From assembly GCF_900112935.1 (NCBI RefSeq), contig NZ_FONM01000002.1, positions 186,001-250,000 of the forward strand: a DNA stretch of 64,000 nt. The letters run 5' to 3'. Below, in pieces: positions 1 to 64,000 of this stretch. The stretch comes from Trichococcus pasteurii (GTDB taxonomy: Bacteria > Bacillota > Bacilli > Lactobacillales > Aerococcaceae). The notes under the pieces are model-generated. The model was not told where the DNA came from. It saw nothing but the letters and a program-made list of their open reading frames with translations, and did not search any database. The number at the start of each line of letters is the position of its first letter. The first letter of the stretch is position 1. The position numbers and the translations under genes are program-made.

Positions 1-1
1 T

Positions 2-391
2 GCCTATCATTTCCTCCAAGATCAGGGGATCGAGATCCTGATGGTGATACAAGGGGCAGAAGCCGCTGTTTCCGAAAGAACAGCAAAAATGAAAATCCCA
101 TATACCGTCATAGCAGACCCTGAGCAATCCTTATACGAACACTTTGATATCCCTTCATCGGATTCGATGCGCAATCTTGTTTACGGCGTTTCCGAAGAAA
201 AACTGCTGGAATTCGAATACTATGGGATCGAATGTCAACGTTTTGAGGGAAATGAACTGCAACTGCAAGCGACAATCGTCGTCGACAGAAGAGGGCAAGT
301 TGTTTTGAGCCATTACTCAGCAAATATAAGCGACGTGCCATCTCCATCAGAATTGTACCAAATGCTGCAGGCTATGCCTGTAAGAAGCTGA
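2..391 (+). CDS. Peroxiredoxin-like (AhpC/TSA family) protein, 5' end outside window
   Basis: The reading frame is open from base 2 to a stop at 389-391, so the true start lies upstream of the window. About 129 residues are visible. The segment around IADPEQSLYEHFDIP and the strand LQATIVVDRRGQVVLSHYS match the C-terminal half of the thioredoxin-fold AhpC/TSA redoxins (peroxiredoxin-like proteins). The peroxidatic cysteine region would be N-terminal and is not in the window, so activity cannot be judged. The first in-window ATG (41) is internal and has no ribosome site. A strong terminator follows directly, so this is the end of a transcript. The family call rests on fold-level resemblance and is moderate. 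Confidence 0.6.
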   Translation, partial: AYHFLQDQGIEILMVIQGAEAAVSERTAKMKIPYTVIADPEQSLYEHFDIPSSDSMRNLVYGVSEEKLLEFEYYGIECQRFEGNELQLQATIVVDRRGQVVLSHYSANISDVPSPSELYQMLQAMPVRS

Positions 392-401
392 AAATAAAAA
401 A

Positions 402-458
402 CAGAAGCGAATGCGACCATTTCCCTAGAGTAGGAAAGGGCGCATCCGCTTTTTTGTA
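402..458 (+). terminator. Rho-independent terminator after the peroxiredoxin-like gene
   Basis: The arms AGCGAATGCG and CGCATCCGCT form an imperfect stem around a loop of about 30 bases and are followed by TTTTTT. It sits 11 bases after the stop of the preceding gene. Confidence 0.75.
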
Positions 459-563
459 GTCTTTCCTCCAAACGTTATCATTCGTCCAATCAGCTCCCAT
501 GGTGTTAATATATAGGTGTAAACGACATTGGTAGCCTGTCTGGAGCAAGGAGTGAATGGTACT

Positions 564-947
564 ATGAAAAACGTAACAGTCAACAGATTGAAATTGGAGC
601 AGTTTTTGCTGGGTCTGAAAGAAAGGGTGGCTCCGGAACACAAGAGTCAAGCGGAACAAGATATCCTGACCTTCATGGAAGAAATCGTAATCGAACAAAG
701 AAAAAACGTGAATTATGATGATTTGATCAGGAAGGTTCAGTCCTATTCAGGTTGTAATCGTGCTTATCTGGAATCTGAGCTCGACGTCCGTATGAACAAA
801 TTTCCCCATGGTTCTTTAGCCGAACTGGTCGTCAACAGCGTGGATACTGATGATTATCTCACATTGCTGGAAATCGAAAATCCTACTGCATCAGATTTAG
901 GATTTCTTGAGGAAGTCAAAGAAAAGCTTTTTGCGTATTTCGACTGA
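564..947 (+). CDS. Small conserved-looking protein of unknown function
   Basis: A 127-residue acidic, mostly helical soluble protein that I do not recognise. No signal peptide, membrane segment or catalytic motif is visible. A single cysteine occurs in SYSGCNRAY. The open frame extends to a TTG at 528, but the ATG at 564 is preferred because AAGGAG (547-552) lies 11 bases upstream. The gene stands alone: a terminator precedes it and more than 600 bases of non-coding DNA follow. Codon use resembles the neighbouring core genes, which supports it being real. Confidence 0.6.
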   Translation: MKNVTVNRLKLEQFLLGLKERVAPEHKSQAEQDILTFMEEIVIEQRKNVNYDDLIRKVQSYSGCNRAYLESELDVRMNKFPHGSLAELVVNSVDTDDYLTLLEIENPTASDLGFLEEVKEKLFAYFD

Positions 948-1520
948 CAACTATAATGTTTAATCAGGCTTATCTGTGTTTCGGGCAGGATTTTATCCAG
1001 CTCAGATAAGCCGATTTGTATTTCAGGACCATACTAGGCCTGTTTATATGAAAAATTTCGTTAGTCGCGTCAAATAACCCAAATACCAGTGCAAACCTTC
1101 CTGTCCCTTAAGTTTCCTCCAAAAGTGGCTCAATAACTTTAATCAGCTGGCCCTTCAGCAATAATTATCTGCAGCGACCTGATTATGTCCATCCATGTCA
1201 ATCTAATCCATAAATGCTTGTAATGGCTGGCAATCCAACTATTTATTTTGTTTGATTGCCAGTATTTATGACTTGATTAACCCTGAAGCAACGAATCCAA
1301 CGGATGAATATGAAAAATAATGCCTTTGTTGCTAATAATTATCAATAGATAACCTGAGGCGTTTTTCGACCGAAAAAAACCTGGAAAACGGGGGATTATG
1401 GCCGTTTGGAATCTTATACAGAAAAATTCTATATTCAAGTTTACATAATATATATTATACTAAGTTATGTGTAAAAGTTATCAGAAACCGCAATAATCGA
1501 ATTCTACCTGACCGCACCAT
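948..1520. other. Long intergenic stretch with two isolated hairpins
   Basis: No open frame with a ribosome site was found on either strand. Two perfect inverted repeats stand out: GGCTTATCTG (967-976) with CAGATAAGCC (1003-1012), and CTGGCAATC (1227-1235) with GATTGCCAG (1254-1262). Neither is followed by a convincing T-run, although the first could end the upstream transcript. Otherwise nothing recognisable is seen. Confidence 0.5.
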
Positions 1521-1569
1521 ATAAAAATAGCAAAATTGCGAAATGATCACATTCTTCACAATTTTGCTA
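1521..1569 (-). terminator. Terminator of the pap-coaBC transcript
   Basis: TAGCAAAATTG (1528-1538) and CAATTTTGCTA (1559-1569) form an 11-bp stem. Read on the minus strand the stem is followed by TTTTTAT. It lies about 30 bases past the coaBC stop. Confidence 0.7.
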
Positions 1570-1597
1570 CATTATGTTATTTATTTGTCATTTTAAC

Positions 1598-2818
1598 TTA
1601 TTCCGTGCCCATTTCATCATGCATCGATTCGATGGCTGCATACAGAATTTCTTCAGCAATCAAATCTTTTGATCTCACCGAAATTTGGATCGGTTCTTTG
1701 TCAACTTGGTAAATGATTACTTCATTTGTATCTTTGTTGAAACCTGCATATTCTTTCGAAACGTCATTCGCTACGATCATATCCGCGTTTTTGCGATTCA
1801 GTTTGTCCATTGCATACCGTTCGACTTCGTGCGTTTCAGCCGCAAAACCGATCAAAAATTGGCCTGTTTTTCTTTTTCCGAGCTCAGCCAAGATATCCGT
1901 TGTTTTCTCCAAAACCAAATTCATATCCTCGTTTGTTTTCTTGATTTTGACTGTCGCTTGCGTTTTCGGTCTGTAGTCAGATACAGCCGCAGCCATGATG
2001 ACCATATCGATATTGTGAAATTTATCTAAAACTGCCGTTTCCATCTCTTTGGACGATTGTACGGATATTGGTTCGATCCCAAAAGGAATCGGCAACAAAT
2101 TCGTTGCGGTTACCAACGTTACTTCAGCGCCTAAATCACGGGCAGCTTTCGCCAAACTGTAGCCCATTTTGCCGGAAGAATCATTGGTGATGAATCTGAC
2201 TGGGTCGATGCGCTCTTTCGTTCCTCCGGCCGTGATGAGCACCTTTTTGCCTTTCAAAGGCAGTTCCTTGGCATTATTCAAAACGACCAACTGTGCAGCT
2301 TCGACAATCTTTTCCGGTTCAGGCATGCGCCCTTTACCCTCATAACCTTCAGCCAAAAAGCCTGTGTCAGGTTCCATGATTTCATAACCATAACTTTTCA
2401 GTGCTCCCATGTTCCGGACTGTAGCCGGGTTCTCGAGCATGTGCTGGTTCATGGCAGGAACGATCAGGCGTGGAGCCGTTGTTGCCAATAGTGCAGTCGA
2501 CACAAAATCATCGGCGATGCCGTTCGCCATCTTGGCGATGATGTTGGCTGTTGCCGGCGCCACGACAGCAAGTTCCGTCCAGTCAGCCAAATGGATATGG
2601 CTGACGAACTGCGCATCTTTTTCGTCGAAGGTGTCTGTGTAGACTTCATGCTTGCTCAGTACCTGAAAAGTCAATGGAGTGACGAATTCCTGAGCGGAAG
2701 CGGTCATCGCCACTTTAACTTCGGCGCCTGCTTTGATGAATTTTCTGACGAGATCGGCAGCTTTATAGACTGCAATGCCGCCCGTTACATAGATGGTTAC
2801 TTTCTTGTTTGTTAACAA
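1598..2818 (-). CDS. coaBC: Bifunctional phosphopantothenoylcysteine decarboxylase / phosphopantothenate-cysteine ligase
   Basis: A 406-residue cytosolic enzyme of coenzyme A synthesis. It joins cysteine to 4'-phosphopantothenate (CoaB) and then decarboxylates the product (CoaC). The N-terminal flavoprotein half (about 1-180) shows TGGIAVYKA, the active-site histidine region SHIHLADW and the substrate motif PAMNQHM. The C-terminal half (about 185-400) begins with LITAGGTKERIDPVRFITN, the classical CoaB nucleotide-binding start. Length is normal for the family. The start is a TTG (2818) preceded by an AGCGGGG ribosome site; no ATG fits. It begins 24 bases after the pap stop, so the two genes are probably cotranscribed. 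A terminator follows. Confidence 0.93.
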   Translation of the reverse strand: MLTNKKVTIYVTGGIAVYKAADLVRKFIKAGAEVKVAMTASAQEFVTPLTFQVLSKHEVYTDTFDEKDAQFVSHIHLADWTELAVVAPATANIIAKMANGIADDFVSTALLATTAPRLIVPAMNQHMLENPATVRNMGALKSYGYEIMEPDTGFLAEGYEGKGRMPEPEKIVEAAQLVVLNNAKELPLKGKKVLITAGGTKERIDPVRFITNDSSGKMGYSLAKAARDLGAEVTLVTATNLLPIPFGIEPISVQSSKEMETAVLDKFHNIDMVIMAAAVSDYRPKTQATVKIKKTNEDMNLVLEKTTDILAELGKRKTGQFLIGFAAETHEVERYAMDKLNRKNADMIVANDVSKEYAGFNKDTNEVIIYQVDKEPIQISVRSKDLIAEEILYAAIESMHDEMGTE

Positions 2819-2842
2819 ATTATACGCCCCGCTTACATTCGA

Positions 2843-4321
2843 CTATTTTTCTTGCTTCTTGCCCTCATGTCTATCGATGAAGGCTCTTGCCCGGCTGATG
2901 AATTCCTTCAATACTTTAATCCGGGCATATTCTTTCTGGTTCCCTTCGATAATGATCCACGGAGCATCTTTCGTGTCCGTTCTGGCGACCATCTCGTTCA
3001 TTGCTTCTTCGTAGTGCTCGAATTTTTCGTGGTTCCGCCAATCTTCATCGGTCAGCTTGTAGTTTTTCTCCGGATCGTTTTCCCGATCTTTGAAGCGCTG
3101 TTTTTGCTCTTCTTTGTCTATCACAATCAGGAATTTAACGATCAACAAACCATCATGGACCAGGTTGTGTTCCATTTCGTTGATTTCTTCGTAGGCAGCG
3201 GCCCAGCGGTGTTCCGGGGTGAAGCCTTCCACCCGTTCCACCAGTACGCGGCCGTACCAACTTCTGTCATAAATGGTCATTTTCCCTTTGACCGGAAAAG
3301 TCTGATAGAAGCGCCAAAGATAGTTATAGCGACTCTCGTTCTCGGTGGGTGCCGCAGTCGTGGCAACGTCATAACTGCGCGGATCGATCAACCTTGTCAA
3401 GCGGCTGATTGCGCCGCCCTTGCCTGCTGCATCCGTGCCTTCGAACACAAGAACACAAGGGATCTTTTTCAGCCACATTTCGTAGACCAATTCCCCCGCT
3501 TTTTCCTGCAGTTTCTCCAGCTGGGCTTCATATTCTTCTTCTGTTATGGCAACTTTCAGATCGATTTTGGCCAGTGGTTTTTCCTTTAGGCCGGAACGGA
3601 TCGGCACCGGTGGTTTCTTTTCTGTTTGCTCAAGGTGGCTCTTCAAAGTGCTGCTCGCGATGCTTAGTGCTGCTCGGGAAGCATCTTTAAGGTCTTCTGA
3701 GGAAATCACGTGCCATGGCGACGCGTCGAAGTTCGTCATTTCCAATATTTTGTCGAAGTGCTTCAAATATTTGGAGTATTTTTTGAGTTGTTTTTCATCG
3801 TCTTTGGTGATCAGGAACTCTCTGTATGGGTCGTCTTTCAGTTTCTCGATCCGTTTTTCCATCGTGTTTTCTGAGTGGTGCAGAAACAGTTTCAGGACGA
3901 TGGTGTTGTCGGCAACCAGCATCCGTTCCAGAAAACTAATATAGCCAAGGTGATGTTCCAGGCGTTCGTCCTTCATTTTCAAATCGTTCATCAGTTCCGA
4001 ATAGAAACTGCGGTCAAAAAAAGCTATCCGGCCTTTTCCGGGCAAATCTCTCGCAAAACGCCACAAAAATGGGCGCTCTGCATAGTCGTCCAAAGCATCA
4101 TCGAAGACGCTTACTTCGAAATAACGTGGGTCCAATTCCTTCGTCAGATCCTTTAGTACATGCCCTTTGCCTGAGGATTCCCAGCCATCGACGATGATCA
4201 GCATGGAGGAGTCGCTGTTGACCAGTTTTCTTTGCAAAGCGGCCAGTTCAATGCCGAGTTCAGACCTTTTTGTGCCGGATAATGTCGTGTCTTTTTTGTC
4301 AAAATCGAAATCTTTTAACAT
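2843..4321 (-). CDS. pap: Two-domain polyphosphate kinase 2 (polyphosphate:AMP phosphotransferase type)
   Basis: A 492-residue cytosolic PPK2-family protein. Two tandem P-loop domains are visible: the first with DGWESSGKG (about 45-53), FFDRSFY and an R-rich lid, the second with EGTDAAGKGG (about 295-304), YDRSWYGR and a lid with DRENDPEK. The two-domain arrangement is typical of class II PPK2 enzymes, which transfer phosphate from polyphosphate to AMP to give ADP. That specificity is inferred from domain count, not from residues I can prove. The first domain keeps its Walker lysine, so it may be partly active. The start ATG follows AAAGGTGG. It is the first gene of a likely pap-coaBC transcript. 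Confidence 0.85.
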   Translation of the reverse strand: MLKDFDFDKKDTTLSGTKRSELGIELAALQRKLVNSDSSMLIIVDGWESSGKGHVLKDLTKELDPRYFEVSVFDDALDDYAERPFLWRFARDLPGKGRIAFFDRSFYSELMNDLKMKDERLEHHLGYISFLERMLVADNTIVLKLFLHHSENTMEKRIEKLKDDPYREFLITKDDEKQLKKYSKYLKHFDKILEMTNFDASPWHVISSEDLKDASRAALSIASSTLKSHLEQTEKKPPVPIRSGLKEKPLAKIDLKVAITEEEYEAQLEKLQEKAGELVYEMWLKKIPCVLVFEGTDAAGKGGAISRLTRLIDPRSYDVATTAAPTENESRYNYLWRFYQTFPVKGKMTIYDRSWYGRVLVERVEGFTPEHRWAAAYEEINEMEHNLVHDGLLIVKFLIVIDKEEQKQRFKDRENDPEKNYKLTDEDWRNHEKFEHYEEAMNEMVARTDTKDAPWIIIEGNQKEYARIKVLKEFISRARAFIDRHEGKKQEK

Positions 4322-4350
4322 ATGCTACGCCACCTTTTCTGCTTTTCACT

Positions 4351-4377
4351 ATTTTATCATAAAACAGTCTGAAGCAA
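4351..4377 (-). promoter_or_regulatory. Possible sigma-70 promoter of pap-coaBC
   Basis: On the minus strand TTGCTT and TAAAAT are separated by 15 bases, about 30 bases upstream of the pap start. The spacing is short, so this is tentative. Confidence 0.35.
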
Positions 4378-4422
4378 AGTGATACGGATTAGCTGTTAAT
4401 TGAAGTAGCCGATTTGTAGCTG

Positions 4423-4839
4423 TTATTCCGCGTAAGGGACAACTTCCAAAGTGATGTGATTGTAGTCGCCGATGATTTTTGAAACAGGACAGCGTTTATG
4501 GGCGGATTGCGCAAGTTTCTCAACGTCCGCCAACTCCATGCCTTCGACCGAAATAAAGGCCTTCAAATCGAAATAAAACCCTTTTCCGTCTTCTTCCCTG
4601 CAGAAATCGACGTGCACTTCCGCTTTGCTTCTAGCCTCGGCTTTCCTCGCCTTAAGCAGGGCTTCAATGGTCGCATTCAGGCAAGTCGCCCATGATAAGC
4701 CGAATAATTGTTCCGGATTGAAGCCGGCTAAATCCTTCAGCGGATCAGATGTCTGCAGAGATTCACCGTCCGAAACAGAGACGGTCCCGTTCAAGCCCTC
4801 AGCATTGATGATTTCCGTATGGTATAACGATTTTGTCAT
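4423..4839 (-). CDS. OsmC/Ohr family peroxiredoxin-like protein
   Basis: A 138-residue protein of the OsmC/Ohr family, thiol peroxidases that reduce organic hydroperoxides. The two family cysteines are visible: one in SWATCLNATI (about residue 54) and one in KRCPVSKI (about residue 117). The conserved N-terminal half with DPLKDLAGFNPEQLFG is present. Length is normal. The start ATG follows AAAGGGGAC. The sequence does not decide between Ohr (organic peroxide resistance) and a broader OsmC-like role. It sits beside a glutaredoxin-like gene on the same strand, but a terminator lies between them, so they are probably separate transcripts. Confidence 0.85.
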   Translation of the reverse strand: MTKSLYHTEIINAEGLNGTVSVSDGESLQTSDPLKDLAGFNPEQLFGLSWATCLNATIEALLKARKAEARSKAEVHVDFCREEDGKGFYFDLKAFISVEGMELADVEKLAQSAHKRCPVSKIIGDYNHITLEVVPYAE

Positions 4840-4913
4840 TTAATTAGTCCCCTTTCTTGCCACCGTTATTGTTGATTGTTTCCTCTATCTTAACATGATT
4901 CACCACAATTAGC

Positions 4914-4961
4914 AGAAAAAAACAGCACCGGATGTCCCGTAAAGGGAAATCTGGTGCTGTT
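4914..4961 (-). terminator. Terminator of the NrdH-like redoxin gene
   Basis: AACAGCACCGGAT (4921-4933) pairs with ATCTGGTGCTGTT (4949-4961) in a 13-bp stem with one wobble pair. Read on the minus strand it ends in a T-run, 14 bases after the redoxin stop. Confidence 0.85.
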
Positions 4962-4974
4962 CGGAAGACAACGA

Positions 4975-5214
4975 CTATGCGGTGATCAATTGTTCAAGCA
5001 AATCAGGTCTGAAACCGAAAAACGGCTCAACGCCATCAAAGACGACTACCGGCAAAGATTGGAACCCCAACTCTTTGACTTCGGCCAAGGCCGCTTCGGA
5101 TTCCTGGATGTCCTTGATTTCATAACGGATGCTGTTATCATCCAAAAATTTCTTTGTGAAATTGCACTGCATGCAATTCGGTTTTGTGTATACTGTGACA
5201 TTCTTGTTAGACAT
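4975..5214 (-). CDS. nrdH: NrdH-type glutaredoxin-like protein
   Basis: A 79-residue single-domain thioredoxin-fold protein with the redox motif CMQC near the N-terminus (VYTKPNCMQCNFTKKFL) and the cis-proline segment SLPVVVFDG. CxQC with a C-terminal FRPDLL is characteristic of NrdH redoxins, which reduce class Ib ribonucleotide reductase NrdEF. No nrdEF genes are in the window, so the partner is inferred. A longer frame begins at 5229, but its ATG overlaps the GGAGGG ribosome site, so the ATG at 5214 is chosen. Monocistronic, with its own terminator. Confidence 0.8.
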   Translation of the reverse strand: MSNKNVTVYTKPNCMQCNFTKKFLDDNSIRYEIKDIQESEAALAEVKELGFQSLPVVVFDGVEPFFGFRPDLLEQLITA

Positions 5215-5333
5215 GATGGTTCCCTCCATTGGTTATTCGATGATGACTTCCTTTTCGAATAAAGCTTATGGATACATCATACAGTATTGTTGATTAAAAA
5301 ACAAACCATATCTAGTGGTTCAGGATGGCGGAA

Positions 5334-5987
5334 TCAATCCAGATCGATGGAAAGTTCCTGAGCGGCGGCCGAAGCTTTGATTTTCTCATAAACGAAATTC
5401 ATGCTTGGCGGGAAGAAAAGCATGCTGATGATGGTCCCTTCGCGTACGGTAATAGCCGTGTTGGTTGAAAAAGCAATCAACAAAGCGGCTGCAATCAGAA
5501 GCACGTCGAACATTTGGCGCACTTTGCCGAAGTTGAAGCCGAAACGGTTACTGAAGGCCATACAAGCGCCCTCTAAAGGCATATTGATGTAATTCAAAGC
5601 CATCATCGATCCGACCCCGATTGAGGCTATGATGCCCCCTAAAATGACCATGGCGATCTTCACCCAGTACTGGTCGATCGTCAAACCGGAAAATACCGTA
5701 TACAGCATCAGGTTCATCACTTGGCCGAGGATCAATGTGACAGGAATTTGAAACAATTGTCTGAGTGGAAAATCTTTTTTCATCAAAATCCATTGTATCG
5801 CTACACATATGATATTCAATATGATTGCCAGCGTTCCGATTTTGATGCCGGAAAGTTGGTTGATGCTCATGTTAAGGGCTTCATAGGCACCCACGCCGAC
5901 GTTGGCTTTCACTGTGAAACTCGCCCCGATAGCGGTTATGGTGACCGCAACGATGACCAATAACATGTTCTTTAAATGTTTCGTCAT
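5334..5987 (-). CDS. YczE/YitT-like integral membrane protein
   Basis: A 217-residue membrane protein with about five hydrophobic helices, starting MTKHLKNMLLVIVAVTITA. It resembles the YczE/YyaS group (predicted membrane proteins with a short N-terminal helix and the segment VGVGAYEALNMSI). The biochemical role of this family is not established. The open frame extends upstream to 6050, but the ATG at 5987 has TAGGTG six bases before it and fits the family start. It lies downstream of the pyrBC terminator, so it is probably transcribed on its own. Confidence 0.65.
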   Translation of the reverse strand: MTKHLKNMLLVIVAVTITAIGASFTVKANVGVGAYEALNMSINQLSGIKIGTLAIILNIICVAIQWILMKKDFPLRQLFQIPVTLILGQVMNLMLYTVFSGLTIDQYWVKIAMVILGGIIASIGVGSMMALNYINMPLEGACMAFSNRFGFNFGKVRQMFDVLLIAAALLIAFSTNTAITVREGTIISMLFFPPSMNFVYEKIKASAAAQELSIDLD

Positions 5988-6029
5988 TTTTTCACCTATC
6001 CATTCATTATTGTGCCTAGTCATTATAAA

Positions 6030-6060
6030 GAAATAAGCAACGAATTGCAATTCGCTGCTT
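6030..6060 (-). terminator. Terminator of pyrBC
   Basis: AAGCAACGAATTG (6035-6047) abuts CAATTCGCTGCTT (6048-6060), a long palindrome with one mismatch. Read on the minus strand it ends TTATTTCTTT. It lies about 17 bases after the pyrC stop. Confidence 0.7.
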
Positions 6061-6076
6061 ACTCCGGGTCTTGCAT

Positions 6077-7354
6077 TTATTTGGTGTAGACGACCTTGCC
6101 ATCCACTAATGTATAAAGTGTTTCACCTTTGACTTTCCAGCCGGTGAACGGTGTATTTGTCGCTTTCGAAAGGAAGTCTTCGCTGCGGATTTCGTATTCA
6201 TTTTCCAAATCGAAGATGGCGATATCCGCTTGGGATCCGATATCCAGTGTCCCGGATTCCATGCCGAACAATGCTGCAGGCTTGACGGTCATCCAATCGA
6301 CCAGTTGTTTCAAGGTGAAGACCCCACCCAAAACGAAGTTGGAGTACATCAATTGGAAAGCAGTCTCGATGCCCACAATGCCGAACGGAGCGCCGACCAT
6401 TCCGCCTTGTTTTTCTTCTTCGCCATGCGGTGCGTGATCGGTTGCGATGCAGTCGATTGTGCCGTCCAACAACCCTTCGATCAGGGCTGCGCGGTCTTCA
6501 GCGCCGCGCAATGGCGGGTTCATCTTGTAGATGGCGGTGTCCGTTGGGATCGAACCATCTATCAGAATCAAGTGATGCGGAGCGACTTCGGCAGTAACAT
6601 GGATCCCTGCACGTTTGGCATCACGGATAACGCGTACGCTTTCTTTCGTGGAAACATGGCAGACATGGTAATGACAGCCTGTCGCTTCCGCCAAAAGCAC
6701 ATCGCGGGCGATTTGGGTCGATTCAGTGACGCTCAAGATGCCGGGCAGATCCAATTCGTCGGAACGCGTGCCTTTATGCATCACGCCTCCAAACAAAAGG
6801 GAGTCGTCCTCTGTATGCGCAACAAGAGCAGCGTTGTTCTTGGCAGCTTCCTGCATTGCCAAATACATCGTTCCGGCTGTTTGTACACCAACACCGTCGT
6901 TGGTGAAAGCGAAAGCGCCAGCTGCCAACAATTGCTTCTGATCAGTCAGGACATCGCTGCGCAAGTTCTCGGTGATTGGCGCGTATTGTTTGACTTTGAT
7001 GATGGCAGTATCTTTGATCAGCTGTTGGATAGCAGCGAATTTATCTGCCGTATCCGGAACGGGATTCAGGTTCGGCATTGCGCAGACAGTAGTGAAACCT
7101 CCACGAGCGGCTGCCTGCGTTCCTGTTTCGATTGTCTCTTTATAGGTGAAGCCGGGTTCGCGCAAATGCACATGCACGTCTACCAGTCCGGGAGTGACCA
7201 GACCGCCTTTAGCATCGATGACTGTTGCATCTTCATCCTTTATCTGCAGGTCCTGGCCGATTGCTTTAATCTTATCGTCTTTTACATATATCTCTGCAGG
7301 AATAAGTCCCTCTTTTTGACCCAACATTTTTGCATTTTTTATCCAAACTGACAT
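6077..7354 (-). CDS. pyrC: Dihydroorotase (type I)
   Basis: A 425-residue zinc metalloenzyme that converts carbamoyl-aspartate to dihydroorotate, step 3 of pyrimidine synthesis. Visible motifs: the metal-binding DVHVHLREPG near residue 60, histidine-bearing segments AHTEDDS and YHVCHVST, and the catalytic ATDHAPH near residue 305. Length matches the Gram-positive type I enzyme. The open frame runs upstream to 7483 inside pyrB, but the ATG at 7354 follows GGAGGG and matches the family start (MSVWIKNAKML). It begins 29 bases after pyrB stops, so pyrB and pyrC form one operon under the PyrR leader. Confidence 0.95.
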   Translation of the reverse strand: MSVWIKNAKMLGQKEGLIPAEIYVKDDKIKAIGQDLQIKDEDATVIDAKGGLVTPGLVDVHVHLREPGFTYKETIETGTQAAARGGFTTVCAMPNLNPVPDTADKFAAIQQLIKDTAIIKVKQYAPITENLRSDVLTDQKQLLAAGAFAFTNDGVGVQTAGTMYLAMQEAAKNNAALVAHTEDDSLLFGGVMHKGTRSDELDLPGILSVTESTQIARDVLLAEATGCHYHVCHVSTKESVRVIRDAKRAGIHVTAEVAPHHLILIDGSIPTDTAIYKMNPPLRGAEDRAALIEGLLDGTIDCIATDHAPHGEEEKQGGMVGAPFGIVGIETAFQLMYSNFVLGGVFTLKQLVDWMTVKPAALFGMESGTLDIGSQADIAIFDLENEYEIRSEDFLSKATNTPFTGWKVKGETLYTLVDGKVVYTK

Positions 7355-7383
7355 GTGATCCCTCCACTGGTGAATTGTTGTGA

Positions 7384-8325
7384 TTATACGTTTGTTGCTC
7401 TTCCGTGCATGATGGCTTCCAGGATGGCCATTCTGGCAAAGACGCCATTTTTCATTTGCGTCACGATCCGCGAGCGGCGGCATTCCACTAGGCTATCCGC
7501 CAATTCTACGTCGCGGTTGACAGGAGCGGGATGCATGATGATGGCCGTCTCCTTCATGCGGGCTTCCCTTGCGACTGTCAGTCCGAATTGATCGAGATAC
7601 TCTGCCTTTGTGTAGCGCATGGCTTTCCCGCCATGGCGTTCCGTCTGGACGCGGAGCAGCATCATGACATCGACTTCTCCGATGATGTCATCGATTTCCT
7701 TGTGCGTGCCGTATTGGTCGAAAGTAGGATCGTACCACTCTTTAGGACCCGTGAAATAGATGGTCGCTCCGAGGCGCTGCAGCATCTGCATGTTTGTTTT
7801 GGCGACGCGTGAGTGCGACAAGTCGCCGCAAATGGCCACCTTCACTCCGCTGAAAGTATGGAATTCTTCGTAGATCGTCAAAAGGTCAAGCAAGCACTGG
7901 CTTGGATGCTGGCCGGCGCCGTCTCCGCCGTTCACGATGGATGCGGTAATGCCCGGGCTTTCGATCAACTCTTTGTAGTAGGCTTCTGCGCTGTGGCGGA
8001 TAACGACCACATCCACGCCGATCGCCGATAAGGTCAGGACTGTGTCATAAAGCGTTTCGCCTTTGCTGATGCTGCTTGTCGAAGTGTCAAAACTGATGAC
8101 TTGCATCCCCAACTTGTGCTCCGCCATTTCGAAGCTTTTGTGTGTGCGTGTGCTGTTCTCGAAAAACAAGTTCGAAGCGTATGTTCCTGCAGTCAAATTT
8201 CTGTCCGGTTGGATGCCGTTTTTGAATTCGGATGCACGCAGGATCAGGGACATGATCTCCAGATTCGTGAGTTCCTCGACACTTACAAAGTTTTTTAATG
8301 CGATCTGATTTGTCGTTTGCATCAT
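7384..8325 (-). CDS. pyrB: Aspartate carbamoyltransferase catalytic subunit
   Basis: A 313-residue cytosolic enzyme that makes carbamoyl-aspartate from carbamoyl phosphate and aspartate. The carbamoyl-phosphate loop [13 protein letters not shown] (about residue 50), the HPSQ motif and the aspartate-side segment [10 protein letters not shown] are all present. Length is normal for the Gram-positive enzyme, which works without a regulatory PyrI chain, and no pyrI is seen. Of the tandem ATGs, 8325 is preferred because GGAGGG lies seven bases upstream. First gene of the pyrBC operon, behind a roughly 300-base leader with two PyrR-type attenuators. Confidence 0.95.
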
Positions 8326-8365
8326 TTTAAAGCCCTCCAAATTAGTTTTTTTTGTGAATGGAGGC

Positions 8366-8402
8366 AAAAAGAACCCGAAGAATTTGTAAGCTCTTCAGGT
8401 TC
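8366..8402 (-). terminator. Attenuator terminator 2 of the pyrB leader
   Basis: On the minus strand GAACCTGAAGAG pairs with the sequence ending CTTCGGGTTC, followed by TTTTT, 41 bases upstream of the pyrB start. It follows the second PyrR-like element at 8456-8469. An imperfect stem (CTAG...GCCGCTC with GAGCGGC...CTAG, about 8402-8445) lies between them and could be the antiterminator. Confidence 0.7.
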
Positions 8403-8455
8403 TAGGCCAGCCGCTCCGGGATTTGGGTACAGAGCGGCCATCTAGTGACCTTGCG

Positions 8456-8469
8456 GGCCTCACAGGACC
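8456..8469 (-). promoter_or_regulatory. Second PyrR-binding element in the pyrB leader
   Basis: Minus-strand GGUCCUGUGAGGCC fits the PyrR binding-loop consensus ARUCCNGNGAGGYU at 12 of 14 positions and can form the GG(G)-U-CC / GG-CC stem with a UGUGA loop. It is followed by its own terminator at 8366-8402. Confidence 0.65.
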
Positions 8470-8521
8470 CCCTTAAAGTCTCACATTCGCTATTAAATTG
8501 TGCGATAGGATAAATCTCCAG

Positions 8522-8553
8522 AAAAAAAGCCCATGGTCAAAGAGACAATGGGC
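8522..8553 (-). terminator. Attenuator terminator 1 of the pyrB leader
   Basis: GCCCATGGTC and GACAATGGGC form a near-perfect 10-bp stem with a five-base loop, followed on the minus strand by seven T. It is downstream of the first PyrR element and about 200 bases upstream of pyrB. Confidence 0.85.
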
Positions 8554-8598
8554 ATAAAGTCATGATGAAGGCGCAGTACGCCTGATATGCTCCTTAGT

Positions 8599-8612
8599 AG
8601 TCTCTCTGGACT
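8599..8612 (-). promoter_or_regulatory. First PyrR-binding element in the pyrB leader
   Basis: Minus-strand AGUCCAGAGAGACU matches the PyrR loop consensus ARUCCNGNGAGGYU at all but one position. It lies about 30 bases downstream of the predicted transcription start and upstream of terminator 1, the classical order for a UMP/PyrR-controlled attenuator. Confidence 0.85.
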
Positions 8613-8643
8613 CTCGTTAAAGGAAATTCATTCTGTTGCTAAA

Positions 8644-8672
8644 ATAATAACGCGCAGAGGCGCTTTTGTCAA
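8644..8672 (-). promoter_or_regulatory. Sigma-70 promoter of pyrBC
   Basis: On the minus strand TTGACA (8667-8672) and TATTAT (8644-8649) are separated by exactly 17 bases. The leader that follows carries the first PyrR element. Confidence 0.85.
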
Positions 8673-8724
8673 TGCTGGCCATGTGCATGCAGTGTTTTTC
8701 TCGATCAGGCAAGACGCATTCCCT

Positions 8725-9579
8725 TTAGCCGATGCGAATCGGCTTGGAACGGTCATCATGTCCGATGCAGTCTGTTTCCCAAACCGGGAACCCGTACCGC
8801 GAAGCGTATTCCCGGCACACAGCCAGAAAAGCAGCCCTTTTCCCGTCCAACTCGATTTGCGTGAATTGCCCGATGAGCATGCCGTTGATCTTTTCGAACG
8901 CGCCCAATTGTTCCAGTTGAGCCAACCCGCTGCACATCGCTGCGTATCTGCCGCCTGCCGATTCGAGGACCAGCACTTTGTTTTCCAATTCGGGCCAATA
9001 AGGGGTCCCTGCCAGCTTCAGGAAGCAGCGCAGATTCCCGCCTACAAAAACTGCCGAAAATTGATCAGAGAGATGATTTTCGGCTATTTCGAACGTTTCG
9101 ATCCAGTCTGCATCGTTTAAGTTGAACAAGTCACCGAGTGCGCGAGTCTGTAAAGCTTCCTCCTGACTCATGAGCACTTTTGGGTTATAGAGGATATTCT
9201 GGATGCCGGTTTTAGCCTGAATGGCATTCACAATCACGGTATTGTCGCTATAGCCAAAGTAGGGCTTCGGATTTTTTTTGATGATTTCAAAATCAAGATA
9301 AGGCAATATTTCGTTGGCTAAGTCCCCGCCGGACAAGTCAAATATCGCTTTTACGCTCGCATCGGAATAAAGGGACAATAAAGCCCCTGCACGGGATGCA
9401 GGGGCCTCGGTTTGCTGTGTCTCTTTATCCAGGAACAGCACGTCACCCATTACAGTCTCAAGGCCAAAATCATCCTTGAGTTTCCGGCTGAGTGACGAAA
9501 CCATTTCCAGCGAGCGATCATTATTCGTCAATCCGTTCGAACAGCTGATGAAGCCGATCGCATCTCCTGGATGCCACAT
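8725..9579 (-). CDS. S66-family peptidase (LD-carboxypeptidase / MccF-like)
   Basis: A 284-residue protein of the S66 serine peptidase family, which includes murein LD-carboxypeptidase and MccF-type self-immunity enzymes. The nucleophile serine sits in GYSDNT, the glutamate in VLESAGG and the histidine in IGHDDRSKP near the C-terminus, so the Ser-Glu-His triad is intact. No signal peptide is seen, so it acts in the cytosol. The frame extends to 9642, but the ATG at 9579 follows AAAGG and begins the family core (GDAIGFISCSNG). It lies 19 bases after the ABC ATPase stop, so it is the last gene of that transport operon. Whether it trims imported peptides or recycles wall peptides is unknown. Confidence 0.8.
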   Translation of the reverse strand: MWHPGDAIGFISCSNGLTNNDRSLEMVSSLSRKLKDDFGLETVMGDVLFLDKETQQTEAPASRAGALLSLYSDASVKAIFDLSGGDLANEILPYLDFEIIKKNPKPYFGYSDNTVIVNAIQAKTGIQNILYNPKVLMSQEEALQTRALGDLFNLNDADWIETFEIAENHLSDQFSAVFVGGNLRCFLKLAGTPYWPELENKVLVLESAGGRYAAMCSGLAQLEQLGAFEKINGMLIGQFTQIELDGKRAAFLAVCREYASRYGFPVWETDCIGHDDRSKPIRIG

Positions 9580-9598
9580 AAAGATCACTACCTTTCTG

Positions 9599-10393
9599 TC
9601 AGACCAAGATGTCTTGGATGGATAACTCCTGAAGTTCAGCAAATATTTTTTCGGGCGTCAATGATTTTTTCATTTCTGCGTCATAATCCTTCATGATTTG
9701 ACCGTGATGCAGCACGAGCATGCGATTCCCGTACTGGATCGCGTCCTGCAGGTTATGGGTGATCATGATGCTGGTAAGGTTGTTGTCGATTACCTGTTGA
9801 TTCGTCAATTCCAGAACCAATTTGGCCGTTTTCGGATCCAATGCTGCGGTATGTTCGTCCAGCAGCAGAATGTCCGGCCGTTTCATTGTTGCCATCAGCA
9901 AAGCGATGGCTTGTCTTTGGCCGCCCGACAATAGCCCGATTTCAGCACCCATCCGGTTTTCCAGGCCTAAGCCCAATTTTTTCAGTTCCTCTTTGAAGAA
10001 TGCTTTTTCTTCGTGCGAAGTTCCGAAGCGCAGCGTCCGTTTTTGGCCTCTGCGGTATGCCAAAGATAAATTTTCCTGCACAGTCATCCGTGGGGCGGTA
10101 CCCATTTTTGGATCCTGGAAGACACGGCTGATGTAAGGCGCACGCTTATCTTCTTTGAGGAACGTAACATTTTGTCCGTTTACGATGATGTCTCCTGTAT
10201 CAGGCAGAAAGTTACCGGAAATGGCATTCAACAAAGTTGATTTGCCGGCCCCGTTACCACCGACCAAAGTGATGAAATCGCCTTGTCTGACCGTCAGATT
10301 GACGTCCTGCAGTGCGTTGACCTGATTGGGTGAACCAGGGTAGAACGTTTTTGAGACATGTGACATCGTCAACATCGCTTCCTGATTAGTCAT
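9599..10393 (-). CDS. ABC transporter ATP-binding protein (TrpXYZ-like importer)
   Basis: A 264-residue ATPase of the ABC superfamily. Walker A is GGNGAGKST, the signature is LLSGGQRQA, Walker B is ILLLDEHTAALDP and the switch histidine is in MITHNLQ. It energises the permease encoded immediately upstream, overlapping it by eight bases. DEHTAALDP and a LivH-like permease are typical of the small importers that pair with ABC_sub_bind (PF04392) lipoproteins. Family members have been proposed to carry tryptophan or tyrosine; the substrate here is not proven. Confidence 0.9.
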   Translation of the reverse strand: MTNQEAMLTMSHVSKTFYPGSPNQVNALQDVNLTVRQGDFITLVGGNGAGKSTLLNAISGNFLPDTGDIIVNGQNVTFLKEDKRAPYISRVFQDPKMGTAPRMTVQENLSLAYRRGQKRTLRFGTSHEEKAFFKEELKKLGLGLENRMGAEIGLLSGGQRQAIALLMATMKRPDILLLDEHTAALDPKTAKLVLELTNQQVIDNNLTSIMITHNLQDAIQYGNRMLVLHHGQIMKDYDAEMKKSLTPEKIFAELQELSIQDILV

Positions 10394-11282
10394 TTCTCTT
10401 CACCTTCTTTCGCAATGAGTACATGTAGTAGGTTTCCTTGATTTTCGGCAACGCCAAGAAGAAGGTCAACAATACAGCTGAGATCAACTTGAAGTCATTC
10501 GGGTTCATGCCCGCTTCCAGTACCATCACCATGATCAGGCGGTACAGGACCGAACCTAACATCAGACAAACCAAACGCATTTTGAAAGAGACATTCGTGA
10601 ACAATACTTCACCGATGATGATCGAAGCCAGACCGATGACGATCGTTCCGATACCCATGCTGATGTCGGCATAGCCATTGTCCTGTGCGATGATGGATCC
10701 CGCCAATGCGACGATACCGTTCGAAATCATCAGCCCAACGATTTTCATCGTGTTTGTGGAAATACCCAATGAGCGGGCCATCGCTTCGTTGTCGCCTGTC
10801 GCGATGACGGCTTGACCGAATTCCGTTTTGAAAAAAATGACATAAAGCCCGATGATGAGGGCGACAACCAACGAGCCTAACGCAATCGTGTCAAAATGTC
10901 TGGGAAGATTCATGTTTTGGAAAACAGTGAAGATCGTATCCTTGCCCAACAGGCTGATGTTGGCTCTGCCCATTACGCGCAGGTTGATGGAATAGAGACC
11001 GGTCATCGTCAAAATACCTGCCAAAAGGCTGGGAATCTGCAATTTTGTGATCAAAAAACCAGTGATCAGACCAGCCGAGCTGCCGGCAATGATGGCAAAT
11101 ATAATAGCAACAAAAGGATTGGCTCCTAGCGTGATGGCTTGAACAGCCACAGCCGCACCGAGGGGAAACGCACCCTCGGTTGTCATGTCGGCAAGATCCA
11201 AAATACGGAAACTTACAAATAAACCCAGTGCCAGAATACTCCAAAGCAACCCTTGGGAGACGGCGGAAATAATCATATTCAT
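10386..11282 (-). CDS. ABC transporter permease, branched-chain (LivH-like) fold
   Basis: A 298-residue polytopic membrane protein with about eight hydrophobic helices, beginning MNMIISAVSQGLLWSILALG. The layout and the segment ATGDNEAMARSLGI, a likely coupling helix contacting the ATPase, match BPD_transp_2-type permeases. The N-terminal DLADMTTEGAFPLGAA stretch is typical of permeases paired with ABC_sub_bind proteins. It starts five bases after the binding-protein gene and overlaps the ATPase gene, so all three are translated from one transcript. Confidence 0.88.
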   Translation of the reverse strand: MNMIISAVSQGLLWSILALGLFVSFRILDLADMTTEGAFPLGAAVAVQAITLGANPFVAIIFAIIAGSSAGLITGFLITKLQIPSLLAGILTMTGLYSINLRVMGRANISLLGKDTIFTVFQNMNLPRHFDTIALGSLVVALIIGLYVIFFKTEFGQAVIATGDNEAMARSLGISTNTMKIVGLMISNGIVALAGSIIAQDNGYADISMGIGTIVIGLASIIIGEVLFTNVSFKMRLVCLMLGSVLYRLIMVMVLEAGMNPNDFKLISAVLLTFFLALPKIKETYYMYSLRKKVKRND

Positions 11283-11287
11283 TCAGT

Positions 11288-12331
11288 CTACTCTCCTTCT
11301 CCTACAAAGATGGCGTTCTGTGCGATATCATCGGGGATCGTGATGCCCAATTGGTCGGCTTTCGCTTGATTGATGACCAGCTGGATCCCGGTAGCGTATT
11401 GTACAGGATATGTTGCGGGATCTGCTCCAGCCAGAATATCAGCTGCCACAGCTCCAGTTTGGGTACCTAGCGCGTATTGATTCAAACCGATTGTCGCCAA
11501 ACCGCCTTCTTCTACCATTGTGTCCACTGCAGGGAACACCGGAATATTGTAGGCATCCGCAACCGGGATAAGTGTTGCCAGGCCGCTTGCGATGGTGTTG
11601 TCTGTCGGTACATAGATGGCATCCACTTCAGAAGCAAGACTTTCAGCAACCTGCGCGATATCGTTCGTGGAAGTGACAGTTTTAGTGACTGTCTTCAAAC
11701 CTAATGAAGCGGCGATTTCCTCAGCCTCTTTTGCGGAGCTGATTGAATTGTCCTCAGCCGAAGAGTAAAGGATACCGATCGTTTCGGCTTCAGGAAGCAA
11801 CTGTTGAATCAAAACAAATTGGTCGCGTGCAGGAGTCTTATCGCTGACGCCGGTGATGTTGCCGCCCGGTTTTTCCAATGAATCCACAAGACTGGCTGCT
11901 ACTGGATCCGTGATGGCTCCCAAAATGATCGGAATATCGCTGGATGCATTTGCCAACGCTTGTGCTGCAGGGGTAGCGATGCCGATCATGATGTCCGCAT
12001 CATTCGAAACGAACCGCTCCGCTATCGACTGCATGTTCGACTGATCGCCTTGCGCATTCTGGAAATCGATCGTTGCCGTTTCGCCATCCACATAACCGGC
12101 CTCCTCCAATTGGTCGATGATGCCTTCCCCGATCTGATCAAGTGCCGGGTGGGTCGTCAGTTGCATGATGCCGATGTAAGGCAAATCCGGATTGATGCTG
12201 TCTGCGGAGCTGGCCGCGGAACCGTCCGAAGATGTGTCCGAATTATTGGCATCCGAATTGCCGCATGCCATCAATACTGTCGCTGCCATAAGGGTCAAGA
12301 TGCTTGCGCGTGCTCTGAATAATTTTTTCAT
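11288..12331 (-). CDS. ABC transporter substrate-binding lipoprotein (ABC_sub_bind family)
   Basis: A 347-residue extracytoplasmic lipoprotein. The signal peptide ends in the lipobox LMACGNS (cysteine about residue 23) and is followed by a Ser/Asp-rich linker. The mature part shows two periplasmic-binding lobes with PDLPYIGIMQLTTHPALDQ at the start and IGVPV-like hinge segments, as in PF04392 proteins (TrpX type). The frame begins at 12346, but the ATG at 12331 follows GGAGG and starts a normal signal peptide. First structural gene of the operon, behind an elaborate leader. The ligand is unproven: an aromatic amino acid is suggested only by family precedent and by a Trp codon in the leader peptide. 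Confidence 0.85.
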   Translation of the reverse strand: MKKLFRARASILTLMAATVLMACGNSDANNSDTSSDGSAASSADSINPDLPYIGIMQLTTHPALDQIGEGIIDQLEEAGYVDGETATIDFQNAQGDQSNMQSIAERFVSNDADIMIGIATPAAQALANASSDIPIILGAITDPVAASLVDSLEKPGGNITGVSDKTPARDQFVLIQQLLPEAETIGILYSSAEDNSISSAKEAEEIAASLGLKTVTKTVTSTNDIAQVAESLASEVDAIYVPTDNTIASGLATLIPVADAYNIPVFPAVDTMVEEGGLATIGLNQYALGTQTGAVAADILAGADPATYPVQYATGIQLVINQAKADQLGITIPDDIAQNAIFVGEGE

Positions 12332-12378
12332 TTCTGATTCCTCCAATTTTTCTTCTTCTTATTTTGTAAAAAGGTGAT

Positions 12379-12521
12379 AAAAAAGCCGCCATCTGAACCA
12401 AGTATGGCGGCTGAATACAGAAAACGCCACACAGACCGATATTGTCTATGTGGCGGCTTAAATATCTTTAGTAATCCACATAGATACTGTTCAGATGTTA
12501 CATCTGAGGCTGTATCTACGG
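12379..12521 (-). promoter_or_regulatory. Attenuator with six alternating pairing segments
   Basis: On the minus strand six segments can pair with a neighbour in a chain: CCGUAGAUAC (12512-12521), CUAUGUGG (12476-12487), AGCCGCCACAUAGAC (12444-12458), GUCUGUGUGGCG (12425-12436), AGCCGCCAU (12404-12412) and AUGGCGGC plus six U (12379-12392). The last two form a perfect terminator, while segments 4 and 5 can pair instead as antiterminator. The order matches transcription attenuation controlled from upstream. No T-box motif (GGGTGGNACCGCG) is present. Confidence 0.7.
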
Positions 12522-12547
12522 ACAATCAATACGTCACAAAGAACAAC

Positions 12548-12610
12548 CTACTCCACGTGGCTTTGCCAATCAAAAAAATTCACTTTGGAAACGCTAGTAA
12601 ATGCTGACAT
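12548..12610 (-). CDS. Putative 20-residue leader peptide of the ABC importer operon
   Basis: A 20-codon frame with a good ribosome site (AAAGGAG, about 8 bases before the ATG). It begins about 26 bases after the predicted transcription start, and its stop lies 26 bases before the first pairing segment of the attenuator. The peptide ends FFDWQSHVE and holds one Trp and three Phe codons. Position and ribosome site argue for a translated leader; what it senses is not decided by sequence. The single Trp codon and the distance to the first hairpin make simple trp-style stalling uncertain. Confidence 0.55.
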   Translation of the reverse strand: MSAFTSVSKVNFFDWQSHVE

Positions 12611-12642
12611 GCTTGATTGCTCCTTTTATGATTGATAATTTA

Positions 12643-12671
12643 ATAGTAACCAATGCGAAAAACAAAGTCAA
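12643..12671 (-). promoter_or_regulatory. Sigma-70 promoter of the ABC importer operon
   Basis: On the minus strand TTGACT (12666-12671) and TACTAT (12643-12648) are separated by 17 bases. The predicted start falls just upstream of the leader peptide ribosome site. Confidence 0.8.
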
Positions 12672-12727
12672 GAGTAGGATTAGAAAAAGATGAGGTATTC
12701 TCATATTACTTCCCGTGTGTACTGCAC

Positions 12728-12778
12728 AAAACAAAAAACATGATCAAGGAACCACCCTGTGATCATGTTTTTTGTTTT
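12728..12778. terminator. Bidirectional terminator with a 19-bp stem
   Basis: The arm at 12728-12746 (AAAACAAAAAACATGATCA) is perfectly complementary to 12760-12778, with a 13-base loop. T-runs occur on both strands. No intact gene ends here on either side, so it may be left from a lost gene. Confidence 0.75.
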
Positions 12779-14000
12779 AATTGTCCCAAAAAAACTTCGG
12801 GGGAAGTTCAAATTGGCTTTCGAAATGATTTCACCTATTTTGCGTATACGTGTAATCGAAGGGTGCTGAATAAAGGATGGATATGCATTGAATAATGGCA
12901 GTATAAGTTTGCTGATTTAGCTGATGAAAAAATGAGCAAAACACCATACCCAGCAATCTTATTGATTCATCCATTACGTACTCCATCCCCCCAAGGTTAC
13001 CTCTCTTCACTACATACAGTAATGAGATTTTTTTATAAGCGACAACCTCCAAGTTCAGCTGTCGCGATGGATTCAGTTTGGATATCGCAAGCCTTTTCTT
13101 CTGCAACACCGCATGAAGGCAAGTTGATGACTTTCTGTTAGTGGTTATGAAGGAACAGCAGGCCCCCATTATGACGGGCTCCAATCATAGTGGTGCTGAT
13201 ATTCAATAACACACGATGGCAGGTAAGTTGCAACCGCTTCCATGTTTCGATTACTTTCTTAGTATAAGTCACTGTCGTTTTAAAAGCAACATTTTTATGT
13301 AAAATTGTTGTCTTATTTATTTCCGAGTGCAATGATCCATGTAATCCCCATCCTAAAATAATTTCCAGTCGTGTAAATTGATGGAATGAATTTCGCGAAT
13401 CGTTCACCATTGACCCCAGGTTAAATCACTAAAAATACCTATGTATAAGCATTTCATCATACTATTTTTACACTCTGTTCACTAGGAAATTAGATTTTTT
13501 GAATGAGATATCCGACATAAAATACATTGTTGTTTATTAAAAATCAGCAAACTCTGAAAATCAAATGTAATGTCACTATGTTGATTGTTTACTTGGGAAA
13601 CTAACAGTATTTTGTTTTCATCCACCCCCTTCCCGAATTTCAGCAGCAACTGGAGCCCATCGTCGAATTGATGATATTCTTGATTAAATCCACTTTTTAG
13701 TTGTCGCATTTTTTAGCAACCGCTAATTCGGAACATGTGTTTATTTCTAAATCTACTTATTTTGGAAAAATAAAAGTAAAAACCCGAATAATTTCGCATA
13801 TTCCTTCTTCCTTCTGATGTAATTCAAATTACCGAAACTTATGTTTTTGTATTTTGTTCGTTGTTAGGATTGTAAATTGTCTTCTTGAATGCCGTTTTGG
13901 ATATCTGTCATCCGGTGAATGACAATACAAGTATACCAGGTGCGCCTTCCCTTTTGTTTTGCACCAAAATATGACACAAAGAAGAAACACGCCAGACGCC
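12779..14000. other. Gene-poor stretch, probably decayed coding DNA
   Basis: About 1.2 kb with no frame that combines a ribosome site, a plausible start and neighbour-like codon use. Short minus-strand frames at 12831-13184, 13138-13410 and 13482-13709 overlap in different frames and look like pieces of degraded genes. I cannot assign a family, and transposase origin is only a guess. Nothing else is seen. Confidence 0.4.
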
Positions 14001-14010
14001 GGAGATGATA

Positions 14011-14019
14011 TGGTATAAT
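14011..14019 (+). promoter_or_regulatory. Extended -10 promoter of rqcH
   Basis: TGGTATAAT is an extended -10 element with a perfect TATAAT hexamer, 38 bases upstream of the start codon. No clear -35 hexamer is present, which an extended -10 can tolerate. Confidence 0.65.
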
Positions 14020-14056
14020 GAAAGGCGTATATTGACATGTACTAGGAGGTGTTCTC

Positions 14057-15760
14057 ATGTCTTTTGATGGTGTATTTACACGTGCCATGGTTAAGGAATT
14101 GAACCGCGACCTGGAAAACGGCAGGATCAGTAAGGTCTATCAGCCATTTCAGCACGAAATTATTCTTACCATACGAGCCAATCGGAAAAACAAACGGGTA
14201 TTGCTGTCAGCTCACCCATCCTACGCTCGGATACAAGTAATCAATGATAACTTATCCAACCCCGATTCCGCGCCCAATTTCTGTATGGTGCTGCGCAAAA
14301 ATCTGGAGGGTGCCTACATCGAAGACATCAAACAATTGGGCAACGACCGAATCATCATTTTCTCGTTCCGGAATTTCGATGAACTCGGCGACCAACGCCA
14401 GATGGAATTGATCGTCGAATTGATGGGCCGTCACAGCAACATCTTTTTGATCGATAAGGAATCCAGAATAATAATCGATTGCCTGAAGCACGTACCTTTT
14501 TACCAGAACAGCTTCAGGCCTTTGCATCCAGGGGTAGCTTATCAGCTGCCTCCGCATCAGGACCGGTCGGATCTTTTTGCGCTTGAGCCACAAGAGATCG
14601 AAAGCATCATTGCGCAGTTCGATCCCGAAGCCCCTTTGCGGAACTCTTTACAAAAAACATTCCAAGGTCTTGGGAGCGATTCGGCGCAGGAAATCGCGCA
14701 TTATGCCGCTGACGAAAATCAATCGGTGTCAGCCAGCATCCAGCTTTTCAAAGAACGGCTGGAAACGGTGACGCCGACCTTGACGACCGAAAGCGAAAGG
14801 AAACAGCACTTTACGCCATTCCCTTATGACAGCCTGACCGGTGAGAAGCAGTCATTCGCAACCCTCAGCCAACTGTTGGACGCTTATTACGCGGAGAAGG
14901 CAACCCGAGACCGCATCCACCAAGTCGCTTCAGACTTGCTGCAGATCGTCAGCACCGAACGCAAGAAAAATCAATTGAAGCTACAGAAGCTCGATCAGAC
15001 CTTGCAGGAAACCGAGAAGGCGGATGTCTACCGGATTAAAGGCGAGATTTTGACTGCTTATCTGCATCAATTCGAAAAAGGCCAACAAGAAGTAGTGCTG
15101 AATAATTTCTACGATGACGAGAAACCGGTAGCCATCACTCTGAACCCTTCGCTTACGCCTTCACAGAATGCGCAGAAGTACTTTTCAAAGTATCAGAAGC
15201 TGACGACTGCCGTCAACCATGTGAATGAACAGATCAGGCAGACGCATGCAGAAAATGAATACCTTGAAACGATCGAAACACAGATCCAATTATCCGATCC
15301 GCAGGACTTGGAGGAAATCAAGGATGAGTTGAGTGAAGCAGGTTACCTGAAGCGTAAGCAGTCTCTGAAGCACAAGAAGAAAAAAGTCAGCAAACCCCAT
15401 CGTTTCAGATCTACTGATGGCACAAGCATCCTGGTCGGCAAAAACAATCTGCAAAATGATCAGTTGACTTTGAAAACCGCCAAAAAGTCGGATACTTGGC
15501 TCCACGCCAAAAACATCCCCGGTTCGCATGTCATCATCGAGAGCAACAATCCAAGTGAGGAAACGATACTGGAGGCCGCCAATATTGCGGCTTATTATTC
15601 CAAATTCCAGAACTCCGCCAATGTCCCCGTCGATTACGTCGCCGTCAAGCAGATCCGCAAACCTAACGGCGCTAAGCCGGGCTTTGTCATCTATGAAGGA
15701 CAGAAAACGGTCTATGTGACCCCGGACAAAGAAATGATCAAATCCTTAAAAGCGGATTGA
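14057..15760 (+). CDS. rqcH: Rqc2 homologue RqcH (NFACT protein, formerly fibronectin-binding protein A)
   Basis: A 567-residue NFACT-family protein. In Bacillus subtilis RqcH binds stalled 50S subunits and adds C-terminal alanine tails that mark nascent chains for degradation; the older name is FbpA/Fbp68. The start MSFDGVFTRAMVKELN, the NFACT-N domain (to about residue 200), a central coiled-coil pair (about 270-440) and the C-terminal NFACT-R domain with DTWLHAKNIPGSHVII (about 485-500) are all visible. Length is normal. AGGAGGTG precedes the ATG. It stands alone between decayed DNA and a bidirectional terminator shared with rpoN. Confidence 0.93.
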   Translation: MSFDGVFTRAMVKELNRDLENGRISKVYQPFQHEIILTIRANRKNKRVLLSAHPSYARIQVINDNLSNPDSAPNFCMVLRKNLEGAYIEDIKQLGNDRIIIFSFRNFDELGDQRQMELIVELMGRHSNIFLIDKESRIIIDCLKHVPFYQNSFRPLHPGVAYQLPPHQDRSDLFALEPQEIESIIAQFDPEAPLRNSLQKTFQGLGSDSAQEIAHYAADENQSVSASIQLFKERLETVTPTLTTESERKQHFTPFPYDSLTGEKQSFATLSQLLDAYYAEKATRDRIHQVASDLLQIVSTERKKNQLKLQKLDQTLQETEKADVYRIKGEILTAYLHQFEKGQQEVVLNNFYDDEKPVAITLNPSLTPSQNAQKYFSKYQKLTTAVNHVNEQIRQTHAENEYLETIETQIQLSDPQDLEEIKDELSEAGYLKRKQSLKHKKKKVSKPHRFRSTDGTSILVGKNNLQNDQLTLKTAKKSDTWLHAKNIPGSHVIIESNNPSEETILEAANIAAYYSKFQNSANVPVDYVAVKQIRKPNGAKPGFVIYEGQKTVYVTPDKEMIKSLKAD

Positions 15761-15785
15761 GCTTCTCAACCTGAAAAACATACGC

Positions 15786-15822
15786 AAAAAAAAGCTCCCA
15801 GAATTTTTGCTGGGAGCTTTTT
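15786..15822. terminator. Bidirectional terminator between rqcH and rpoN
   Basis: AAAAGCTCCCAG pairs with CTGGGAGCTTTT around an eight-base loop, with T-runs on both strands. It serves the convergent genes rqcH (plus) and rpoN (minus). Confidence 0.9.
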
Positions 15823-15881
15823 GTATGGATTTTTAATTTTGTTTTATGTTCATGCCGATTTCATCGAACAGATCGACATAA

Positions 15882-17210
15882 TTATGTCCTTTTTCTTTTC
15901 GAACTGGAGGGTATCCCCAAACCCATGCGGTATTTCGCCACCGTCCTGCGGGAGATGTCGATTCCCTGAGCGGTGAAATGATCGGCAATCACCTGATCGG
16001 AAACCGGCTTCGCCTTTTCTTCGCGGCCGATTATATTCTTTATTTCGGTTTCGATGACGATGGATGAGATGGCTACCTGATCCCCGTCATCCTCTTTCAT
16101 AAAACCGCTCCGGAAGAAAAAGCGCAATTCAAATATGCCTTTCGGGGTCGCCATATATTTGTCATTCACGACCCGGCTCACCGTCGAAATACTCAGGTCT
16201 GTCAGTTTGGCGATGTTTTTCATCGCCATAGGCTTCATCGATGAGGCTTTTTCCAAGAAATAATCCGCCTGCAGCTGCAGGATGGCTTCCGTTATTTTGA
16301 TGACGTTCTGTGTCCGTTGGAGAACACACTGCTGGATCCAGGAAATTTCTTTCTTTTTTTCTTCCAGATAACGTTTCATATCTTTATCCGCCAACGCCAG
16401 CAATTCGCTGTAATAGTCTTCGTTGAACGCGACCGATGGAAGGCCGCTTTGATTGAAGGAAACGTCCAGCGTGTTGTCCTCGGCTATGGCTACATAGATG
16501 TCCGGTTCGACGAAGACCGTCTCCTCGAATGTGGCCTCCCACTGCAGCTTCGTCTTCAGCTTACTCATGTAGGTGATGATTTCGATCAGTTCGTCATGGT
16601 CGATCTCCTCGGCGTCCATAATCGACTCCAAGCGATAGGTAGACAGCTCCTTGAAATAATTTTCCAGTATGTAGTAGGCCAATGGGGGCGACTGTTCGTC
16701 CCTTTCGGTCTGCAGCATCAGAAACTCCTGCAGGTCGCGGGCACCGACACCGGGAGGATCCAACTGCTGCAGGAGCGTCAAGGCATCCAGCATTTCCGCT
16801 TCGCCGGCGGAAGTTGCTTCCGCAGCCTCTTCCAGCTTGATATCCAAATAGCCGTCATCCGTCACATATCGGATGAGGAACAGAACCAGCTGCCTGAGCG
16901 GCGTGTTTTTCATGTTCAGATAGATCTGTTCATGCAGAAAGTCATAGAGCGACTGATTCTTGCTTTCCATGCGTTCATACCAGGGCGTCTGATTATCCGC
17001 CGTGTATACATTGGAGACGGCCACCGCGCCCGTGTCCGATGCCCGCTTTTTGATGTCCATCAACGGATTCCCCAATGCCTTGTCCTCTATATAGGCGGAA
17101 AGTTCAGACATGGGCATCTGCAAGATGTGCAATGCCTGCCGCATCTGCTGCGTCATCCGGACCGATTGTTGCTGCGTTTGTTTCAGTTGGAATTCCTGTT
17201 TCGCCATCAT
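15882..17210 (-). CDS. rpoN: RNA polymerase sigma-54 factor
   Basis: A 442-residue sigma-54 (SigL). Region I is Gln-rich (KQTQQQSVRMTQQMRQALHILQMP) and contacts the enhancer-binding activator. The core-binding domain follows, then an HTH (about 340-380) and the RpoN box SRRTVAKYR near the C-terminus, which reads the -24 element. Length is a little short but within range for Lactobacillales. The ATG at 17210 follows GAGGTG; upstream codons in the same frame have no family match. A LevR-type activator and a perfect -24/-12 promoter lie 13-16 kb away, so this sigma factor probably serves the mannose PTS. A cre-like site precedes it. Confidence 0.95.
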   Translation of the reverse strand: MMAKQEFQLKQTQQQSVRMTQQMRQALHILQMPMSELSAYIEDKALGNPLMDIKKRASDTGAVAVSNVYTADNQTPWYERMESKNQSLYDFLHEQIYLNMKNTPLRQLVLFLIRYVTDDGYLDIKLEEAAEATSAGEAEMLDALTLLQQLDPPGVGARDLQEFLMLQTERDEQSPPLAYYILENYFKELSTYRLESIMDAEEIDHDELIEIITYMSKLKTKLQWEATFEETVFVEPDIYVAIAEDNTLDVSFNQSGLPSVAFNEDYYSELLALADKDMKRYLEEKKKEISWIQQCVLQRTQNVIKITEAILQLQADYFLEKASSMKPMAMKNIAKLTDLSISTVSRVVNDKYMATPKGIFELRFFFRSGFMKEDDGDQVAISSIVIETEIKNIIGREEKAKPVSDQVIADHFTAQGIDISRRTVAKYRMGLGIPSSSKRKRT

Positions 17211-17263
17211 TTTCACCTCTTCCCGTACTTGTCGAAAAAATATATGCATCCAGTATACCACCA

Positions 17264-17277
17264 TTAGAGCGCTTACT
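17264..17277 (-). promoter_or_regulatory. Possible CcpA (cre) site upstream of rpoN
   Basis: Minus-strand AGTAAGCGCTCTAA agrees with the cre consensus TGWAANCGNTNWCA at 12 of 14 positions, including the central CG. It lies about 55 bases upstream of the rpoN start. Confidence 0.4.
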
Positions 17278-17292
17278 TGTAAAAAATGATGA

Positions 17293-17337
17293 GAAACCCC
17301 CGCAAGCAAGATTCAAGATCTTGTCTACGGGGGTTTC
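17293..17337 (-). terminator. Terminator of the pyrRKDFE transcript
   Basis: GAAACCCCCG and CGGGGGTTTC form a strong lower stem, extended by AAGCAAGA / TCTTG pairing. Read on the minus strand it ends TCTCATCATTTTTT. It lies about 25 bases after the pyrE stop. Confidence 0.85.
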
Positions 17338-17362
17338 GTATGATAACAATTTGACCGCTAAA

Positions 17363-17995
17363 TTAGCCCTTGAACCAGTTCTCAGGGTCTTTGCTCCAGT
17401 CTTTCAATAACTCCAATTCTTCTTCGGAGATGTAGCTCGTTTCATGGGCAACTTCCAGCAGTGTGCTGTAGTTGGACAATGTGTCGATCGCAAGACCGGC
17501 ATCGGCGAAATTTTTCGTTCCTTTAGCCAATTCGTAGGTGAAGATGGCGACGCAGCCCAATACATTTGCGCCTTCCAGTTCAGCTGCCTTTGATGCTTCG
17601 ATGACGCTGCCGCCTGTTGAAATCAAGTCTTCGACTACGACCATTTTTTGGCCTTCAGTGATTTTGCCCTCGATTTTGCGGCCTGTTCCGTGGTCTTTCG
17701 CTTTGCTGCGGATGTAGACCATCGGCAAGTCCAAAATGTCGGCAATCCATGCAGCATGCGGGATGCCTGCAGTCGCAGTTCCAGCAATCACTTCTGCATC
17801 CGGGTATTTATCTTTGATCAGATCAGCCAAGCCTTGTGCAATCTGTTTGCGCACAGCCGGGTAGCTCATAGTGACGCGGTTATCGCAATAGATCGGGCTT
17901 CTGATGCCTGATGCCCAAGTAAAAGGGTCCTGCGGGCTTAAGCTCACTGCTTTGATGTCCAATAATGATTTTGCTACTTCTTTTGCTATCGTCAT
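17363..17995 (-). CDS. pyrE: Orotate phosphoribosyltransferase
   Basis: A 210-residue enzyme that makes OMP from orotate and PRPP. The PRPP-binding motif [16 protein letters not shown] (about 118-133) and the substrate loop [15 protein letters not shown] are present. Length is normal. The frame runs upstream to 18043 inside pyrF, but the ATG at 17995 follows GGAGCGG and starts one base after the pyrF stop, which implies translational coupling. Last gene of the pyrRKDFE cluster, followed by a strong terminator. Confidence 0.95.
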
Positions 17996-17996
17996 T

Positions 17997-20402
<2,406 letters not shown>

Positions 20403-20483
20403 AATTATTTTCCTCCTTAATTTTGACAAAATAAGGTGATCTAAAAAAATGCGATGGAGCAAGCTTCAAAGCAAATTCTTCTG

Positions 20484-20497
20484 GGTCTCTCGGGACA
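20484..20497 (-). promoter_or_regulatory. PyrR-like element between pyrR and pyrK
   Basis: Minus-strand UGUCCCGAGAGACC fits the PyrR loop consensus (RUCCNGNGAGGYU) with two substitutions. A run of seven T follows about 60 bases later, but I could not find a convincing terminator stem before it, so this may be a relic or act differently. Confidence 0.5.
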
Positions 20498-20524
20498 CAG
20501 TTAAAGAATCACCGACCTATTTGT

Positions 20525-21130
<606 letters not shown>

Positions 21131-21165
21131 TCACGTGACGCTATACAAAATGTGATGCACCTTTT

Positions 21166-21179
21166 AGCCTCTCTGGACT
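21166..21179 (-). promoter_or_regulatory. PyrR-binding element in the pyrR leader
   Basis: Minus-strand AGUCCAGAGAGGCU is a perfect match to the PyrR loop consensus ARUCCNGNGAGGYU. It lies about 25 bases after the predicted transcription start. Confidence 0.92.
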
Positions 21180-21208
21180 ATTTTAAAGGTTCCTTCAATA
21201 TTACTGTA

Positions 21209-21237
21209 ATGATAACGAATAGAGCCGTTGCTGTCAA
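21209..21237 (-). promoter_or_regulatory. Sigma-70 promoter of the pyrR operon
   Basis: On the minus strand TTGACA (21232-21237) and TATCAT (21209-21214) are separated by 17 bases. The -35 hexamer abuts and slightly precedes the rluD stop codon. Confidence 0.85.
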
Positions 21238-22143
21238 TCAGTTTTTGCGCAGTTCCGCCAGTTTTTCGCTGTAGAAATCAGGCAAAGGCGCTTCGAAGTG
21301 CATTTTCTCACCCGTTGTCGGGTGGATGAAGCCCAAAGTGGCCGCATGCAAATATTGGCCGTGACCGCTTAGCGTTTCAGCAGGTCCGTACATAGGGTCT
21401 CCAGCTACTGGATGGCCAATGTATTTCATGTGGACGCGGATTTGGTGAGTCCGGCCGGTTTCAAGGCGCAGCTTCAGCAAAGTGAAATCACGGAAACGCT
21501 CGATGACCTCAAAATGCGTCACTGCCTTTTTGCCGCCGTCAGCGACTGTGCGTTTTTTGCGGTCAATCATCATCCGGGCGATCGGCGCATCGATGGTGCC
21601 ATCTTCATGCGGTATCACGCCATGGACCAAAGCAAGATAGGCCCGTTCCATCGTATGGTTCTCCAGCTGCTCGGCCAATTTCTGGTGCGCTTCGTTCGTC
21701 TTCGCGACGACCAATAAGCCGGATGTATCCATATCAATGCGGTGAACGATCCCAGGACGGATATTGGCCGTGCCGTCGGATAGCGAGTTTACGTGGAACA
21801 ACAAGCCATTGACCAAGGTGCCGGAAAGATGACCTTTGGATGGATGGACAACCATCCCTGATGGCTTATTGACGACCAACAGCGCATCGTCTTCGTAGAT
21901 GACATCCAAGTCAATGTCCTCCGGTGTGACATTGATTTGTTCCGGTTCCGGAATCGTCAATTCCAGAAGATCCCCATCTTGGACCTTATAATTCGATTTG
22001 ACGGCTTTGTCGTTCACCATCAGATTGCCGTCTTTGATCCATGCCTGAATCTGCGAACGGCTCGTGCCGGTCATGAAATCCGCCAAAATCTTATCGATCC
22101 TGCCGGTTTGACCATCAATATTAAAAACAATTTTTTCTGTCAT
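21238..22143 (-). CDS. rluD: RluA/RluD-family 23S rRNA pseudouridine synthase
   Basis: A 301-residue enzyme that isomerises uridines to pseudouridine, probably in large-subunit rRNA. An N-terminal S4 RNA-binding domain (about 14-70) precedes the synthase domain. The catalytic aspartate is D137 in HRIDMDTSGLL, and the family segments NKPSGMVVHP and GRTHQIRVH are present. It lies directly downstream of lspA, the common Gram-positive arrangement (ylyB in Bacillus). The exact target uridines are inferred from the family, not seen. The pyrR promoter begins right at its end. Confidence 0.9.
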   Translation of the reverse strand: MTEKIVFNIDGQTGRIDKILADFMTGTSRSQIQAWIKDGNLMVNDKAVKSNYKVQDGDLLELTIPEPEQINVTPEDIDLDVIYEDDALLVVNKPSGMVVHPSKGHLSGTLVNGLLFHVNSLSDGTANIRPGIVHRIDMDTSGLLVVAKTNEAHQKLAEQLENHTMERAYLALVHGVIPHEDGTIDAPIARMMIDRKKRTVADGGKKAVTHFEVIERFRDFTLLKLRLETGRTHQIRVHMKYIGHPVAGDPMYGPAETLSGHGQYLHAATLGFIHPTTGEKMHFEAPLPDFYSEKLAELRKN

Positions 22144-22177
22144 CTTCTGAATCCCACTTTACTTTAGCTTATTTTTT

Positions 22178-22648
22178 TTACTTATTTTTACTTCTTTTTA
22201 CTTCTTCCTCTTCCATGAAAAGGATATAGATCGTCATCAGGATGACGCCTATCGTCAAACAGACATCCGCCACATTAAAAATCGGAAAATCGATGAAGTC
22301 CAGACGGAACATATCCACCACATATCCCAACCGCATCCGATCGATGAAATTGCCGAGAGCACCACTCAAAAGAAAAGCATAGCTGATGCCCACGATTTTT
22401 TTGTCGAATCCCTGCTTATGCGCATTATAGACCATCGCACCCACGACGACCACTGTGATGATGAAGAAAAAGAACATTCTTCCTTCAAAAATACCCCAGG
22501 CAGCACCTTCGTTCTGGATATAGAACAAGGACAAGATACCCGGTATAACTTCTTTTACTTCATGTAATGCAAAATTATTTACGATGGCAATTTTGCTCCA
22601 CTGGTCCAGGACCAACAGCAAGATGGCCATTATATAATAGATAATCAT
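22178..22648 (-). CDS. lspA: Prolipoprotein signal peptidase (signal peptidase II)
   Basis: A 156-residue membrane aspartyl protease with four hydrophobic helices. It cleaves signal peptides in front of the lipid-modified cysteine. The catalytic aspartates are D112 (GNFIDRMRLGYVVDM) and D128 (FNVADVCLTIG), and the conserved DQWSK and NEGAAWG motifs are present. Its substrates in this window would include the ABC binding proteins and the deacetylase lipoprotein. The ATG at 22648 follows GAGG. It is cotranscribed with rluD, 34 bases downstream. Confidence 0.95.
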   Translation of the reverse strand: MIIYYIMAILLLVLDQWSKIAIVNNFALHEVKEVIPGILSLFYIQNEGAAWGIFEGRMFFFFIITVVVVGAMVYNAHKQGFDKKIVGISYAFLLSGALGNFIDRMRLGYVVDMFRLDFIDFPIFNVADVCLTIGVILMTIYILFMEEEEVKRSKNK

Positions 22649-22837
22649 CCGACAGCCTCACTTATTCTGAAATTAACGTTTTTTACGTTCCTTTTGCCTC
22701 TATCTATTGTAAACTAATTTTTCGAATTGTATAGTCATTGATTCCGGCATTTCCGTTTGTTGGTGCATCGATCATAATTGCCGCGACTATCGTTTTAATG
22801 TAAATTTAACAATTTTCTGAAGATATTGCGTTCAACC

Positions 22838-22867
22838 TTGATAATCAAGCGCCATTTTCGGTATAAT
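22838..22867 (+). promoter_or_regulatory. Sigma-70 promoter of the deacetylase operon
   Basis: TTGATA (22838-22843) and TATAAT (22862-22867) are separated by 18 bases, about 45 bases upstream of the start codon. Confidence 0.75.
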
Positions 22868-22910
22868 GAAGCTTGTATTGTTATATATCACGTAATAAAG
22901 GAGCTTGTTT

Positions 22911-24290
22911 ATGTTGAGAGGTAAGAAGATTGCATTAGTTTTTGCCGGTGCTCTGGTATTGTCAGCCTGCGCAGATCAAGTTAAGGAAGCGTCAGAGACA
23001 ATCACCCAGATCAAAACCGAGGAAACCGAAATTGTTGCCCAGTTGAATGAGCTGCAACAGTTGGAGACTGCGTTACAGAAAACATTCGATGAATCATTGG
23101 CAAGCGATGAAGAATTAAAGACTTTCAAAGACGGCTCCGCTGCCGTATTCAGCAACCTTGAAGATCGCCGCACTTTAGTCGATTCAATTGAAAGCGCTTT
23201 GGAAGGATTGGCCGAGACTAAAACCGACTTCGTTGCATTCGACGAAGAAACCTTGCCGCTGGATCAGATGCAGGCGATCGGTGAAACGCTGGATTTGTTC
23301 AGCGAAAATTCATTGGCTTACCTGGCTGCCTATAGAGACAGCTTGGATCAGGAGGAAGAACTGTTGACTGGTTTTGGAGCAGATGATTCCACTTTTGACA
23401 CATTCTTTGCGGGCATCGAAGCGATCAACCTGACTGCCGAAACAAACCAAGCAAACCTCTCCCCCGTCGCTGAGAATTTGACGACTTTGGATGCACAATT
23501 GGTTGAATTGGAAGCAGCCATCGCCGCAATCGGCAAGGAAGAAAGTACAGAAACAGACTCTGCTGCCGGTGCTGCGGAATCCTCAGAAACCGCCGCTGCC
23601 GAAAAGCCAGCAAAAAAAGCTGAGCCCGTCAGCTATGAATATCAAATCAATCCGGAGATTTCCACAGTCCAGCCGATTGCTGAGGACGGCAACACGCAAG
23701 TCGCTTTGCTGACTTTCGACGATGCGCCGCAACAACCGAACAGCTACACAGTGGAAATTGCCAAGACCGTCAAATCGAAGGATGCCAACGCTATTTTCTT
23801 CGTGATGGGACAATTCCTGACGAACGAACAGGCGCGAGAAGACATCAAGACCGTCTATGACATGGGCTTCGAAATCGGCAACCATTCTTATTCGCATCCT
23901 GATTTCCAATCTTTGACCTACGATGAGCAACTGGAAGAAATCAAATCGACAAACGACCTGATCGAAGAGATCACCGGTGAGCGTCCGCGCTTCCTGCGTG
24001 CCCCTTACGGACAGTACAATGACGACACCATAGCAATCGCCGCAGCAGAAGGCATGACGATCATGAACTGGACCTACGGCTATGACTGGGTGGAAGAATA
24101 CATGGAAGGCACTGCTTTAGCCGATGTCATGGTGAACTCGCAATACCTGGGAGACGGCGCGAACTTGCTGATGCACGATCGCCCCTGGACAAACGATGCA
24201 ATCGCCGCCATCATCGACGGCTTGCGCGCGAAAGATATCACAATCGTGGATCCGAACGTGATCGAATCACCTGAACGGGAGGAAATGTAA
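22911..24290 (+). CDS. Lipoprotein polysaccharide deacetylase with helical N-terminal domain
   Basis: A 459-residue exported lipoprotein. The signal peptide ends in the lipobox LVLSACAD. Residues about 25-220 are acidic and helical, resembling YkyA-like wall-associated lipoproteins, followed by an Ala/Glu/Ser linker (about 205-240). The C-terminal NodB domain shows TFDDAP (catalytic Asp and metal Asp), HSYSHP (metal histidines), RAPYG and LLMHD (catalytic His), so it should be an active metal-dependent carbohydrate N-deacetylase. The substrate is probably peptidoglycan or another wall glycan. The ATG at 22911 follows AAAGGAG. Its stop overlaps the start of the next gene by one base. Confidence 0.88.
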   Translation: MLRGKKIALVFAGALVLSACADQVKEASETITQIKTEETEIVAQLNELQQLETALQKTFDESLASDEELKTFKDGSAAVFSNLEDRRTLVDSIESALEGLAETKTDFVAFDEETLPLDQMQAIGETLDLFSENSLAYLAAYRDSLDQEEELLTGFGADDSTFDTFFAGIEAINLTAETNQANLSPVAENLTTLDAQLVELEAAIAAIGKEESTETDSAAGAAESSETAAAEKPAKKAEPVSYEYQINPEISTVQPIAEDGNTQVALLTFDDAPQQPNSYTVEIAKTVKSKDANAIFFVMGQFLTNEQAREDIKTVYDMGFEIGNHSYSHPDFQSLTYDEQLEEIKSTNDLIEEITGERPRFLRAPYGQYNDDTIAIAAAEGMTIMNWTYGYDWVEEYMEGTALADVMVNSQYLGDGANLLMHDRPWTNDAIAAIIDGLRAKDITIVDPNVIESPEREEM

Positions 24291-25537
24291 TGATGACCTA
24301 TTTTAAACAGACACTCGCTGCCGCCAGTTTATTGTTTTTCCTATCCGGAACGACAGTAGCTTTGGCCAGCGAAACCGAGAGCACTGCTGCAAGCGAAAAC
24401 GCCACTGCAGAAACAACAGCAGCCACTACTACAAGCACGCTGACGCTGCGCCAAGGTGCCCTTTTGAAGACCCCTACCGCCAAGGAACTGCCGAAGAAAT
24501 TTTTCTACGACAGCGGCGTCGAAATCGCTTATCCGGCTGACGGCGTCAAAGGCATCTATGTGACAGCCTACTCGGTCGGCTATGAAGAAAAATTCAACAA
24601 ATTGGTCGATTACGTCGATTCGACCGACCTGAACGCGATGGTCATCGACATCAAGGACGACATGGGCGTCGTGACTGCGGATTTCAAATCCGATGACACC
24701 CACATCCAGGAAAACACGGAAGAGTACATCCCGGATATTGAAGAGCTGATGGACGTGATGGAAGAGAAACAAATCTATCCGATCGCCCGCATCGTGACCT
24801 TCAAGGACACTCTGTTGGCCAACGAACAGCCGGAAATGTCCTTCACCGAAAGCGATGGCTCTGTCTGGGTCGCTTCCAACGGCGAATCGTTCATCAACCC
24901 GTTCCTGAAGAAGACTTGGGATTATGCAGTCAATGTCGGCATCGAAGCCGCTAAAGTCGGATTCAAGGAAGTCCAGTTCGACTATGTCCGCTTCCCGGAA
25001 GGCTTCGAAGTTTGGGGAGACACATTGAATTATGACATGGGCGACTACGCCGACTTGGAAATGACCAACGACCAAAAACGTGTACAAGCCATCACCGACT
25101 TCACCGCTTATGCGAAAGAGAAACTGATGCCTTATGGCGTGGATGTATCCGTTGATATCTTCGGCTATACAGCCTCTGTCGTCGAAGCATCCGGCATCGG
25201 CCAGAACTTCCCGCAGATTTCCGAAAATGTCGATGTCATCTCCTCGATGATCTACCCGAGCCACTGGGGCACCGATTACTTCGGCATCTACAAGCCGGAT
25301 CTGTATCCGTATGAACTGGTTGCTGAATACATGAAGGTCGAAAACGAGTTGCTTGCAACACTCGAGACACCGCCGATCAGCCGACCATGGCTGCAGGACT
25401 TCACCGCTTCTTACCTGGGTTCCGGGTTCTACCAAACCTACGGCAAAGAACAAGTCGATGCCCAAGTGCAGGCACTGTATGATGCCGGCGTCAACGAGTT
25501 CCTGTTGTGGAATGCGCTGAATAACTACACTTACTAA
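24290..25537 (+). CDS. Exported DUF4015 putative glycoside hydrolase
   Basis: A 415-residue exported protein. The signal peptide (about 1-27, ending ALAS) is followed by a Thr/Ala-rich linker. The rest is a DUF4015 (PF13200) domain, a predicted TIM barrel related to glycoside hydrolases: GVKGIYVTAYSVG, NAMVIDIKDDMG, YPIARIVTFKD, FKEVQFDYVRFPEG and ISSMIYPSHWG are all recognisable. Catalytic activity of this family is predicted, not established. Its ATG overlaps the deacetylase stop (TAATG), so it is translationally coupled to it. The pair probably acts on the same surface polymer. Confidence 0.85.
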   Translation: MMTYFKQTLAAASLLFFLSGTTVALASETESTAASENATAETTAATTTSTLTLRQGALLKTPTAKELPKKFFYDSGVEIAYPADGVKGIYVTAYSVGYEEKFNKLVDYVDSTDLNAMVIDIKDDMGVVTADFKSDDTHIQENTEEYIPDIEELMDVMEEKQIYPIARIVTFKDTLLANEQPEMSFTESDGSVWVASNGESFINPFLKKTWDYAVNVGIEAAKVGFKEVQFDYVRFPEGFEVWGDTLNYDMGDYADLEMTNDQKRVQAITDFTAYAKEKLMPYGVDVSVDIFGYTASVVEASGIGQNFPQISENVDVISSMIYPSHWGTDYFGIYKPDLYPYELVAEYMKVENELLATLETPPISRPWLQDFTASYLGSGFYQTYGKEQVDAQVQALYDAGVNEFLLWNALNNYTY

Positions 25538-25550
25538 CAAGAGCCTAACG

Positions 25551-25586
25551 AAAAGCTCGGCCGGGAAATTTTTCCGGTCGAGCTTT
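25551..25586 (+). terminator. Terminator of the deacetylase-DUF4015 operon
   Basis: AAAAGCTCGGCCGG and CCGGTCGAGCTTTT form a stem with one mismatch and are followed by a T-run, about 15 bases after the stop. It faces the end of cutC. Confidence 0.85.
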
Positions 25587-25612
25587 TTGTCGCCATTCAT
25601 TAATCTGGATTC

Positions 25613-26245
25613 CTACACAATTCGTGTCCCATGTACTTCGGTGAATGCCAAAACTTTTTCAAGGTCTGCCAGATTGTCTTTCGTGATGCCGCCACCCGGC
25701 ATGACCGTCATGTCTGGACTGATTTCCGCAAGTTCGGCAATATGCGCTGCATTATCGAAAATCGTGTTTTCGGTTGGACCGCCATGCGTCAAAATCCGTG
25801 TAAAACCAATTTCTTTCAACCACAACAATGCGTCTTTTTGCTTATCTTCCGGTATTTGATCAAATGCCATATGGAAAACAAGTTCAATCCCATTATCGAT
25901 GGCTAGCTTGGCGATTTCTTCCAAAAATGGTTTATCCAATTCGTCAGCTGCGGTTAATGCTCCTACCGCTATACCATTGGAATGCAAGCCGATTATTTCT
26001 TCCAAATCCCGCATCATGATGGCTTTTTCCGTTATAGAGTAGACAAAATCTCCGCCTCGTGGTCGCAGTATCACGATGATGGATACATCTTTGTCGGAAC
26101 AATACTCCGTGGCAATTTTGATGACGCCAATGCTTGGTGTCGTTCCCCCTACTGCCAAGTTGTCACAAAGTTCAATCCGTTTGGCCCCACGTTCAATGAC
26201 ACCTGGGACGTTCGTAAAATTTTCTACACACGCTTCTTTTAACAT
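25613..26245 (-). CDS. cutC: CutC family protein
   Basis: A 210-residue TIM-barrel protein of the CutC family. The start MLKEACVENF, RIELCDNLAVGG, VILRPRGGDFVYS, HMAFDQ and ILTHGGP followed by MPGGGIT match family signatures. CutC was named for copper homeostasis, but its biochemical role is unsettled. AGGTGATGG precedes the ATG. A terminator separates it from the PTS genes upstream, so it probably has its own promoter despite lying on the same strand. Confidence 0.88.
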   Translation of the reverse strand: MLKEACVENFTNVPGVIERGAKRIELCDNLAVGGTTPSIGVIKIATEYCSDKDVSIIVILRPRGGDFVYSITEKAIMMRDLEEIIGLHSNGIAVGALTAADELDKPFLEEIAKLAIDNGIELVFHMAFDQIPEDKQKDALLWLKEIGFTRILTHGGPTENTIFDNAAHIAELAEISPDMTVMPGGGITKDNLADLEKVLAFTEVHGTRIV

Positions 26246-26271
26246 TCCATCACCTCAAGGTTACTGTACCT

Positions 26272-26306
26272 AAAAAAGCACAAAGCTGTTCTATTCGCTT
26301 CGTGCC
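26272..26306 (-). terminator. Terminator after the extra PTS IIB gene
   Basis: On the minus strand GGCACGAAGC pairs with GCTTTGTGC around a ten-base loop and is followed by six T, about 15 bases past the IIB stop. Confidence 0.7.
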
Positions 26307-26322
26307 TTCTTTTAATGAGCGC

Positions 26323-26820
26323 CTATACTAAGCCTTCTTTTTTCAGCACTTGCATGAGATCTACTTTATTGTCAGCGACGACCTTCCTAATATCCAAGTG
26401 GATGCCCTTATAGTTCAAGTACTCAAAAGCCTGAATATCACGTTTGTCGACCGCTACTGCGTTTGTGATCATCTTCTTACCATCCGAATAGCTCATGCTG
26501 CCGATATTGACGGAATCAATTTGAACGCCCCTTTGCACGATTCGTGCGATATCGGTAGGATTCGTAAACAAGAGCATCGCGCGGAATTGATTGAGCGTAT
26601 CATCAAAGTAAATTTCGATAAACTTTTCTACTGGAATCACATTGACCTTTACACCTGGTGGAGCGACCTGACGCAAGAGCGTCTTTCGCAGATGATCCTG
26701 CGCCACCTCATCACTGATGACAATAATCCGCTCTGCTTTACTTTGCTTTGTCCACACGGTTGCCACCTGCCCATGAATCAAACGATCGTCGATTCGGACT
26801 AATCGAATATCCATTGCCAC
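26323..26820 (-). CDS. Stand-alone mannose-family PTS IIB protein
   Basis: A 165-residue cytosolic IIB protein of the mannose/sorbose PTS family. The phosphorylatable histidine is in DRLIHGQVAT (about residue 16), and VAPPGVKVNVIPV and NIGSMSYSDGKK match the fold. It carries a normal GTG start preceded by AAGGAGG. It is an additional IIB: the IIB of the main transporter is already fused in ManL, 3 kb upstream. No IIA, IIC or IID accompanies it, so it must share the neighbouring ones or act as a phosphorylation-state partner, for instance of the ManR activator; that is inference. It lies 68 bases after manO. Confidence 0.85.
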   Translation of the reverse strand: MAMDIRLVRIDDRLIHGQVATVWTKQSKAERIIVISDEVAQDHLRKTLLRQVAPPGVKVNVIPVEKFIEIYFDDTLNQFRAMLLFTNPTDIARIVQRGVQIDSVNIGSMSYSDGKKMITNAVAVDKRDIQAFEYLNYKGIHLDIRKVVADNKVDLMQVLKKEGLV

Positions 26821-26888
26821 TTCAAAACCTCCTTAACACGCTCTTCCAGCAACCGCCAAACATATGCATCTCAAATTCCCGCTGCTAT

Positions 26889-27269
26889 TCAGGATGCTTT
26901 CTTTTTGAACATGTGCTTGAAGGCATTCTTCAAAACATCGAAGAAACCCAATGATTGAACCATGTGATCTGGACTTACATAGAGCCGGATCGCACGTAGC
27001 ACGTCTTTGGGATTTTTTGCTGAAAAAGTATACGTACCGTCTTTTTTTGTTTGAAGCGCAAAGCGGGGAATCCACTTTCCTTTGAACATCACGGATGCCA
27101 AGACATAGTCGACCTCTTCCCAAGGGATTTGAATGAATTTTCGCGGATCACGATGATGGTAAAATTCAAACGCTTTATCTCCGATCATAATTTTCCCATA
27201 GTCTGTCAAACCCATATAAGAAGTACCATCCACTGCCATATCAACCTTTGTATTCAGGGATTCAACCAT
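26889..27269 (-). CDS. manO: DUF956 family protein ManO
   Basis: A 126-residue cytosolic protein of the DUF956 family, commonly encoded downstream of manLMN in Lactobacillales and usually called ManO. The central stretch FYHHRDPRKFIQIPWEEVDYVLASVMFKGKWIPRF is characteristic. It has been proposed to be a regulator, but its mechanism is not known. It lies beyond a strong terminator after manN and has its own promoter-like sequence overlapped by a perfect palindrome, so expression is probably partly uncoupled from the PTS. GAGAGGGG precedes the ATG. Confidence 0.8.
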   Translation of the reverse strand: MVESLNTKVDMAVDGTSYMGLTDYGKIMIGDKAFEFYHHRDPRKFIQIPWEEVDYVLASVMFKGKWIPRFALQTKKDGTYTFSAKNPKDVLRAIRLYVSPDHMVQSLGFFDVLKNAFKHMFKKKAS

Positions 27270-27301
27270 TGCATATGCCCCTCTCTCATTTCGTCTGGTT
27301 T

Positions 27302-27332
27302 GAGTATAATATATACTCTTTACTTTTTACAA
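27302..27332 (-). promoter_or_regulatory. Promoter of manO with an overlapping palindrome
   Basis: On the minus strand TTGTAA (27327-27332) and TATACT (27303-27308) are separated by 18 bases. The palindrome GAGTATA-ATA-TATACTC (27302-27318) covers the -10 region and could be an operator. Confidence 0.5.
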
Positions 27333-27366
27333 GAAAAACAAGGCTCAGGCCTGTTTGCCTGAGCCT
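27331..27366 (-). terminator. Terminator after manN
   Basis: AGGCTCAGGC (27341-27350) and GCCTGAGCCT (27357-27366) form a perfect 10-bp stem with a six-base loop. Read on the minus strand it ends TGTTTTTCTT. About 30 bases after the manN stop. Confidence 0.9.
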
Positions 27367-27396
27367 CATAATCGTCATTTTTGATGCATCCGAAAA

Positions 27397-28323
27397 TTAT
27401 AGCAATCCGATCAAGCGTCCGCCGATACCGACAACGAACAAACCAAGAATGATCACGATTGGAGAAACTTTCTTCTTCAGTAACCACATGCATAGGAATG
27501 TCAACAGCAATGCTGCCAATCCAGGTATCAATTGATCCAGGTTGTTCTGCAGGGTAGTGACTTTTGTGTCAGTCAGTGACAAACCTGAAGTGTACTGTGT
27601 CAAAGCTTGCTGGATACCGGCAGTGCCACTCGGCAAGTTTTCCCAATCGATAAATGCGCCTTCTGAAAGTTTCACTGAAGAAACGGTTGGAGCAAACGAG
27701 ATGGATACCCAACGTTGCACCAAGGCAGCCAATACGAACATCCCAAGAATGGAAGCTCCTTTTGTCAAATCTTGCAGTATTCCGCCAGACAAATCCTCAG
27801 TGATTTTTGATCCAGCTTTATAACCGAATTCTTGGGTGTACCACATGAATCCCCAACGGATAGCGTTCCATGCAACAAAGAATAAGATAGGTCCTAAGAT
27901 ATTTCCTGTTAAGGCCAAGGATGCACCTAAAGCCCCCAGAATTGGACGAACTGTAAACCAGAACACAGGGTCACCAACACCGGCAAGAGGTCCCATCATC
28001 CCGACCTTCACACCTTGAATCGTAACATCATCTACTGGAGCTCCGTTTGCGCGTTCTTCTTCCAGAGCCAGCGTTACTCCTAATACTGGAGATGCCACAT
28101 ATGGATGTGTATTGAAGAATTCCAAGTGGCGTTTCAATGCTAGGACGCGATCTTCTTTTTCTGGATAAAGTTTCTTGATTGCTGGAATCATTGCGAAAGC
28201 CCAGCCACCGTTTTGCATCCGTTCATAGTTCCATGATCCTTGAATGAAGGTGGAACGCCAAGCAACCGCTAATCGATCTTTTTTAGTTAATACGAATTTT
28301 TTTGCTACCGTATTTTGTGTCAT
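27397..28323 (-). CDS. manN: PTS mannose-family IID membrane component
   Basis: A 308-residue membrane protein that forms the sugar channel with IIC. Recognisable IID segments are RSTFIQGSWNYERMQNGGW at the N-terminus, VGMMGPLAGVGDPVFWFTVRPI and a C-terminal hydrophobic block. Length is normal. It lies 17 bases after manM and ends before a strong terminator. The main substrate of manLMN systems is usually glucose or mannose; this cannot be fixed from sequence alone. Confidence 0.92.
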   Translation of the reverse strand: MTQNTVAKKFVLTKKDRLAVAWRSTFIQGSWNYERMQNGGWAFAMIPAIKKLYPEKEDRVLALKRHLEFFNTHPYVASPVLGVTLALEEERANGAPVDDVTIQGVKVGMMGPLAGVGDPVFWFTVRPILGALGASLALTGNILGPILFFVAWNAIRWGFMWYTQEFGYKAGSKITEDLSGGILQDLTKGASILGMFVLAALVQRWVSISFAPTVSSVKLSEGAFIDWENLPSGTAGIQQALTQYTSGLSLTDTKVTTLQNNLDQLIPGLAALLLTFLCMWLLKKKVSPIVIILGLFVVGIGGRLIGLL

Positions 28324-28340
28324 GTTTGCAGTCTCCTTTC

Positions 28341-29141
28341 CTAATAGTCGTTGAGAATAGAATCAAGTGGATCGCCAGTATTGCCAGAACCGCCATTACC
28401 GGAACCGCCCATTTTAGAAAGGTTCAAGTAGATCAAGGCCATTGCAACACCTAGGGCTCCTAATGCGATCAACGTCAATTGAGATACAGCGGCAACGACG
28501 AAACCAATGATGAAGAATGGCCATACTTCTTTAGTAGCCATCATATTGATTACCATTGCATAACCAACGGCTACGACCATACCGCCACCGATTGCCATTC
28601 CATCAGTCAACCAACCCGGCATTGCTTCCAACCCAGAACGGACAGCGTCTGCAGGGATGAACAGAAGCATTGCAGCAGGAATTGCGATACGCAAACCTTG
28701 CATGGCAATAGCCCCAATTTGAAGCCATTCAATCTTGCGATAGTCGCCTTGTTCTGCAGCTGCGTCCATCAAATGAACGATCGGAACAGCGAGTGTACGA
28801 ACAAACATCGTCAAGACTAATCCAGCTACAGCCAGAGGAATCGCAATAGCGATAGCGGAAGATACGCCATTTACGCCTTGACCACCCAAAACTAAAATAA
28901 TTGCCGATGCAACAGAAGCAAGTGCCGCGTCAGGGGCTACAGCTGCTCCGATATTTGCCCAACCTAATGCGATCATTTGTAATGATCCGCCAAGAATAAT
29001 ACCAGCTTCAAGATTACCTGTGACAAGTCCGATAAGTGTACATGCAACGAGCGGTTGATGGAATTGGAATTCATCTAAAATGCCTTCCATCCCGGCAAAG
29101 AATGCCACGATGATGACTAGAATAATTGAAACGACTGACAT
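28341..29141 (-). CDS. manM: PTS mannose-family IIC membrane component
   Basis: A 266-residue membrane protein with several helices, starting MSVVSIILVIIVAFFAGMEGILDEFQFHQP. It contains the IIC signatures CTLIGLVTGNLEAGIILGGSLQMIALGW and GAAVAPDAALASVAS. The C-terminal tail is Gly/Asn-rich (GGSGNGGSGNTGDP), an unusual flexible end also seen in some lactobacillales IIC proteins. It starts 21 bases after manL and is the second gene of the operon. Confidence 0.92.
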   Translation of the reverse strand: MSVVSIILVIIVAFFAGMEGILDEFQFHQPLVACTLIGLVTGNLEAGIILGGSLQMIALGWANIGAAVAPDAALASVASAIILVLGGQGVNGVSSAIAIAIPLAVAGLVLTMFVRTLAVPIVHLMDAAAEQGDYRKIEWLQIGAIAMQGLRIAIPAAMLLFIPADAVRSGLEAMPGWLTDGMAIGGGMVVAVGYAMVINMMATKEVWPFFIIGFVVAAVSQLTLIALGALGVAMALIYLNLSKMGGSGNGGSGNTGDPLDSILNDY

Positions 29142-29162
29142 AATATACCTCCTCTTTTCTTG

Positions 29163-30149
29163 TTATGCCTTAGCTAATTCTTCTTTAGCTTTTTTCAGCA
29201 ACGCATCCATTTTTTCCGATGAATCATTCGGAACTTTCCGGACATCAAATTTAACACCTTTTGCTTTCAATGCTTCAAATGCTTTCACATCTTCAGGCCC
29301 CATTGACAAGACCTTATTCACGACAACCTTGCCGACTGAGTGAGCCATTGATCCAACATTCAACTCCTCAATCTTCACGCCGCCTTCAATTACCCGAACG
29401 ACATCTTGCACATTTTCAAAAAGCAAGAGGGCATGGGTGTTCCCAAAACGAGGATCTTTCGCAATCTCAATCATTTTTTTGATTGGAATCACATTGGCTT
29501 TGACTCCTGGCGGTGCTGCTTGCACGATCAGGTTTTTCCGCAATTCATCTCTTGAGACATCATCCGAAACCACGATGATCCGATTTGTTCCAGCTGATTT
29601 CGCCCACGTTGTTGCTACTTGTCCATGAAGCAATCGTGAATCCAATCGAACTAAAGCTAACTTGATTTTTCCATCACCAACGACTGTCCCTACAGGAAGG
29701 TTGCCTTTTGGTTGTTGCCCCTTAGAAGCCGCTTCCACTTTCTTTGGCTCTAAACTTTCTGGCTTAGCTCTTACGCCATCCTTCGCTGCTGGAAGAATTT
29801 GTGCGGCAATCTTTTGTGCCGAGTCACTGCTTAGGCGTGCAGCGTACGCTTCGATGACCATTGGAAGGTTCATTCCGGCAATAATCGCCCATGTGTCTTT
29901 ATGTGCTTCAAAAAGACTGTTGGCTTGATTGAACGGTGTTCCGCCCCATAAGTCGACTAAGAACAACACTTCCTCTGGGTTGTCAAAGGACGCGATGGCC
30001 TCTTGCATCTTTGCTTTGACATCGTCCGGACCTTCGCTAGGCGCCAAGGTCACTGCTTTGACATTTTCTTGTTCGCCGAAAATCATCGAAGCGGATTGCA
30101 GAATGCCTTCAGCGAAATTCCCGTGACTTGCTAGGATAATTCCTACCAT
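29163..30149 (-). CDS. manL: PTS mannose-family IIAB fusion protein
   Basis: A 328-residue cytosolic phosphotransfer protein. The IIA domain (about 1-125) has its phosphorylated histidine at position 9 (ILASHGNFA) and LWGGTPFN. A Lys/Pro-rich linker (about 125-160) leads to the IIB domain with its histidine in DSRLLHGQVATTW. It receives phosphate from HPr and passes it to the sugar through manM and manN. First gene of the operon, 81 bases downstream of a consensus sigma-54 promoter. AGGAGG precedes the ATG. Confidence 0.94.
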   Translation of the reverse strand: MVGIILASHGNFAEGILQSASMIFGEQENVKAVTLAPSEGPDDVKAKMQEAIASFDNPEEVLFLVDLWGGTPFNQANSLFEAHKDTWAIIAGMNLPMVIEAYAARLSSDSAQKIAAQILPAAKDGVRAKPESLEPKKVEAASKGQQPKGNLPVGTVVGDGKIKLALVRLDSRLLHGQVATTWAKSAGTNRIIVVSDDVSRDELRKNLIVQAAPPGVKANVIPIKKMIEIAKDPRFGNTHALLLFENVQDVVRVIEGGVKIEELNVGSMAHSVGKVVVNKVLSMGPEDVKAFEALKAKGVKFDVRKVPNDSSEKMDALLKKAKEELAKA

Positions 30150-30229
30150 TTGTATACCTCCTATTGAATATATTTTATGACTGTTTGGATAAATAGCTTA
30201 GCAGGCCATTTACCAGACACTATACTATA

Positions 30230-30246
30230 TGCAAAAAGCGTGCCAA
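30230..30246 (-). promoter_or_regulatory. Sigma-54 (-24/-12) promoter of manLMN
   Basis: Minus-strand TTGGCACGCTTTTTGCA agrees with the consensus TGGCAC-N5-TTGCW exactly, with GG and GC spaced as required. It lies about 80 bases upstream of manL. Confidence 0.93.
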
Positions 30247-30247
30247 C

Positions 30248-30343
30248 TTAGTGTATGGCCCGTTTCTTCGGATAAAAAAGCTAAAAAAATACACTAAAAC
30301 ACTTAGTGTCTTAGTGTATCGATTGTTATTTTTTGTTAGTGTA
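30248..30343. repeat. TTAGTGTA repeats, likely upstream activating sequences
   Basis: TTAGTGTA occurs at 30248-30255, 30311-30318 and 30336-30343, with inverted TACACTAA at 30290-30297 and a dyad ACACTAA/TTAGTGT at 30291-30309. The cluster extends from the promoter to about 100 bases upstream of it, where LevR-type activators bind. Confidence 0.6.
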
Positions 30344-30358
30344 TGCGATACTGTATCG

Positions 30359-33235
30359 TTATTCTTGATAAGCCAACAATTGTTGTAGATAGTATACTTC
30401 ATCTTTCGGCATTTCAATTTGAAAAGTGCTGCTGAGGAGATTTAAGGATTGTTCCAGCTGCTTAAATGTATCGGACTGTTCGGTCATTTCCAGTTCTTCA
30501 AGCGGTGCAATCAATGTATCTTGGCGCAAGGACCGCTCAAACATTCCCGCGAGGTGCATCAGAAGATTGATTGCTTGGGAATAATTTTCTTCATTCTTCA
30601 ATAAGGAAGAACTAAACTTCCACAAAGGTTCGATCAGCTTTTGCGGATTCAAGAAAGTAAAGCTTTGCGTCATGTATTCCACGCATATCTGCTTCGCCTT
30701 TTCCAATGTCAACTCGCTATCATCATAGGATTCGGCCTCTTCCACTAAATAGTCCAATACTTTTTCGGCATCTCCGTTGAAGAAATGTTCCATTGGAATG
30801 TAAACGGCATCGATTTTTGGTTTGACGATTCCTGTTGTCGCCAGGATTTCATACTCCTGTTGCAAGTTTGCCAATTGCTCATCCATTTCGATTACCGAAA
30901 TCGGCAGTACCTCGATTTCCACATCAAAATATTTCTCTAAATGCTTGTCGATGATCTCCTTCATCTTTTGCGCGGTTCCTTCACCCGAAGCGCAGATCGC
31001 AATGATTGCCTTTTTGCGCTTCAAGGTGTGCCCGTTCTCTTCTCTGGTGGTCACGCTGCTGCCTGCATAACCACGGAAAGATTGGAGCGACCGATAAATT
31101 TCATCAAGTGTCGTTTCAACAAGATCTGTCTTGCGTACCGTTTCCAAAACGATTGGCGTTGTGACCATGTCGATCGTTTTGACTTCAATTCCTGTTTTTT
31201 CGGTGATTTTTTCGGAAAAAGTCGCCAGCGAGCCCATATCGACCAACAAAATGACTCCGCTCCCTCGATCGATTTCTTGGACACAATGAATAATTTTTTC
31301 GAGGGCCACTTGGGGCTTCATCTCAAGAGGCATATCTACAGCGCGAATATTGTCGACCCCCAACAGTGTCGTCACAACCTCGGCCATGCTCGTTGCTGTA
31401 CTCCTGCCATGGGCGGCAATCACAACACCCACTCTACCTGTGACCTTGTCTTGCTTTAATGAAACCAGCAGCAAAGTCAGATAATAGGTCTCCACCTCAG
31501 GGATGTTGATGCTGTATTCTTTTTGCAGCTCTTGTTTCATCCATTTAGCGACCGTAAACTCTTGGGGATAATCTTCCACCATATTTTTGATGCTTGCATG
31601 GAGCGTCCGGCTGTTTTCGCCTAATTGGATCCGTTTTAAAAACGAACTGATATGCAGACTCATCGCATAGACGAAATTCCGTTGGAAGTGATAATCCAAA
31701 TGATCTTGGGCATACTCAAACATACTCTTTGCAAAGCGAATAATGCGTTGATCAATGATTTCCGAAAGTTTTTTCTCCGTGTCAAAGGTCAAACCCGTAT
31801 CACGATAAAAAGACTTCAGATGGACATTGATGTCGGTCGTAATGTAATGGTTGATAGATTCCTTATCAAGCCCTTCTTCACGCAGAAGTGCGGCCTTATT
31901 TCCGATGATTTCATACAGATTATAAGGAAGCTCATAGGAATCGCTGATCAGTTGGCTTTCCGCTCCTTCATTCGGCACCACCTTCAGCACGGGCTCCAGT
32001 ATCCGAGTGAGTTCATTCAAGCGCTCACGATGATTATTCGCCAGATTCATCAGACCGTTTTGGATCTCTGGGGTCAGCTCATCCAACGTAATCGATATTT
32101 CATCTGAATTCATATATTTCAAAAAGGCCCGCGCACAAACAAGCTGGACATTCGATTTCAGCTGCCCGACATTTCCGTAGGTTACGCTGCCAATCAATGC
32201 CTTCACTGCATCCTGTTTCACGTGGATGCTTTTTTGGATTCGATTGGCTTCGATCGAGACCATCCGCTTCAACAAATCCAGCTGTTCCGCAATCGGACGT
32301 TCTGAAAATTGCGGTAATTTAATGACGATCGGAATGCGTCGCACAAAGGTCTGAAGCAAACTGGAAGCGGGATCTTCCGTCGTAGCACAAACAAGACGGA
32401 CATTGACTTTATTGGCTTTATCGGTTTCGCCTAATCGATTATAAGTGCCGTGATCCAGTAGATAAAAAATCATTTCTTGCCCTTCAGGCGGCAGGCGGTG
32501 CACTTCGTCCATAAAGAGCATGCCGCCGTCTGCCCGTTGGATCAATCCGTCCGTCGTTTCTGTCGCTCCTGTAAAAGCACCCTTGCGGTATCCGAACAAA
32601 TGGGCCATCAATAACTCAGGATTGTGCGCATAGTCGGCACAATTGAATACAACCAGTTCCTTATCAGCTGCGAAAACTTGATTTGCTTGCGCGAAACGAA
32701 ACATCGCATGAACAAAAAAGGTTTTCCCGCTTCCTGTCGGTCCAGTGATCAAGCAGCTTAACCCTTTAGGAGGATAGAGGATCGCCGCCTTTGCCTGATC
32801 AACTTGAGTCCGCATACTGTCATTTGAACCGATTACATTCGCAAACACCTCATTATTTGTTTCACGGTTGCCCGCATGCTTTCCTTCCCGGGTTGCGGGA
32901 ACACGAGAAATGTCAGAAGCAGGGCCGCGCGTTTCACTGGTTGGCCTTGAGGTTGGTTTGGGCTGGTCTTCTTTATATGTATGCACCTTTTTTTGCGGTT
33001 GCTTATTCCATTTCAAAGAGTGATCCGCATATCTGACCGGTCGTCCAAAGGATTTGATTAGTTTTCCCTGACGCACGAGCTCATTTAAGTCGCTGCTTGC
33101 ATTGGGCCGTATGATCTGAAGCTCCGTCACAACTTCCTGAGTCGTCACGCCTTCGTTCCCCTGCTCAAAAGCAGCTTCTGTACACTCCTGCGAGCGGATT
33201 TTTATATACTCGTAGATTCGGTCTATTCGTTTCAT
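30359..33235 (-). CDS. manR: LevR/ManR-type sigma-54 activator with PTS regulation domains
   Basis: A 958-residue transcription activator. In order: an N-terminal winged helix-turn-helix (about 1-75), an AAA+ domain with Walker A GPTGSGKT (165-172), the sigma-54 loop GAFTGA (219-224) and Walker B GGMLFMDEVH; a first PRD (histidine in MSLHISSF); a IIA-Man-like domain (VVIAAHGRSTATS); a IIB-Gat-like domain with cysteine in AICASGEGTA; and a second PRD (LLMHLAGM). Family members are switched by phosphorylation from HPr and the PTS itself. It sits just upstream of its likely target manLMN. AAAGGAGG precedes the ATG. Confidence 0.93.
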   Translation of the reverse strand: MKRIDRIYEYIKIRSQECTEAAFEQGNEGVTTQEVVTELQIIRPNASSDLNELVRQGKLIKSFGRPVRYADHSLKWNKQPQKKVHTYKEDQPKPTSRPTSETRGPASDISRVPATREGKHAGNRETNNEVFANVIGSNDSMRTQVDQAKAAILYPPKGLSCLITGPTGSGKTFFVHAMFRFAQANQVFAADKELVVFNCADYAHNPELLMAHLFGYRKGAFTGATETTDGLIQRADGGMLFMDEVHRLPPEGQEMIFYLLDHGTYNRLGETDKANKVNVRLVCATTEDPASSLLQTFVRRIPIVIKLPQFSERPIAEQLDLLKRMVSIEANRIQKSIHVKQDAVKALIGSVTYGNVGQLKSNVQLVCARAFLKYMNSDEISITLDELTPEIQNGLMNLANNHRERLNELTRILEPVLKVVPNEGAESQLISDSYELPYNLYEIIGNKAALLREEGLDKESINHYITTDINVHLKSFYRDTGLTFDTEKKLSEIIDQRIIRFAKSMFEYAQDHLDYHFQRNFVYAMSLHISSFLKRIQLGENSRTLHASIKNMVEDYPQEFTVAKWMKQELQKEYSINIPEVETYYLTLLLVSLKQDKVTGRVGVVIAAHGRSTATSMAEVVTTLLGVDNIRAVDMPLEMKPQVALEKIIHCVQEIDRGSGVILLVDMGSLATFSEKITEKTGIEVKTIDMVTTPIVLETVRKTDLVETTLDEIYRSLQSFRGYAGSSVTTREENGHTLKRKKAIIAICASGEGTAQKMKEIIDKHLEKYFDVEIEVLPISVIEMDEQLANLQQEYEILATTGIVKPKIDAVYIPMEHFFNGDAEKVLDYLVEEAESYDDSELTLEKAKQICVEYMTQSFTFLNPQKLIEPLWKFSSSLLKNEENYSQAINLLMHLAGMFERSLRQDTLIAPLEELEMTEQSDTFKQLEQSLNLLSSTFQIEMPKDEVYYLQQLLAYQE

Positions 33236-33374
33236 CCAGATGCCTCCTTTTACTTCATCACCCTAAAAGTACCATAATCCCGAAAGAAACGAAAGCGGAA
33301 GCTTACGAAATGTGCCGTTCCACAGCCTGCTTTTCACCAGGTTGGCAAATATCCCCAATGGGCTTTCAAAACAT

Positions 33375-33403
33375 TTGAACAATAGCCGCATTTGTAATAC
33401 AAT
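33375..33403 (+). promoter_or_regulatory. Promoter of the toxin-antitoxin pair
   Basis: TTGAAC (33375-33380) and TACAAT (33398-33403) are separated by 17 bases. An imperfect dyad TTTGTA...TACAAA (about 33391-33414) overlaps the -10 and could be the antitoxin operator. Confidence 0.65.
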
Positions 33404-33426
33404 GTACATACAAAGGAGTGATTATC

Positions 33427-33648
33427 ATGAGCACGATATCATTACGCATGGATGAAGAAGAAGAAAAATTAATCAAGGAATATGCGAAAGCCAAAAACAT
33501 TACGATTTCTGCTCTCTTCAGGAATGCAGTATTAGAAAAAATCGAAGATGAAATTGACCTAGACCTTTACCATGTCGCCATGAAACAACACATCGAGAAC
33601 CCTCAAGTTCTTTCTTTCGATGAAATGATGAAGGAATTAGATTTCTGA
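33427..33648 (+). CDS. RelB/DUF6290-type antitoxin
   Basis: A 73-residue protein with a ribbon-helix-helix start (STISLRMDEEEEKLIKEYAKAKNITISALFRNAVLEKI), typical of antitoxins that repress their own operon, and an acidic C-terminal tail that would wrap the toxin. The frame reaches a GTG at 33418, but that overlaps the AAGGAG ribosome site, so the ATG at 33427 is used. Its stop overlaps the toxin start (TGATG). Confidence 0.85.
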   Translation: MSTISLRMDEEEEKLIKEYAKAKNITISALFRNAVLEKIEDEIDLDLYHVAMKQHIENPQVLSFDEMMKELDF

Positions 33649-33917
33649 TGGTGGCATTTAAAGTAGAATTTGAAAGCAGCGCTCAAAAGACATTGAAGAA
33701 AATGGATCGTTATCAAGCGCAAATCATTTTATCTTGGATCAAAAAGAATCTGGTGGATACGGAGAATCCCAGACAACACGGAAAAGGACTTGTCGCGAAT
33801 CATTCCGGTGAATGGCGTTATCGGATTGGTGATTACCGTCTGATTGCAGACATCAATGATGATACAATCACTATCTTAGTTCTTGAAATAGGCCACCGGA
33901 AAGATATCTACAAGTAA
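33648..33917 (+). CDS. RelE/ParE-family toxin
   Basis: An 89-residue basic protein of the RelE/ParE superfamily. FKVEFESSAQKTLKKMDRYQAQII, GEWRYRIGDYRLIADINDDTITILVLEIGHRKDIYK follows the typical beta-sheet core. The Arg in YRIGDYRLI and the terminal HRKDIYK match RelE-type mRNA interferases. Translationally coupled to the antitoxin by one-base overlap. A strong terminator follows. Confidence 0.87.
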   Translation: MVAFKVEFESSAQKTLKKMDRYQAQIILSWIKKNLVDTENPRQHGKGLVANHSGEWRYRIGDYRLIADINDDTITILVLEIGHRKDIYK

Positions 33918-33921
33918 CAGC

Positions 33922-33971
33922 AAAAGGTGCAGCATCCCTTGACGGAAACCAAGGGGTGCTGCACCTTATTT
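33922..33971 (+). terminator. Terminator of the toxin-antitoxin pair
   Basis: AAGGTGCAGCATCCCTTG and CAAGGGGTGCTGCACCTT form an 18-bp stem with one mismatch, followed by ATTTTTG. Its stem is nearly the same as that of the addA terminator at 34186-34227. Confidence 0.88.
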
Positions 33972-34008
33972 TTGTTGCCGGTAACGCCCTGGGTACCGAT
34001 AAGTGTCG

Positions 34009-34145
34009 AAATTGTCGAACGTAGGCAGGATATTCGACAATTTTTTTACTATGTAAGGTGAAATTGTCTAATGTTGGAAGGCATTCGACAATCTAACCCT
34101 CCAGCGAGACGAAGTTGTCGAATGTATGGAAAACATTTGACAATT
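34009..34145. repeat. Three palindromic repeats with a 52-base period
   Basis: Units at about 34009-34043, 34061-34092 and 34113-34145 each read (A)TTGTCGAAYGT...ATTCGACAAT with small changes. Each unit is itself an inverted repeat that can fold into a hairpin. The spacing from unit to unit is 51-52 bases. No frame crosses them. Confidence 0.8.
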
Positions 34146-34185
34146 CGCACCCCCGCACCCCACCCCACACAGCGTGCTATCGAAA

Positions 34186-34227
34186 AAGGTGCAGCACGCT
34201 TGGCGAAAACCAAGGATGCTGCACCTT
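34186..34227 (-). terminator. Terminator of addBA
   Basis: AAGGTGCAGCACGCTTGG and CCAAGGATGCTGCACCTT form a long stem with two mismatches and a six-base loop. Read on the minus strand it ends in TTTTTC, about 30 bases after the addA stop. Confidence 0.82.
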
Positions 34228-34258
34228 CTATTTGTCGTTCAATAACATACCCCCGTAT

Positions 34259-37200
34259 TCAGACAACCACATTCGTATGGTTCGAAAGCAGCGCAATGTA
34301 TGCCGCGCTGACGGGTTTCTGCCGGATGGTCTCGAGGCCTTTCTTGTACAGGTTCATCTGGCCGCGGTACTTGTCGATGATGTTCTCGGGCAATACCGGA
34401 GCTTGATCGCCCACGAAATCGGTTTTGAAGTCGTAGAGGACGATGTGGTCGTCATACTCGATGAAACCGTCGATGATACCGTGGATCAGCAGATTGTCGG
34501 TTGAGTCTTCTGGCATCTCAGCGAATATCCGGCTGGCCGGGATCAGCAGCGAGAACGGCATTTCCCGTCTCACCCTGTCCGCATTCGCCTGGATTTCCTG
34601 CCCCAATTCCGTCCGGAAAAACAACGCGATCTGTTCCGCGTCGAGCTTCTCAGCGACAGCCGTCTCCAGCAGCCCGTCACCTACCAATTCAAGCAACAGT
34701 TGCGCCACATAGGCTGCGGTAATTTCCTTTTCCAGATCCACGGACTGCATCACGAAATGCGTCGCGGTACCGATTTCCGCGCTGTTCGGCATCACCGTCT
34801 CTTGCATGAAGCGCGGACGCGGGAATTCGGGCTCCACATAGCGGGATACCCTCTTCGTGTCGGACAGATCCAGCTTCAGCATATGGCTTTCGTCAGGATC
34901 CTCGAACAGGCGCTTGATTTCCGAAACGGACTGGTAGCTGGTTGTCGTCGTTGACGCTTCGTGGGGATATTTCGCCTCCATCAGGGCAACGGCCAACTTC
35001 ATCTCCTCAGCCAGGGAATGTTCATGCGCCTCGACTTTCGCCGATGCCATCTGCTCGATTTCGTCTTTCCACTGCGATTCGTTGATCTCCTCCATGGCGA
35101 CCGGGATGTAGGACAGCAAGTCTTCCTCACGGAAAGTCTGGATGCTGAAATGCACCGGATAATGTGTCAGTTCGCCCCGGTATTCCTTATGGAAATGGTC
35201 GTTCTCGGCATCCTCGTGCCGGTACAGGCACATGCCGAGCCATTTCATCATCGAACCGGCCTGCAGGCGCAGGTAATCCGGCAGCAGCTTCCCGCTTGTT
35301 CCGTCGGCCACTTGCCAATCGGCCCAGAGTTTCTCTTCGGATTTGTATGATCCTACCAGGAACAGTTTCTGCTCGGCGCGGGTCAGAGCCACATAGAGTT
35401 TGCGCATCTCTTCAGCCAGCAATTTCTTTTTCTTTTCGATCGCCAACGCTTGGCGCGCCAAGGACGGATACTGGACCCGTTGTTGGACGTCGAAATAATC
35501 GGTTCCGAGCCCGTGCGTCTCCGAGAAGATGTATTTGCTTTGCGTGTCGCTCAGGTTGAACCGTTTCGACAGATCCATCAGGAAGACGACCGGGAACTCC
35601 AGGCCTTTGCTGGCGTGGATGGTCATGACTCTGACGGCATCCTCATCGTCGCTGAAGGAGGTCGGCTCGGCCAAATCCTTGTCGCGCTGTTGGATCTTCT
35701 CGATGAAACGGATGAACTGGAACAGCCCTTTGTAGTTCGTTTCCTCGTATTTCTTGGCCCGCTCATAGAGTGCGTGCAGATTGGCTGTCCGCTGCTTGCC
35801 GGCGACCATGCCGCCGACATAATCCAGGAAGTGGGTGTCGTTGTAGATGGTCCAGATCAGCGTAACGAGGCTGCTCCGTCTGGCCGTGTTGCGCCATTCG
35901 AGCAAGCGGCCCATGAACAGCGCCAATTTGCTGTGCGCATCCTTTATTTCCGCAGACTGGTCGATTTCAGAAGCTTCGCAGATTTTGATGAAATGCTGCG
36001 CGGCTTCGTAAAAATCGCCGTTCTTCTGCTGGATGCGGATCAGCGCCAGTTGTTTCTCGTCCAAACCGACGATCGGCGAACGCAGCACTGCCGCTAGCGG
36101 GATATCCTGGCGCGGGTTGTCGATTACCTTCAGCAAGGACAGGATGATCGAAACCTCGGTGCGCTGGAAATAGCTTTCCGTATCGTTCAGTATGACCGGT
36201 ATCTGGAAATCCTTGAAGATCTCCAGGATGACGAGGTTGTTCTTCTTCGTCGGCGTCAACAGCACGATGTCGCGGTAGGAAAGCGGCCTTTCTTCCTTGG
36301 TCTTTTTGTCGTAAATCAGGAACTTCTCATCGATCAGCGCCTTGATTTTCTGGGCCACCATTGTGACCTCCCCGGCTGTCTTATCGTCGATCGTCAGGTC
36401 AGCTTCGAGATCATTCTCTGGTGTGAGGGCTTCCTCGTCGTTGTCGGCATTCTCCGACAGATAGATCAGCAGCTCTGTCTGGTTGCGCTCGCTCTCCGGG
36501 AAAGATTTGTTGCCGGCTTGGAGCTTCGCGGCTTCATCGTAATCCATCTGCCCGACTTTTTCGTCCATCAATTGCTCGAAGACGAAATTCGTGAAATGGA
36601 TGACCTCTGCGCGCGAACGGAAGTTTTCCGCCAGAATGATCCGTTCCCCGCCGTCTTTGTCGGCAAAGGCCGCGTATTTGCGCAGGAAAAGGCTCGGGTC
36701 GGCCAAGCGGAAGGCGTAGATGGACTGTTTGACATCCCCAACCATGAACAGGTTCTCGGTTTCCGGCTGGTGCCGCGTCACCCAATAGAGGATGCTTTCC
36801 TGCAGCTGGTTCACGTCCTGGTATTCGTCGATCAGCACTTCCGCGAATTTGTTGCGGTAATAAGCGCTCGCGTCGCTCATCTTGCGCTCCCCGTCCTCGG
36901 CGATCGGCGCCAGAATCTGCAGTGTCAGATGCTCAAGGTCATTGAAATCAAGCACATTGTCTTCCAATTTCCGTTCCCAATAGGCTTCGGAAAAGCGTTT
37001 CGTCACCCGGGCCATCTCTTCGGCATAGGGATGGATGCCCTTCAGCACTTCCTCCTGTTCCGCAAGCGGCCGGTTGAGGTACTGCGCGCTCAATGCGGCG
37101 AAATCCTTCTTGTATTTGTCGCGCAGGCCTTTCAGCAGCGCTTTTTGATCCTTCACTTCATCCGGATCGGCCTTCTTGCTGCTCGGCCAACGCGCAAACT

Positions 37201-38071
37201 GCAGCTGTTCGTTCGCAATCGTGTAGGCCAATTCGTAATCATCCTGCTGGACAGCTTCCAACAGGCGATCGGCATAGCCCTGTTCCGTTTCGAAAATTTC
37301 GCGCTGGGCAGCCGTCTCCACGTCTTGCCCGGCCAGATGCCGCGCTTGTTCGATGTCGTAGCGGATGCCTTCGATCAGGCTCAGCAACTGCGGCTTCAGC
37401 AATTCCTGGTAGAGCACGCTGTTCGTCAACCCGTTTTCGGTGTTGTACAAAGACGGCAAGGAATCCAGCCAGCGGTAAGGAATGGGATTTGCGCGCGAAA
37501 AATCGTAGAGCGAGAAGATCAGCTTCATCAGATCGTCGTCGCTGCGGTCCTTCGAATAAGCCTTGGCCAGATTCTTGAAGTGCGTATCCGGCTCCCCGTA
37601 GAGTTCCTCCTTGACCTCTTCCCAGACGTCCTCCTTCAGCAGCTCGACTTCGATCGTGTCGGCCAACAAGCGGAAGACCGGATCCAGATCGATCAGATAG
37701 AAATAGCGCTGGATGACCTTCAGGCAGAAGGCGTGGATCGTCGAGATGTTCGCCTGCGGCATCAGCGAGAGCTGCTTGATCAGGTGCAGGTATTGTTCCT
37801 GCGACTGCGCTTCGTTGATGGCGGTCTGGATGGCTCCCGTCATCCGCTCCTTCATTTCCTTGGCTGCCGATTCGGTGAAGGTGACGACAAGCAGCTCATC
37901 GACGTTCGTCCCGCCCTTCACTTTTTCGATGATGCGCTGAATCAGGACCGTCGTTTTTCCTGAGCCTGCCGAGGCGGAGACGAGGATGTTGTCCCCGGTC
38001 TGGTAGATCGATTGCCATTGCGTTTCGGTGAATTTTTCATTGGGTGTGCGTGCCGGTATGCCCGTCATCAT
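34259..38071 (-). CDS. addA: ATP-dependent helicase/nuclease subunit A
   Basis: A 1270-residue UvrD-like helicase with a C-terminal nuclease, the motor subunit of the AddAB (RexAB) double-strand break repair complex. Walker A is ASAGSGKTT (33-41), with DEYQDVN, VGDVKQSIY, TIHASKGLEFPVV and LYVALTRAEQKL as further helicase motifs. The nuclease core is VLYDFKTD about 50 residues before the end, so the Asp and Lys needed for metal cleavage are present. The start overlaps the addB stop by four bases (ATGA), so the two subunits are coupled. Length is normal. Confidence 0.95.
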   Translation of the reverse strand: MMTGIPARTPNEKFTETQWQSIYQTGDNILVSASAGSGKTTVLIQRIIEKVKGGTNVDELLVVTFTESAAKEMKERMTGAIQTAINEAQSQEQYLHLIKQLSLMPQANISTIHAFCLKVIQRYFYLIDLDPVFRLLADTIEVELLKEDVWEEVKEELYGEPDTHFKNLAKAYSKDRSDDDLMKLIFSLYDFSRANPIPYRWLDSLPSLYNTENGLTNSVLYQELLKPQLLSLIEGIRYDIEQARHLAGQDVETAAQREIFETEQGYADRLLEAVQQDDYELAYTIANEQLQFARWPSSKKADPDEVKDQKALLKGLRDKYKKDFAALSAQYLNRPLAEQEEVLKGIHPYAEEMARVTKRFSEAYWERKLEDNVLDFNDLEHLTLQILAPIAEDGERKMSDASAYYRNKFAEVLIDEYQDVNQLQESILYWVTRHQPETENLFMVGDVKQSIYAFRLADPSLFLRKYAAFADKDGGERIILAENFRSRAEVIHFTNFVFEQLMDEKVGQMDYDEAAKLQAGNKSFPESERNQTELLIYLSENADNDEEALTPENDLEADLTIDDKTAGEVTMVAQKIKALIDEKFLIYDKKTKEERPLSYRDIVLLTPTKKNNLVILEIFKDFQIPVILNDTESYFQRTEVSIILSLLKVIDNPRQDIPLAAVLRSPIVGLDEKQLALIRIQQKNGDFYEAAQHFIKICEASEIDQSAEIKDAHSKLALFMGRLLEWRNTARRSSLVTLIWTIYNDTHFLDYVGGMVAGKQRTANLHALYERAKKYEETNYKGLFQFIRFIEKIQQRDKDLAEPTSFSDDEDAVRVMTIHASKGLEFPVVFLMDLSKRFNLSDTQSKYIFSETHGLGTDYFDVQQRVQYPSLARQALAIEKKKKLLAEEMRKLYVALTRAEQKLFLVGSYKSEEKLWADWQVADGTSGKLLPDYLRLQAGSMMKWLGMCLYRHEDAENDHFHKEYRGELTHYPVHFSIQTFREEDLLSYIPVAMEEINESQWKDEIEQMASAKVEAHEHSLAEEMKLAVALMEAKYPHEASTTTTSYQSVSEIKRLFEDPDESHMLKLDLSDTKRVSRYVEPEFPRPRFMQETVMPNSAEIGTATHFVMQSVDLEKEITAAYVAQLLLELVGDGLLETAVAEKLDAEQIALFFRTELGQEIQANADRVRREMPFSLLIPASRIFAEMPEDSTDNLLIHGIIDGFIEYDDHIVLYDFKTDFVGDQAPVLPENIIDKYRGQMNLYKKGLETIRQKPVSAAYIALLSNHTNVVV

Positions 38072-41000
38072 TGCTCCTCCCCTTCCTCGTTGGATTCTTG
38101 ATTGTTCCCGTCATGCCCTTCAATTTCTTCCTTGATCTTCGAAAGGACATCTTCCTTGCTCAGTTTGATGTATTTGCGGTAACGGTTCTCCGGCAACGTG
38201 TTGTCGAACTGCGAGATGGCGCGGTAAGGCCCGCTGACTGTCGGCGTATATGGCCGTTCCTTGATCGGATCAAGCTTCAGGTCACCGGACAGGATCTTAT
38301 CGCCGGCTTCCACCATGTTTGCCCGGTTCTTGGCGATCAGATTGTGGAAATCATCCAACGTAATCAATTCGTCTTTTTTGCCCAGATTGCCGGCCTTGAG
38401 TTTGTTGAATGGGAAGATTTCCGAAGACTTGCCGCTTTCGACGGACGGATCGATTGTGTCCAAAACAGCCGTATCGTTCAGCAATAGCCCTTTCAGCTTG
38501 TAATCGGTGATGATCGTCTTCTGGTAATCCTCGAGCGTCATGAAACTGTTCTGCTTGATGAACGGGTTCTTGACGTGCAGATAGAAAGCTCCTGCAGGCA
38601 AGGTTTTCCCGGCCAGCAGCTTGTCGGCGTTCAGCAAAGCCACATCCAGATAGGTGATCATCTGCATCGCCAAGCCGTAGTAGGCGTCGGAGAAATTGAA
38701 GCTGTGCGCGCTCGACTTGTAGTCGAGGATGGTCAGGTAATTCTCTTTCCCGGCATTGACCAAATCGATCCTGTCGATTTTCCCGCGGATATGCAGGGTG
38801 CCGCCGTTGTTCAGCGGCATGTCCAACCCGTCTAGCATCTGTTCGCCGCCCATTTGCCCGAAGACCGCTTCGGTGCGGATGTTCTTCAGCGCCGTCCGAC
38901 GGCTGTGCTGGTTGAGGACCCAAGCCATCTTCTGGATCGTTTCGCCCAGTTGGTCGCGGATGAAGGCCATCCGGTTGGAGGTCGACAGAATCTTATATTT
39001 GTCGTTCCCGTAGATATTTTGCAGAACAGCATCGGCAATCTGCTTGACCGTCTCCTCGCTCAGGTCAGCGGTATCGATGAGCCTGCTCTTCAGCTGGTTG
39101 ACGATCTGTTCCAAGGCTTCATGGAAAAATTCGCCTGTGCCGGCAGCGGACAGCTCGTATTTCGCCCGTTCCTTGAGCTTCAGGCCGTATTGCAGGAAGT
39201 GGCTGTACGGATCTTCGAAATAGCGCTCAAGCTGAGAGACCGACAGATACAGGTCTTTCCCGTAGAGCTGCTCGGCGACCGGCGCCGTCAGCTTGCTCGG
39301 CACATTCTTGTGCCAGAGGCTGGCGAAGACCTGCTGCATGATCCGTTTGGCTTGCGGATCCTTGGAGATGTAGGCCAAAATGTATTTCCACAGCGTCGGC
39401 ACCGGCTCGTTCGTCGCGCGTTGGTGGCGCAGCAGATGGACCAGTTGGCTGATGTTCTGTTGTTTGCTGCCGAGGAAGGCCGTCGTATCCTCCGCATCGG
39501 CGATGTCCTGGTGCTTGATTTCGACAGGGATCTGCAGCGCATTGGCTACGCGCGACACGTAAGGCGAAATCTTCGGCGATTTCTTGCTGTCGTCCGCACT
39601 CATCGGATAGCTGAAGATGACCTTCTCCGTCCCCGATAGGAAAGCCTGGTAGGCCACATACGGTTCGGCGGCCATCGATTCTGCGGTCGTCGGGTGCAGA
39701 TATTTCTCTTCATTATGCAAGGAACCGCTGAGCCGCTCGCGGTCCTCTTCCGTCAGCAATGATTTATTCTCTTTCTGTGCAGGCAAATGGTCTTGGGTCA
39801 TCCCCATCAGGAAGACCACCTTCGCTGGCTCGAAGCGCGCCCCCTCGATACTCGAGAAGACAACCTGATCGATGCTCGGCGGCACCAGGCTGAAAGTCGC
39901 GTTCTGGAAACCGGTCAAAAGTATTTCATGGAAAGCCGCCGCTCGGAAAGGGCTGTCCCCCAGAATTTCGACGTATTCGTCCAACAGGTTCAGGAAAACT
40001 TTCCAAATCTGTTCCTGCTGCCTTGCTTGGATCAGGTCCCCCTGCGCCAAGGCTTCATCGCGCCAGAAAAGCATCTGTTTGTCGACTTTGGCCGCAATCA
40101 GAAAATTGTACAGGTTCCTTGCGGCTTCCCGGCCGGTTTTGGCCTTCGCCATCTTCTGGAAGAACGGCAGCAGCAGATCCCGCAGATAATTGCGGACCTC
40201 ATTGGAGGTGTCCTGCATCCGTCTATCCTCGGTACTCTGGTTGCTGTTGCCATTTTCGTCCCTGAATGTCGCGAAATACCAATCATCTTTCGAAAGCCAA
40301 CTGTTGCCTTCATAGCCGTATGCCAGCAGGACGTTCTCGATTACATCGACCTGTTCGCGGAAATGCAGCACGGCTGCCGCCGTTTCCTCAAGGCTTGCCG
40401 GATTTTCATGGTTGGCCGGCGTCAACAGTTCCGTGCGCAGCAAGCGCATAATGTCCGGATAGCGCCAATGATGGCGGCGGATGCGGAACAGCGCGTCAAT
40501 GAAGTCCATGAACGGATGGTGCTTCATGGCGTCAGCTTTATCATAAAAGACGTCCATCCCGTCCTTGTCGAAGACCGGCTTCACCATTGTTTCGTACTCT
40601 TCAACTGTCCGCGCCAAAATCAGGATGTCTTTGTAGCGGTAACCGTCTTCGGCGACCAGTTTTTTGATTTCATTGGCCACATGGAAGACTTCCGCCTGTT
40701 TCGTTTCGCAGCCCCAGACCCGGATAGCTTCCTTCTGATCCGCAGTCAGCTCGAACGAGCCTTGGACTTTGTTGGCGGTCGCATCGGTGGATGCAATCCA
40801 ATAATTTTCCAAGGCCAAAAGCGCATCCTTGTACCCGTCCGTGTCCTTCGCAACCCAGTGGTCCTTCATGACCTGAACGCGCAGGCTGCGCGCCAAATGA
40901 TAGAGCGTGTGGTAGGTCGAGCCGGCCGTATAGAACAATTGATGCATGGCCGGCGGTTCGTCGACGTAAGCTTTGTCCAGCGCCAGGGTGATTGTGACTT

Positions 41001-41703
41001 GTTTTGCGGAGCGCAGCAGCGTCGTGACGATCTGCAGCTCGCGGGCCGTGAATCGGTAGAAACCGTCTATGAAGACATAGGTATTCTGCATGTCCAGCGT
41101 TTCGATGACGCCGGCCAGTGCCTCAAGGATGACCTCCTTCTCGAGGTACTTGTCCAGCAGCGCTTCATTGAAGGCATGGTAAAGCTCCTTCAGTTCCGTC
41201 AGCTTCAGCTGGAAGTCGGCCTCGTTGCCGGATTCGGCTTGGTTCGCCAAAATCCCCTGCAAGTCTTCCTCTTCGATGCGGCCGCTGCGCAGCTCTAGAA
41301 ACAGATCAGTCAGCTGCTTGATGAAGCCTTCTTTATTGGCTTCACGGCGGAAAAGGATCAGATCCTGCTCCTTCTCCATCAAAATCTTCCGCACCAGCAT
41401 GCTGAGGCCGGCTTCCGACAATTGCTGCTGTTGGAAAATCGGCGACTTCTTCAGCAAATACCATGCCAACCGGCTGAAACTGAACGTCTGCAGATTCATC
41501 GAGCCCATCATGTCCTGCCCGCGGAAAGCCTCGAATTGCCAAAGCTTTTCCAAGATCGACATCTCCGCCTCGAACTTCGCATGCTCCGGAACCAGCACGA
41601 ATACCTCAGCATCCGGCTCTGCCGTCATAATTCTAGAAATCCGCTCATATATCGCTTGTTTCTTGTCCGCCGATTCCTTGCCTAAAATAAACTGCAACCC
41701 CAT
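38068..41703 (-). CDS. addB: ATP-dependent nuclease subunit B (RexB type)
   Basis: A 1211-residue partner of AddA. The N-terminus MGLQFILGKESADKK lines up with the AddB P-loop region, but the GxSGxGKT Walker A is degraded. The C-terminal nuclease motif ILDYKSSAHSFNF is intact. The four cysteines that hold the Fe-S cluster of Bacillus AddB are not seen around the nuclease domain. Both points fit the RexB branch of Lactobacillales. The start ATG follows GGAGGCG. First gene of addBA; its upstream boundary is the defence island. Confidence 0.92.
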   Translation of the reverse strand: MGLQFILGKESADKKQAIYERISRIMTAEPDAEVFVLVPEHAKFEAEMSILEKLWQFEAFRGQDMMGSMNLQTFSFSRLAWYLLKKSPIFQQQQLSEAGLSMLVRKILMEKEQDLILFRREANKEGFIKQLTDLFLELRSGRIEEEDLQGILANQAESGNEADFQLKLTELKELYHAFNEALLDKYLEKEVILEALAGVIETLDMQNTYVFIDGFYRFTARELQIVTTLLRSAKQVTITLALDKAYVDEPPAMHQLFYTAGSTYHTLYHLARSLRVQVMKDHWVAKDTDGYKDALLALENYWIASTDATANKVQGSFELTADQKEAIRVWGCETKQAEVFHVANEIKKLVAEDGYRYKDILILARTVEEYETMVKPVFDKDGMDVFYDKADAMKHHPFMDFIDALFRIRRHHWRYPDIMRLLRTELLTPANHENPASLEETAAAVLHFREQVDVIENVLLAYGYEGNSWLSKDDWYFATFRDENGNSNQSTEDRRMQDTSNEVRNYLRDLLLPFFQKMAKAKTGREAARNLYNFLIAAKVDKQMLFWRDEALAQGDLIQARQQEQIWKVFLNLLDEYVEILGDSPFRAAAFHEILLTGFQNATFSLVPPSIDQVVFSSIEGARFEPAKVVFLMGMTQDHLPAQKENKSLLTEEDRERLSGSLHNEEKYLHPTTAESMAAEPYVAYQAFLSGTEKVIFSYPMSADDSKKSPKISPYVSRVANALQIPVEIKHQDIADAEDTTAFLGSKQQNISQLVHLLRHQRATNEPVPTLWKYILAYISKDPQAKRIMQQVFASLWHKNVPSKLTAPVAEQLYGKDLYLSVSQLERYFEDPYSHFLQYGLKLKERAKYELSAAGTGEFFHEALEQIVNQLKSRLIDTADLSEETVKQIADAVLQNIYGNDKYKILSTSNRMAFIRDQLGETIQKMAWVLNQHSRRTALKNIRTEAVFGQMGGEQMLDGLDMPLNNGGTLHIRGKIDRIDLVNAGKENYLTILDYKSSAHSFNFSDAYYGLAMQMITYLDVALLNADKLLAGKTLPAGAFYLHVKNPFIKQNSFMTLEDYQKTIITDYKLKGLLLNDTAVLDTIDPSVESGKSSEIFPFNKLKAGNLGKKDELITLDDFHNLIAKNRANMVEAGDKILSGDLKLDPIKERPYTPTVSGPYRAISQFDNTLPENRYRKYIKLSKEDVLSKIKEEIEGHDGNNQESNEEGEEQ

Positions 41704-41783
41704 CGGATCGCCTCCTGTTCGTGTATGTCAATATGGATATTTTACCATAAGGGGATGGTGAAACATTGGGATTTAGGGTAAAT

Positions 41784-41824
41784 AAAAAAGTGGGAATCCA
41801 TAAAGTCTGGATTTCCACTTTTTT
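41784..41824. terminator. Bidirectional terminator at the island edge
   Basis: AAAAAAGTGGGAATCCA and TGGATTTCCACTTTTTT pair over 17 bases with one wobble or mismatch and an eight-base loop. It lies between addB and the defence island. Confidence 0.75.
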
Positions 41825-41910
41825 AATGTTTTTCAAATAATGACTGGTCTTGCGATATACATGTCCGTAATACATCCTACTAAAGTTTTTACGAGATTTA
41901 TACAGAAATT

Positions 41911-42030
41911 CTAGAACCCTTTAACTTCATCCGGGTAATGCTCCAATAAAGTTACGACATTCTCGGTGTCCAGTTTCAAAGTCATAATGCAATCTAAAAT
42001 CGTTCCCACACACATTTGTAAAGTTTCGTT
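41911..42030 (-). other. Short open frame, possible C-terminal gene remnant
   Basis: A minus-strand frame reading MTLKLDTENVVTLL then EHYPDEVKGF before a stop at 41911. It has protein-like composition but no ribosome site, and only about 25 residues follow the ATG at 41985. It looks like the tail of a lost gene at the junction between the addB region and the island. The family is unknown. The rest of 41825-42052 holds nothing I recognise. Confidence 0.3.
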
Positions 42031-42052
42031 TTTTATACTTTAATAAACTTTT

Positions 42053-44602
42053 TTATTCTACTTCATCCAGAGCATCTTTTAGCTTATCGAAGTGGCTGAT
42101 TAACCAGTCGAAGTGCTCCTGATACAGTTCAGGATTATGGATGTCCTTTTCTTCGGAAAAGAGGATTCTTTTTGCGATGCTCTTTTCTCTGCTAGTGTAC
42201 CATTCCAGAGGAAAACCAAATATGTTTTCTATCTCAGCCTTATTCGATTCTAGTTTGGAAAAATACTCTTGTCGATTAACAAAAATTCCTATACGAAGTA
42301 TTTTCTCTCTGTAAAGCTGAAAGAAAATATAATAATTTGGGCTATCGACCGAAACATCATACCAATTGACATATGACGGTTTTCGAGATGCGATATCCTC
42401 TCCCCTCCCATTGTTCCGACAGTACTGGACAAAATTTGTCCAAAAATGCAATCTCAATTGTTTTAGATCAGAAAATCCGCTTGTTGTATCTGTAGGTTGG
42501 ACGATTGTCTCTTCAATTTCTGGCTCCGGTATTTCCGGCACGTCAGCTCGACCATCATTGACAAAGGATATGTGCAACAGTTCAATCATCTGTGCTTCAT
42601 CTTTAAATTGGATGTTCCAACGATTTTCAATGAACTTAAGAAGCTTAATACCACGTTTAAGTATACGCTGGGCATCCCAATCAGTTTGCCTGGATACTTC
42701 TATCTCTGAGTGTGACCCATCCTCATAACCCCGTCGACCAATGTTCTTCGAGGATTTTTTCTCTATAAAGCCGTCATTTTGCAAAGCAGAGTTCACACTT
42801 TGCGACAACGGCAATAAGTTACCTAGTGAACCAGAAAGAATTTTTATTTCATCTTCTGTGTACTGTCTGAAATGATTTCTCCAGTACAATTTTGTTGGTG
42901 TCTGAGGAAGGATATGTTCAATCGATACCTTATCTTTTTCAACTTTCGTAAATGGTGTCCACCCAAGTTTTTCTATCCCTGTTTCCTCAGCCTTCTTATA
43001 TTCGTATTCAAAGAGTAAATAGCGCAGATCGCGCCAATCATAGAATCCTCCACCATTTGAAAAACGTCTATCCGTCCTCGTAATAAAACTATTAATAGAG
43101 TTATCCATGTCATTTGTGGCAGTGGTGATCAAGGATGCGGTGACTTCGCTTAAGAATAATTTGCCGGTATAAACATCACGAGTCTTGCGATAATATTCGC
43201 TGCTTTGATAACTTGACTGTGACGCTGCCATTCTGAATGACAAGAAAATAAAACGTTCAACAGCTCGGAAGAACTCGATACGTTCTTCTGGTGTGGTATT
43301 TGCATCTGGAGTTAATGCTGCTGCGACAAGTGGTCTGAAATAGCCAATTCCTATACGATTTAGGCGTTCGATCCAAACTTTCTCTTCGTGTGTCATATCA
43401 CTCTGTTCAGGAAAGAACGTGTAGAACCAGTATTTTGCTACGCTTTTCAAGCTATTAACGTAGGCTGCTATTTCCTCAGGCTCTAATTTACTGATGGCGG
43501 TTATTATCTCAGACTCAGTAGATTGTAGAACCTCATCGTTTTCTTCAATATCCAAATCAATAATTTCTGCTGTTTCCTCTTCAATAGCAACAATCTGCTT
43601 CGCAAAAACGTTCTTTGCTGAAAACTTATTGAGGAGAAACTTGATGTAATCATCACCTTTTTTGCGAGAATATTGGAAATACATAATCCAATGTGCCCTT
43701 AAGAACTCATCGTCGGATAGCGGTGAATTCTGATTTCGACCAAGTTGGTAGTATACCTCTTTCCAGGCCTCATTAATCTGTTTGCGTAATTCAGCTTTGT
43801 CCATTGCATCCAATTTATCACTATCATAAAGTGTTGTCAGATAAATCAGCCGATTCTTCAAAAGTTCGAGATTAGTCAGTTTTTTACCACGATTGTTCAT
43901 TGTTTCAAAAGCCACAAAAACATCATACTCATCTTCAATCTCATGGATATTAAACATGAGTTGGAGCGTAATTTTACGAAAAATACCCTCTATACCATCA
44001 ATTCCATCGGAGACATACAGTTTTTCCAAACAATCCCGAAAGAACTCTTTTGCATACTTCAGGTTTTTTGTGTAATAGGTTTCATTCACTGTCCCACTGA
44101 ACGGCTCTTCAAATATTTTGTAGGTAAGATAATCTGCACTAGGGTTATCACTCTCATACCCAAAAAGGTAGGTTGTAATTAGGTTTTGCGGTGGCCGTTT
44201 CTGTGAAATGTACTTCGAACGGATAGCCTTCAAAGTCTGATAACAAAGAACGATTTCCTCATCCGTCTTACCTTCATTACACTTTAACCCTTCGAGAAAA
44301 GCGACAATCTCATTTACCAAAATGGAAAAAGTTGTAAGTCGCTGCTGTCCGTCAACTACATGAAACGCTTTATAACCAGAATCAAGTAACCATGTATCGT
44401 TGTTCCAGCTCTTTGATTCAGTTTTTGCGACAGCTTTCAATGATAATAATCCAGTATAATGATACCTGTCTTTCTGCAGATTCAAGATATCATCCCAGAA
44501 ATCCACAAGCTGCTCCTGCTTCCAAGCATATCCCCTTTGATAATCTGGGATACGAAACAATTTATTTTGATACAATTCCGACAGTGACTGCAAATCGCTC
44601 AT
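42053..44602 (-). CDS. DUF262-DUF1524-DUF4268 protein (GmrSD-like type IV restriction enzyme)
   Basis: An 849-residue cytosolic protein. The N-terminal DUF262 domain has [11 protein letters not shown] (about 17-27) and the nucleotide-linked DGQQRLTT (84-91), as in GmrS and DndB-related enzymes. The middle DUF1524 domain carries the His-Me nuclease motif [10 protein letters not shown]. The C-terminal part (about 700-849), with [13 protein letters not shown] and the closing [15 protein letters not shown], fits DUF4268. GmrSD enzymes cut DNA with modified (glucosylated) cytosines using NTP, so an anti-phage role is likely but not shown. It lies alone on the minus strand at the island edge. Confidence 0.85.
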
Positions 44603-44659
44603 ACTTATTCTCCAATCATTATGTATTAGATTAATTTAACTACTCAAATTATCTCACTT

Positions 44660-44886
44660 GGCAATCTTTATCTTTGTTCTTCGCATGTGTAAATAAGAAA
44701 TCTAAAGGCAATACGGGAATCGTGAGTACTATGCTACTGTATGCGAAAACTTCTGAAAATATTACCCGGAATAATGACTATATTTTGGGAGATACCAACA
44801 TTGGCGTTAAGACATTGAATTTAAACAGATAAGGTAAAAATATTTTAAGTCATCTTAGTGTTGTAGCCGTGAACCTGATGACTTAA
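44660..44886 (+). pseudogene. Remnant of a second mcrC gene (3' end)
   Basis: Plus-strand translation from 44693 gives NKKSKGNTGIVSTMLLYAK, then NNDYILGDTNIGVKTLNLNR and a stop. It aligns closely with the end of the intact McrC (NTGNVSGMLLYAQTAEEITP, DNDYIMGGNHISVKTLNLN). Upstream similarity continues to about 44660 after a two-base insertion, and downstream to about 44886 past an in-frame stop (AGCCGTGAACC against AGCCGTGGACC in mcrC). Only the last 75 or so residues are left. It lies between the DUF262 gene and hsdR, so an McrBC operon once ended here. No promoter, ribosome site or start is present. Confidence 0.85.
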
Positions 44887-44979
44887 GTTCCCTTAAAATA
44901 CTGAATATAAAAAAGGCTTTTGTCAATTACAACGTATATTATTGTAGACATCGCAAGAGATAACCATGGATTCGAAATT

Positions 44980-47900
44980 TTATTCTGCAACACGGTCGGT
45001 CCTATATGCTTCTACGTATCCTCGTCCATACATCGCCCGATTCACTATGAAGTTAAATACGATCTCTGATTTTTGTTTAAAGACCTGTTTATCATAGGAT
45101 TTTGGCAACTTTTTATCTAATATTTCCTCAATCTTGTTTTTGACTCGCTGCTTAGGCTGTTCATCTTTAAACCAATCCACGCTTAATAAATGTACATTGT
45201 CCATCGTCAAGGAATTGTATAATTGACTTGCTGCAGATTTAACTTTTTTTTCTTCTTCTTTAGTCAGTGTTTCTTTCATTAACAAATCAAATAGTACCAA
45301 TTCTTCTTCTGATAAATTCTCCTTAGCAGCGCGTTTATCCTCATCTTGAAGATCTTTTATGAATTTTTTCAATTCTTCAAAGTAGTTCTCATTTGATGTT
45401 GCACCTGCATTATAACCTTGGACAAGCTTCTCGTATCGTTGGGCAAATGACATGCGAGTCTCATTCTTTTCTAGCATTTTAGCAAGTTTTTGCTCGATAA
45501 ATCCTCTTAACTCAGCGATATCAATATTCATATACTGTGACGTTCGAATCTTGTTAATAACCCTCTCAACATCCAAATCTGATAATGAAATCACTTTGTC
45601 ATTCTCTTCCAAATCTGCTATTATTGAAAATTTTAAATGTTCTGATTTTACGCTTGTATCTAACAACTCTTCCACTTTGATTTGGGCATCGTCGATTTTT
45701 TCACTTCTGACTAAGTTTCTCATCATTGAAGCGATATAACGAATAAGCTTATAATATTTATTTTCCCAATGATAATCAAAAATCTCTGGCCTGGATGCAT
45801 CATATACATTTTTAAGTAAATTTGCGTAAATAGTGAATTGTGCTTTCGTTTCATCTGTTGCTAAAATAGCATTTACAGCAGCATTGATCCTTGCTGTTTT
45901 ATCAAAAACATCTTGCACATCCACAATAGTCTGAATGTCGATCCCTAGACTCAAACAAAAATCTACCGCTTCATGTTGGGTTGTACATAATAATTCTATC
46001 AATGCTTCAACCTCTTTAACAGGCATTTCAAATTCATCACCACTGCCACTCGGAGTTGCGTAATCATTCAGCGCATCTTTCATATAGTGGAAAATATTAA
46101 CGTGATCAACAATAAGTCCATTAAGCTTCTCACCACGCTTCTCATCTGAATACACACGATTTGCCCGAGCAATTGCTTGCATCAAAGTGTGTCCTTTCAT
46201 AGGTTTATCAAGATATAGAGTTGAAACGGATGGAGCATCAAATCCCGTAAGCCACATCGCTGTAACAAACACTAATTGTAGTGGATGATCTGGATCTTTA
46301 AATTGATCTTCAATATCTCTTCCCTCATTATCTATAAGGTTCATGCGCTTACGATGCTGAACAATATCCAAACCAACTCGTTCGAATTTTTCTTCTTCAC
46401 CATTCTCTTCACTTACAATTACTGCCATTTCAACGCTGTTCATAAATCTACGTTCAGAAAGGAGGCCAGCTTTTACTTCATTGGACTCAGCTTTTGTAAT
46501 CTCTGTATTCAGTTCTAGTAATCGCTTCTTCCAATGTTTTTGGACTTTTTCATACATCATAACAGTAGCAAACTTATCAACAGAAATTACCATACCTTTC
46601 CCTAAAAAACCTCTTTTAGGAAAATGTTTTACTACATATTCGGCCACTTCATCAACTCTGCTATCACGTTTTAGGACATCCAATGAATTCCTATAACGAC
46701 TTTCCAACGTATTTTGTTCTTCGTCAGTTAAGTTTTCATTTTCAATAATTGATAAAAAGTCATCATTCAGTAAATCATTGTTTAATTCCACTGTAGGTAC
46801 TTTTTTAGAGTAATACAATGGCACGGTTGCCCCATCTTTGATGGAATCCGCAAAATTGTATTCGCTAACATAATCTCCAAAGAACTGATTGGTTAGGCGT
46901 TTAGATCCAAGTAACGGTGTGCCTGTAAATGCGACATATTGTGCATTAGGAAGCCCTGTGCGCATATTTTCTGCTAATTCTTTATACTGGGTTCTATGAG
47001 CTTCATCCACAATTACAATGATATCTTCACGAGTTGATAGTAATGGAAATTTTGAGTCATAATCAGAACGGAACTTATGTATCAAAGTGAAAATCATTGA
47101 TGTATTACTCTGTAACATTTCACGGAGATGACTCCCACTTTTTGCTTTCACAGCATCTGAATCTTGAATAACCCCTGTCCGAACAAAGTTCTTAAGCAAC
47201 TGAGTATTCAAATCGTCGCGATCCGTTATCATCAAAAAAGTATAATTACCAGAGTACTTACGACGTATTTTACGCACATACATAACCATTGAGAAGCTTT
47301 TACCACTTCCTTGCGTATGCCAGAAAACACCAAGTTTACCATTTTTACCATCTCGATTTTTGAATGAATCAATCGCATTATTCACACCAATAAATTGATG
47401 GCTTTTAGCGACAATCTTAGTATCTTTATTCAAATAAAGAATAAAATTTTCAATGTAATCTATTATTTTTTCTTTAGGCATTAATCCTTTAATCAAATAT
47501 TGTAAGGAAATCTCATTATTATCAATCATTTTTCGATCAATTTTCTCTTCCTCATTATTCACCTTCAACCATTCAAAGTAATGGGAAAAGCTTGAATTAT
47601 AGCTTCCAGCTTTAGTTTGGTGCCCGTTTGAAATTATACATAGTTGATTAAAGAAAAATAGCTGAGGAATATCATGTTTTTGATTAATCAGGTTGTACGT
47701 ATATCCTAATTGTACATTTTCACTTGGTTTCTTCAATTCAATCCATACTAAAGGTAACCCATTAATATATACCAAGATATCTGGTCGACGGTAACCATAC
47801 TCACCATCAATCCAAACTTGTCTAGCAACAGTAAAAGTATTATTCTTTGGATTCTCATAATCAATCAAATTCAAATATTCAATCGTTTCCTTACTCTCTC

Positions 47901-48225
47901 TTCTAAACTTTACCTTAATTCCGTTTAATATATCTTGGTATCTTTCATAGTTTTTATCTTTCAATAATTTTGAGTTTAAAGAAGCGTCCTCAATAATAGC
48001 TTTAGCTTCATCATGGATGATTTCTTCCGGAATTTGAGGATTAATTTCTTTTAGAGACTGAATTAACACTTGTGACAGTACTACCTGATCTTTATTTGTT
48101 CTTCCAGTTGAATCTTTTAGGTCCTCTCTATTGGGTGTATAAGCATCAATTAAATTATAGCCAAGAGATTTAAACTCCTCCATTGCCCTTACTTCTAAGC
48201 TATCTTCTGTAACTATATCCACCAT
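44980..48225 (-). CDS. hsdR: Type I restriction enzyme, HsdR subunit
   Basis: A 1081-residue motor and nuclease of a type I R-M system. The nuclease site is P148-D149 with E163-x-K165 (YRRPDI and WIELKKP). The helicase has Walker A HTQGSGKS (about 303-310), DEAH in VDEAHRTQYKELAEN, and AIARANRVY in motif VI. It translocates DNA after HsdMS finds an unmethylated site. ATG with AGGAG upstream. It lies on the same strand as hsdM and hsdS, but the silent hsdS cassettes sit in between, so it probably has its own promoter. Composition is clearly A+T rich. Confidence 0.95.
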   Translation of the reverse strand: MVDIVTEDSLEVRAMEEFKSLGYNLIDAYTPNREDLKDSTGRTNKDQVVLSQVLIQSLKEINPQIPEEIIHDEAKAIIEDASLNSKLLKDKNYERYQDILNGIKVKFRRESKETIEYLNLIDYENPKNNTFTVARQVWIDGEYGYRRPDILVYINGLPLVWIELKKPSENVQLGYTYNLINQKHDIPQLFFFNQLCIISNGHQTKAGSYNSSFSHYFEWLKVNNEEEKIDRKMIDNNEISLQYLIKGLMPKEKIIDYIENFILYLNKDTKIVAKSHQFIGVNNAIDSFKNRDGKNGKLGVFWHTQGSGKSFSMVMYVRKIRRKYSGNYTFLMITDRDDLNTQLLKNFVRTGVIQDSDAVKAKSGSHLREMLQSNTSMIFTLIHKFRSDYDSKFPLLSTREDIIVIVDEAHRTQYKELAENMRTGLPNAQYVAFTGTPLLGSKRLTNQFFGDYVSEYNFADSIKDGATVPLYYSKKVPTVELNNDLLNDDFLSIIENENLTDEEQNTLESRYRNSLDVLKRDSRVDEVAEYVVKHFPKRGFLGKGMVISVDKFATVMMYEKVQKHWKKRLLELNTEITKAESNEVKAGLLSERRFMNSVEMAVIVSEENGEEEKFERVGLDIVQHRKRMNLIDNEGRDIEDQFKDPDHPLQLVFVTAMWLTGFDAPSVSTLYLDKPMKGHTLMQAIARANRVYSDEKRGEKLNGLIVDHVNIFHYMKDALNDYATPSGSGDEFEMPVKEVEALIELLCTTQHEAVDFCLSLGIDIQTIVDVQDVFDKTARINAAVNAILATDETKAQFTIYANLLKNVYDASRPEIFDYHWENKYYKLIRYIASMMRNLVRSEKIDDAQIKVEELLDTSVKSEHLKFSIIADLEENDKVISLSDLDVERVINKIRTSQYMNIDIAELRGFIEQKLAKMLEKNETRMSFAQRYEKLVQGYNAGATSNENYFEELKKFIKDLQDEDKRAAKENLSEEELVLFDLLMKETLTKEEEKKVKSAASQLYNSLTMDNVHLLSVDWFKDEQPKQRVKNKIEEILDKKLPKSYDKQVFKQKSEIVFNFIVNRAMYGRGYVEAYRTDRVAE

Positions 48226-48320
48226 AAAATATTCACTCCTTTTTATTATTTCCGGTTGACTATACCTCTGATGTTTGCATGCTGTTTAATCTGAAGTTCG
48301 GGTTTTGGTAATTTAATCGT

Positions 48321-48923
48321 ATGAGTAATGAAATAAATGATAATTTAGCACAGCAGGCGCAAGTAATATACGCATCCACCTTCATAGTTAATGCTAACCC
48401 AAGCTGGGAAAAGGGGCAACTGAGAGATTTAATAACTGTTAAGTATGGAAAAGACCATAAAAAGCTTATAGATGGCAATATTCCAGTTTATGGCTCTGGC
48501 GGTATCATGAGGTACGTTGAACGTCCTCTATACACGCAAGAATCTGTATTGATACCACGAAAAGGAACCCTCAACAATGTGATTTATGTGAATGAACCAT
48601 TTTGGTCAGTAGATACGATGTTTTATACCGAAATGAAGATGGAGAATGTTGCCAAATTCGTCTATCATTTTATTAGTAATAAAGACCTTGGTGCTATGAA
48701 TGCTGGATCGGCAGTTCCAAGCATGACAACAGACATACTGAATGCAATGTTGGTTAGTGTACCTGATGCTAAAACACTTTCATTCTTTGAAAGTACCACC
48801 GCACCTATATATGCACAAATCCGTGGCAATACTGTTGAGAATAAAAAACTCGCTGAATTCCGCGATACCCTGTTACCTAAACTAATTTCCGGTGAGATTG
48901 GCATGCCAGGAATCGAATATTAA
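48321..48923 (+). CDS. Silent HsdS C-terminal half cassette (cassette D), plus strand
   Basis: A 200-residue frame that holds only the second target-recognition domain of a type I specificity subunit: INDNLAQQAQVIYAS at the start, GDVL-like SVLIPRKGT, and the end RDTLLPKLISGEIG. The complete HsdS nearby ends in a matching RDALMSKLISGEID. It is oriented opposite to hsdM and hsdS, has no ribosome site worth the name, and starts inside a 17-bp recombination site (48333-48349). It is flanked by a second, inverted site at 48927-48943. Flipping it would join it in frame to cassette C. It is therefore best read as stored sequence, not an expressed gene. Confidence 0.85.
   Translation: MSNEINDNLAQQAQVIYASTFIVNANPSWEKGQLRDLITVKYGKDHKKLIDGNIPVYGSGGIMRYVERPLYTQESVLIPRKGTLNNVIYVNEPFWSVDTMFYTEMKMENVAKFVYHFISNKDLGAMNAGSAVPSMTTDILNAMLVSVPDAKTLSFFESTTAPIYAQIRGNTVENKKLAEFRDTLLPKLISGEIGMPGIEY
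48333..48349 (+). repeat. Recombination site s1 (plus orientation)
   Basis: ATAAATGATAATTTAGC, encoding INDNLA in phase at the start of cassette D. Confidence 0.8.
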
Positions 48924-49456
48924 GCCGCTAAATTATCATTTATCTGTTGATTAACCTTTATTTTCCCCTCAATGGCTTTATACAAATTAGCAATTTTATC
49001 TTGAATGTCCCTCTCTGGAAATTTAAACTCTAAATCTGCAATTACACTTGGTTTTATAGATGGGTAAGCTGAAGTACTATTTTCAGCGATAACTTGTAAG
49101 TAATTCGTCACTTTCTCCTGTGTTAATAAGATATACAGATAATAGGGATTAACCAATTGACTATTAGGAGTAATCGTTACAAACCCGGTTGATGCAACCA
49201 AATTTTGTACTGGTTGCTCTATTATTCCAAAATGTTTTTGAGTTGGCCGAACAGTCGAGACGAGAATATCATTAGGTTCGACTTTTCTTCTTGCACGACT
49301 AGGAATATTATTTTCCTTTCCATTCAAATCAATGTATTTAGCAATAAAATTTTCTGTGAGACTTGCAGTATCTAAATACCGGTATGCACCTATCATTTCG
49401 GCTTTTTTGTAGCTCTCTTTATTTAAAATTGCAATTTCACTCACCTTTTTTAGCAC
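48920..49456 (-). CDS. Silent HsdS N-terminal half cassette (cassette C)
   Basis: A 178-residue frame with one target-recognition domain and the central conserved helix, ending QQINDNLAA at a stop created just beyond a recombination site. ARRKVEPNDILVSTVRP and STGFVTITPN are typical of N-terminal HsdS halves. The start is a GTG 14 bases after the integrase stop, so it may be cotranscribed with the integrase and yield a truncated HsdS. It converges on cassette D, and their 3' ends overlap by four bases. Inversion of D at s1 and s2 would restore a complete HsdS. Confidence 0.8.
   Translation of the reverse strand: MLKKVSEIAILNKESYKKAEMIGAYRYLDTASLTENFIAKYIDLNGKENNIPSRARRKVEPNDILVSTVRPTQKHFGIIEQPVQNLVASTGFVTITPNSQLVNPYYLYILLTQEKVTNYLQVIAENSTSAYPSIKPSVIADLEFKFPERDIQDKIANLYKAIEGKIKVNQQINDNLAA
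48927..48943 (-). repeat. Recombination site s2 (minus orientation)
   Basis: Minus-strand ATAAATGATAATTTAGC, encoding INDNLA in phase at the end of cassette C; identical to s1 over 17 bases. Confidence 0.8.
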
Positions 49457-49470
49457 AAACCCACCACTTT

Positions 49471-50460
49471 CTAACCGATATATTTTCTGTGAGCCATTCT
49501 CACATTTGATTGACTCACCATTGCATAGTGCATTGTTGTATCTATACGCACATGACCAAGAAGCTTTTGTACTTGTTCAATTGGCATTCCCTTATCAATC
49601 GCCATAGTTGCCAATGTACGTCTAAATTTGTGAGGATGCACTTTATTTATTTTCACTTTATCTCCTAGTCGTTTAAGCACGTCTTCAACACCACCAATTC
49701 CTAAGGATCTATGAGGATACTTAAGTGATACAAATAGCGACTCATTCTCATCCACCCTCTGATTTAAATATTCACTAAGATGAATTTTAGCGCGAGCATC
49801 GAAGTACACCTCACGTTCCGCATTTCCTTTTCCAAGAACAACACAAGAACGATTGTGAAAATCAATATCACTTTTTTTCAACCCCACCAATTCTCCCACA
49901 CGTACTCCTGTCGAAGCAAAAAAATCAACTAGAGCTAAATCTCTTTTGTTTTCGCAGCAGTCTCGTAACAATTCCACTTGTTCATCACTGAAAGTTTCTT
50001 TTATCAATTTTGCTGTTTTCACTTTCCGGATGCGACGAACAGGGCTTTTAACGATGTAGTCCTCATCTTCTAGCCAAGAGAAAAAACTAGATAATATTCT
50101 TCTTATATTATCAATTGTTACCTTACTTGAATTATTTTTCTCTTGGTAATTTGATAAATAATTACGTAAATCTTCTGTAGAAATATCTTTTACCAACCGC
50201 TTAATTGTATCCAAAGTTTTATTAATGGTCCCTTGATAATATGAAATGGTTTTCTCTGAACAACCCTCGACTCGTTTTGATGAAAGAAAACTAGCTATGA
50301 AAAATTCATTTTCTTTATTGTGTGTAGTTTCTTCGGTTTTGATTACAGACAGTCCCATAAGACTTTCCTCAACACATTTCATAAACTTACTCAAGTCGCA
50401 ATTATTAAATATTCCATTTGCCTTTTGTTTTACTAATATTTTGAAATCCTCATTTGTCAT
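49471..50460 (-). CDS. Tyrosine recombinase (XerC/D-like), candidate hsdS invertase
   Basis: A 329-residue integrase-family recombinase. A SAM-like core-binding domain (about 70-160, with KTISYYQGTINKTLDTIKRL) precedes the catalytic domain. The catalytic residues are visible: Arg in STGVRVGELVGL, HPHKFRRT (H-x-x-R), LLGHVRIDTTMHYAMVS (second His and the nucleophile Tyr). The frame reaches 50550, but the ATG at 50460 follows GGGTGGG and fits family length. Placed between hsdS cassettes, it is the natural candidate to recombine the INDNL sites, as do the recombinases of other invertible hsdS loci. The direct role is inference. Confidence 0.9.
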   Translation of the reverse strand: MTNEDFKILVKQKANGIFNNCDLSKFMKCVEESLMGLSVIKTEETTHNKENEFFIASFLSSKRVEGCSEKTISYYQGTINKTLDTIKRLVKDISTEDLRNYLSNYQEKNNSSKVTIDNIRRILSSFFSWLEDEDYIVKSPVRRIRKVKTAKLIKETFSDEQVELLRDCCENKRDLALVDFFASTGVRVGELVGLKKSDIDFHNRSCVVLGKGNAEREVYFDARAKIHLSEYLNQRVDENESLFVSLKYPHRSLGIGGVEDVLKRLGDKVKINKVHPHKFRRTLATMAIDKGMPIEQVQKLLGHVRIDTTMHYAMVSQSNVRMAHRKYIG

Positions 50461-50498
50461 TGTGTATCCCACCCGTTTATGATGCATTATATCAAATA

Positions 50499-50515
50499 AT
50501 AAATGATAATTTAGC
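50499..50515 (+). repeat. Recombination site s3 (plus orientation)
   Basis: ATAAATGATAATTTAGC on the plus strand, four bases before the hsdS stop; identical to s1. If joined to an N-terminal half it would read INDNLAS and stop. Confidence 0.8.
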
Positions 50516-50518
50516 TTC

Positions 50519-51640
50519 TTAAAGATTGACATCGGAGACATCAATTTCACCAGATATAAGTTTTGACATCAAGGCATCACGAATTGACTGTAAGCGGATA
50601 TTTTCTGAATAGTTGCTTTCAATAACTGCATCCATTGGCTTAACAACCTTTTCAAATTGCTGGATGCTTTCCTTATGTGGAATTGTTATTGACATAGAAT
50701 TTAAGGCATCGCGGTTTATCGAACCGAATACAGTCCCTTCGCCATTGTAAACATTCAATTGATTGTGAAGTGAGAACATGGTATATAGCAAAAATGACTG
50801 TGCACCATCTTTGCTATGAATGGCACCGAGCCCACGACCGATACAGCAACGCTCGTATGCGACATTGAGATCACCCACAGGAGCCCGAACACTCATAAGA
50901 ACATCACCTCGTTCGGCCATTCGCGTCGGTTCGGTAGTATACAGTCTTCGTGTTGGGAATCGGTCTCCAAATTCACCGCGCCCCTGAAAGAAAACTTCGC
51001 CATTTCCGTCTTCGTTATAGCTTGTCCCACTTGGAGATTGTCCCATCGTGATGTTTGCAATATCTGCGAGAATACCAACCGGCCATAAACCATCGGCATT
51101 TCTTACAAACATTGAATCATACAATGCTTTCGCCTGTTGCACTAAATTATCATTTATTTTACCATTCACATTAATTTTACTATTAATCTGAAATATAATA
51201 TGAGCAATCTTAGTCTGCACTTCTATACTTGGTAAATCAATTTCATAATTCTGAATAGCTTGCTTATCCCCACGTGGCATCTTAGTTCCTTTAGCAGTGG
51301 CCGTCATGTAATTAAAGAATCCATTTGTTGCAAGAGTACAATATAAAAATTCTGGTACTACCAAATTCTTTGCTCGTAACACTAGGACGTCTGCCGAACA
51401 ACCACCCTTCTTATCAGAAAACCAAATTTTTTGAAAATATGGACGAATATTTGAAATTAAAACATCTTTATGTTGGAAAGAGTTGACTCTTTTAATAGAT
51501 GGAAGCTTTTCGGAGACAGTAACTCCAGATTTGTTTGCAATCATATTTTCTGTGCTAATGTAATTATTTGTAGTTATATTATCATATACATCAACTTTAT
51601 CAGATACAAATTCGCATATGTCCAAAAGCCTATATTTCAT
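50519..51640 (-). CDS. hsdS: Type I restriction enzyme specificity subunit (expressed, cassettes A+B)
   Basis: A complete 373-residue HsdS. The N-terminal target-recognition domain (cassette A, about 1-160) has FQHKDVLISNIRPYF and TAKGTKMPRGDKQAIQNYEI. The central helix ends at KINDNLVQQAKALYDS. The second domain (cassette B, about 195-373) has RGDVLMSVRAPVGDLN, and the end is RDALMSKLISGEID. Each domain reads one half of the bipartite target. It starts inside the end of hsdM (11-base overlap, GGAGGG before the ATG at 51640); the frame open to 51697 is not used. A recombination site lies at the domain junction and another just after the stop. Confidence 0.93.
   Translation of the reverse strand: MKYRLLDICEFVSDKVDVYDNITTNNYISTENMIANKSGVTVSEKLPSIKRVNSFQHKDVLISNIRPYFQKIWFSDKKGGCSADVLVLRAKNLVVPEFLYCTLATNGFFNYMTATAKGTKMPRGDKQAIQNYEIDLPSIEVQTKIAHIIFQINSKINVNGKINDNLVQQAKALYDSMFVRNADGLWPVGILADIANITMGQSPSGTSYNEDGNGEVFFQGRGEFGDRFPTRRLYTTEPTRMAERGDVLMSVRAPVGDLNVAYERCCIGRGLGAIHSKDGAQSFLLYTMFSLHNQLNVYNGEGTVFGSINRDALNSMSITIPHKESIQQFEKVVKPMDAVIESNYSENIRLQSIRDALMSKLISGEIDVSDVNL
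51142..51157 (-). repeat. Recombination site s4 (minus orientation)
   Basis: Minus-strand ATAAATGATAATTTAG, encoding INDNL between the two halves of hsdS. The next base differs from s1-s3 (T for C), but similarity to s1 continues through the CARCAGGCG that follows. Confidence 0.8.
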
Positions 51641-53300
51641 ATCCGAGCCCTCCAAGAATTCCTCTAATTTCTTCTTGAAGTTGAATAGATTCTGCAAATT
51701 GTTCTTTCAATTCAGCGGTTAGGCGTTCCATCTTTTCTTCAAATGGTTCACTATCTTCTAATTCTTGCTCAGCACCCGCATACATTCCTGGTGATAAACT
51801 CCAGTCTTTTGATTCAATACTACTTTCACCGGTAATTTTCACTACTCGGCATAATCCGTCGATGTCCAGATATTCACCATTCGGAAATTTTTCTTGAACC
51901 CAGTCGAGTTTAGATTGCCAGTACCCCTTATCTTCTGATTCAGCCATTTTGTCTATATACTGATCAATCAACTCTTTATATGCCTCGGAATTTCTTTGAT
52001 ACAATCGAGTTATTAAAGCTAAGTTTTGAATATGAGCTTCGTCAAACTTGCGGTGAGCACGATCAACTTGGGTGTATAATTCTTTCTTATTAGAATTGAT
52101 AAAAAGAATTTCGTCATTTTTTTTGGTTTTGTCAAAAAACCATAACGTAGCTGGTAGGGTTACTGTATTGAACATGTTTGATGGAAGAATGACAATTTGA
52201 GAAACATACCCGCTTTCAATTAGTCGTTTACGAATTTCTTTTTGTCCACCATCATTAGCTGTTGAGGCCCCATTCGGCATAACTAAAGCTGCTTTTCCAT
52301 TATCCTTCAAAGCCGTTATAAATTGATTAATCCAAAGATAATTTGCATTTGGTACTTTTTCTATTTCCGTACTTGAAGTTGAATTTCGCGGTACTCCGAA
52401 TTCATTGAATCGCTTTTGATTGGATACACGATCATATTCAACTCCTTTTACGTTAAAGGGTGGATTTGCTAAAACATAATCAAATTCTCCATAGCTATCA
52501 TATGGATCTTCATAAAATGAATTTGCTTGGACAATTTCTCCTCGCATATTATGTAAAAGTAAATTCAACTTCGCTAATTTAACTGTTGAAGGCTCTTTCT
52601 CAACGCCATAAGCGCGAAGATTATCTGGATCAAACCCATGCTTAGCTGCATAATGGGCCGATTGAACAAACATCCCCCCCGATCCACAAGCAGGATCTAA
52701 AATTTTCCCAGCAGTTGGTTGAATTACTTCAACCATATATTGAACTACCGAAGCTGGTGTATAGAATACTCCCCCACCTTGTCCTTCTGCCATCGCAAAT
52801 TCTCCTAGGAAAAATTCATATATTTCACCAAAGATATCAAATTTTCCATCGGTTGGAATGTCTTGGAAATTTTTTAATAGAATTTTTAAATTTGCAGCAG
52901 GTATATCACTATATTTTTCTTTAGGTAAGGTATCTTTAATAAAAGGAGCATATTTTTCGATTTCTTCCATTGCATAGGATATTGCCTTGGCTACAATATC
53001 CTCTTTTTCGGGAAGATTTAGCAAATATGAATACCGTGCTTTTTCAGGAACATAGATTCCTGCTTTTTCAATTGCTATTTCAAATATTTCAGCATAGGCA
53101 CGACGACCATCTTTGCGCACTTCGTATTCTTTATTAATTTCCATCTCAAATTTTGCATATTTAGCGTCAGCAAACTTCAAAAAAATTAATCCCAGGATGG
53201 GTTCAGCATAATCATGTGCACTTAAGTGAGAATTTGCACGCATATCCACCGCAGTTTCCCATAATTTATCCTTAATTCTCTTTATATCAATAGTATTCAA
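51630..53300 (-). CDS. hsdM: Type I restriction enzyme methyltransferase subunit
   Basis: A 556-residue adenine N6-methyltransferase. The SAM site is DPACGSGGMF and the catalytic motif IV is LANPPFNV. The N-terminal helical domain includes NSHLSAHDYAEPILGLIFLKFAD. Length is normal. The start is TTG (53300), seven bases after AGGGGA; no ATG is nearby. Its end overlaps hsdS, so the methylase complex is made from one message. It modifies host DNA with whatever specificity the current hsdS supplies. Confidence 0.95.
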   Translation of the reverse strand: MNTIDIKRIKDKLWETAVDMRANSHLSAHDYAEPILGLIFLKFADAKYAKFEMEINKEYEVRKDGRRAYAEIFEIAIEKAGIYVPEKARYSYLLNLPEKEDIVAKAISYAMEEIEKYAPFIKDTLPKEKYSDIPAANLKILLKNFQDIPTDGKFDIFGEIYEFFLGEFAMAEGQGGGVFYTPASVVQYMVEVIQPTAGKILDPACGSGGMFVQSAHYAAKHGFDPDNLRAYGVEKEPSTVKLAKLNLLLHNMRGEIVQANSFYEDPYDSYGEFDYVLANPPFNVKGVEYDRVSNQKRFNEFGVPRNSTSSTEIEKVPNANYLWINQFITALKDNGKAALVMPNGASTANDGGQKEIRKRLIESGYVSQIVILPSNMFNTVTLPATLWFFDKTKKNDEILFINSNKKELYTQVDRAHRKFDEAHIQNLALITRLYQRNSEAYKELIDQYIDKMAESEDKGYWQSKLDWVQEKFPNGEYLDIDGLCRVVKITGESSIESKDWSLSPGMYAGAEQELEDSEPFEEKMERLTAELKEQFAESIQLQEEIRGILGGLGYEI

Positions 53301-53412
53301 TGTTTATTCCCCTAATTGTCTAATTTATTTATAATTTTATTATATCATGATTTTTAACGTGAAAAGTGGACTTTTTCGTATTCATGTAACTATTCCCTAC
53401 AACATTTTTTAC

Positions 53413-53448
53413 AAAAAAAGATATATTCCACCAAAGAATACATCTTTT
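53413..53448 (-). terminator. Terminator upstream of hsdM, ending the GTPase transcript
   Basis: AAAAGATGTATTC and GAATATATCTTTT pair with one mismatch on the minus strand and run into seven T. It stands between the GTPase gene and hsdM. Confidence 0.6.
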
Positions 53449-53577
53449 GATAGCTCTTAAATTATTCTGATAAACCTTTTTTGTCCCGATATGTTTCAAA
53501 AAACTCATTTACTTATGATATTCATGTGCGTAACATATTTCACTACGGTATTTTATCTCATTACTTAAGTTACGTCG

Positions 53578-53720
53578 CCCATAACTGTCAATACCGATTC
53601 CAGAATGTTGTTTTTCATCCGATCGAGAATAGCTTCTATCCTCGCATCACGTGGGAAAATTCACCGTGGAATTCAAGTCCGGTGTTGGTATTGAGATTGA
53701 AGGATAACCCTCATAAAACA
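53578..53720 (-). pseudogene. Frameshifted coding remnant of unknown family
   Basis: On the minus strand, one frame reads TGLEFHGEFSH, then after a shift RDARIEAILDRMKNNILES and VLTVMGDVT before a stop. The composition is protein-like, but the two parts are in different frames and no start is visible. I cannot name the family. A small hairpin (CTGCTGA...TCAGCAG, 53728-53750) separates it from the GTPase gene. Confidence 0.35.
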
Positions 53721-53761
53721 AGTAATCCTGCTGACCATTACGATCAGCAGAACTTTTTGAC

Positions 53762-55123
53762 TTAGATGTTATTATAATTGACTGAAGTTTCATCATTTTC
53801 TTTCTTTGCTTCTTCAAATTTCTTTTTTGCTTCACCTATTGGCAAATCATCTATGAAGTATGAACTAGCAGCCTTTCCTATTGCAGAAGTACCAGTTGCA
53901 GCTATACCAGAACTTATTATTGAACCAGACGTCGGCCATACGAAGTTTAGAAATTTTGATGCCTGTTGCGCTACAAGCTTGAATACGTACCCAGCTCCCG
54001 CAATTCCACCCATACTGAGAATAAATTCTTTAGCAGTTTCAAGTGAAATATCTCTTCCACTTAATGAAGCTATTAGGGAAACCAAAACTGACTGAATTAT
54101 GAGCAGAATATAAATATCTGAAACCGGTATTGGTGTCAGTGCGACTGTTGCAGATATTCCGGAAAATAAATTGATCAGATGTTTTACGAGTCTGTCTACT
54201 ACTTCTTTTAGTCGTGAAGCCATCCTCAATCCCATTTGCGCCTCAAAATCTAGGATAGCTTCTTCCAATGCATCAAGTAATTCCTCGATCCTATATCTGC
54301 CATCAAAGTTTATTTGTAAATTATCAATATCGTTTTTAGGAAGATTTACAATGCTTTCGACATCAACTTCCATTCCATCCGGGGTCTGCCAATCTATCAA
54401 TGAAGAAACCGCAATGATATTATCTATCTTTAAACCATTCCTCACTATTATGCCTTTGTAGTATTGAACTACTTCGTCAATTTTATTAACTTTAATCTCA
54501 GGATATTCTTTTGGATTTTTGTACCGAGTTGGAGCCATTTCATCGCACTTATTTACTACTACGACAATCGGAAGTCTCAATTTATTTATCTCTGCATATG
54601 TTTTGGAAACTTTTTTGAGGAATTCAACATCTGAATTTACATCATCACGATGAGTACAATTTAACATCAAAATTGCGACATCTGGAGAGAATTCATTGAT
54701 TTGGTTAATTAACATCTCTTCTGCAGAAATTGTGTCGTCTAGCATTTCAGACTCAGCAATTCCTCTTGTATCCAGAATTTCCATTAGAACTCTGTCTTTA
54801 TCTTTGCATTCATACACCTGAGCACTTTCCGTACAGCTTTTAGTATCACTAACAATAGCTGTATACGCACCACACAAAGCATTAATTAAACTGCTTTTAC
54901 CTACGCCAGTTCTTCCTATCAAGAAAATTCTTGGAGGTCTGTGAGAGTCTATGCCGTCCATCAACTTTTTGAGATCTTTGTCACCAAGAATGTTATCCTT
55001 GAGCATTTCTCTTGTTTTTTCAGGAATTGCATCAGGTAACCCATCGATCATTTCACCTGCTTTAATGTAAAACTTTTTCATGCTCTGCAATCTTTGCTCA
55101 ATTTTCATTTTGTCATCTTTCAT
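53762..55123 (-). CDS. Era-like GTPase with C-terminal DUF697-like membrane domain
   Basis: A 453-residue protein. G1 is GRTGVGKSS (70-78), G3 is DTRG (118-121) and G4 is NKCD (191-194), so GTP binding should be intact. The C-terminal third (about 300-430) is hydrophobic, with VSDIYILLIIQSVLVSLIASLSG and a Gly/Ala-rich stretch, like DUF697 GTPases that associate with membranes. The frame begins at 55174, but the ATG at 55123 has AAGGAG upstream. It is a single-gene transcript between two restriction systems. Its role is unknown; membrane-linked GTPases do occur in some phage-defence settings, so a defence link is only inferred from location. Confidence 0.8.
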   Translation of the reverse strand: MKDDKMKIEQRLQSMKKFYIKAGEMIDGLPDAIPEKTREMLKDNILGDKDLKKLMDGIDSHRPPRIFLIGRTGVGKSSLINALCGAYTAIVSDTKSCTESAQVYECKDKDRVLMEILDTRGIAESEMLDDTISAEEMLINQINEFSPDVAILMLNCTHRDDVNSDVEFLKKVSKTYAEINKLRLPIVVVVNKCDEMAPTRYKNPKEYPEIKVNKIDEVVQYYKGIIVRNGLKIDNIIAVSSLIDWQTPDGMEVDVESIVNLPKNDIDNLQINFDGRYRIEELLDALEEAILDFEAQMGLRMASRLKEVVDRLVKHLINLFSGISATVALTPIPVSDIYILLIIQSVLVSLIASLSGRDISLETAKEFILSMGGIAGAGYVFKLVAQQASKFLNFVWPTSGSIISSGIAATGTSAIGKAASSYFIDDLPIGEAKKKFEEAKKENDETSVNYNNI

Positions 55124-55681
55124 TCTCCCGTGCTCCTTTTTGATATTATTTGGATATACATTAATGAAGTACACAAGCGGAAGATATACTTTTCTTCCGT
55201 TGACACAAATTACTTTTTCTTACAAGGACGACTTCAATATGCAGCCACTATTATAGACCTCTACACACGCAGCATCGTAAAAAATCGCTTTTTCACCGTA
55301 GTTCATCCTTCTTCCGTGTAAAAATCGTCCAGTGGATTTCAGGAAAGTCCTCAGTAATTTTCAATCCTCCAATTTAATAGTAATATTTTGATTTATACAT
55401 CCCAATTATAACAACCAACATGCAATTTATCTATGTTTATTTAATCATTTTTTAATCATAAATTTATATCGGAATAGTCAGTATTTTGAAGTGAAATTAT
55501 GCCAACCTACTTCTCTGAAGATATTCCAAGAATATTAACGATATTTCACAATACATTTCCTCCCTAGTGTCCCTATTATTCCTCGGTACAAATCATTCGT
55601 AGCTCATATAAGTATGCTAAAATAATAATGCAATATAAATTAAAAATTCTTAACATAAAAATGATTTGGGGAGAGATACAA
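55124..55681. other. Intergenic stretch with an IS remnant and the mcrB leader
   Basis: More than 500 bases of A+T-rich DNA between the divergent GTPase and mcrB genes. Apart from the transposase scrap listed separately, no gene is seen. -10-like TATGCT and TAAAAT occur at 55611-55623, but no good -35 accompanies them. Confidence 0.5.
55226..55321 (+). mobile_element. IS3-like transposase fragment
   Basis: The plus strand reads GRLQYAATIIDLYTRSIV, then becomes non-conserved and stops at 55321. YxAxIIDLYTRxIV is the hallmark of the DDE core of IS3-family OrfB proteins around the second aspartate. Only about 18 recognisable residues remain and no terminal repeats were found, so it is a decayed scrap. 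Confidence 0.5.
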
Positions 55682-58159
55682 ATGGATGAAACAATATCTA
55701 TACGGCAAATTGAAAAATTGCGTCGCGAATACAAAGAATATCTTAGTTCCACTAACCTAGGATGGAGCGAGCCTACTATTGCAACATACGCATCCGATTC
55801 ATTTTATGCTCTAAACAATAATATCGGAATAGATTTCTGGTCTTGCTTCATAGACGATGTATCGATGTTGGAAGCGCGTGATAAGATTAGCGACTTTCTT
55901 CGCCAAGAAAAAAAATCGGACCATGCTGATGAGCGGGCCAATAACTACCAAGAAGCTATGAAACATCTAAAAAAATTCTTGGATGAAAAATATCCTCTCC
56001 TTGCACAAGAATGGAGTGGTAAAGCCCTAAACAATACCTACTTAAAATCAGACTTCAAAAAATGGATGCACAAGCAAAAAAAATCCAACAACGAAGCTTA
56101 TTCAGCCAATACCATTACAACATATACAAACATGTTAAAAAATACCACCCAAAAACTTGAGCTAGGTGATCTTGTAGAGTCAGATTTGTTCTTCTACACT
56201 TTCCCAGAAGATTTTGAAGCAGCATACAAAATCATTACCAGTACAGATAACTTCAATGAAGTAGATGCTGCTGGTAAAAAATCGTATTCTAATGCGATGA
56301 CAATGTATTCTAAATTTTTAAAGGAACTTTATGAACCCTCTTGTTGGATTTTTCAAGGTAACCCTAAGTATTATAATGTTGTTGATGCAGTCAATGACCT
56401 TGCCACAATCACTTGGTCCGTCAATCAGTATCCTAAGCAAATAAAAGCCGGAGACAAAGCCTATATTTGGATTTCCGGCTCTGAGGGTGGTATCATTGCC
56501 ACCGGCAAAATACTATGTGATCCTGAAATGAGGGAGCCAGTTCAAAATGATCCCTATGCTCACGATGATTTTCTGAATCAAGCCCCTCACTTGGCTGTGG
56601 ATATAAAATTCGAAAAAAAATTGACAGCTTCCATTATTCTCAGAAAAGAGTTACTTGCTGACGAGCGCACCAAAAAATTAGAAATATTAACTTATCCGGG
56701 TGCTACAAACTTCCTTGTACTAAAGGAACAATATGAAGTGATTGAAAGCATGATTAACGGCAGCTACCAGAGACTTCCTGCAAGCCCATCGGATAATACT
56801 TTATCGACCCCTGTGGAAAAAAGACGTTACTGGATGTATGCTCCTGGTGAAGGTTCCTATATGTGGGAGGAATTTTATGAGAAAGGGATCATGGGGATTG
56901 GTTGGGATGATTTAGGTGACTTATCGCTTTATTCTTCCAAACAAGCCATGAAAGAAGAAATGAAATCGCTTTATGGTGATGTGAGTTCTTATAAAAATGC
57001 TGGGCATGCCACTTGGCAGTTTGCCAATGAACTGAAGCCTGGCGATATCGTATTTGCCAAATTAGGCATGTATAAACTTATTGGCCGTGGTATCGTAACC
57101 TCTGAATATATATTTGATCCTTCTAGAGAAAGCTATCGTCACACACGCAAAGTAAATTGGACCCATAAAGGCGAATGGGAATCCGAAAGTCAAAACGCTA
57201 TGAAAACACTAACTGACATCACACCTTTTAACGAGTATCATCAAAACATGGAAAATCTAATCTCTGAAGGCTATGAACCAAAAGATTCCCCTGCCGAATA
57301 TGACAGTTATTCTGAGGATGAATTTTTGGATGACGTATTCATGAGTGAGGAACGTTACACGACATTAAAGAATCTCCTACGCAAAAAGAAAAACATCATC
57401 CTACAGGGGGCTCCTGGAGTCGGAAAAACCTATGCAGCGGAACGGTTAGCACACTCTATTATGGGAGAAAAAGATTCCAGTCGTGTCATAATTGTACAGT
57501 TCCACCAAAGCTACAGTTATGAGGATTTCATCATGGGTTACCGCCCTAACAATAACAATAGTGGGTTTACTTTGTCATATGGGCCATTTTACGATTTCTG
57601 CAAAGAAGCGGAACCTGATGATAGAGAGTACTTTTTCATCATTGACGAAATCAACCGCGGAAATCTCAGCAAAATATTCGGGGAATTACTGATGTTGATT
57701 GAAAATGACAAACGCGGCAAAGAGGTTCGCTTGCTTTATTCGGATGAGCAATTCTCTGTTCCAGAAAATGTATACATTATCGGCATGATGAATACGGCAG
57801 ATCGTAGTTTGGCTATGATAGATTATGCATTACGCCGTCGTTTTGCATTTTTTGAATTTGAACCAGCGTTTGAGACGGAAGGTTTTAAAACATATCAGTC
57901 TACCATTGCCAACAACAAATTTGATAAATTGATTGAGACCGTATCATCGTTAAACAAAATCATTTCTGAAGATGCCTCCCTAGGTAGTGGTTTCCGAATT
58001 GGTCACAGCTATTTTTGTACGGGTGAGGTCGTAGATGATGCTTGGTTGTCAGATTTAGTGGAATATGAGTTCATTCCACTTATCAAAGAATATTGGTTTG
58101 ATGAACCTTTTAAGGTTGAACAATGGACATTAAATTTGCAGGGTGCAATTCATGGCTGA
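55682..58159 (+). CDS. mcrB: McrB-type GTPase with EVE and second PUA-like reader domain
   Basis: An 825-residue AAA+ GTPase, the DNA-sensing motor of a type IV (modified-DNA) restriction system. Residues about 12-105 and 121-218 look like two copies of one helical module (see findings). About 221-350 is an EVE domain (SCWIFQGNPKYYN, IKAGDKAYIWISGSEGGI), which in other McrB proteins binds modified cytosine. About 382-510 is a second reader-like domain (RYWMYAPGEGSYMWEEFYEKGI, LKPGDIVFAKLG). The C-terminal AAA+ has Walker A GAPGVGKT (576-583), FIIDEINRGNLSKIFGE and the McrB signature MNTADRS. The ATG at 55682 follows GGGGAGA; codons before it are not used. It overlaps mcrC by eight bases. Confidence 0.93.
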   Translation: MDETISIRQIEKLRREYKEYLSSTNLGWSEPTIATYASDSFYALNNNIGIDFWSCFIDDVSMLEARDKISDFLRQEKKSDHADERANNYQEAMKHLKKFLDEKYPLLAQEWSGKALNNTYLKSDFKKWMHKQKKSNNEAYSANTITTYTNMLKNTTQKLELGDLVESDLFFYTFPEDFEAAYKIITSTDNFNEVDAAGKKSYSNAMTMYSKFLKELYEPSCWIFQGNPKYYNVVDAVNDLATITWSVNQYPKQIKAGDKAYIWISGSEGGIIATGKILCDPEMREPVQNDPYAHDDFLNQAPHLAVDIKFEKKLTASIILRKELLADERTKKLEILTYPGATNFLVLKEQYEVIESMINGSYQRLPASPSDNTLSTPVEKRRYWMYAPGEGSYMWEEFYEKGIMGIGWDDLGDLSLYSSKQAMKEEMKSLYGDVSSYKNAGHATWQFANELKPGDIVFAKLGMYKLIGRGIVTSEYIFDPSRESYRHTRKVNWTHKGEWESESQNAMKTLTDITPFNEYHQNMENLISEGYEPKDSPAEYDSYSEDEFLDDVFMSEERYTTLKNLLRKKKNIILQGAPGVGKTYAAERLAHSIMGEKDSSRVIIVQFHQSYSYEDFIMGYRPNNNNSGFTLSYGPFYDFCKEAEPDDREYFFIIDEINRGNLSKIFGELLMLIENDKRGKEVRLLYSDEQFSVPENVYIIGMMNTADRSLAMIDYALRRRFAFFEFEPAFETEGFKTYQSTIANNKFDKLIETVSSLNKIISEDASLGSGFRIGHSYFCTGEVVDDAWLSDLVEYEFIPLIKEYWFDEPFKVEQWTLNLQGAIHG

Positions 58160-59207
58160 TCAAATCAAAATCAAGAATATTTACTATATGTTGTCTTATG
58201 CTTATCAGAATTTGAATGCAGGCCCATATAAAAATATCGATTTGGAATCCTTCAATAACATCCATGACCTTTTGTCAGCTATTTTAATCAGAGGCACCTC
58301 TATTCAGATAAAACGAGGATTACACCGTGACTATCTTGCCTACTCGGAAGATACCGGACGACTCAAAGGTAAAATTGATATTACTGAATCCATAAAACAA
58401 CAAACGATGATGAACAGAAAAATGGTTTGTCATTACGATCTTTTTTCAGAGGATACTAAACTCAATCAAATCTTGAAAGCCACTATGATGCTGTTACTTC
58501 GTCATGGTAATGTTAGCCCGAAAAACAAGAAGCTTCTACTCAAGCTACTTTTGTATTTCCAAAATGTTACGGCTGTTGATCCAATGCACATTAGTTGGAA
58601 CACTGTTAACTATCCAAGGAACAGCCCTTCTTATAAGATGCTTATTAATATTTGTCAATTGCTAATCCAAGGCATGCTGCTTTCAACCGAAAATGGTCAG
58701 TACAAACTACTGCAGTTCCTTGATGATCAGCAGATGTACCGTCTGTACGAAAAATTCGTTCTTGAATATTACAAAAAAGAATATCCTGAACTCAGGGCAA
58801 AAGCTTCCTATATCGACTGGAATATAGGAGGTGATGGGAACAAAATGTTTCTGCCTGCAATGAAATCTGATATTACGCTCACCTATGGCGTGAGAACACT
58901 GATAATAGATACAAAATACTATCAACGATCGATGCAGACACATACACTATTTGATAGCACCACGCTAATTTCTGGTAACCTTTATCAAATCTTCACTTAT
59001 GTAAAGAACAAAGATAAAGACAATACTGGCAATGTGAGCGGGATGCTGCTCTATGCACAGACTGCTGAAGAAATAACCCCTGATAATGACTACATAATGG
59101 GAGGAAACCATATCAGCGTTAAGACATTGAATTTAAATAGTGAATGGGAGAATATTAAAAGGCAACTGGATAATATAGCCGTGGACCTAGTGAATAAAAA
59201 AGGTTAA
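58152..59207 (+). CDS. mcrC: McrC nuclease subunit
   Basis: A 351-residue partner of McrB. The N-terminal part (IKIKNIYYMLSYAYQNL) matches McrBC 5-methylcytosine restriction subunit proteins. The C-terminal PD-(D/E)xK nuclease has D240 (MKSDITLTY) and D253-x-K255 (TLIIDTKYY). It should cut DNA once McrB has bound a modified site. The ATG at 58152 lies inside the end of mcrB, so it is coupled. A terminator follows. A diverged copy of its 3' end lies at 44660-44886. Confidence 0.93.
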   Translation: MADQIKIKNIYYMLSYAYQNLNAGPYKNIDLESFNNIHDLLSAILIRGTSIQIKRGLHRDYLAYSEDTGRLKGKIDITESIKQQTMMNRKMVCHYDLFSEDTKLNQILKATMMLLLRHGNVSPKNKKLLLKLLLYFQNVTAVDPMHISWNTVNYPRNSPSYKMLINICQLLIQGMLLSTENGQYKLLQFLDDQQMYRLYEKFVLEYYKKEYPELRAKASYIDWNIGGDGNKMFLPAMKSDITLTYGVRTLIIDTKYYQRSMQTHTLFDSTTLISGNLYQIFTYVKNKDKDNTGNVSGMLLYAQTAEEITPDNDYIMGGNHISVKTLNLNSEWENIKRQLDNIAVDLVNKKG

Positions 59208-59221
59208 ATACTAGATAATGG

Positions 59222-59262
59222 AAAAACGCGGAAATCCCAAAAAATGAGGATTTCCGCGTTTT
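59222..59262. terminator. Bidirectional terminator after mcrC
   Basis: AAAACGCGGAAATCC and GGATTTCCGCGTTTT form a perfect 15-bp stem with a ten-base loop. T-runs occur on both strands, so it can also stop the MFS transcript from the other side. It marks the island edge. Confidence 0.9.
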
Positions 59263-59358
59263 ATATTTTGATTTACACAACAAAAAAGATACTCCAAATC
59301 AAGAGAGCAGCTTATTAAATTCTCGTTCAGATAACAATTTTTGATTATTAATCATCTG

Positions 59359-60258
59359 TTAAGCCTTTCTGAGTTCGCCTTGTCTTAACGTTACAGCGAA
59401 GAAGAACGATGCTAAGCACACAACCATGAAGACGATGCTGACGATGATTGTCATGTTGTAGCTGCCGGTTGCATCATAGAAGTAACCAAGCAGCGGGCCG
59501 CCTAAAGCTAAACCCAGGCTACTTGCTGTCGATAAGATGCCCCAAATAGCGGTGAATTCCTTTTTCCCTAAAACCTCAAACGTCACTAGTTGGTTCATTA
59601 CAGCAGGGACACCTGTGCTGACTGCATAAATCATCGCTGCTCCGGTTAAGATAGTGATGTTATCCGTTGCGGCAAAGATGCAGAATGCAAGGATGTAGAT
59701 TGTCGTGAAGATGTAGAAAGCTTTTGTTGCACCCAGCTTGTCACTGGCGATGCCCATGATGATTTTTGAAGCGATCATGACGATGGCCGCGATCGACAAA
59801 ACCATTCCTGCTTGAACATCAGTCGCACCTTTTGTCGTAAAGAAGATCGGAATTTGTTGGGTGAATGTGGAAATCATTGCGAAACACACGAATGACAAGG
59901 CCAATAAGTAGAATACTGGCGAACGCAATGCTTGCGCATAGGTCATATCCGTGTTTTTATGGTTGGTGACAACTGTCGAAGAATCATTCGTTGCTTGTTC
60001 TGCTACAGCTGCAAGCGAATCTTCCGTCACGCCATAAGGCAACATGCCTACATCAGCGGGCTTTTCGATCAACAGGAACGCTCCCAAGAACAAAGCAACA
60101 GCGTACATGCCGCCCAATAATAAGAACCCTTTTTCCCAACCATAATTTTGGATAAAAGAAGGAACAATTGCGCTTGTGATCGCGGTGCTTAAGCCGATCG
60201 ATGCAGCCCAGATAGCGGCCGACGACATCATGAGTAATCCGATGACGATAACCGCCAA
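59359..60258 (-). pseudogene. 5'-truncated MFS transporter
   Basis: The visible 299 residues carry about eight membrane helices. The first part (SAIVPSFIQNYGWEKGFLLLGGM) corresponds to the segment after about helix 4 of a normal 12-helix MFS protein of about 400 residues, and SDKLGATKAFY is the typical inter-helix loop. The first four helices are missing: upstream of the TTG at 60258 the sequence breaks into other frames and then meets the ABC binding-protein gene after 70 bases. No ribosome site precedes it. It is most likely a deletion remnant, although a shortened protein cannot be ruled out. The original substrate is unknown. Confidence 0.7.
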
Positions 60259-60326
60259 GTAGAATCCAAACTAGGTTTTTACGTTGTCCAAAAGAAAGAA
60301 TCCCACTGCTACGAAAATTCTTAAAC

Positions 60327-61190
60327 TTATTGATTTATCAGGACGGATGCAGGATCAATATCGGAACTGAATGCTGGCGCCAATGTCTTTTTGTATGCCT
60401 CTGCGATAAAGCCGGTTTCATTCAACGTATCAATTTCTTCATTCACCCATTCCAACAATGCGGTGTCGCCTTTTGCTACTGCGGGTGCGATGGTATCTTC
60501 GTTTCCTATTGCTTCAACTCCTGCCACAAAGCCAGGATTTTCTTTGATCCATCCGAAGATCAAAGTATTATCGTGTGCCAAAGCGGCGCCCCGGCCATCC
60601 AACAAGGCTTGGAATGTTTCTGTGTTTTGTTCATAGACCAACAGCTCGATGTCAGGGTAGTTTTCTCTGAAGTAAGCTTCAGCAGTTGTTCCTTTGTTGA
60701 CGATCAATTGTTTTCCTTCCAATTGGGAAACATCGGTAATGACGTCGCCTTCAGGGGAAACGATCCCGATGGATACTTTCATGTACGGATTGGCGAAATC
60801 CACTACTTCGGCACGTTCAGGAGTGACGGTGAAATTGGCCATCATCAGGTCAACCTTCCCCGTTTCCAGATATTCCACGCGGTTTGCCGCTTCTGTGATG
60901 ACCCATTCGATTTTTGAAGAGTCACCCAGCAGATCTTCTGCTATTTGTTTGGAAATTTCAACGTCGAAGCCTTGGTTATCTCCGTTCGCATCCACATAAC
61001 TGAACGGCGGTTTGTCGCCGAAAACGCCGATGCGGATTACGTCATTTTCTTTGATTGTGTCCACTGTCGTTTTATCTTCAATATTGGCAACGGAGCCTTC
61101 TGAAGAATCGCTTGTTGCGCCAGCGCCGCAAGCCGCTAGACCCACTGTCACTGATAATATGGCCAATGATTTGATAAATTTGTTTTTCAT
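60327..61190 (-). CDS. Polar amino-acid ABC transporter substrate-binding lipoprotein
   Basis: A 287-residue exported lipoprotein with lipobox GLAACGAG. The mature part is an SBP_bac_3 domain (IRIGVFGDKPPFSYVDANGDNQGFDVEI, RVEYLETGKVDLMMANFTVTPERAEVVDFANPYM, LIVNKGTTAEAYF). The ligand-binding arginine in TPER is conserved. Such proteins deliver glutamate, aspartate, glutamine or similar; the DVISP-type end of the pocket does not decide. It follows the ATPase gene on the same strand, with a 40-base gap, and is the last intact gene of the operon. Confidence 0.9.
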   Translation of the reverse strand: MKNKFIKSLAILSVTVGLAACGAGATSDSSEGSVANIEDKTTVDTIKENDVIRIGVFGDKPPFSYVDANGDNQGFDVEISKQIAEDLLGDSSKIEWVITEAANRVEYLETGKVDLMMANFTVTPERAEVVDFANPYMKVSIGIVSPEGDVITDVSQLEGKQLIVNKGTTAEAYFRENYPDIELLVYEQNTETFQALLDGRGAALAHDNTLIFGWIKENPGFVAGVEAIGNEDTIAPAVAKGDTALLEWVNEEIDTLNETGFIAEAYKKTLAPAFSSDIDPASVLINQ

Positions 61191-61231
61191 TCTTCATTCC
61201 TCCAATGTTTTTTCTTATCTATATTGTCTTT

Positions 61232-61975
61232 CTATTGAAACCTGAATGTGTTGATGAATTCGTTAGCCCTTTGCGATTGGGGCTGTTTGAAAAATGCTTT
61301 CGGATCGTCTGAAATTTCAACGATGTTCCCTTTTTCCATAAAGACGATTTTGTCGCTCACTGCCTCCGCAAAAGCCATTTCATGGGTGACGATCAGCATC
61401 GTCATGCCATCTTTGGCCAGATCGAGGATGACATTCAGCACTTCCCTGATCATCTCCGGATCGAGCGCTGCCGTCACTTCATCGAAGAGCATGATTTCCG
61501 GGTGCGTCATCAACGCGCGCACGATTGCAACACGTTGTTGCTGCCCGCCGGACAATTGCCGTGGGAAACTGTGCGCTTTATCTTCAAGGCCGACTCGTTT
61601 CAGTAACGCAATGGCTTCTTCGGCCGCCTCATCCTTCTTGCGCTTTTGGACTTTCAAAGGCGCCAACAGGACATTGTCAAGAACCGTCATGTGCGGAAAC
61701 AGATCATACTTTTGAAAGACCATCCCGATTTTCTGTCTGACTTCTTTCCAATTCGTCCCTGCTGCGGCTATTTCTTTTCCATCCAGCAGGATGCTGCCTG
61801 ATTGGATTTCCTCCAGACCATTGATGCAGCGTAAGGCAGTAGATTTGCCGCAGCCTGATTGGCCGATGATGGTAACAACTTCCCCTTTGGCGACATCCAA
61901 CTGGATATCAGCCAAGGCCTGAGTTTCCCCGTAATATTTATTTACATGCTTCAATGTTAATATTGGGCTTTCCAA
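61232..61975 (-). CDS. Polar amino-acid ABC transporter ATP-binding protein (GlnQ type)
   Basis: A 247-residue ATPase. Walker A is GQSGCGKST, the signature LSGGQQQRVAI, Walker B IMLFDEVTAALDP and the switch histidine is in VTHEMAFA. It pairs with the two permeases encoded just upstream (16-base gap) and with the binding protein downstream. Length and all motifs are normal. Confidence 0.94.
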   Translation of the reverse strand: MESPILTLKHVNKYYGETQALADIQLDVAKGEVVTIIGQSGCGKSTALRCINGLEEIQSGSILLDGKEIAAAGTNWKEVRQKIGMVFQKYDLFPHMTVLDNVLLAPLKVQKRKKDEAAEEAIALLKRVGLEDKAHSFPRQLSGGQQQRVAIVRALMTHPEIMLFDEVTAALDPEMIREVLNVILDLAKDGMTMLIVTHEMAFAEAVSDKIVFMEKGNIVEISDDPKAFFKQPQSQRANEFINTFRFQ

Positions 61976-61991
61976 GGTTTTTCACCCCTCC

Positions 61992-62669
61992 TCATTCTTG
62001 CCATTTCGATTCAAGTTTTTTGGATAATTTCGATAACGGATAACAGACGATGAAGTACAGCAAGAAAATCAAGCCATAGATCCAGAAGGAAGCACTCGGG
62101 TAGTCCTTAACGGATACTTCGATCACTTGCTGTCCGACTTTGATGACTTCGATAATCCCAATAAGCGGCAACAGAGCCGTGGTCTTCACCATCCTTGTAG
62201 CCAAATTGATGGCCGGCGGAATGATGCGCCGGACTGTCTGGGGAATAATGACATACACATAGAGTTGCCCTGCAGACAATCCCAATGCCTGGCCGCTTTC
62301 CCATTGGATTTTGGGTATGGAAGTGACGGATGCTCTGACGATGTCTGCCATTTCAGCCGTACCCCAAAAGGTAAATACGAAAATGGCAATCACCCGATTA
62401 TCAATATGGATTCCTGTCCAACGGGTGATTCCAAAATAAAGAATGTAAAGCATCACCAATACGGGGACAATCCGGACGACTTCGAGATAGAACCTTGTGA
62501 CGAATCGAACAACAATATTTCTGCTTGTCATGAGCATTCCGACCAAAAGTCCCAGTATGAATGAAAGCACGACTGATAGGATTGCGATAAAAATGGTTTG
62601 TTCTAGGCCGTCCAAGATACGTTGCAGATTTTGACCTTCAAATAAAATGTTAATTCCCGAATCCTGCAA
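61992..62669 (-). CDS. Amino-acid ABC transporter permease (second)
   Basis: A 225-residue HisM/GlnP-type permease with the conserved loop TSIPKIQWESGQALGLSAGQLYVYVIIPQTVRRIIPPAINL (EAA-type coupling helix) and RIVPVLVMLYILYFG. It overlaps the end of the first permease by 20 bases. The two permeases are diverged but of the same family, so they probably form a heterodimer channel. Confidence 0.92.
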   Translation of the reverse strand: MQDSGINILFEGQNLQRILDGLEQTIFIAILSVVLSFILGLLVGMLMTSRNIVVRFVTRFYLEVVRIVPVLVMLYILYFGITRWTGIHIDNRVIAIFVFTFWGTAEMADIVRASVTSIPKIQWESGQALGLSAGQLYVYVIIPQTVRRIIPPAINLATRMVKTTALLPLIGIIEVIKVGQQVIEVSVKDYPSASFWIYGLIFLLYFIVCYPLSKLSKKLESKWQE

Positions 62670-63309
62670 AACGCAACCTCCTTTCGATGAAATGGATCAA
62701 AAGGGATATCGGCAATAAAAACACCAGATAGGTTGTGACCATCAAGAATAGCGCTTCATTGGTCTTGTAATACAATCCCATGATATCTTTCGCGACAAAA
62801 ACCAGGTCAGATAATGCGATTGCGCTAAAAACAGAAGTTTCTTTCAGTAAAAAAATGATGTTCGCGCCAATACTGGGAAAGGAATTTGCGATTGCCTGCG
62901 GGAAAATAACGTACAGGAAAGTTTGCGTGTTTGACAATCCCAGACTGGACGCTGATTCCATCTGTATATTCGGGACGGATTCCAAACCGCCCCTTATCGC
63001 TTCCGCGAAATAGCTGCCTCCCAAAAAGGTCAACCCCAATATGCCGCAGACTTCAGCGCTTAAATGGATACCCACTTGCGGCAAGCCAAAATACAGAACA
63101 AACAACTGGATCATCAATGGGGTGTTGCGTGATAATTCGATGTATCCTTCAAAAACCTGCGACAACACAGGCAGTTTATAATAGCGCACGATGCTGATGA
63201 TCAGACCGATGATAAAGGCAAAGATGATCCCGATTCCACCAAGGCGCAACACAAGGAAAGCCGCTTCCTGATACATGGGGATAGCCTTTCTTATAAAATC
63301 CAAGTCCAT
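62650..63309 (-). CDS. Amino-acid ABC transporter permease (first)
   Basis: A 219-residue HisM/GlnP-type permease with SRNTPLMIQLFVLYFGLPQVGIHL and the coupling helix ESVPNIQMESASSLGLSNTQTFLYVIFPQAI. First gene of the operon; GGAGGT precedes the ATG. The 440 bases upstream contain a terminator for the neighbouring gene but no consensus promoter that I trust. Confidence 0.92.
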   Translation of the reverse strand: MDLDFIRKAIPMYQEAAFLVLRLGGIGIIFAFIIGLIISIVRYYKLPVLSQVFEGYIELSRNTPLMIQLFVLYFGLPQVGIHLSAEVCGILGLTFLGGSYFAEAIRGGLESVPNIQMESASSLGLSNTQTFLYVIFPQAIANSFPSIGANIIFLLKETSVFSAIALSDLVFVAKDIMGLYYKTNEALFLMVTTYLVFLLPISLLIHFIERRLRFAGFGN

Positions 63310-63651
63310 TGTTTACCTCCAATCCTTTCTTGCTTTTTTTACAGTTTCTGATCATCGCCTCACAAATAAAAATAATTCCCGATAGGTTCAGGAAGCTACG
63401 ATTACTTTAGCGCCTTTGTCAGCTTTTACTGTTTGATTGTTTCAATATACCAAGACATTATTTCTGTAAAAAGATGATTAAACCAGCAATTTTCTGTCGT
63501 ATTTTTTACATTGAGTTTCTATTCACATATGGTATCATGACTGCCAATAAATGAATATTACGCAGAAACGAACACAGGTGATAGGTTTTACCGAACAGCC
63601 AAATGCTACTTTGGTCATCTTTTTGGGTAAAGTGAGTTGGCTGAACGAAGC

Positions 63652-63694
63652 AAAAAAGACTTGAATCCTCTGCAAGTAAAGGTTCAAGTCTTTT
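63652..63694 (-). terminator. Terminator of the Ig-like protein gene
   Basis: AAAAGACTTGAA (63654-63665) and TTCAAGTCTTTT (63683-63694) are perfectly complementary. Read on the minus strand the stem runs into TTTTTTGC. About 60 bases after the stop of the partial gene. The rest of 63310-63754 shows nothing I recognise. Confidence 0.75.
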
Positions 63695-63754
63695 GATTAG
63701 CTTTGTTGCCATGAATGTCCAGCTATTCCCCATCAAGGATGGCTGGATGTTATA

Positions 63755-64000
63755 TCATTTCATTATCGAATTTGTCGTCTGGCCGTTAAGCGTATAGTTG
63801 ACATCTCCTATAACCACACTATCGACAACAAATGTGAAAGTTTGTTGTTCAGTCGACTGGATCAATTTTTCGGATGTGAATGATACCGTCCCGCTTTTTC
63901 CGGTGTTACCATAATTGAGACCTGTTGTTGCATCTTCCCAGTGGCCTGTTACAGTTGCATCGGCTACTTGGGCACCGGCTTCCATGACCTTCACTTTGGC
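63755..64000 (-). CDS. C-terminal Ig-like domain of a larger, probably secreted protein (5' end outside window)
   Basis: The frame is open to the window edge. The visible 81 or so residues form one beta-sandwich-like domain: VKVMEAGAQVADATVTGHW, TTGLNYGNTGKSGTVSFTS, TFTFVVDSVVIGDVNYTL. This pattern is typical of accessory domains at the C-terminus of secreted peptidases and nucleases. The catalytic part, if any, lies beyond the window, so no enzyme can be named. A terminator follows. Confidence 0.55.
   Translation of the reverse strand, partial: AKVKVMEAGAQVADATVTGHWEDATTGLNYGNTGKSGTVSFTSEKLIQSTEQQTFTFVVDSVVIGDVNYTLNGQTTNSIMK

Follow-up and report, generated by a model that had tools for sequence, protein, structure and literature searches.

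The window analysed here, a stretch of 64,000 nucleotides from Trichococcus pasteurii, contains a Type I operon encoded on the minus strand. The methyltransferase subunit gene hsdM (51630..53300; Pfam N6_Mtase 2e-72 and HsdM_N) is followed by a full-length specificity gene, hsdS A-B (50519..51640; two Methylase_S stretches; solved relatives 5ybb and 3okg), in which TRD A precedes and TRD B follows a short core sequence. The start of this gene is most likely the ATG at 51640, which overlaps the end of hsdM, and not the TTG given in the list of open reading frames. Next on the same strand come the gene of an XerA/XerC-like tyrosine recombinase (49471..50460; Phage_integrase 5e-32; NCBIfam XerA 238 bits, cut-off 220) and a half hsdS, C (48920..49456; Methylase_S 7e-8), composed of TRD C and ending in INDNL-A-A-stop, as the original prediction had noted. 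A further second-half TRD, cassette D (48333..48923; Methylase_S 1e-7), is stored in reverse on the plus strand, its start being placed at the ATG at 48321 in the list of open reading frames, and the restriction subunit gene hsdR (44980..48225, minus strand; Pfam HSDR_N and additional HsdR domains, TIGR00348 6e-146) lies beyond it. In other words, the locus contains exactly one complete hsdS, A-B being full and C half, and an intact recombinase gene separates its two hsdS positions. Promoter-like sites are no more frequent in the locus than chance predicts (18 vs 21).

A 16-bp core, ATAAATGATAATTTAG, is present in four exact copies in the 3.2 Mb genome, every one of them in the hsdS locus, and the same pattern read backwards has 0 matches in the whole genome; shuffled windows contain on average 0.08 core matches with 2 mismatches tolerated. 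The copies alternate +,-,+,- around the recombinase: s1 where cassette D begins (48333-48348, +), s2 where C ends (48928-48943, -), s3 in the interval that separates the end of cassette B from the recombinase gene (50499-50514, +) and s4 between TRD A and TRD B (51142-51157, -). Each core consists of the arms TAAAY and ATTTA flanking a 4-bp asymmetric centre; it is the single core type of the locus, and a look for longer repeats found none. The four copies of the original prediction are real, the stretch of exact identity varying from 16 to 18 bp among pairs. As for its statement that all of them encode INDNL in one phase, s4 (in A-B), s2 (in C) and s1 (in D) are indeed in frame, whereas s3 falls outside coding sequence, provided that the ATG at 50460 is the recombinase start. 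In the inverted state, s3 on the plus strand reads INDNL-A-S-stop, exactly the end foreseen for a truncated A.

The recombinase had been described as complete, and its loss of catalytic residues was named as an observation that would speak against switching. In the alignment, the catalytic R, K, H, R, H and Y, whose positions were assigned on the pattern of the tyrosine recombinase family, are all retained, and each is also present in 141 to 143 of the 143 relatives aligned. The protein sits on a long branch of the tree, its nearest relative being 61% identical. A conserved promoter ahead of the recombinase is not supported, as motif rates are close to those of shuffled sequence: the promoter-like TGnTATAAT is not enriched across loci, and in 70 upstream regions TATAAT is found in 16% (14% when shuffled) and TGnTANNNT in 20% (18% when shuffled).

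Cores were then compared across related loci, whose records carry names of Bacillota, Bacteroidota, a methanogen, a spirochaete and a proteobacterium, several of these records being metagenome-assembled. An arms-only search near 147 distinct related recombinases, obtained after leaving out 18 loci whose recombinase DNA was more than 97% like that of another, provided 516 within-locus pairs. The whole core is identical in 483 of these pairs, as opposed to 12% between loci, and the highest number of identical pairs in 500 label shuffles was 86. Recent duplication or copying does not explain this identity, since the flanks beside the core are little more alike within loci (0.5-0.6) than between them (0.4-0.5). 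Moreover, closely related loci show cassettes that have moved, the kind of rearrangement that an alignment of related genomes had been proposed to look for. Four Lactococcus plasmids with a common backbone display three arrangements. Of six informative sets, defined as loci that share a cassette at 96% identity or more and differ in its place or orientation, five changed slot. In L052/L162 one cassette is inverted in place; the pairs L101/L109 and L103/L149 have just one cassette in common at the 96% threshold. Because the core is constant within a locus and seldom shared between loci, and because cassettes have moved in close relatives, the four copies look like recombination sites.

To count hsdS states, 40 of the 147 loci were excluded for having no repeated core of this type, 26 for not having exactly two first-half exits (among them L168, with two full and one half hsdS), four because an exit lay beyond the contig or was intermediate in length (L036, L037, L093 and L105) and one for another layout (L181); L080 was also dropped. 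This left 58 loci with the layout of the window and 17 in which the recombinase block is reversed. In 54 of the 58, a single full hsdS accompanies a single half one; two halves occur in four and two full genes in none, against an expectation of 12.5 two-full loci (Fisher 3e-12). Three of the two-half loci (L046, L117 and L167) are so by orientation, and in the fourth, L056, the forward cassette is interrupted by an in-frame stop. When the count is limited to loci that have all four cores, ordered +,-,+,- (43 loci), the two one-full states, which are scattered over the recombinase tree, account for 22 and 18, with 3 two-half and 0 two-full loci (Fisher 2e-9). The fourth site carries a mismatch in some loci (L101, L109 and L018). 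That the one-full rule spans a wide family of loci is new here, the rule itself having already been reported in Streptococcus suis.

The system in question is SsuCC20p of S. suis, which has 14-bp cores and switches in a xerD-dependent manner. According to the portions of the report available (PMC10790761), a single complete hsdS is present in all assemblies with a complete locus, with no two-full or two-half states described, and several alleles coexist in a culture but become fixed once the recombinase is removed; intermediate molecules were not found in one culture. The second hsdS lies downstream of the recombinase; it is transcribed and active in methylation, and methylation changes. Since the sole full hsdS sits at the second position in 25 of our 58 loci, and is transcribed and methylating there in S. 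suis, this position is not a silent store.

Judging from the sequence, the recognition parts of T. pasteurii can probably be swapped by the built-in recombinase at the four identical short sites, and the locus is very likely a Type I specificity shufflon like SsuCC20p, driven by the recombinase, its cassettes moving between slots. Specifically, the two fixed first-half TRDs, A after hsdM and C after the recombinase, would form two expression slots, the position of C being on the operon strand; behind them would lie the second-half cassettes B and D, one forward and one reversed, each flanked by two copies of the core. The recombinase would join cores, and cassettes would preferentially pass between slots via s1xs4 together with s2xs3 or s1xs3 together with s2xs4; one hsdS would remain full (A-B, A-D, C-B or C-D) and the other would yield a half protein ending at the built-in stop. 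The four full-length specificities A-B, A-D, C-D and C-B, already proposed from the sequence, are borne out by a script closing all inversions, which returns 16 arrangements with these products. The shufflon itself is upheld, the independent s1/s2 and s3/s4 toggles that accompanied it only in part: as single toggles would yield two-full and two-half states, seen in 0 and 4 of the 58 loci, cassette exchange between the two slots fits better than inversion of single cassettes. Both switching in this strain and slot exchange as the rule are what we infer.

Independent toggling could still operate if s1xs2 and s3xs4 invert their own cassettes and selection then clears cells with two or no full hsdS. 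In the reversed-block loci, most of them Bacteroidota, in which the one-full state is automatic, the spare cassette is held either way (its orientation is that expected from exchange parity in 9, the opposite in 6 and undecided in 2); these disagreements, together with L052/L162, where one cassette is found in both orientations, indicate that single inversions can occur. Against toggling as the rule stand the five of six informative sets that changed slot and the long reads of one S. suis culture, among which none carried several complete hsdS (PMC10790761), a result hard to obtain by selection between cells; we consider it rather unlikely. Quite improbable is a functional half hsdS, which would pair with itself and methylate a palindrome, in the manner of EcoR124I-delta50, EcoDXXI-deltaC and NgoAV, or partner the full HsdS. 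Half-HsdS dimers are known in Type IC systems (as described in PMC3874165); in systems of Staphylococcus xylosus and Bacillus licheniformis, a long HsdS is paired with one that has a single TRD (from the parts available of PMC10030836 and PMC12429846), and 63 of 94 half exits stop exactly two residues past the core. This stop, however, also follows from a single TTAA at the cassette ends that serves both strands, an S. xylosus N-terminal half HsdS gave no methylation in the available account, and the wild-type S. suis methylome gave two bipartite motifs, assigned to full HsdS A and E, with no palindrome reported in the portions at hand (PMC10790761), so that an active half HsdS is weakened. 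A frozen relic, in which sites and recombinase persist and switching was lost in this species, would agree with the single arrangement known here and with the long branch of the recombinase, but is made very improbable by the intact catalytic residues, the four identical cores and the preservation of all reading frames. Finally, that the repeat is merely a conserved INDNL protein motif of the coiled coil between TRDs, where alignment to solved HsdS indeed puts it, is hardly conceivable, as s3 lies outside hsdS, identity ends at the core edges, the centre is the same within a locus and differs between loci, amino acid included, and plain HsdS controls lack the core (found at the INxxL motif of the examined reading frame in 0 of 27 control loci from relatives).

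The slot-exchanging shufflon proposed here belongs to a known kind of invertible hsdS, as originally suggested; its closest precedent is nevertheless SsuCC20p and not the pneumococcal or mycoplasma loci then invoked. In the available description, SsuCC20p shares with the window two identical inverted-repeat sets of the ~14-bp type, one around each second-half TRD, the intact recombinase between the hsdS positions and the one complete hsdS; the window core has a different 4-bp centre, and switching has been demonstrated in S. suis whereas the window is known as sequence. The same parts occur in Lactococcus pJM1A, pJM2A, pUC073A and pUCCL627F and in Latilactobacillus sakei pRV500, with recombinases 63-66% identical over ~84% of the length but HsdM only 37% (L111) and 34% (pRV500) identical; unlike the window, the Lactococcus loci carry a DUF3800 gene and pRV500 has the recombinase block reversed. 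Pneumococcal SpnIII/cod, with PsrA/CreX, likewise reshuffles hsdS by a tyrosine recombinase and inverted repeats, but in the parts available of PMC7096588 these are three different repeats (15, 298 and 85 bp) instead of one core type, and only hsdSA is functional, the others being described as sequence sources. The available descriptions of Listeria monocytogenes ST8 hsd (PMC4783014) and L. reuteri LreRMII (PMC6122466) place an integrase between two hsdS, as in the window, and report several arrangements between strains or clones; unlike the window, they have two different repeat pairs or conserved regions, at the hsdS 5' end and centre, and in Listeria the two hsdS are oppositely oriented.

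A switch proven in one streptococcus is hereby extended to a broad family of loci, and the one-complete-hsdS rule becomes testable as the outcome of reciprocal cassette exchange or of selection. The partner enzymes, as distinct from the switch, set the window apart: by identity, its HsdM and HsdR (medians of 33% and 29% to those of other shuffled loci) fall outside the family common to most loci of this layout (medians of 66% and 65% to L018), a comparison that did not include the S. suis proteins. Among 13 genomes of the genus, no other carries this HsdM at E 1e-150; no plasmid was recovered when the addB neighbour was searched at the DNA level, and few loci came from searches of the family and order around G472 and G351. 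The hybrid locus, a shuffling module on different partner genes, is an addition of the present analysis and suggests that the partner enzymes of specificity modules can be exchanged, a point relevant to the diversification of Type I systems. More tentatively, and with somewhat less than even confidence, the hsdS-recombinase block might be mobile, a specificity module able to be grafted onto unrelated hsdM/hsdR pairs of Type I, with programmed reciprocal exchange making one full HsdS invariant from Lactobacillales to Bacteroidota and methanogens, and the window might be such a graft caught in place. With regard to the origin of the parts, the nearest relatives found of the window HsdM and HsdR, the former 55% identical to that of Acetoanaerobium noterae, carry a plain hsdS without recombinase, and the cassettes are ~72% identical to those of gut Clostridia, cassette D sharing 72% identity with a cassette of a Faecalibacterium sp. 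locus (L084).

The core sequence ATAAATGATAATTTAG occurs in four exact copies, s1 to s4, at 48333-48348 (+), 48928-48943 (-), 50499-50514 (+) and 51142-51157 (-), and a search of the whole 3,197,326-base assembly returned no others, so that the four copies of the original prediction are also the only ones. The genes are read on the minus strand in the order hsdM, hsdS A-B, recombinase, half-hsdS C and hsdR, with the second-half cassette D lying reversed between C and hsdR. Here A and C are the fixed first halves, forming two expression slots; a full hsdS joins a first half to a cassette (B or D), and a half hsdS ends at a stop after the core. The hsdS A-B gene most likely starts at the ATG overlapping the end of hsdM, and C could begin, at the earliest, 14 bases beyond the end of the recombinase gene. 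A single TTAA (48920-48923) supplies the stops of both C and D. Cassette B likewise ends in TTAA, which would give A, once B is inverted, the INDNL-A-S-stop ending anticipated earlier. When inversions between all pairs of opposite sites were applied by a script, 16 arrangements were obtained, whose full products, A-B, A-D, C-D and C-B, are the four specificities originally proposed; the remaining products were halves ending in INDNL-A-A or INDNL-A-S. Judging from the site halves, the order first half, cassette, recombinase block, cassette, end would be constant in all 16.

At E 1e-40, a related recombinase was found in 11 of 149 genomes searched, including that of the window. Eight loci in seven of these genomes (L018-L025) have recombinases 51 to 62% identical adjoining hsdM- or hsdS-like genes, and six of them show the window layout with cores of their own (TAAACGAGAATTTA in L018, TAAATAAGAATTTA in L019, TAAACAATAATTTA in L020 and L021, TAAATGAGAATTTA in L023 and TAAACAAGAATTTA in L024). 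Four further loci (L026-L029, recombinase about 33%) gave no match to the window's Hsd proteins. A scan of genome contigs confirmed at least 547 recombinase relatives, 80 of which were kept; whole-genome searches and a scan of viral contigs contributed more loci, leaving 147 once recombinases more than 97% alike were dropped. In L022 (5100-9838), a related recombinase (57%) adjoins a fused methylase of 1234 residues that carries specificity domains, and direct repeats of 26-33 bases replace the inverted core, so that the shuffling layout differs from that of the window. No repeated TAAAY-ATTTA core is present in L025 and 38 other loci; their recombinases cluster on the tree (10 changes vs 30.8 shuffled) and are not one group. 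The recombinase of L025 is flanked by direct repeats, which could permit excision and reinsertion.

Searching by the arms only (TAAAY and ATTTA around a 4-bp centre), the whole core was identical in 483 of 516 within-locus pairs, as against 700 of 5,995 between-locus pairs; label shuffling gave at most 86 identical pairs, and a reversed-arm control 0.16 matches per locus. The 100% core identity of a separate core-defined comparison holds by construction and was excluded from this test. What that comparison does show is that sequence flanking the core is only slightly more similar within loci than between them. Of 30 HsdS control loci, three fall in recombinase loci of the window's kind; in the frame considered for the remaining 27, no core lies at an INxxL motif, and one control (L207) has a core-like match elsewhere in its stretch.

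The arrangements of these loci largely follow one rule, exactly one full hsdS per locus. Specifically, among 58 loci with the recombinase oriented as in the window and both exits readable, the first hsdS is full and the second half in 29, the reverse holds in 25, four have two halves and none has two full genes, against 12.5 expected under independence (Fisher 3e-12). On the recombinase tree (55 loci), the one-full states require 21 changes, with a shuffled mean of 18.5, and a larger tree agrees; being as scattered as shuffled labels, the states turn over rapidly, making the loci close to independent draws. L168, with three first-half exits, two of them leading to a full hsdS and the third to a half, is the sole two-full case seen. 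In the open-licence literature searched, no statement of this rule beyond S. suis was found, and other papers may hold one.

Such a rule would arise if the two cassettes were reciprocally exchanged, by s1xs4 with s2xs3 or by s1xs3 with s2xs4, which would leave the cassettes in opposite orientations and thus give exactly four one-full alleles, whereas inversion of a single cassette would violate it. The rearranged cassettes that the original prediction proposed to seek in related genomes are indeed present. Three Lactococcus plasmids have their HsdM, recombinase and HsdR accessions in common; the Lactococcus recombinase shows 66% identity across 84% of the window's protein. Four plasmids with this backbone carry three arrangements: pJM2A and pUC073A, which do not differ in a 3,330-base stretch of the S region, carry A-X with Y reversed, pUCCL627F carries A-Y with X reversed, and pJM1A (L112) has a half A and a full C-X, with X in both slots in opposite orientations and Y lost, which exchange between plasmid copies could explain. 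Within each of the pairs L101/L109, L046/L055 and L070/L089, a common cassette occupies the other slot, flipped, and within L103/L149 one does so unflipped; in L052/L162 one cassette is inverted in place. Seventeen loci have a reversed recombinase block, where the one-full rule is automatic; in these the orientation of the spare cassette agrees with exchange parity in 9, disagrees in 6 and is undecided in 2; the contrast with the remaining loci (Fisher 0.003) is confounded by taxon, as most reversed-block loci are from Bacteroidota. Single-cassette toggling, as first suggested, is less favoured than exchange between slots, given the one-full rule and the fit of five of six cassette sets alike at ≥96%; single inversions are nevertheless possible in view of the reversed-block loci and L052/L162.

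A functional role of the half product in the window locus is unlikely. The stop falls exactly two residues past the core in 63 of 94 half exits (117 of all 178 stop-type sites), and the portions of the literature drawn on here describe half-HsdS dimers in Type IC systems (PMC3874165) and long-plus-short HsdS systems in Staphylococcus xylosus and Bacillus licheniformis (PMC10030836, PMC12429846); however, an N-terminal half HsdS of S. xylosus gave no methylation (PMC10030836), and no palindromic motif appears in the S. suis methylation section (PMC10790761).

The layout of the window is also that of SsuCC20p, an hsdS shufflon of S. suis (mBio 2023, PMC10790761), with cores TAAATCATCATTTA and TAAATGATGATTTA; the SsuCC20p core is also present in L111, L119, L144 and L158. 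According to the sections of that paper used here, all of its assemblies with a complete locus have a single complete hsdS, alleles are fixed without xerD, and the hsdS after xerD is transcribed and contributes to methylation. Accordingly, the class, the one-full rule and the active second slot were already known for S. suis.

The HsdM and HsdR of the window stand apart from those of most other shuffled loci. When 83 loci with at least three sites were queried, the L018 HsdM matched in 77 (self included; median identity 66%), and that of the window in 75 (self included; median 33%, best other 37%); HsdR medians were 65% and 29%, respectively. By score, 75 loci are nearer the L018 HsdM, six match neither, and, apart from the window itself, only L069, a shuffled locus of Bacteroides clarus, is nearer the HsdM of the window. 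Its best match being 26% to both queries, L069 may hold a third HsdM kind from another partner family. In the plasmid collection, the nearest HsdM (55%) is from Acetoanaerobium noterae, where its neighbours are an HsdR at 49% and a lone plain hsdS of 412 residues, and where 19.6 kb contain neither a recombinase match nor cores; the second nearest, from Haliscomenobacter (45%), has one hsdS and no recombinase match in a 17 kb stretch. The check for plain-hsdS neighbours covered these two relatives. For cassettes B and D, by contrast, counterparts at 72% identity occur in L093 and L084, both of them shuffled loci. This is most simply read as the grafting of an hsdS-recombinase block onto a different hsdM/hsdR pair, an event not found in the open-licence literature searched, though other papers may hold it.

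A GmrSD-like protein (GmrSD_N, GmrSD_C, DUF4268; 42053-44602, minus strand) adjoins hsdR, placing the locus within a defence cluster. A DUF697 GTPase occupies 53762-55174, and a McrBC-like pair at 55628-59207 (+) consists of an AAA protein carrying an EVE domain and, after it, a McrBC-component protein (58143-59207, Pfam McrBC).
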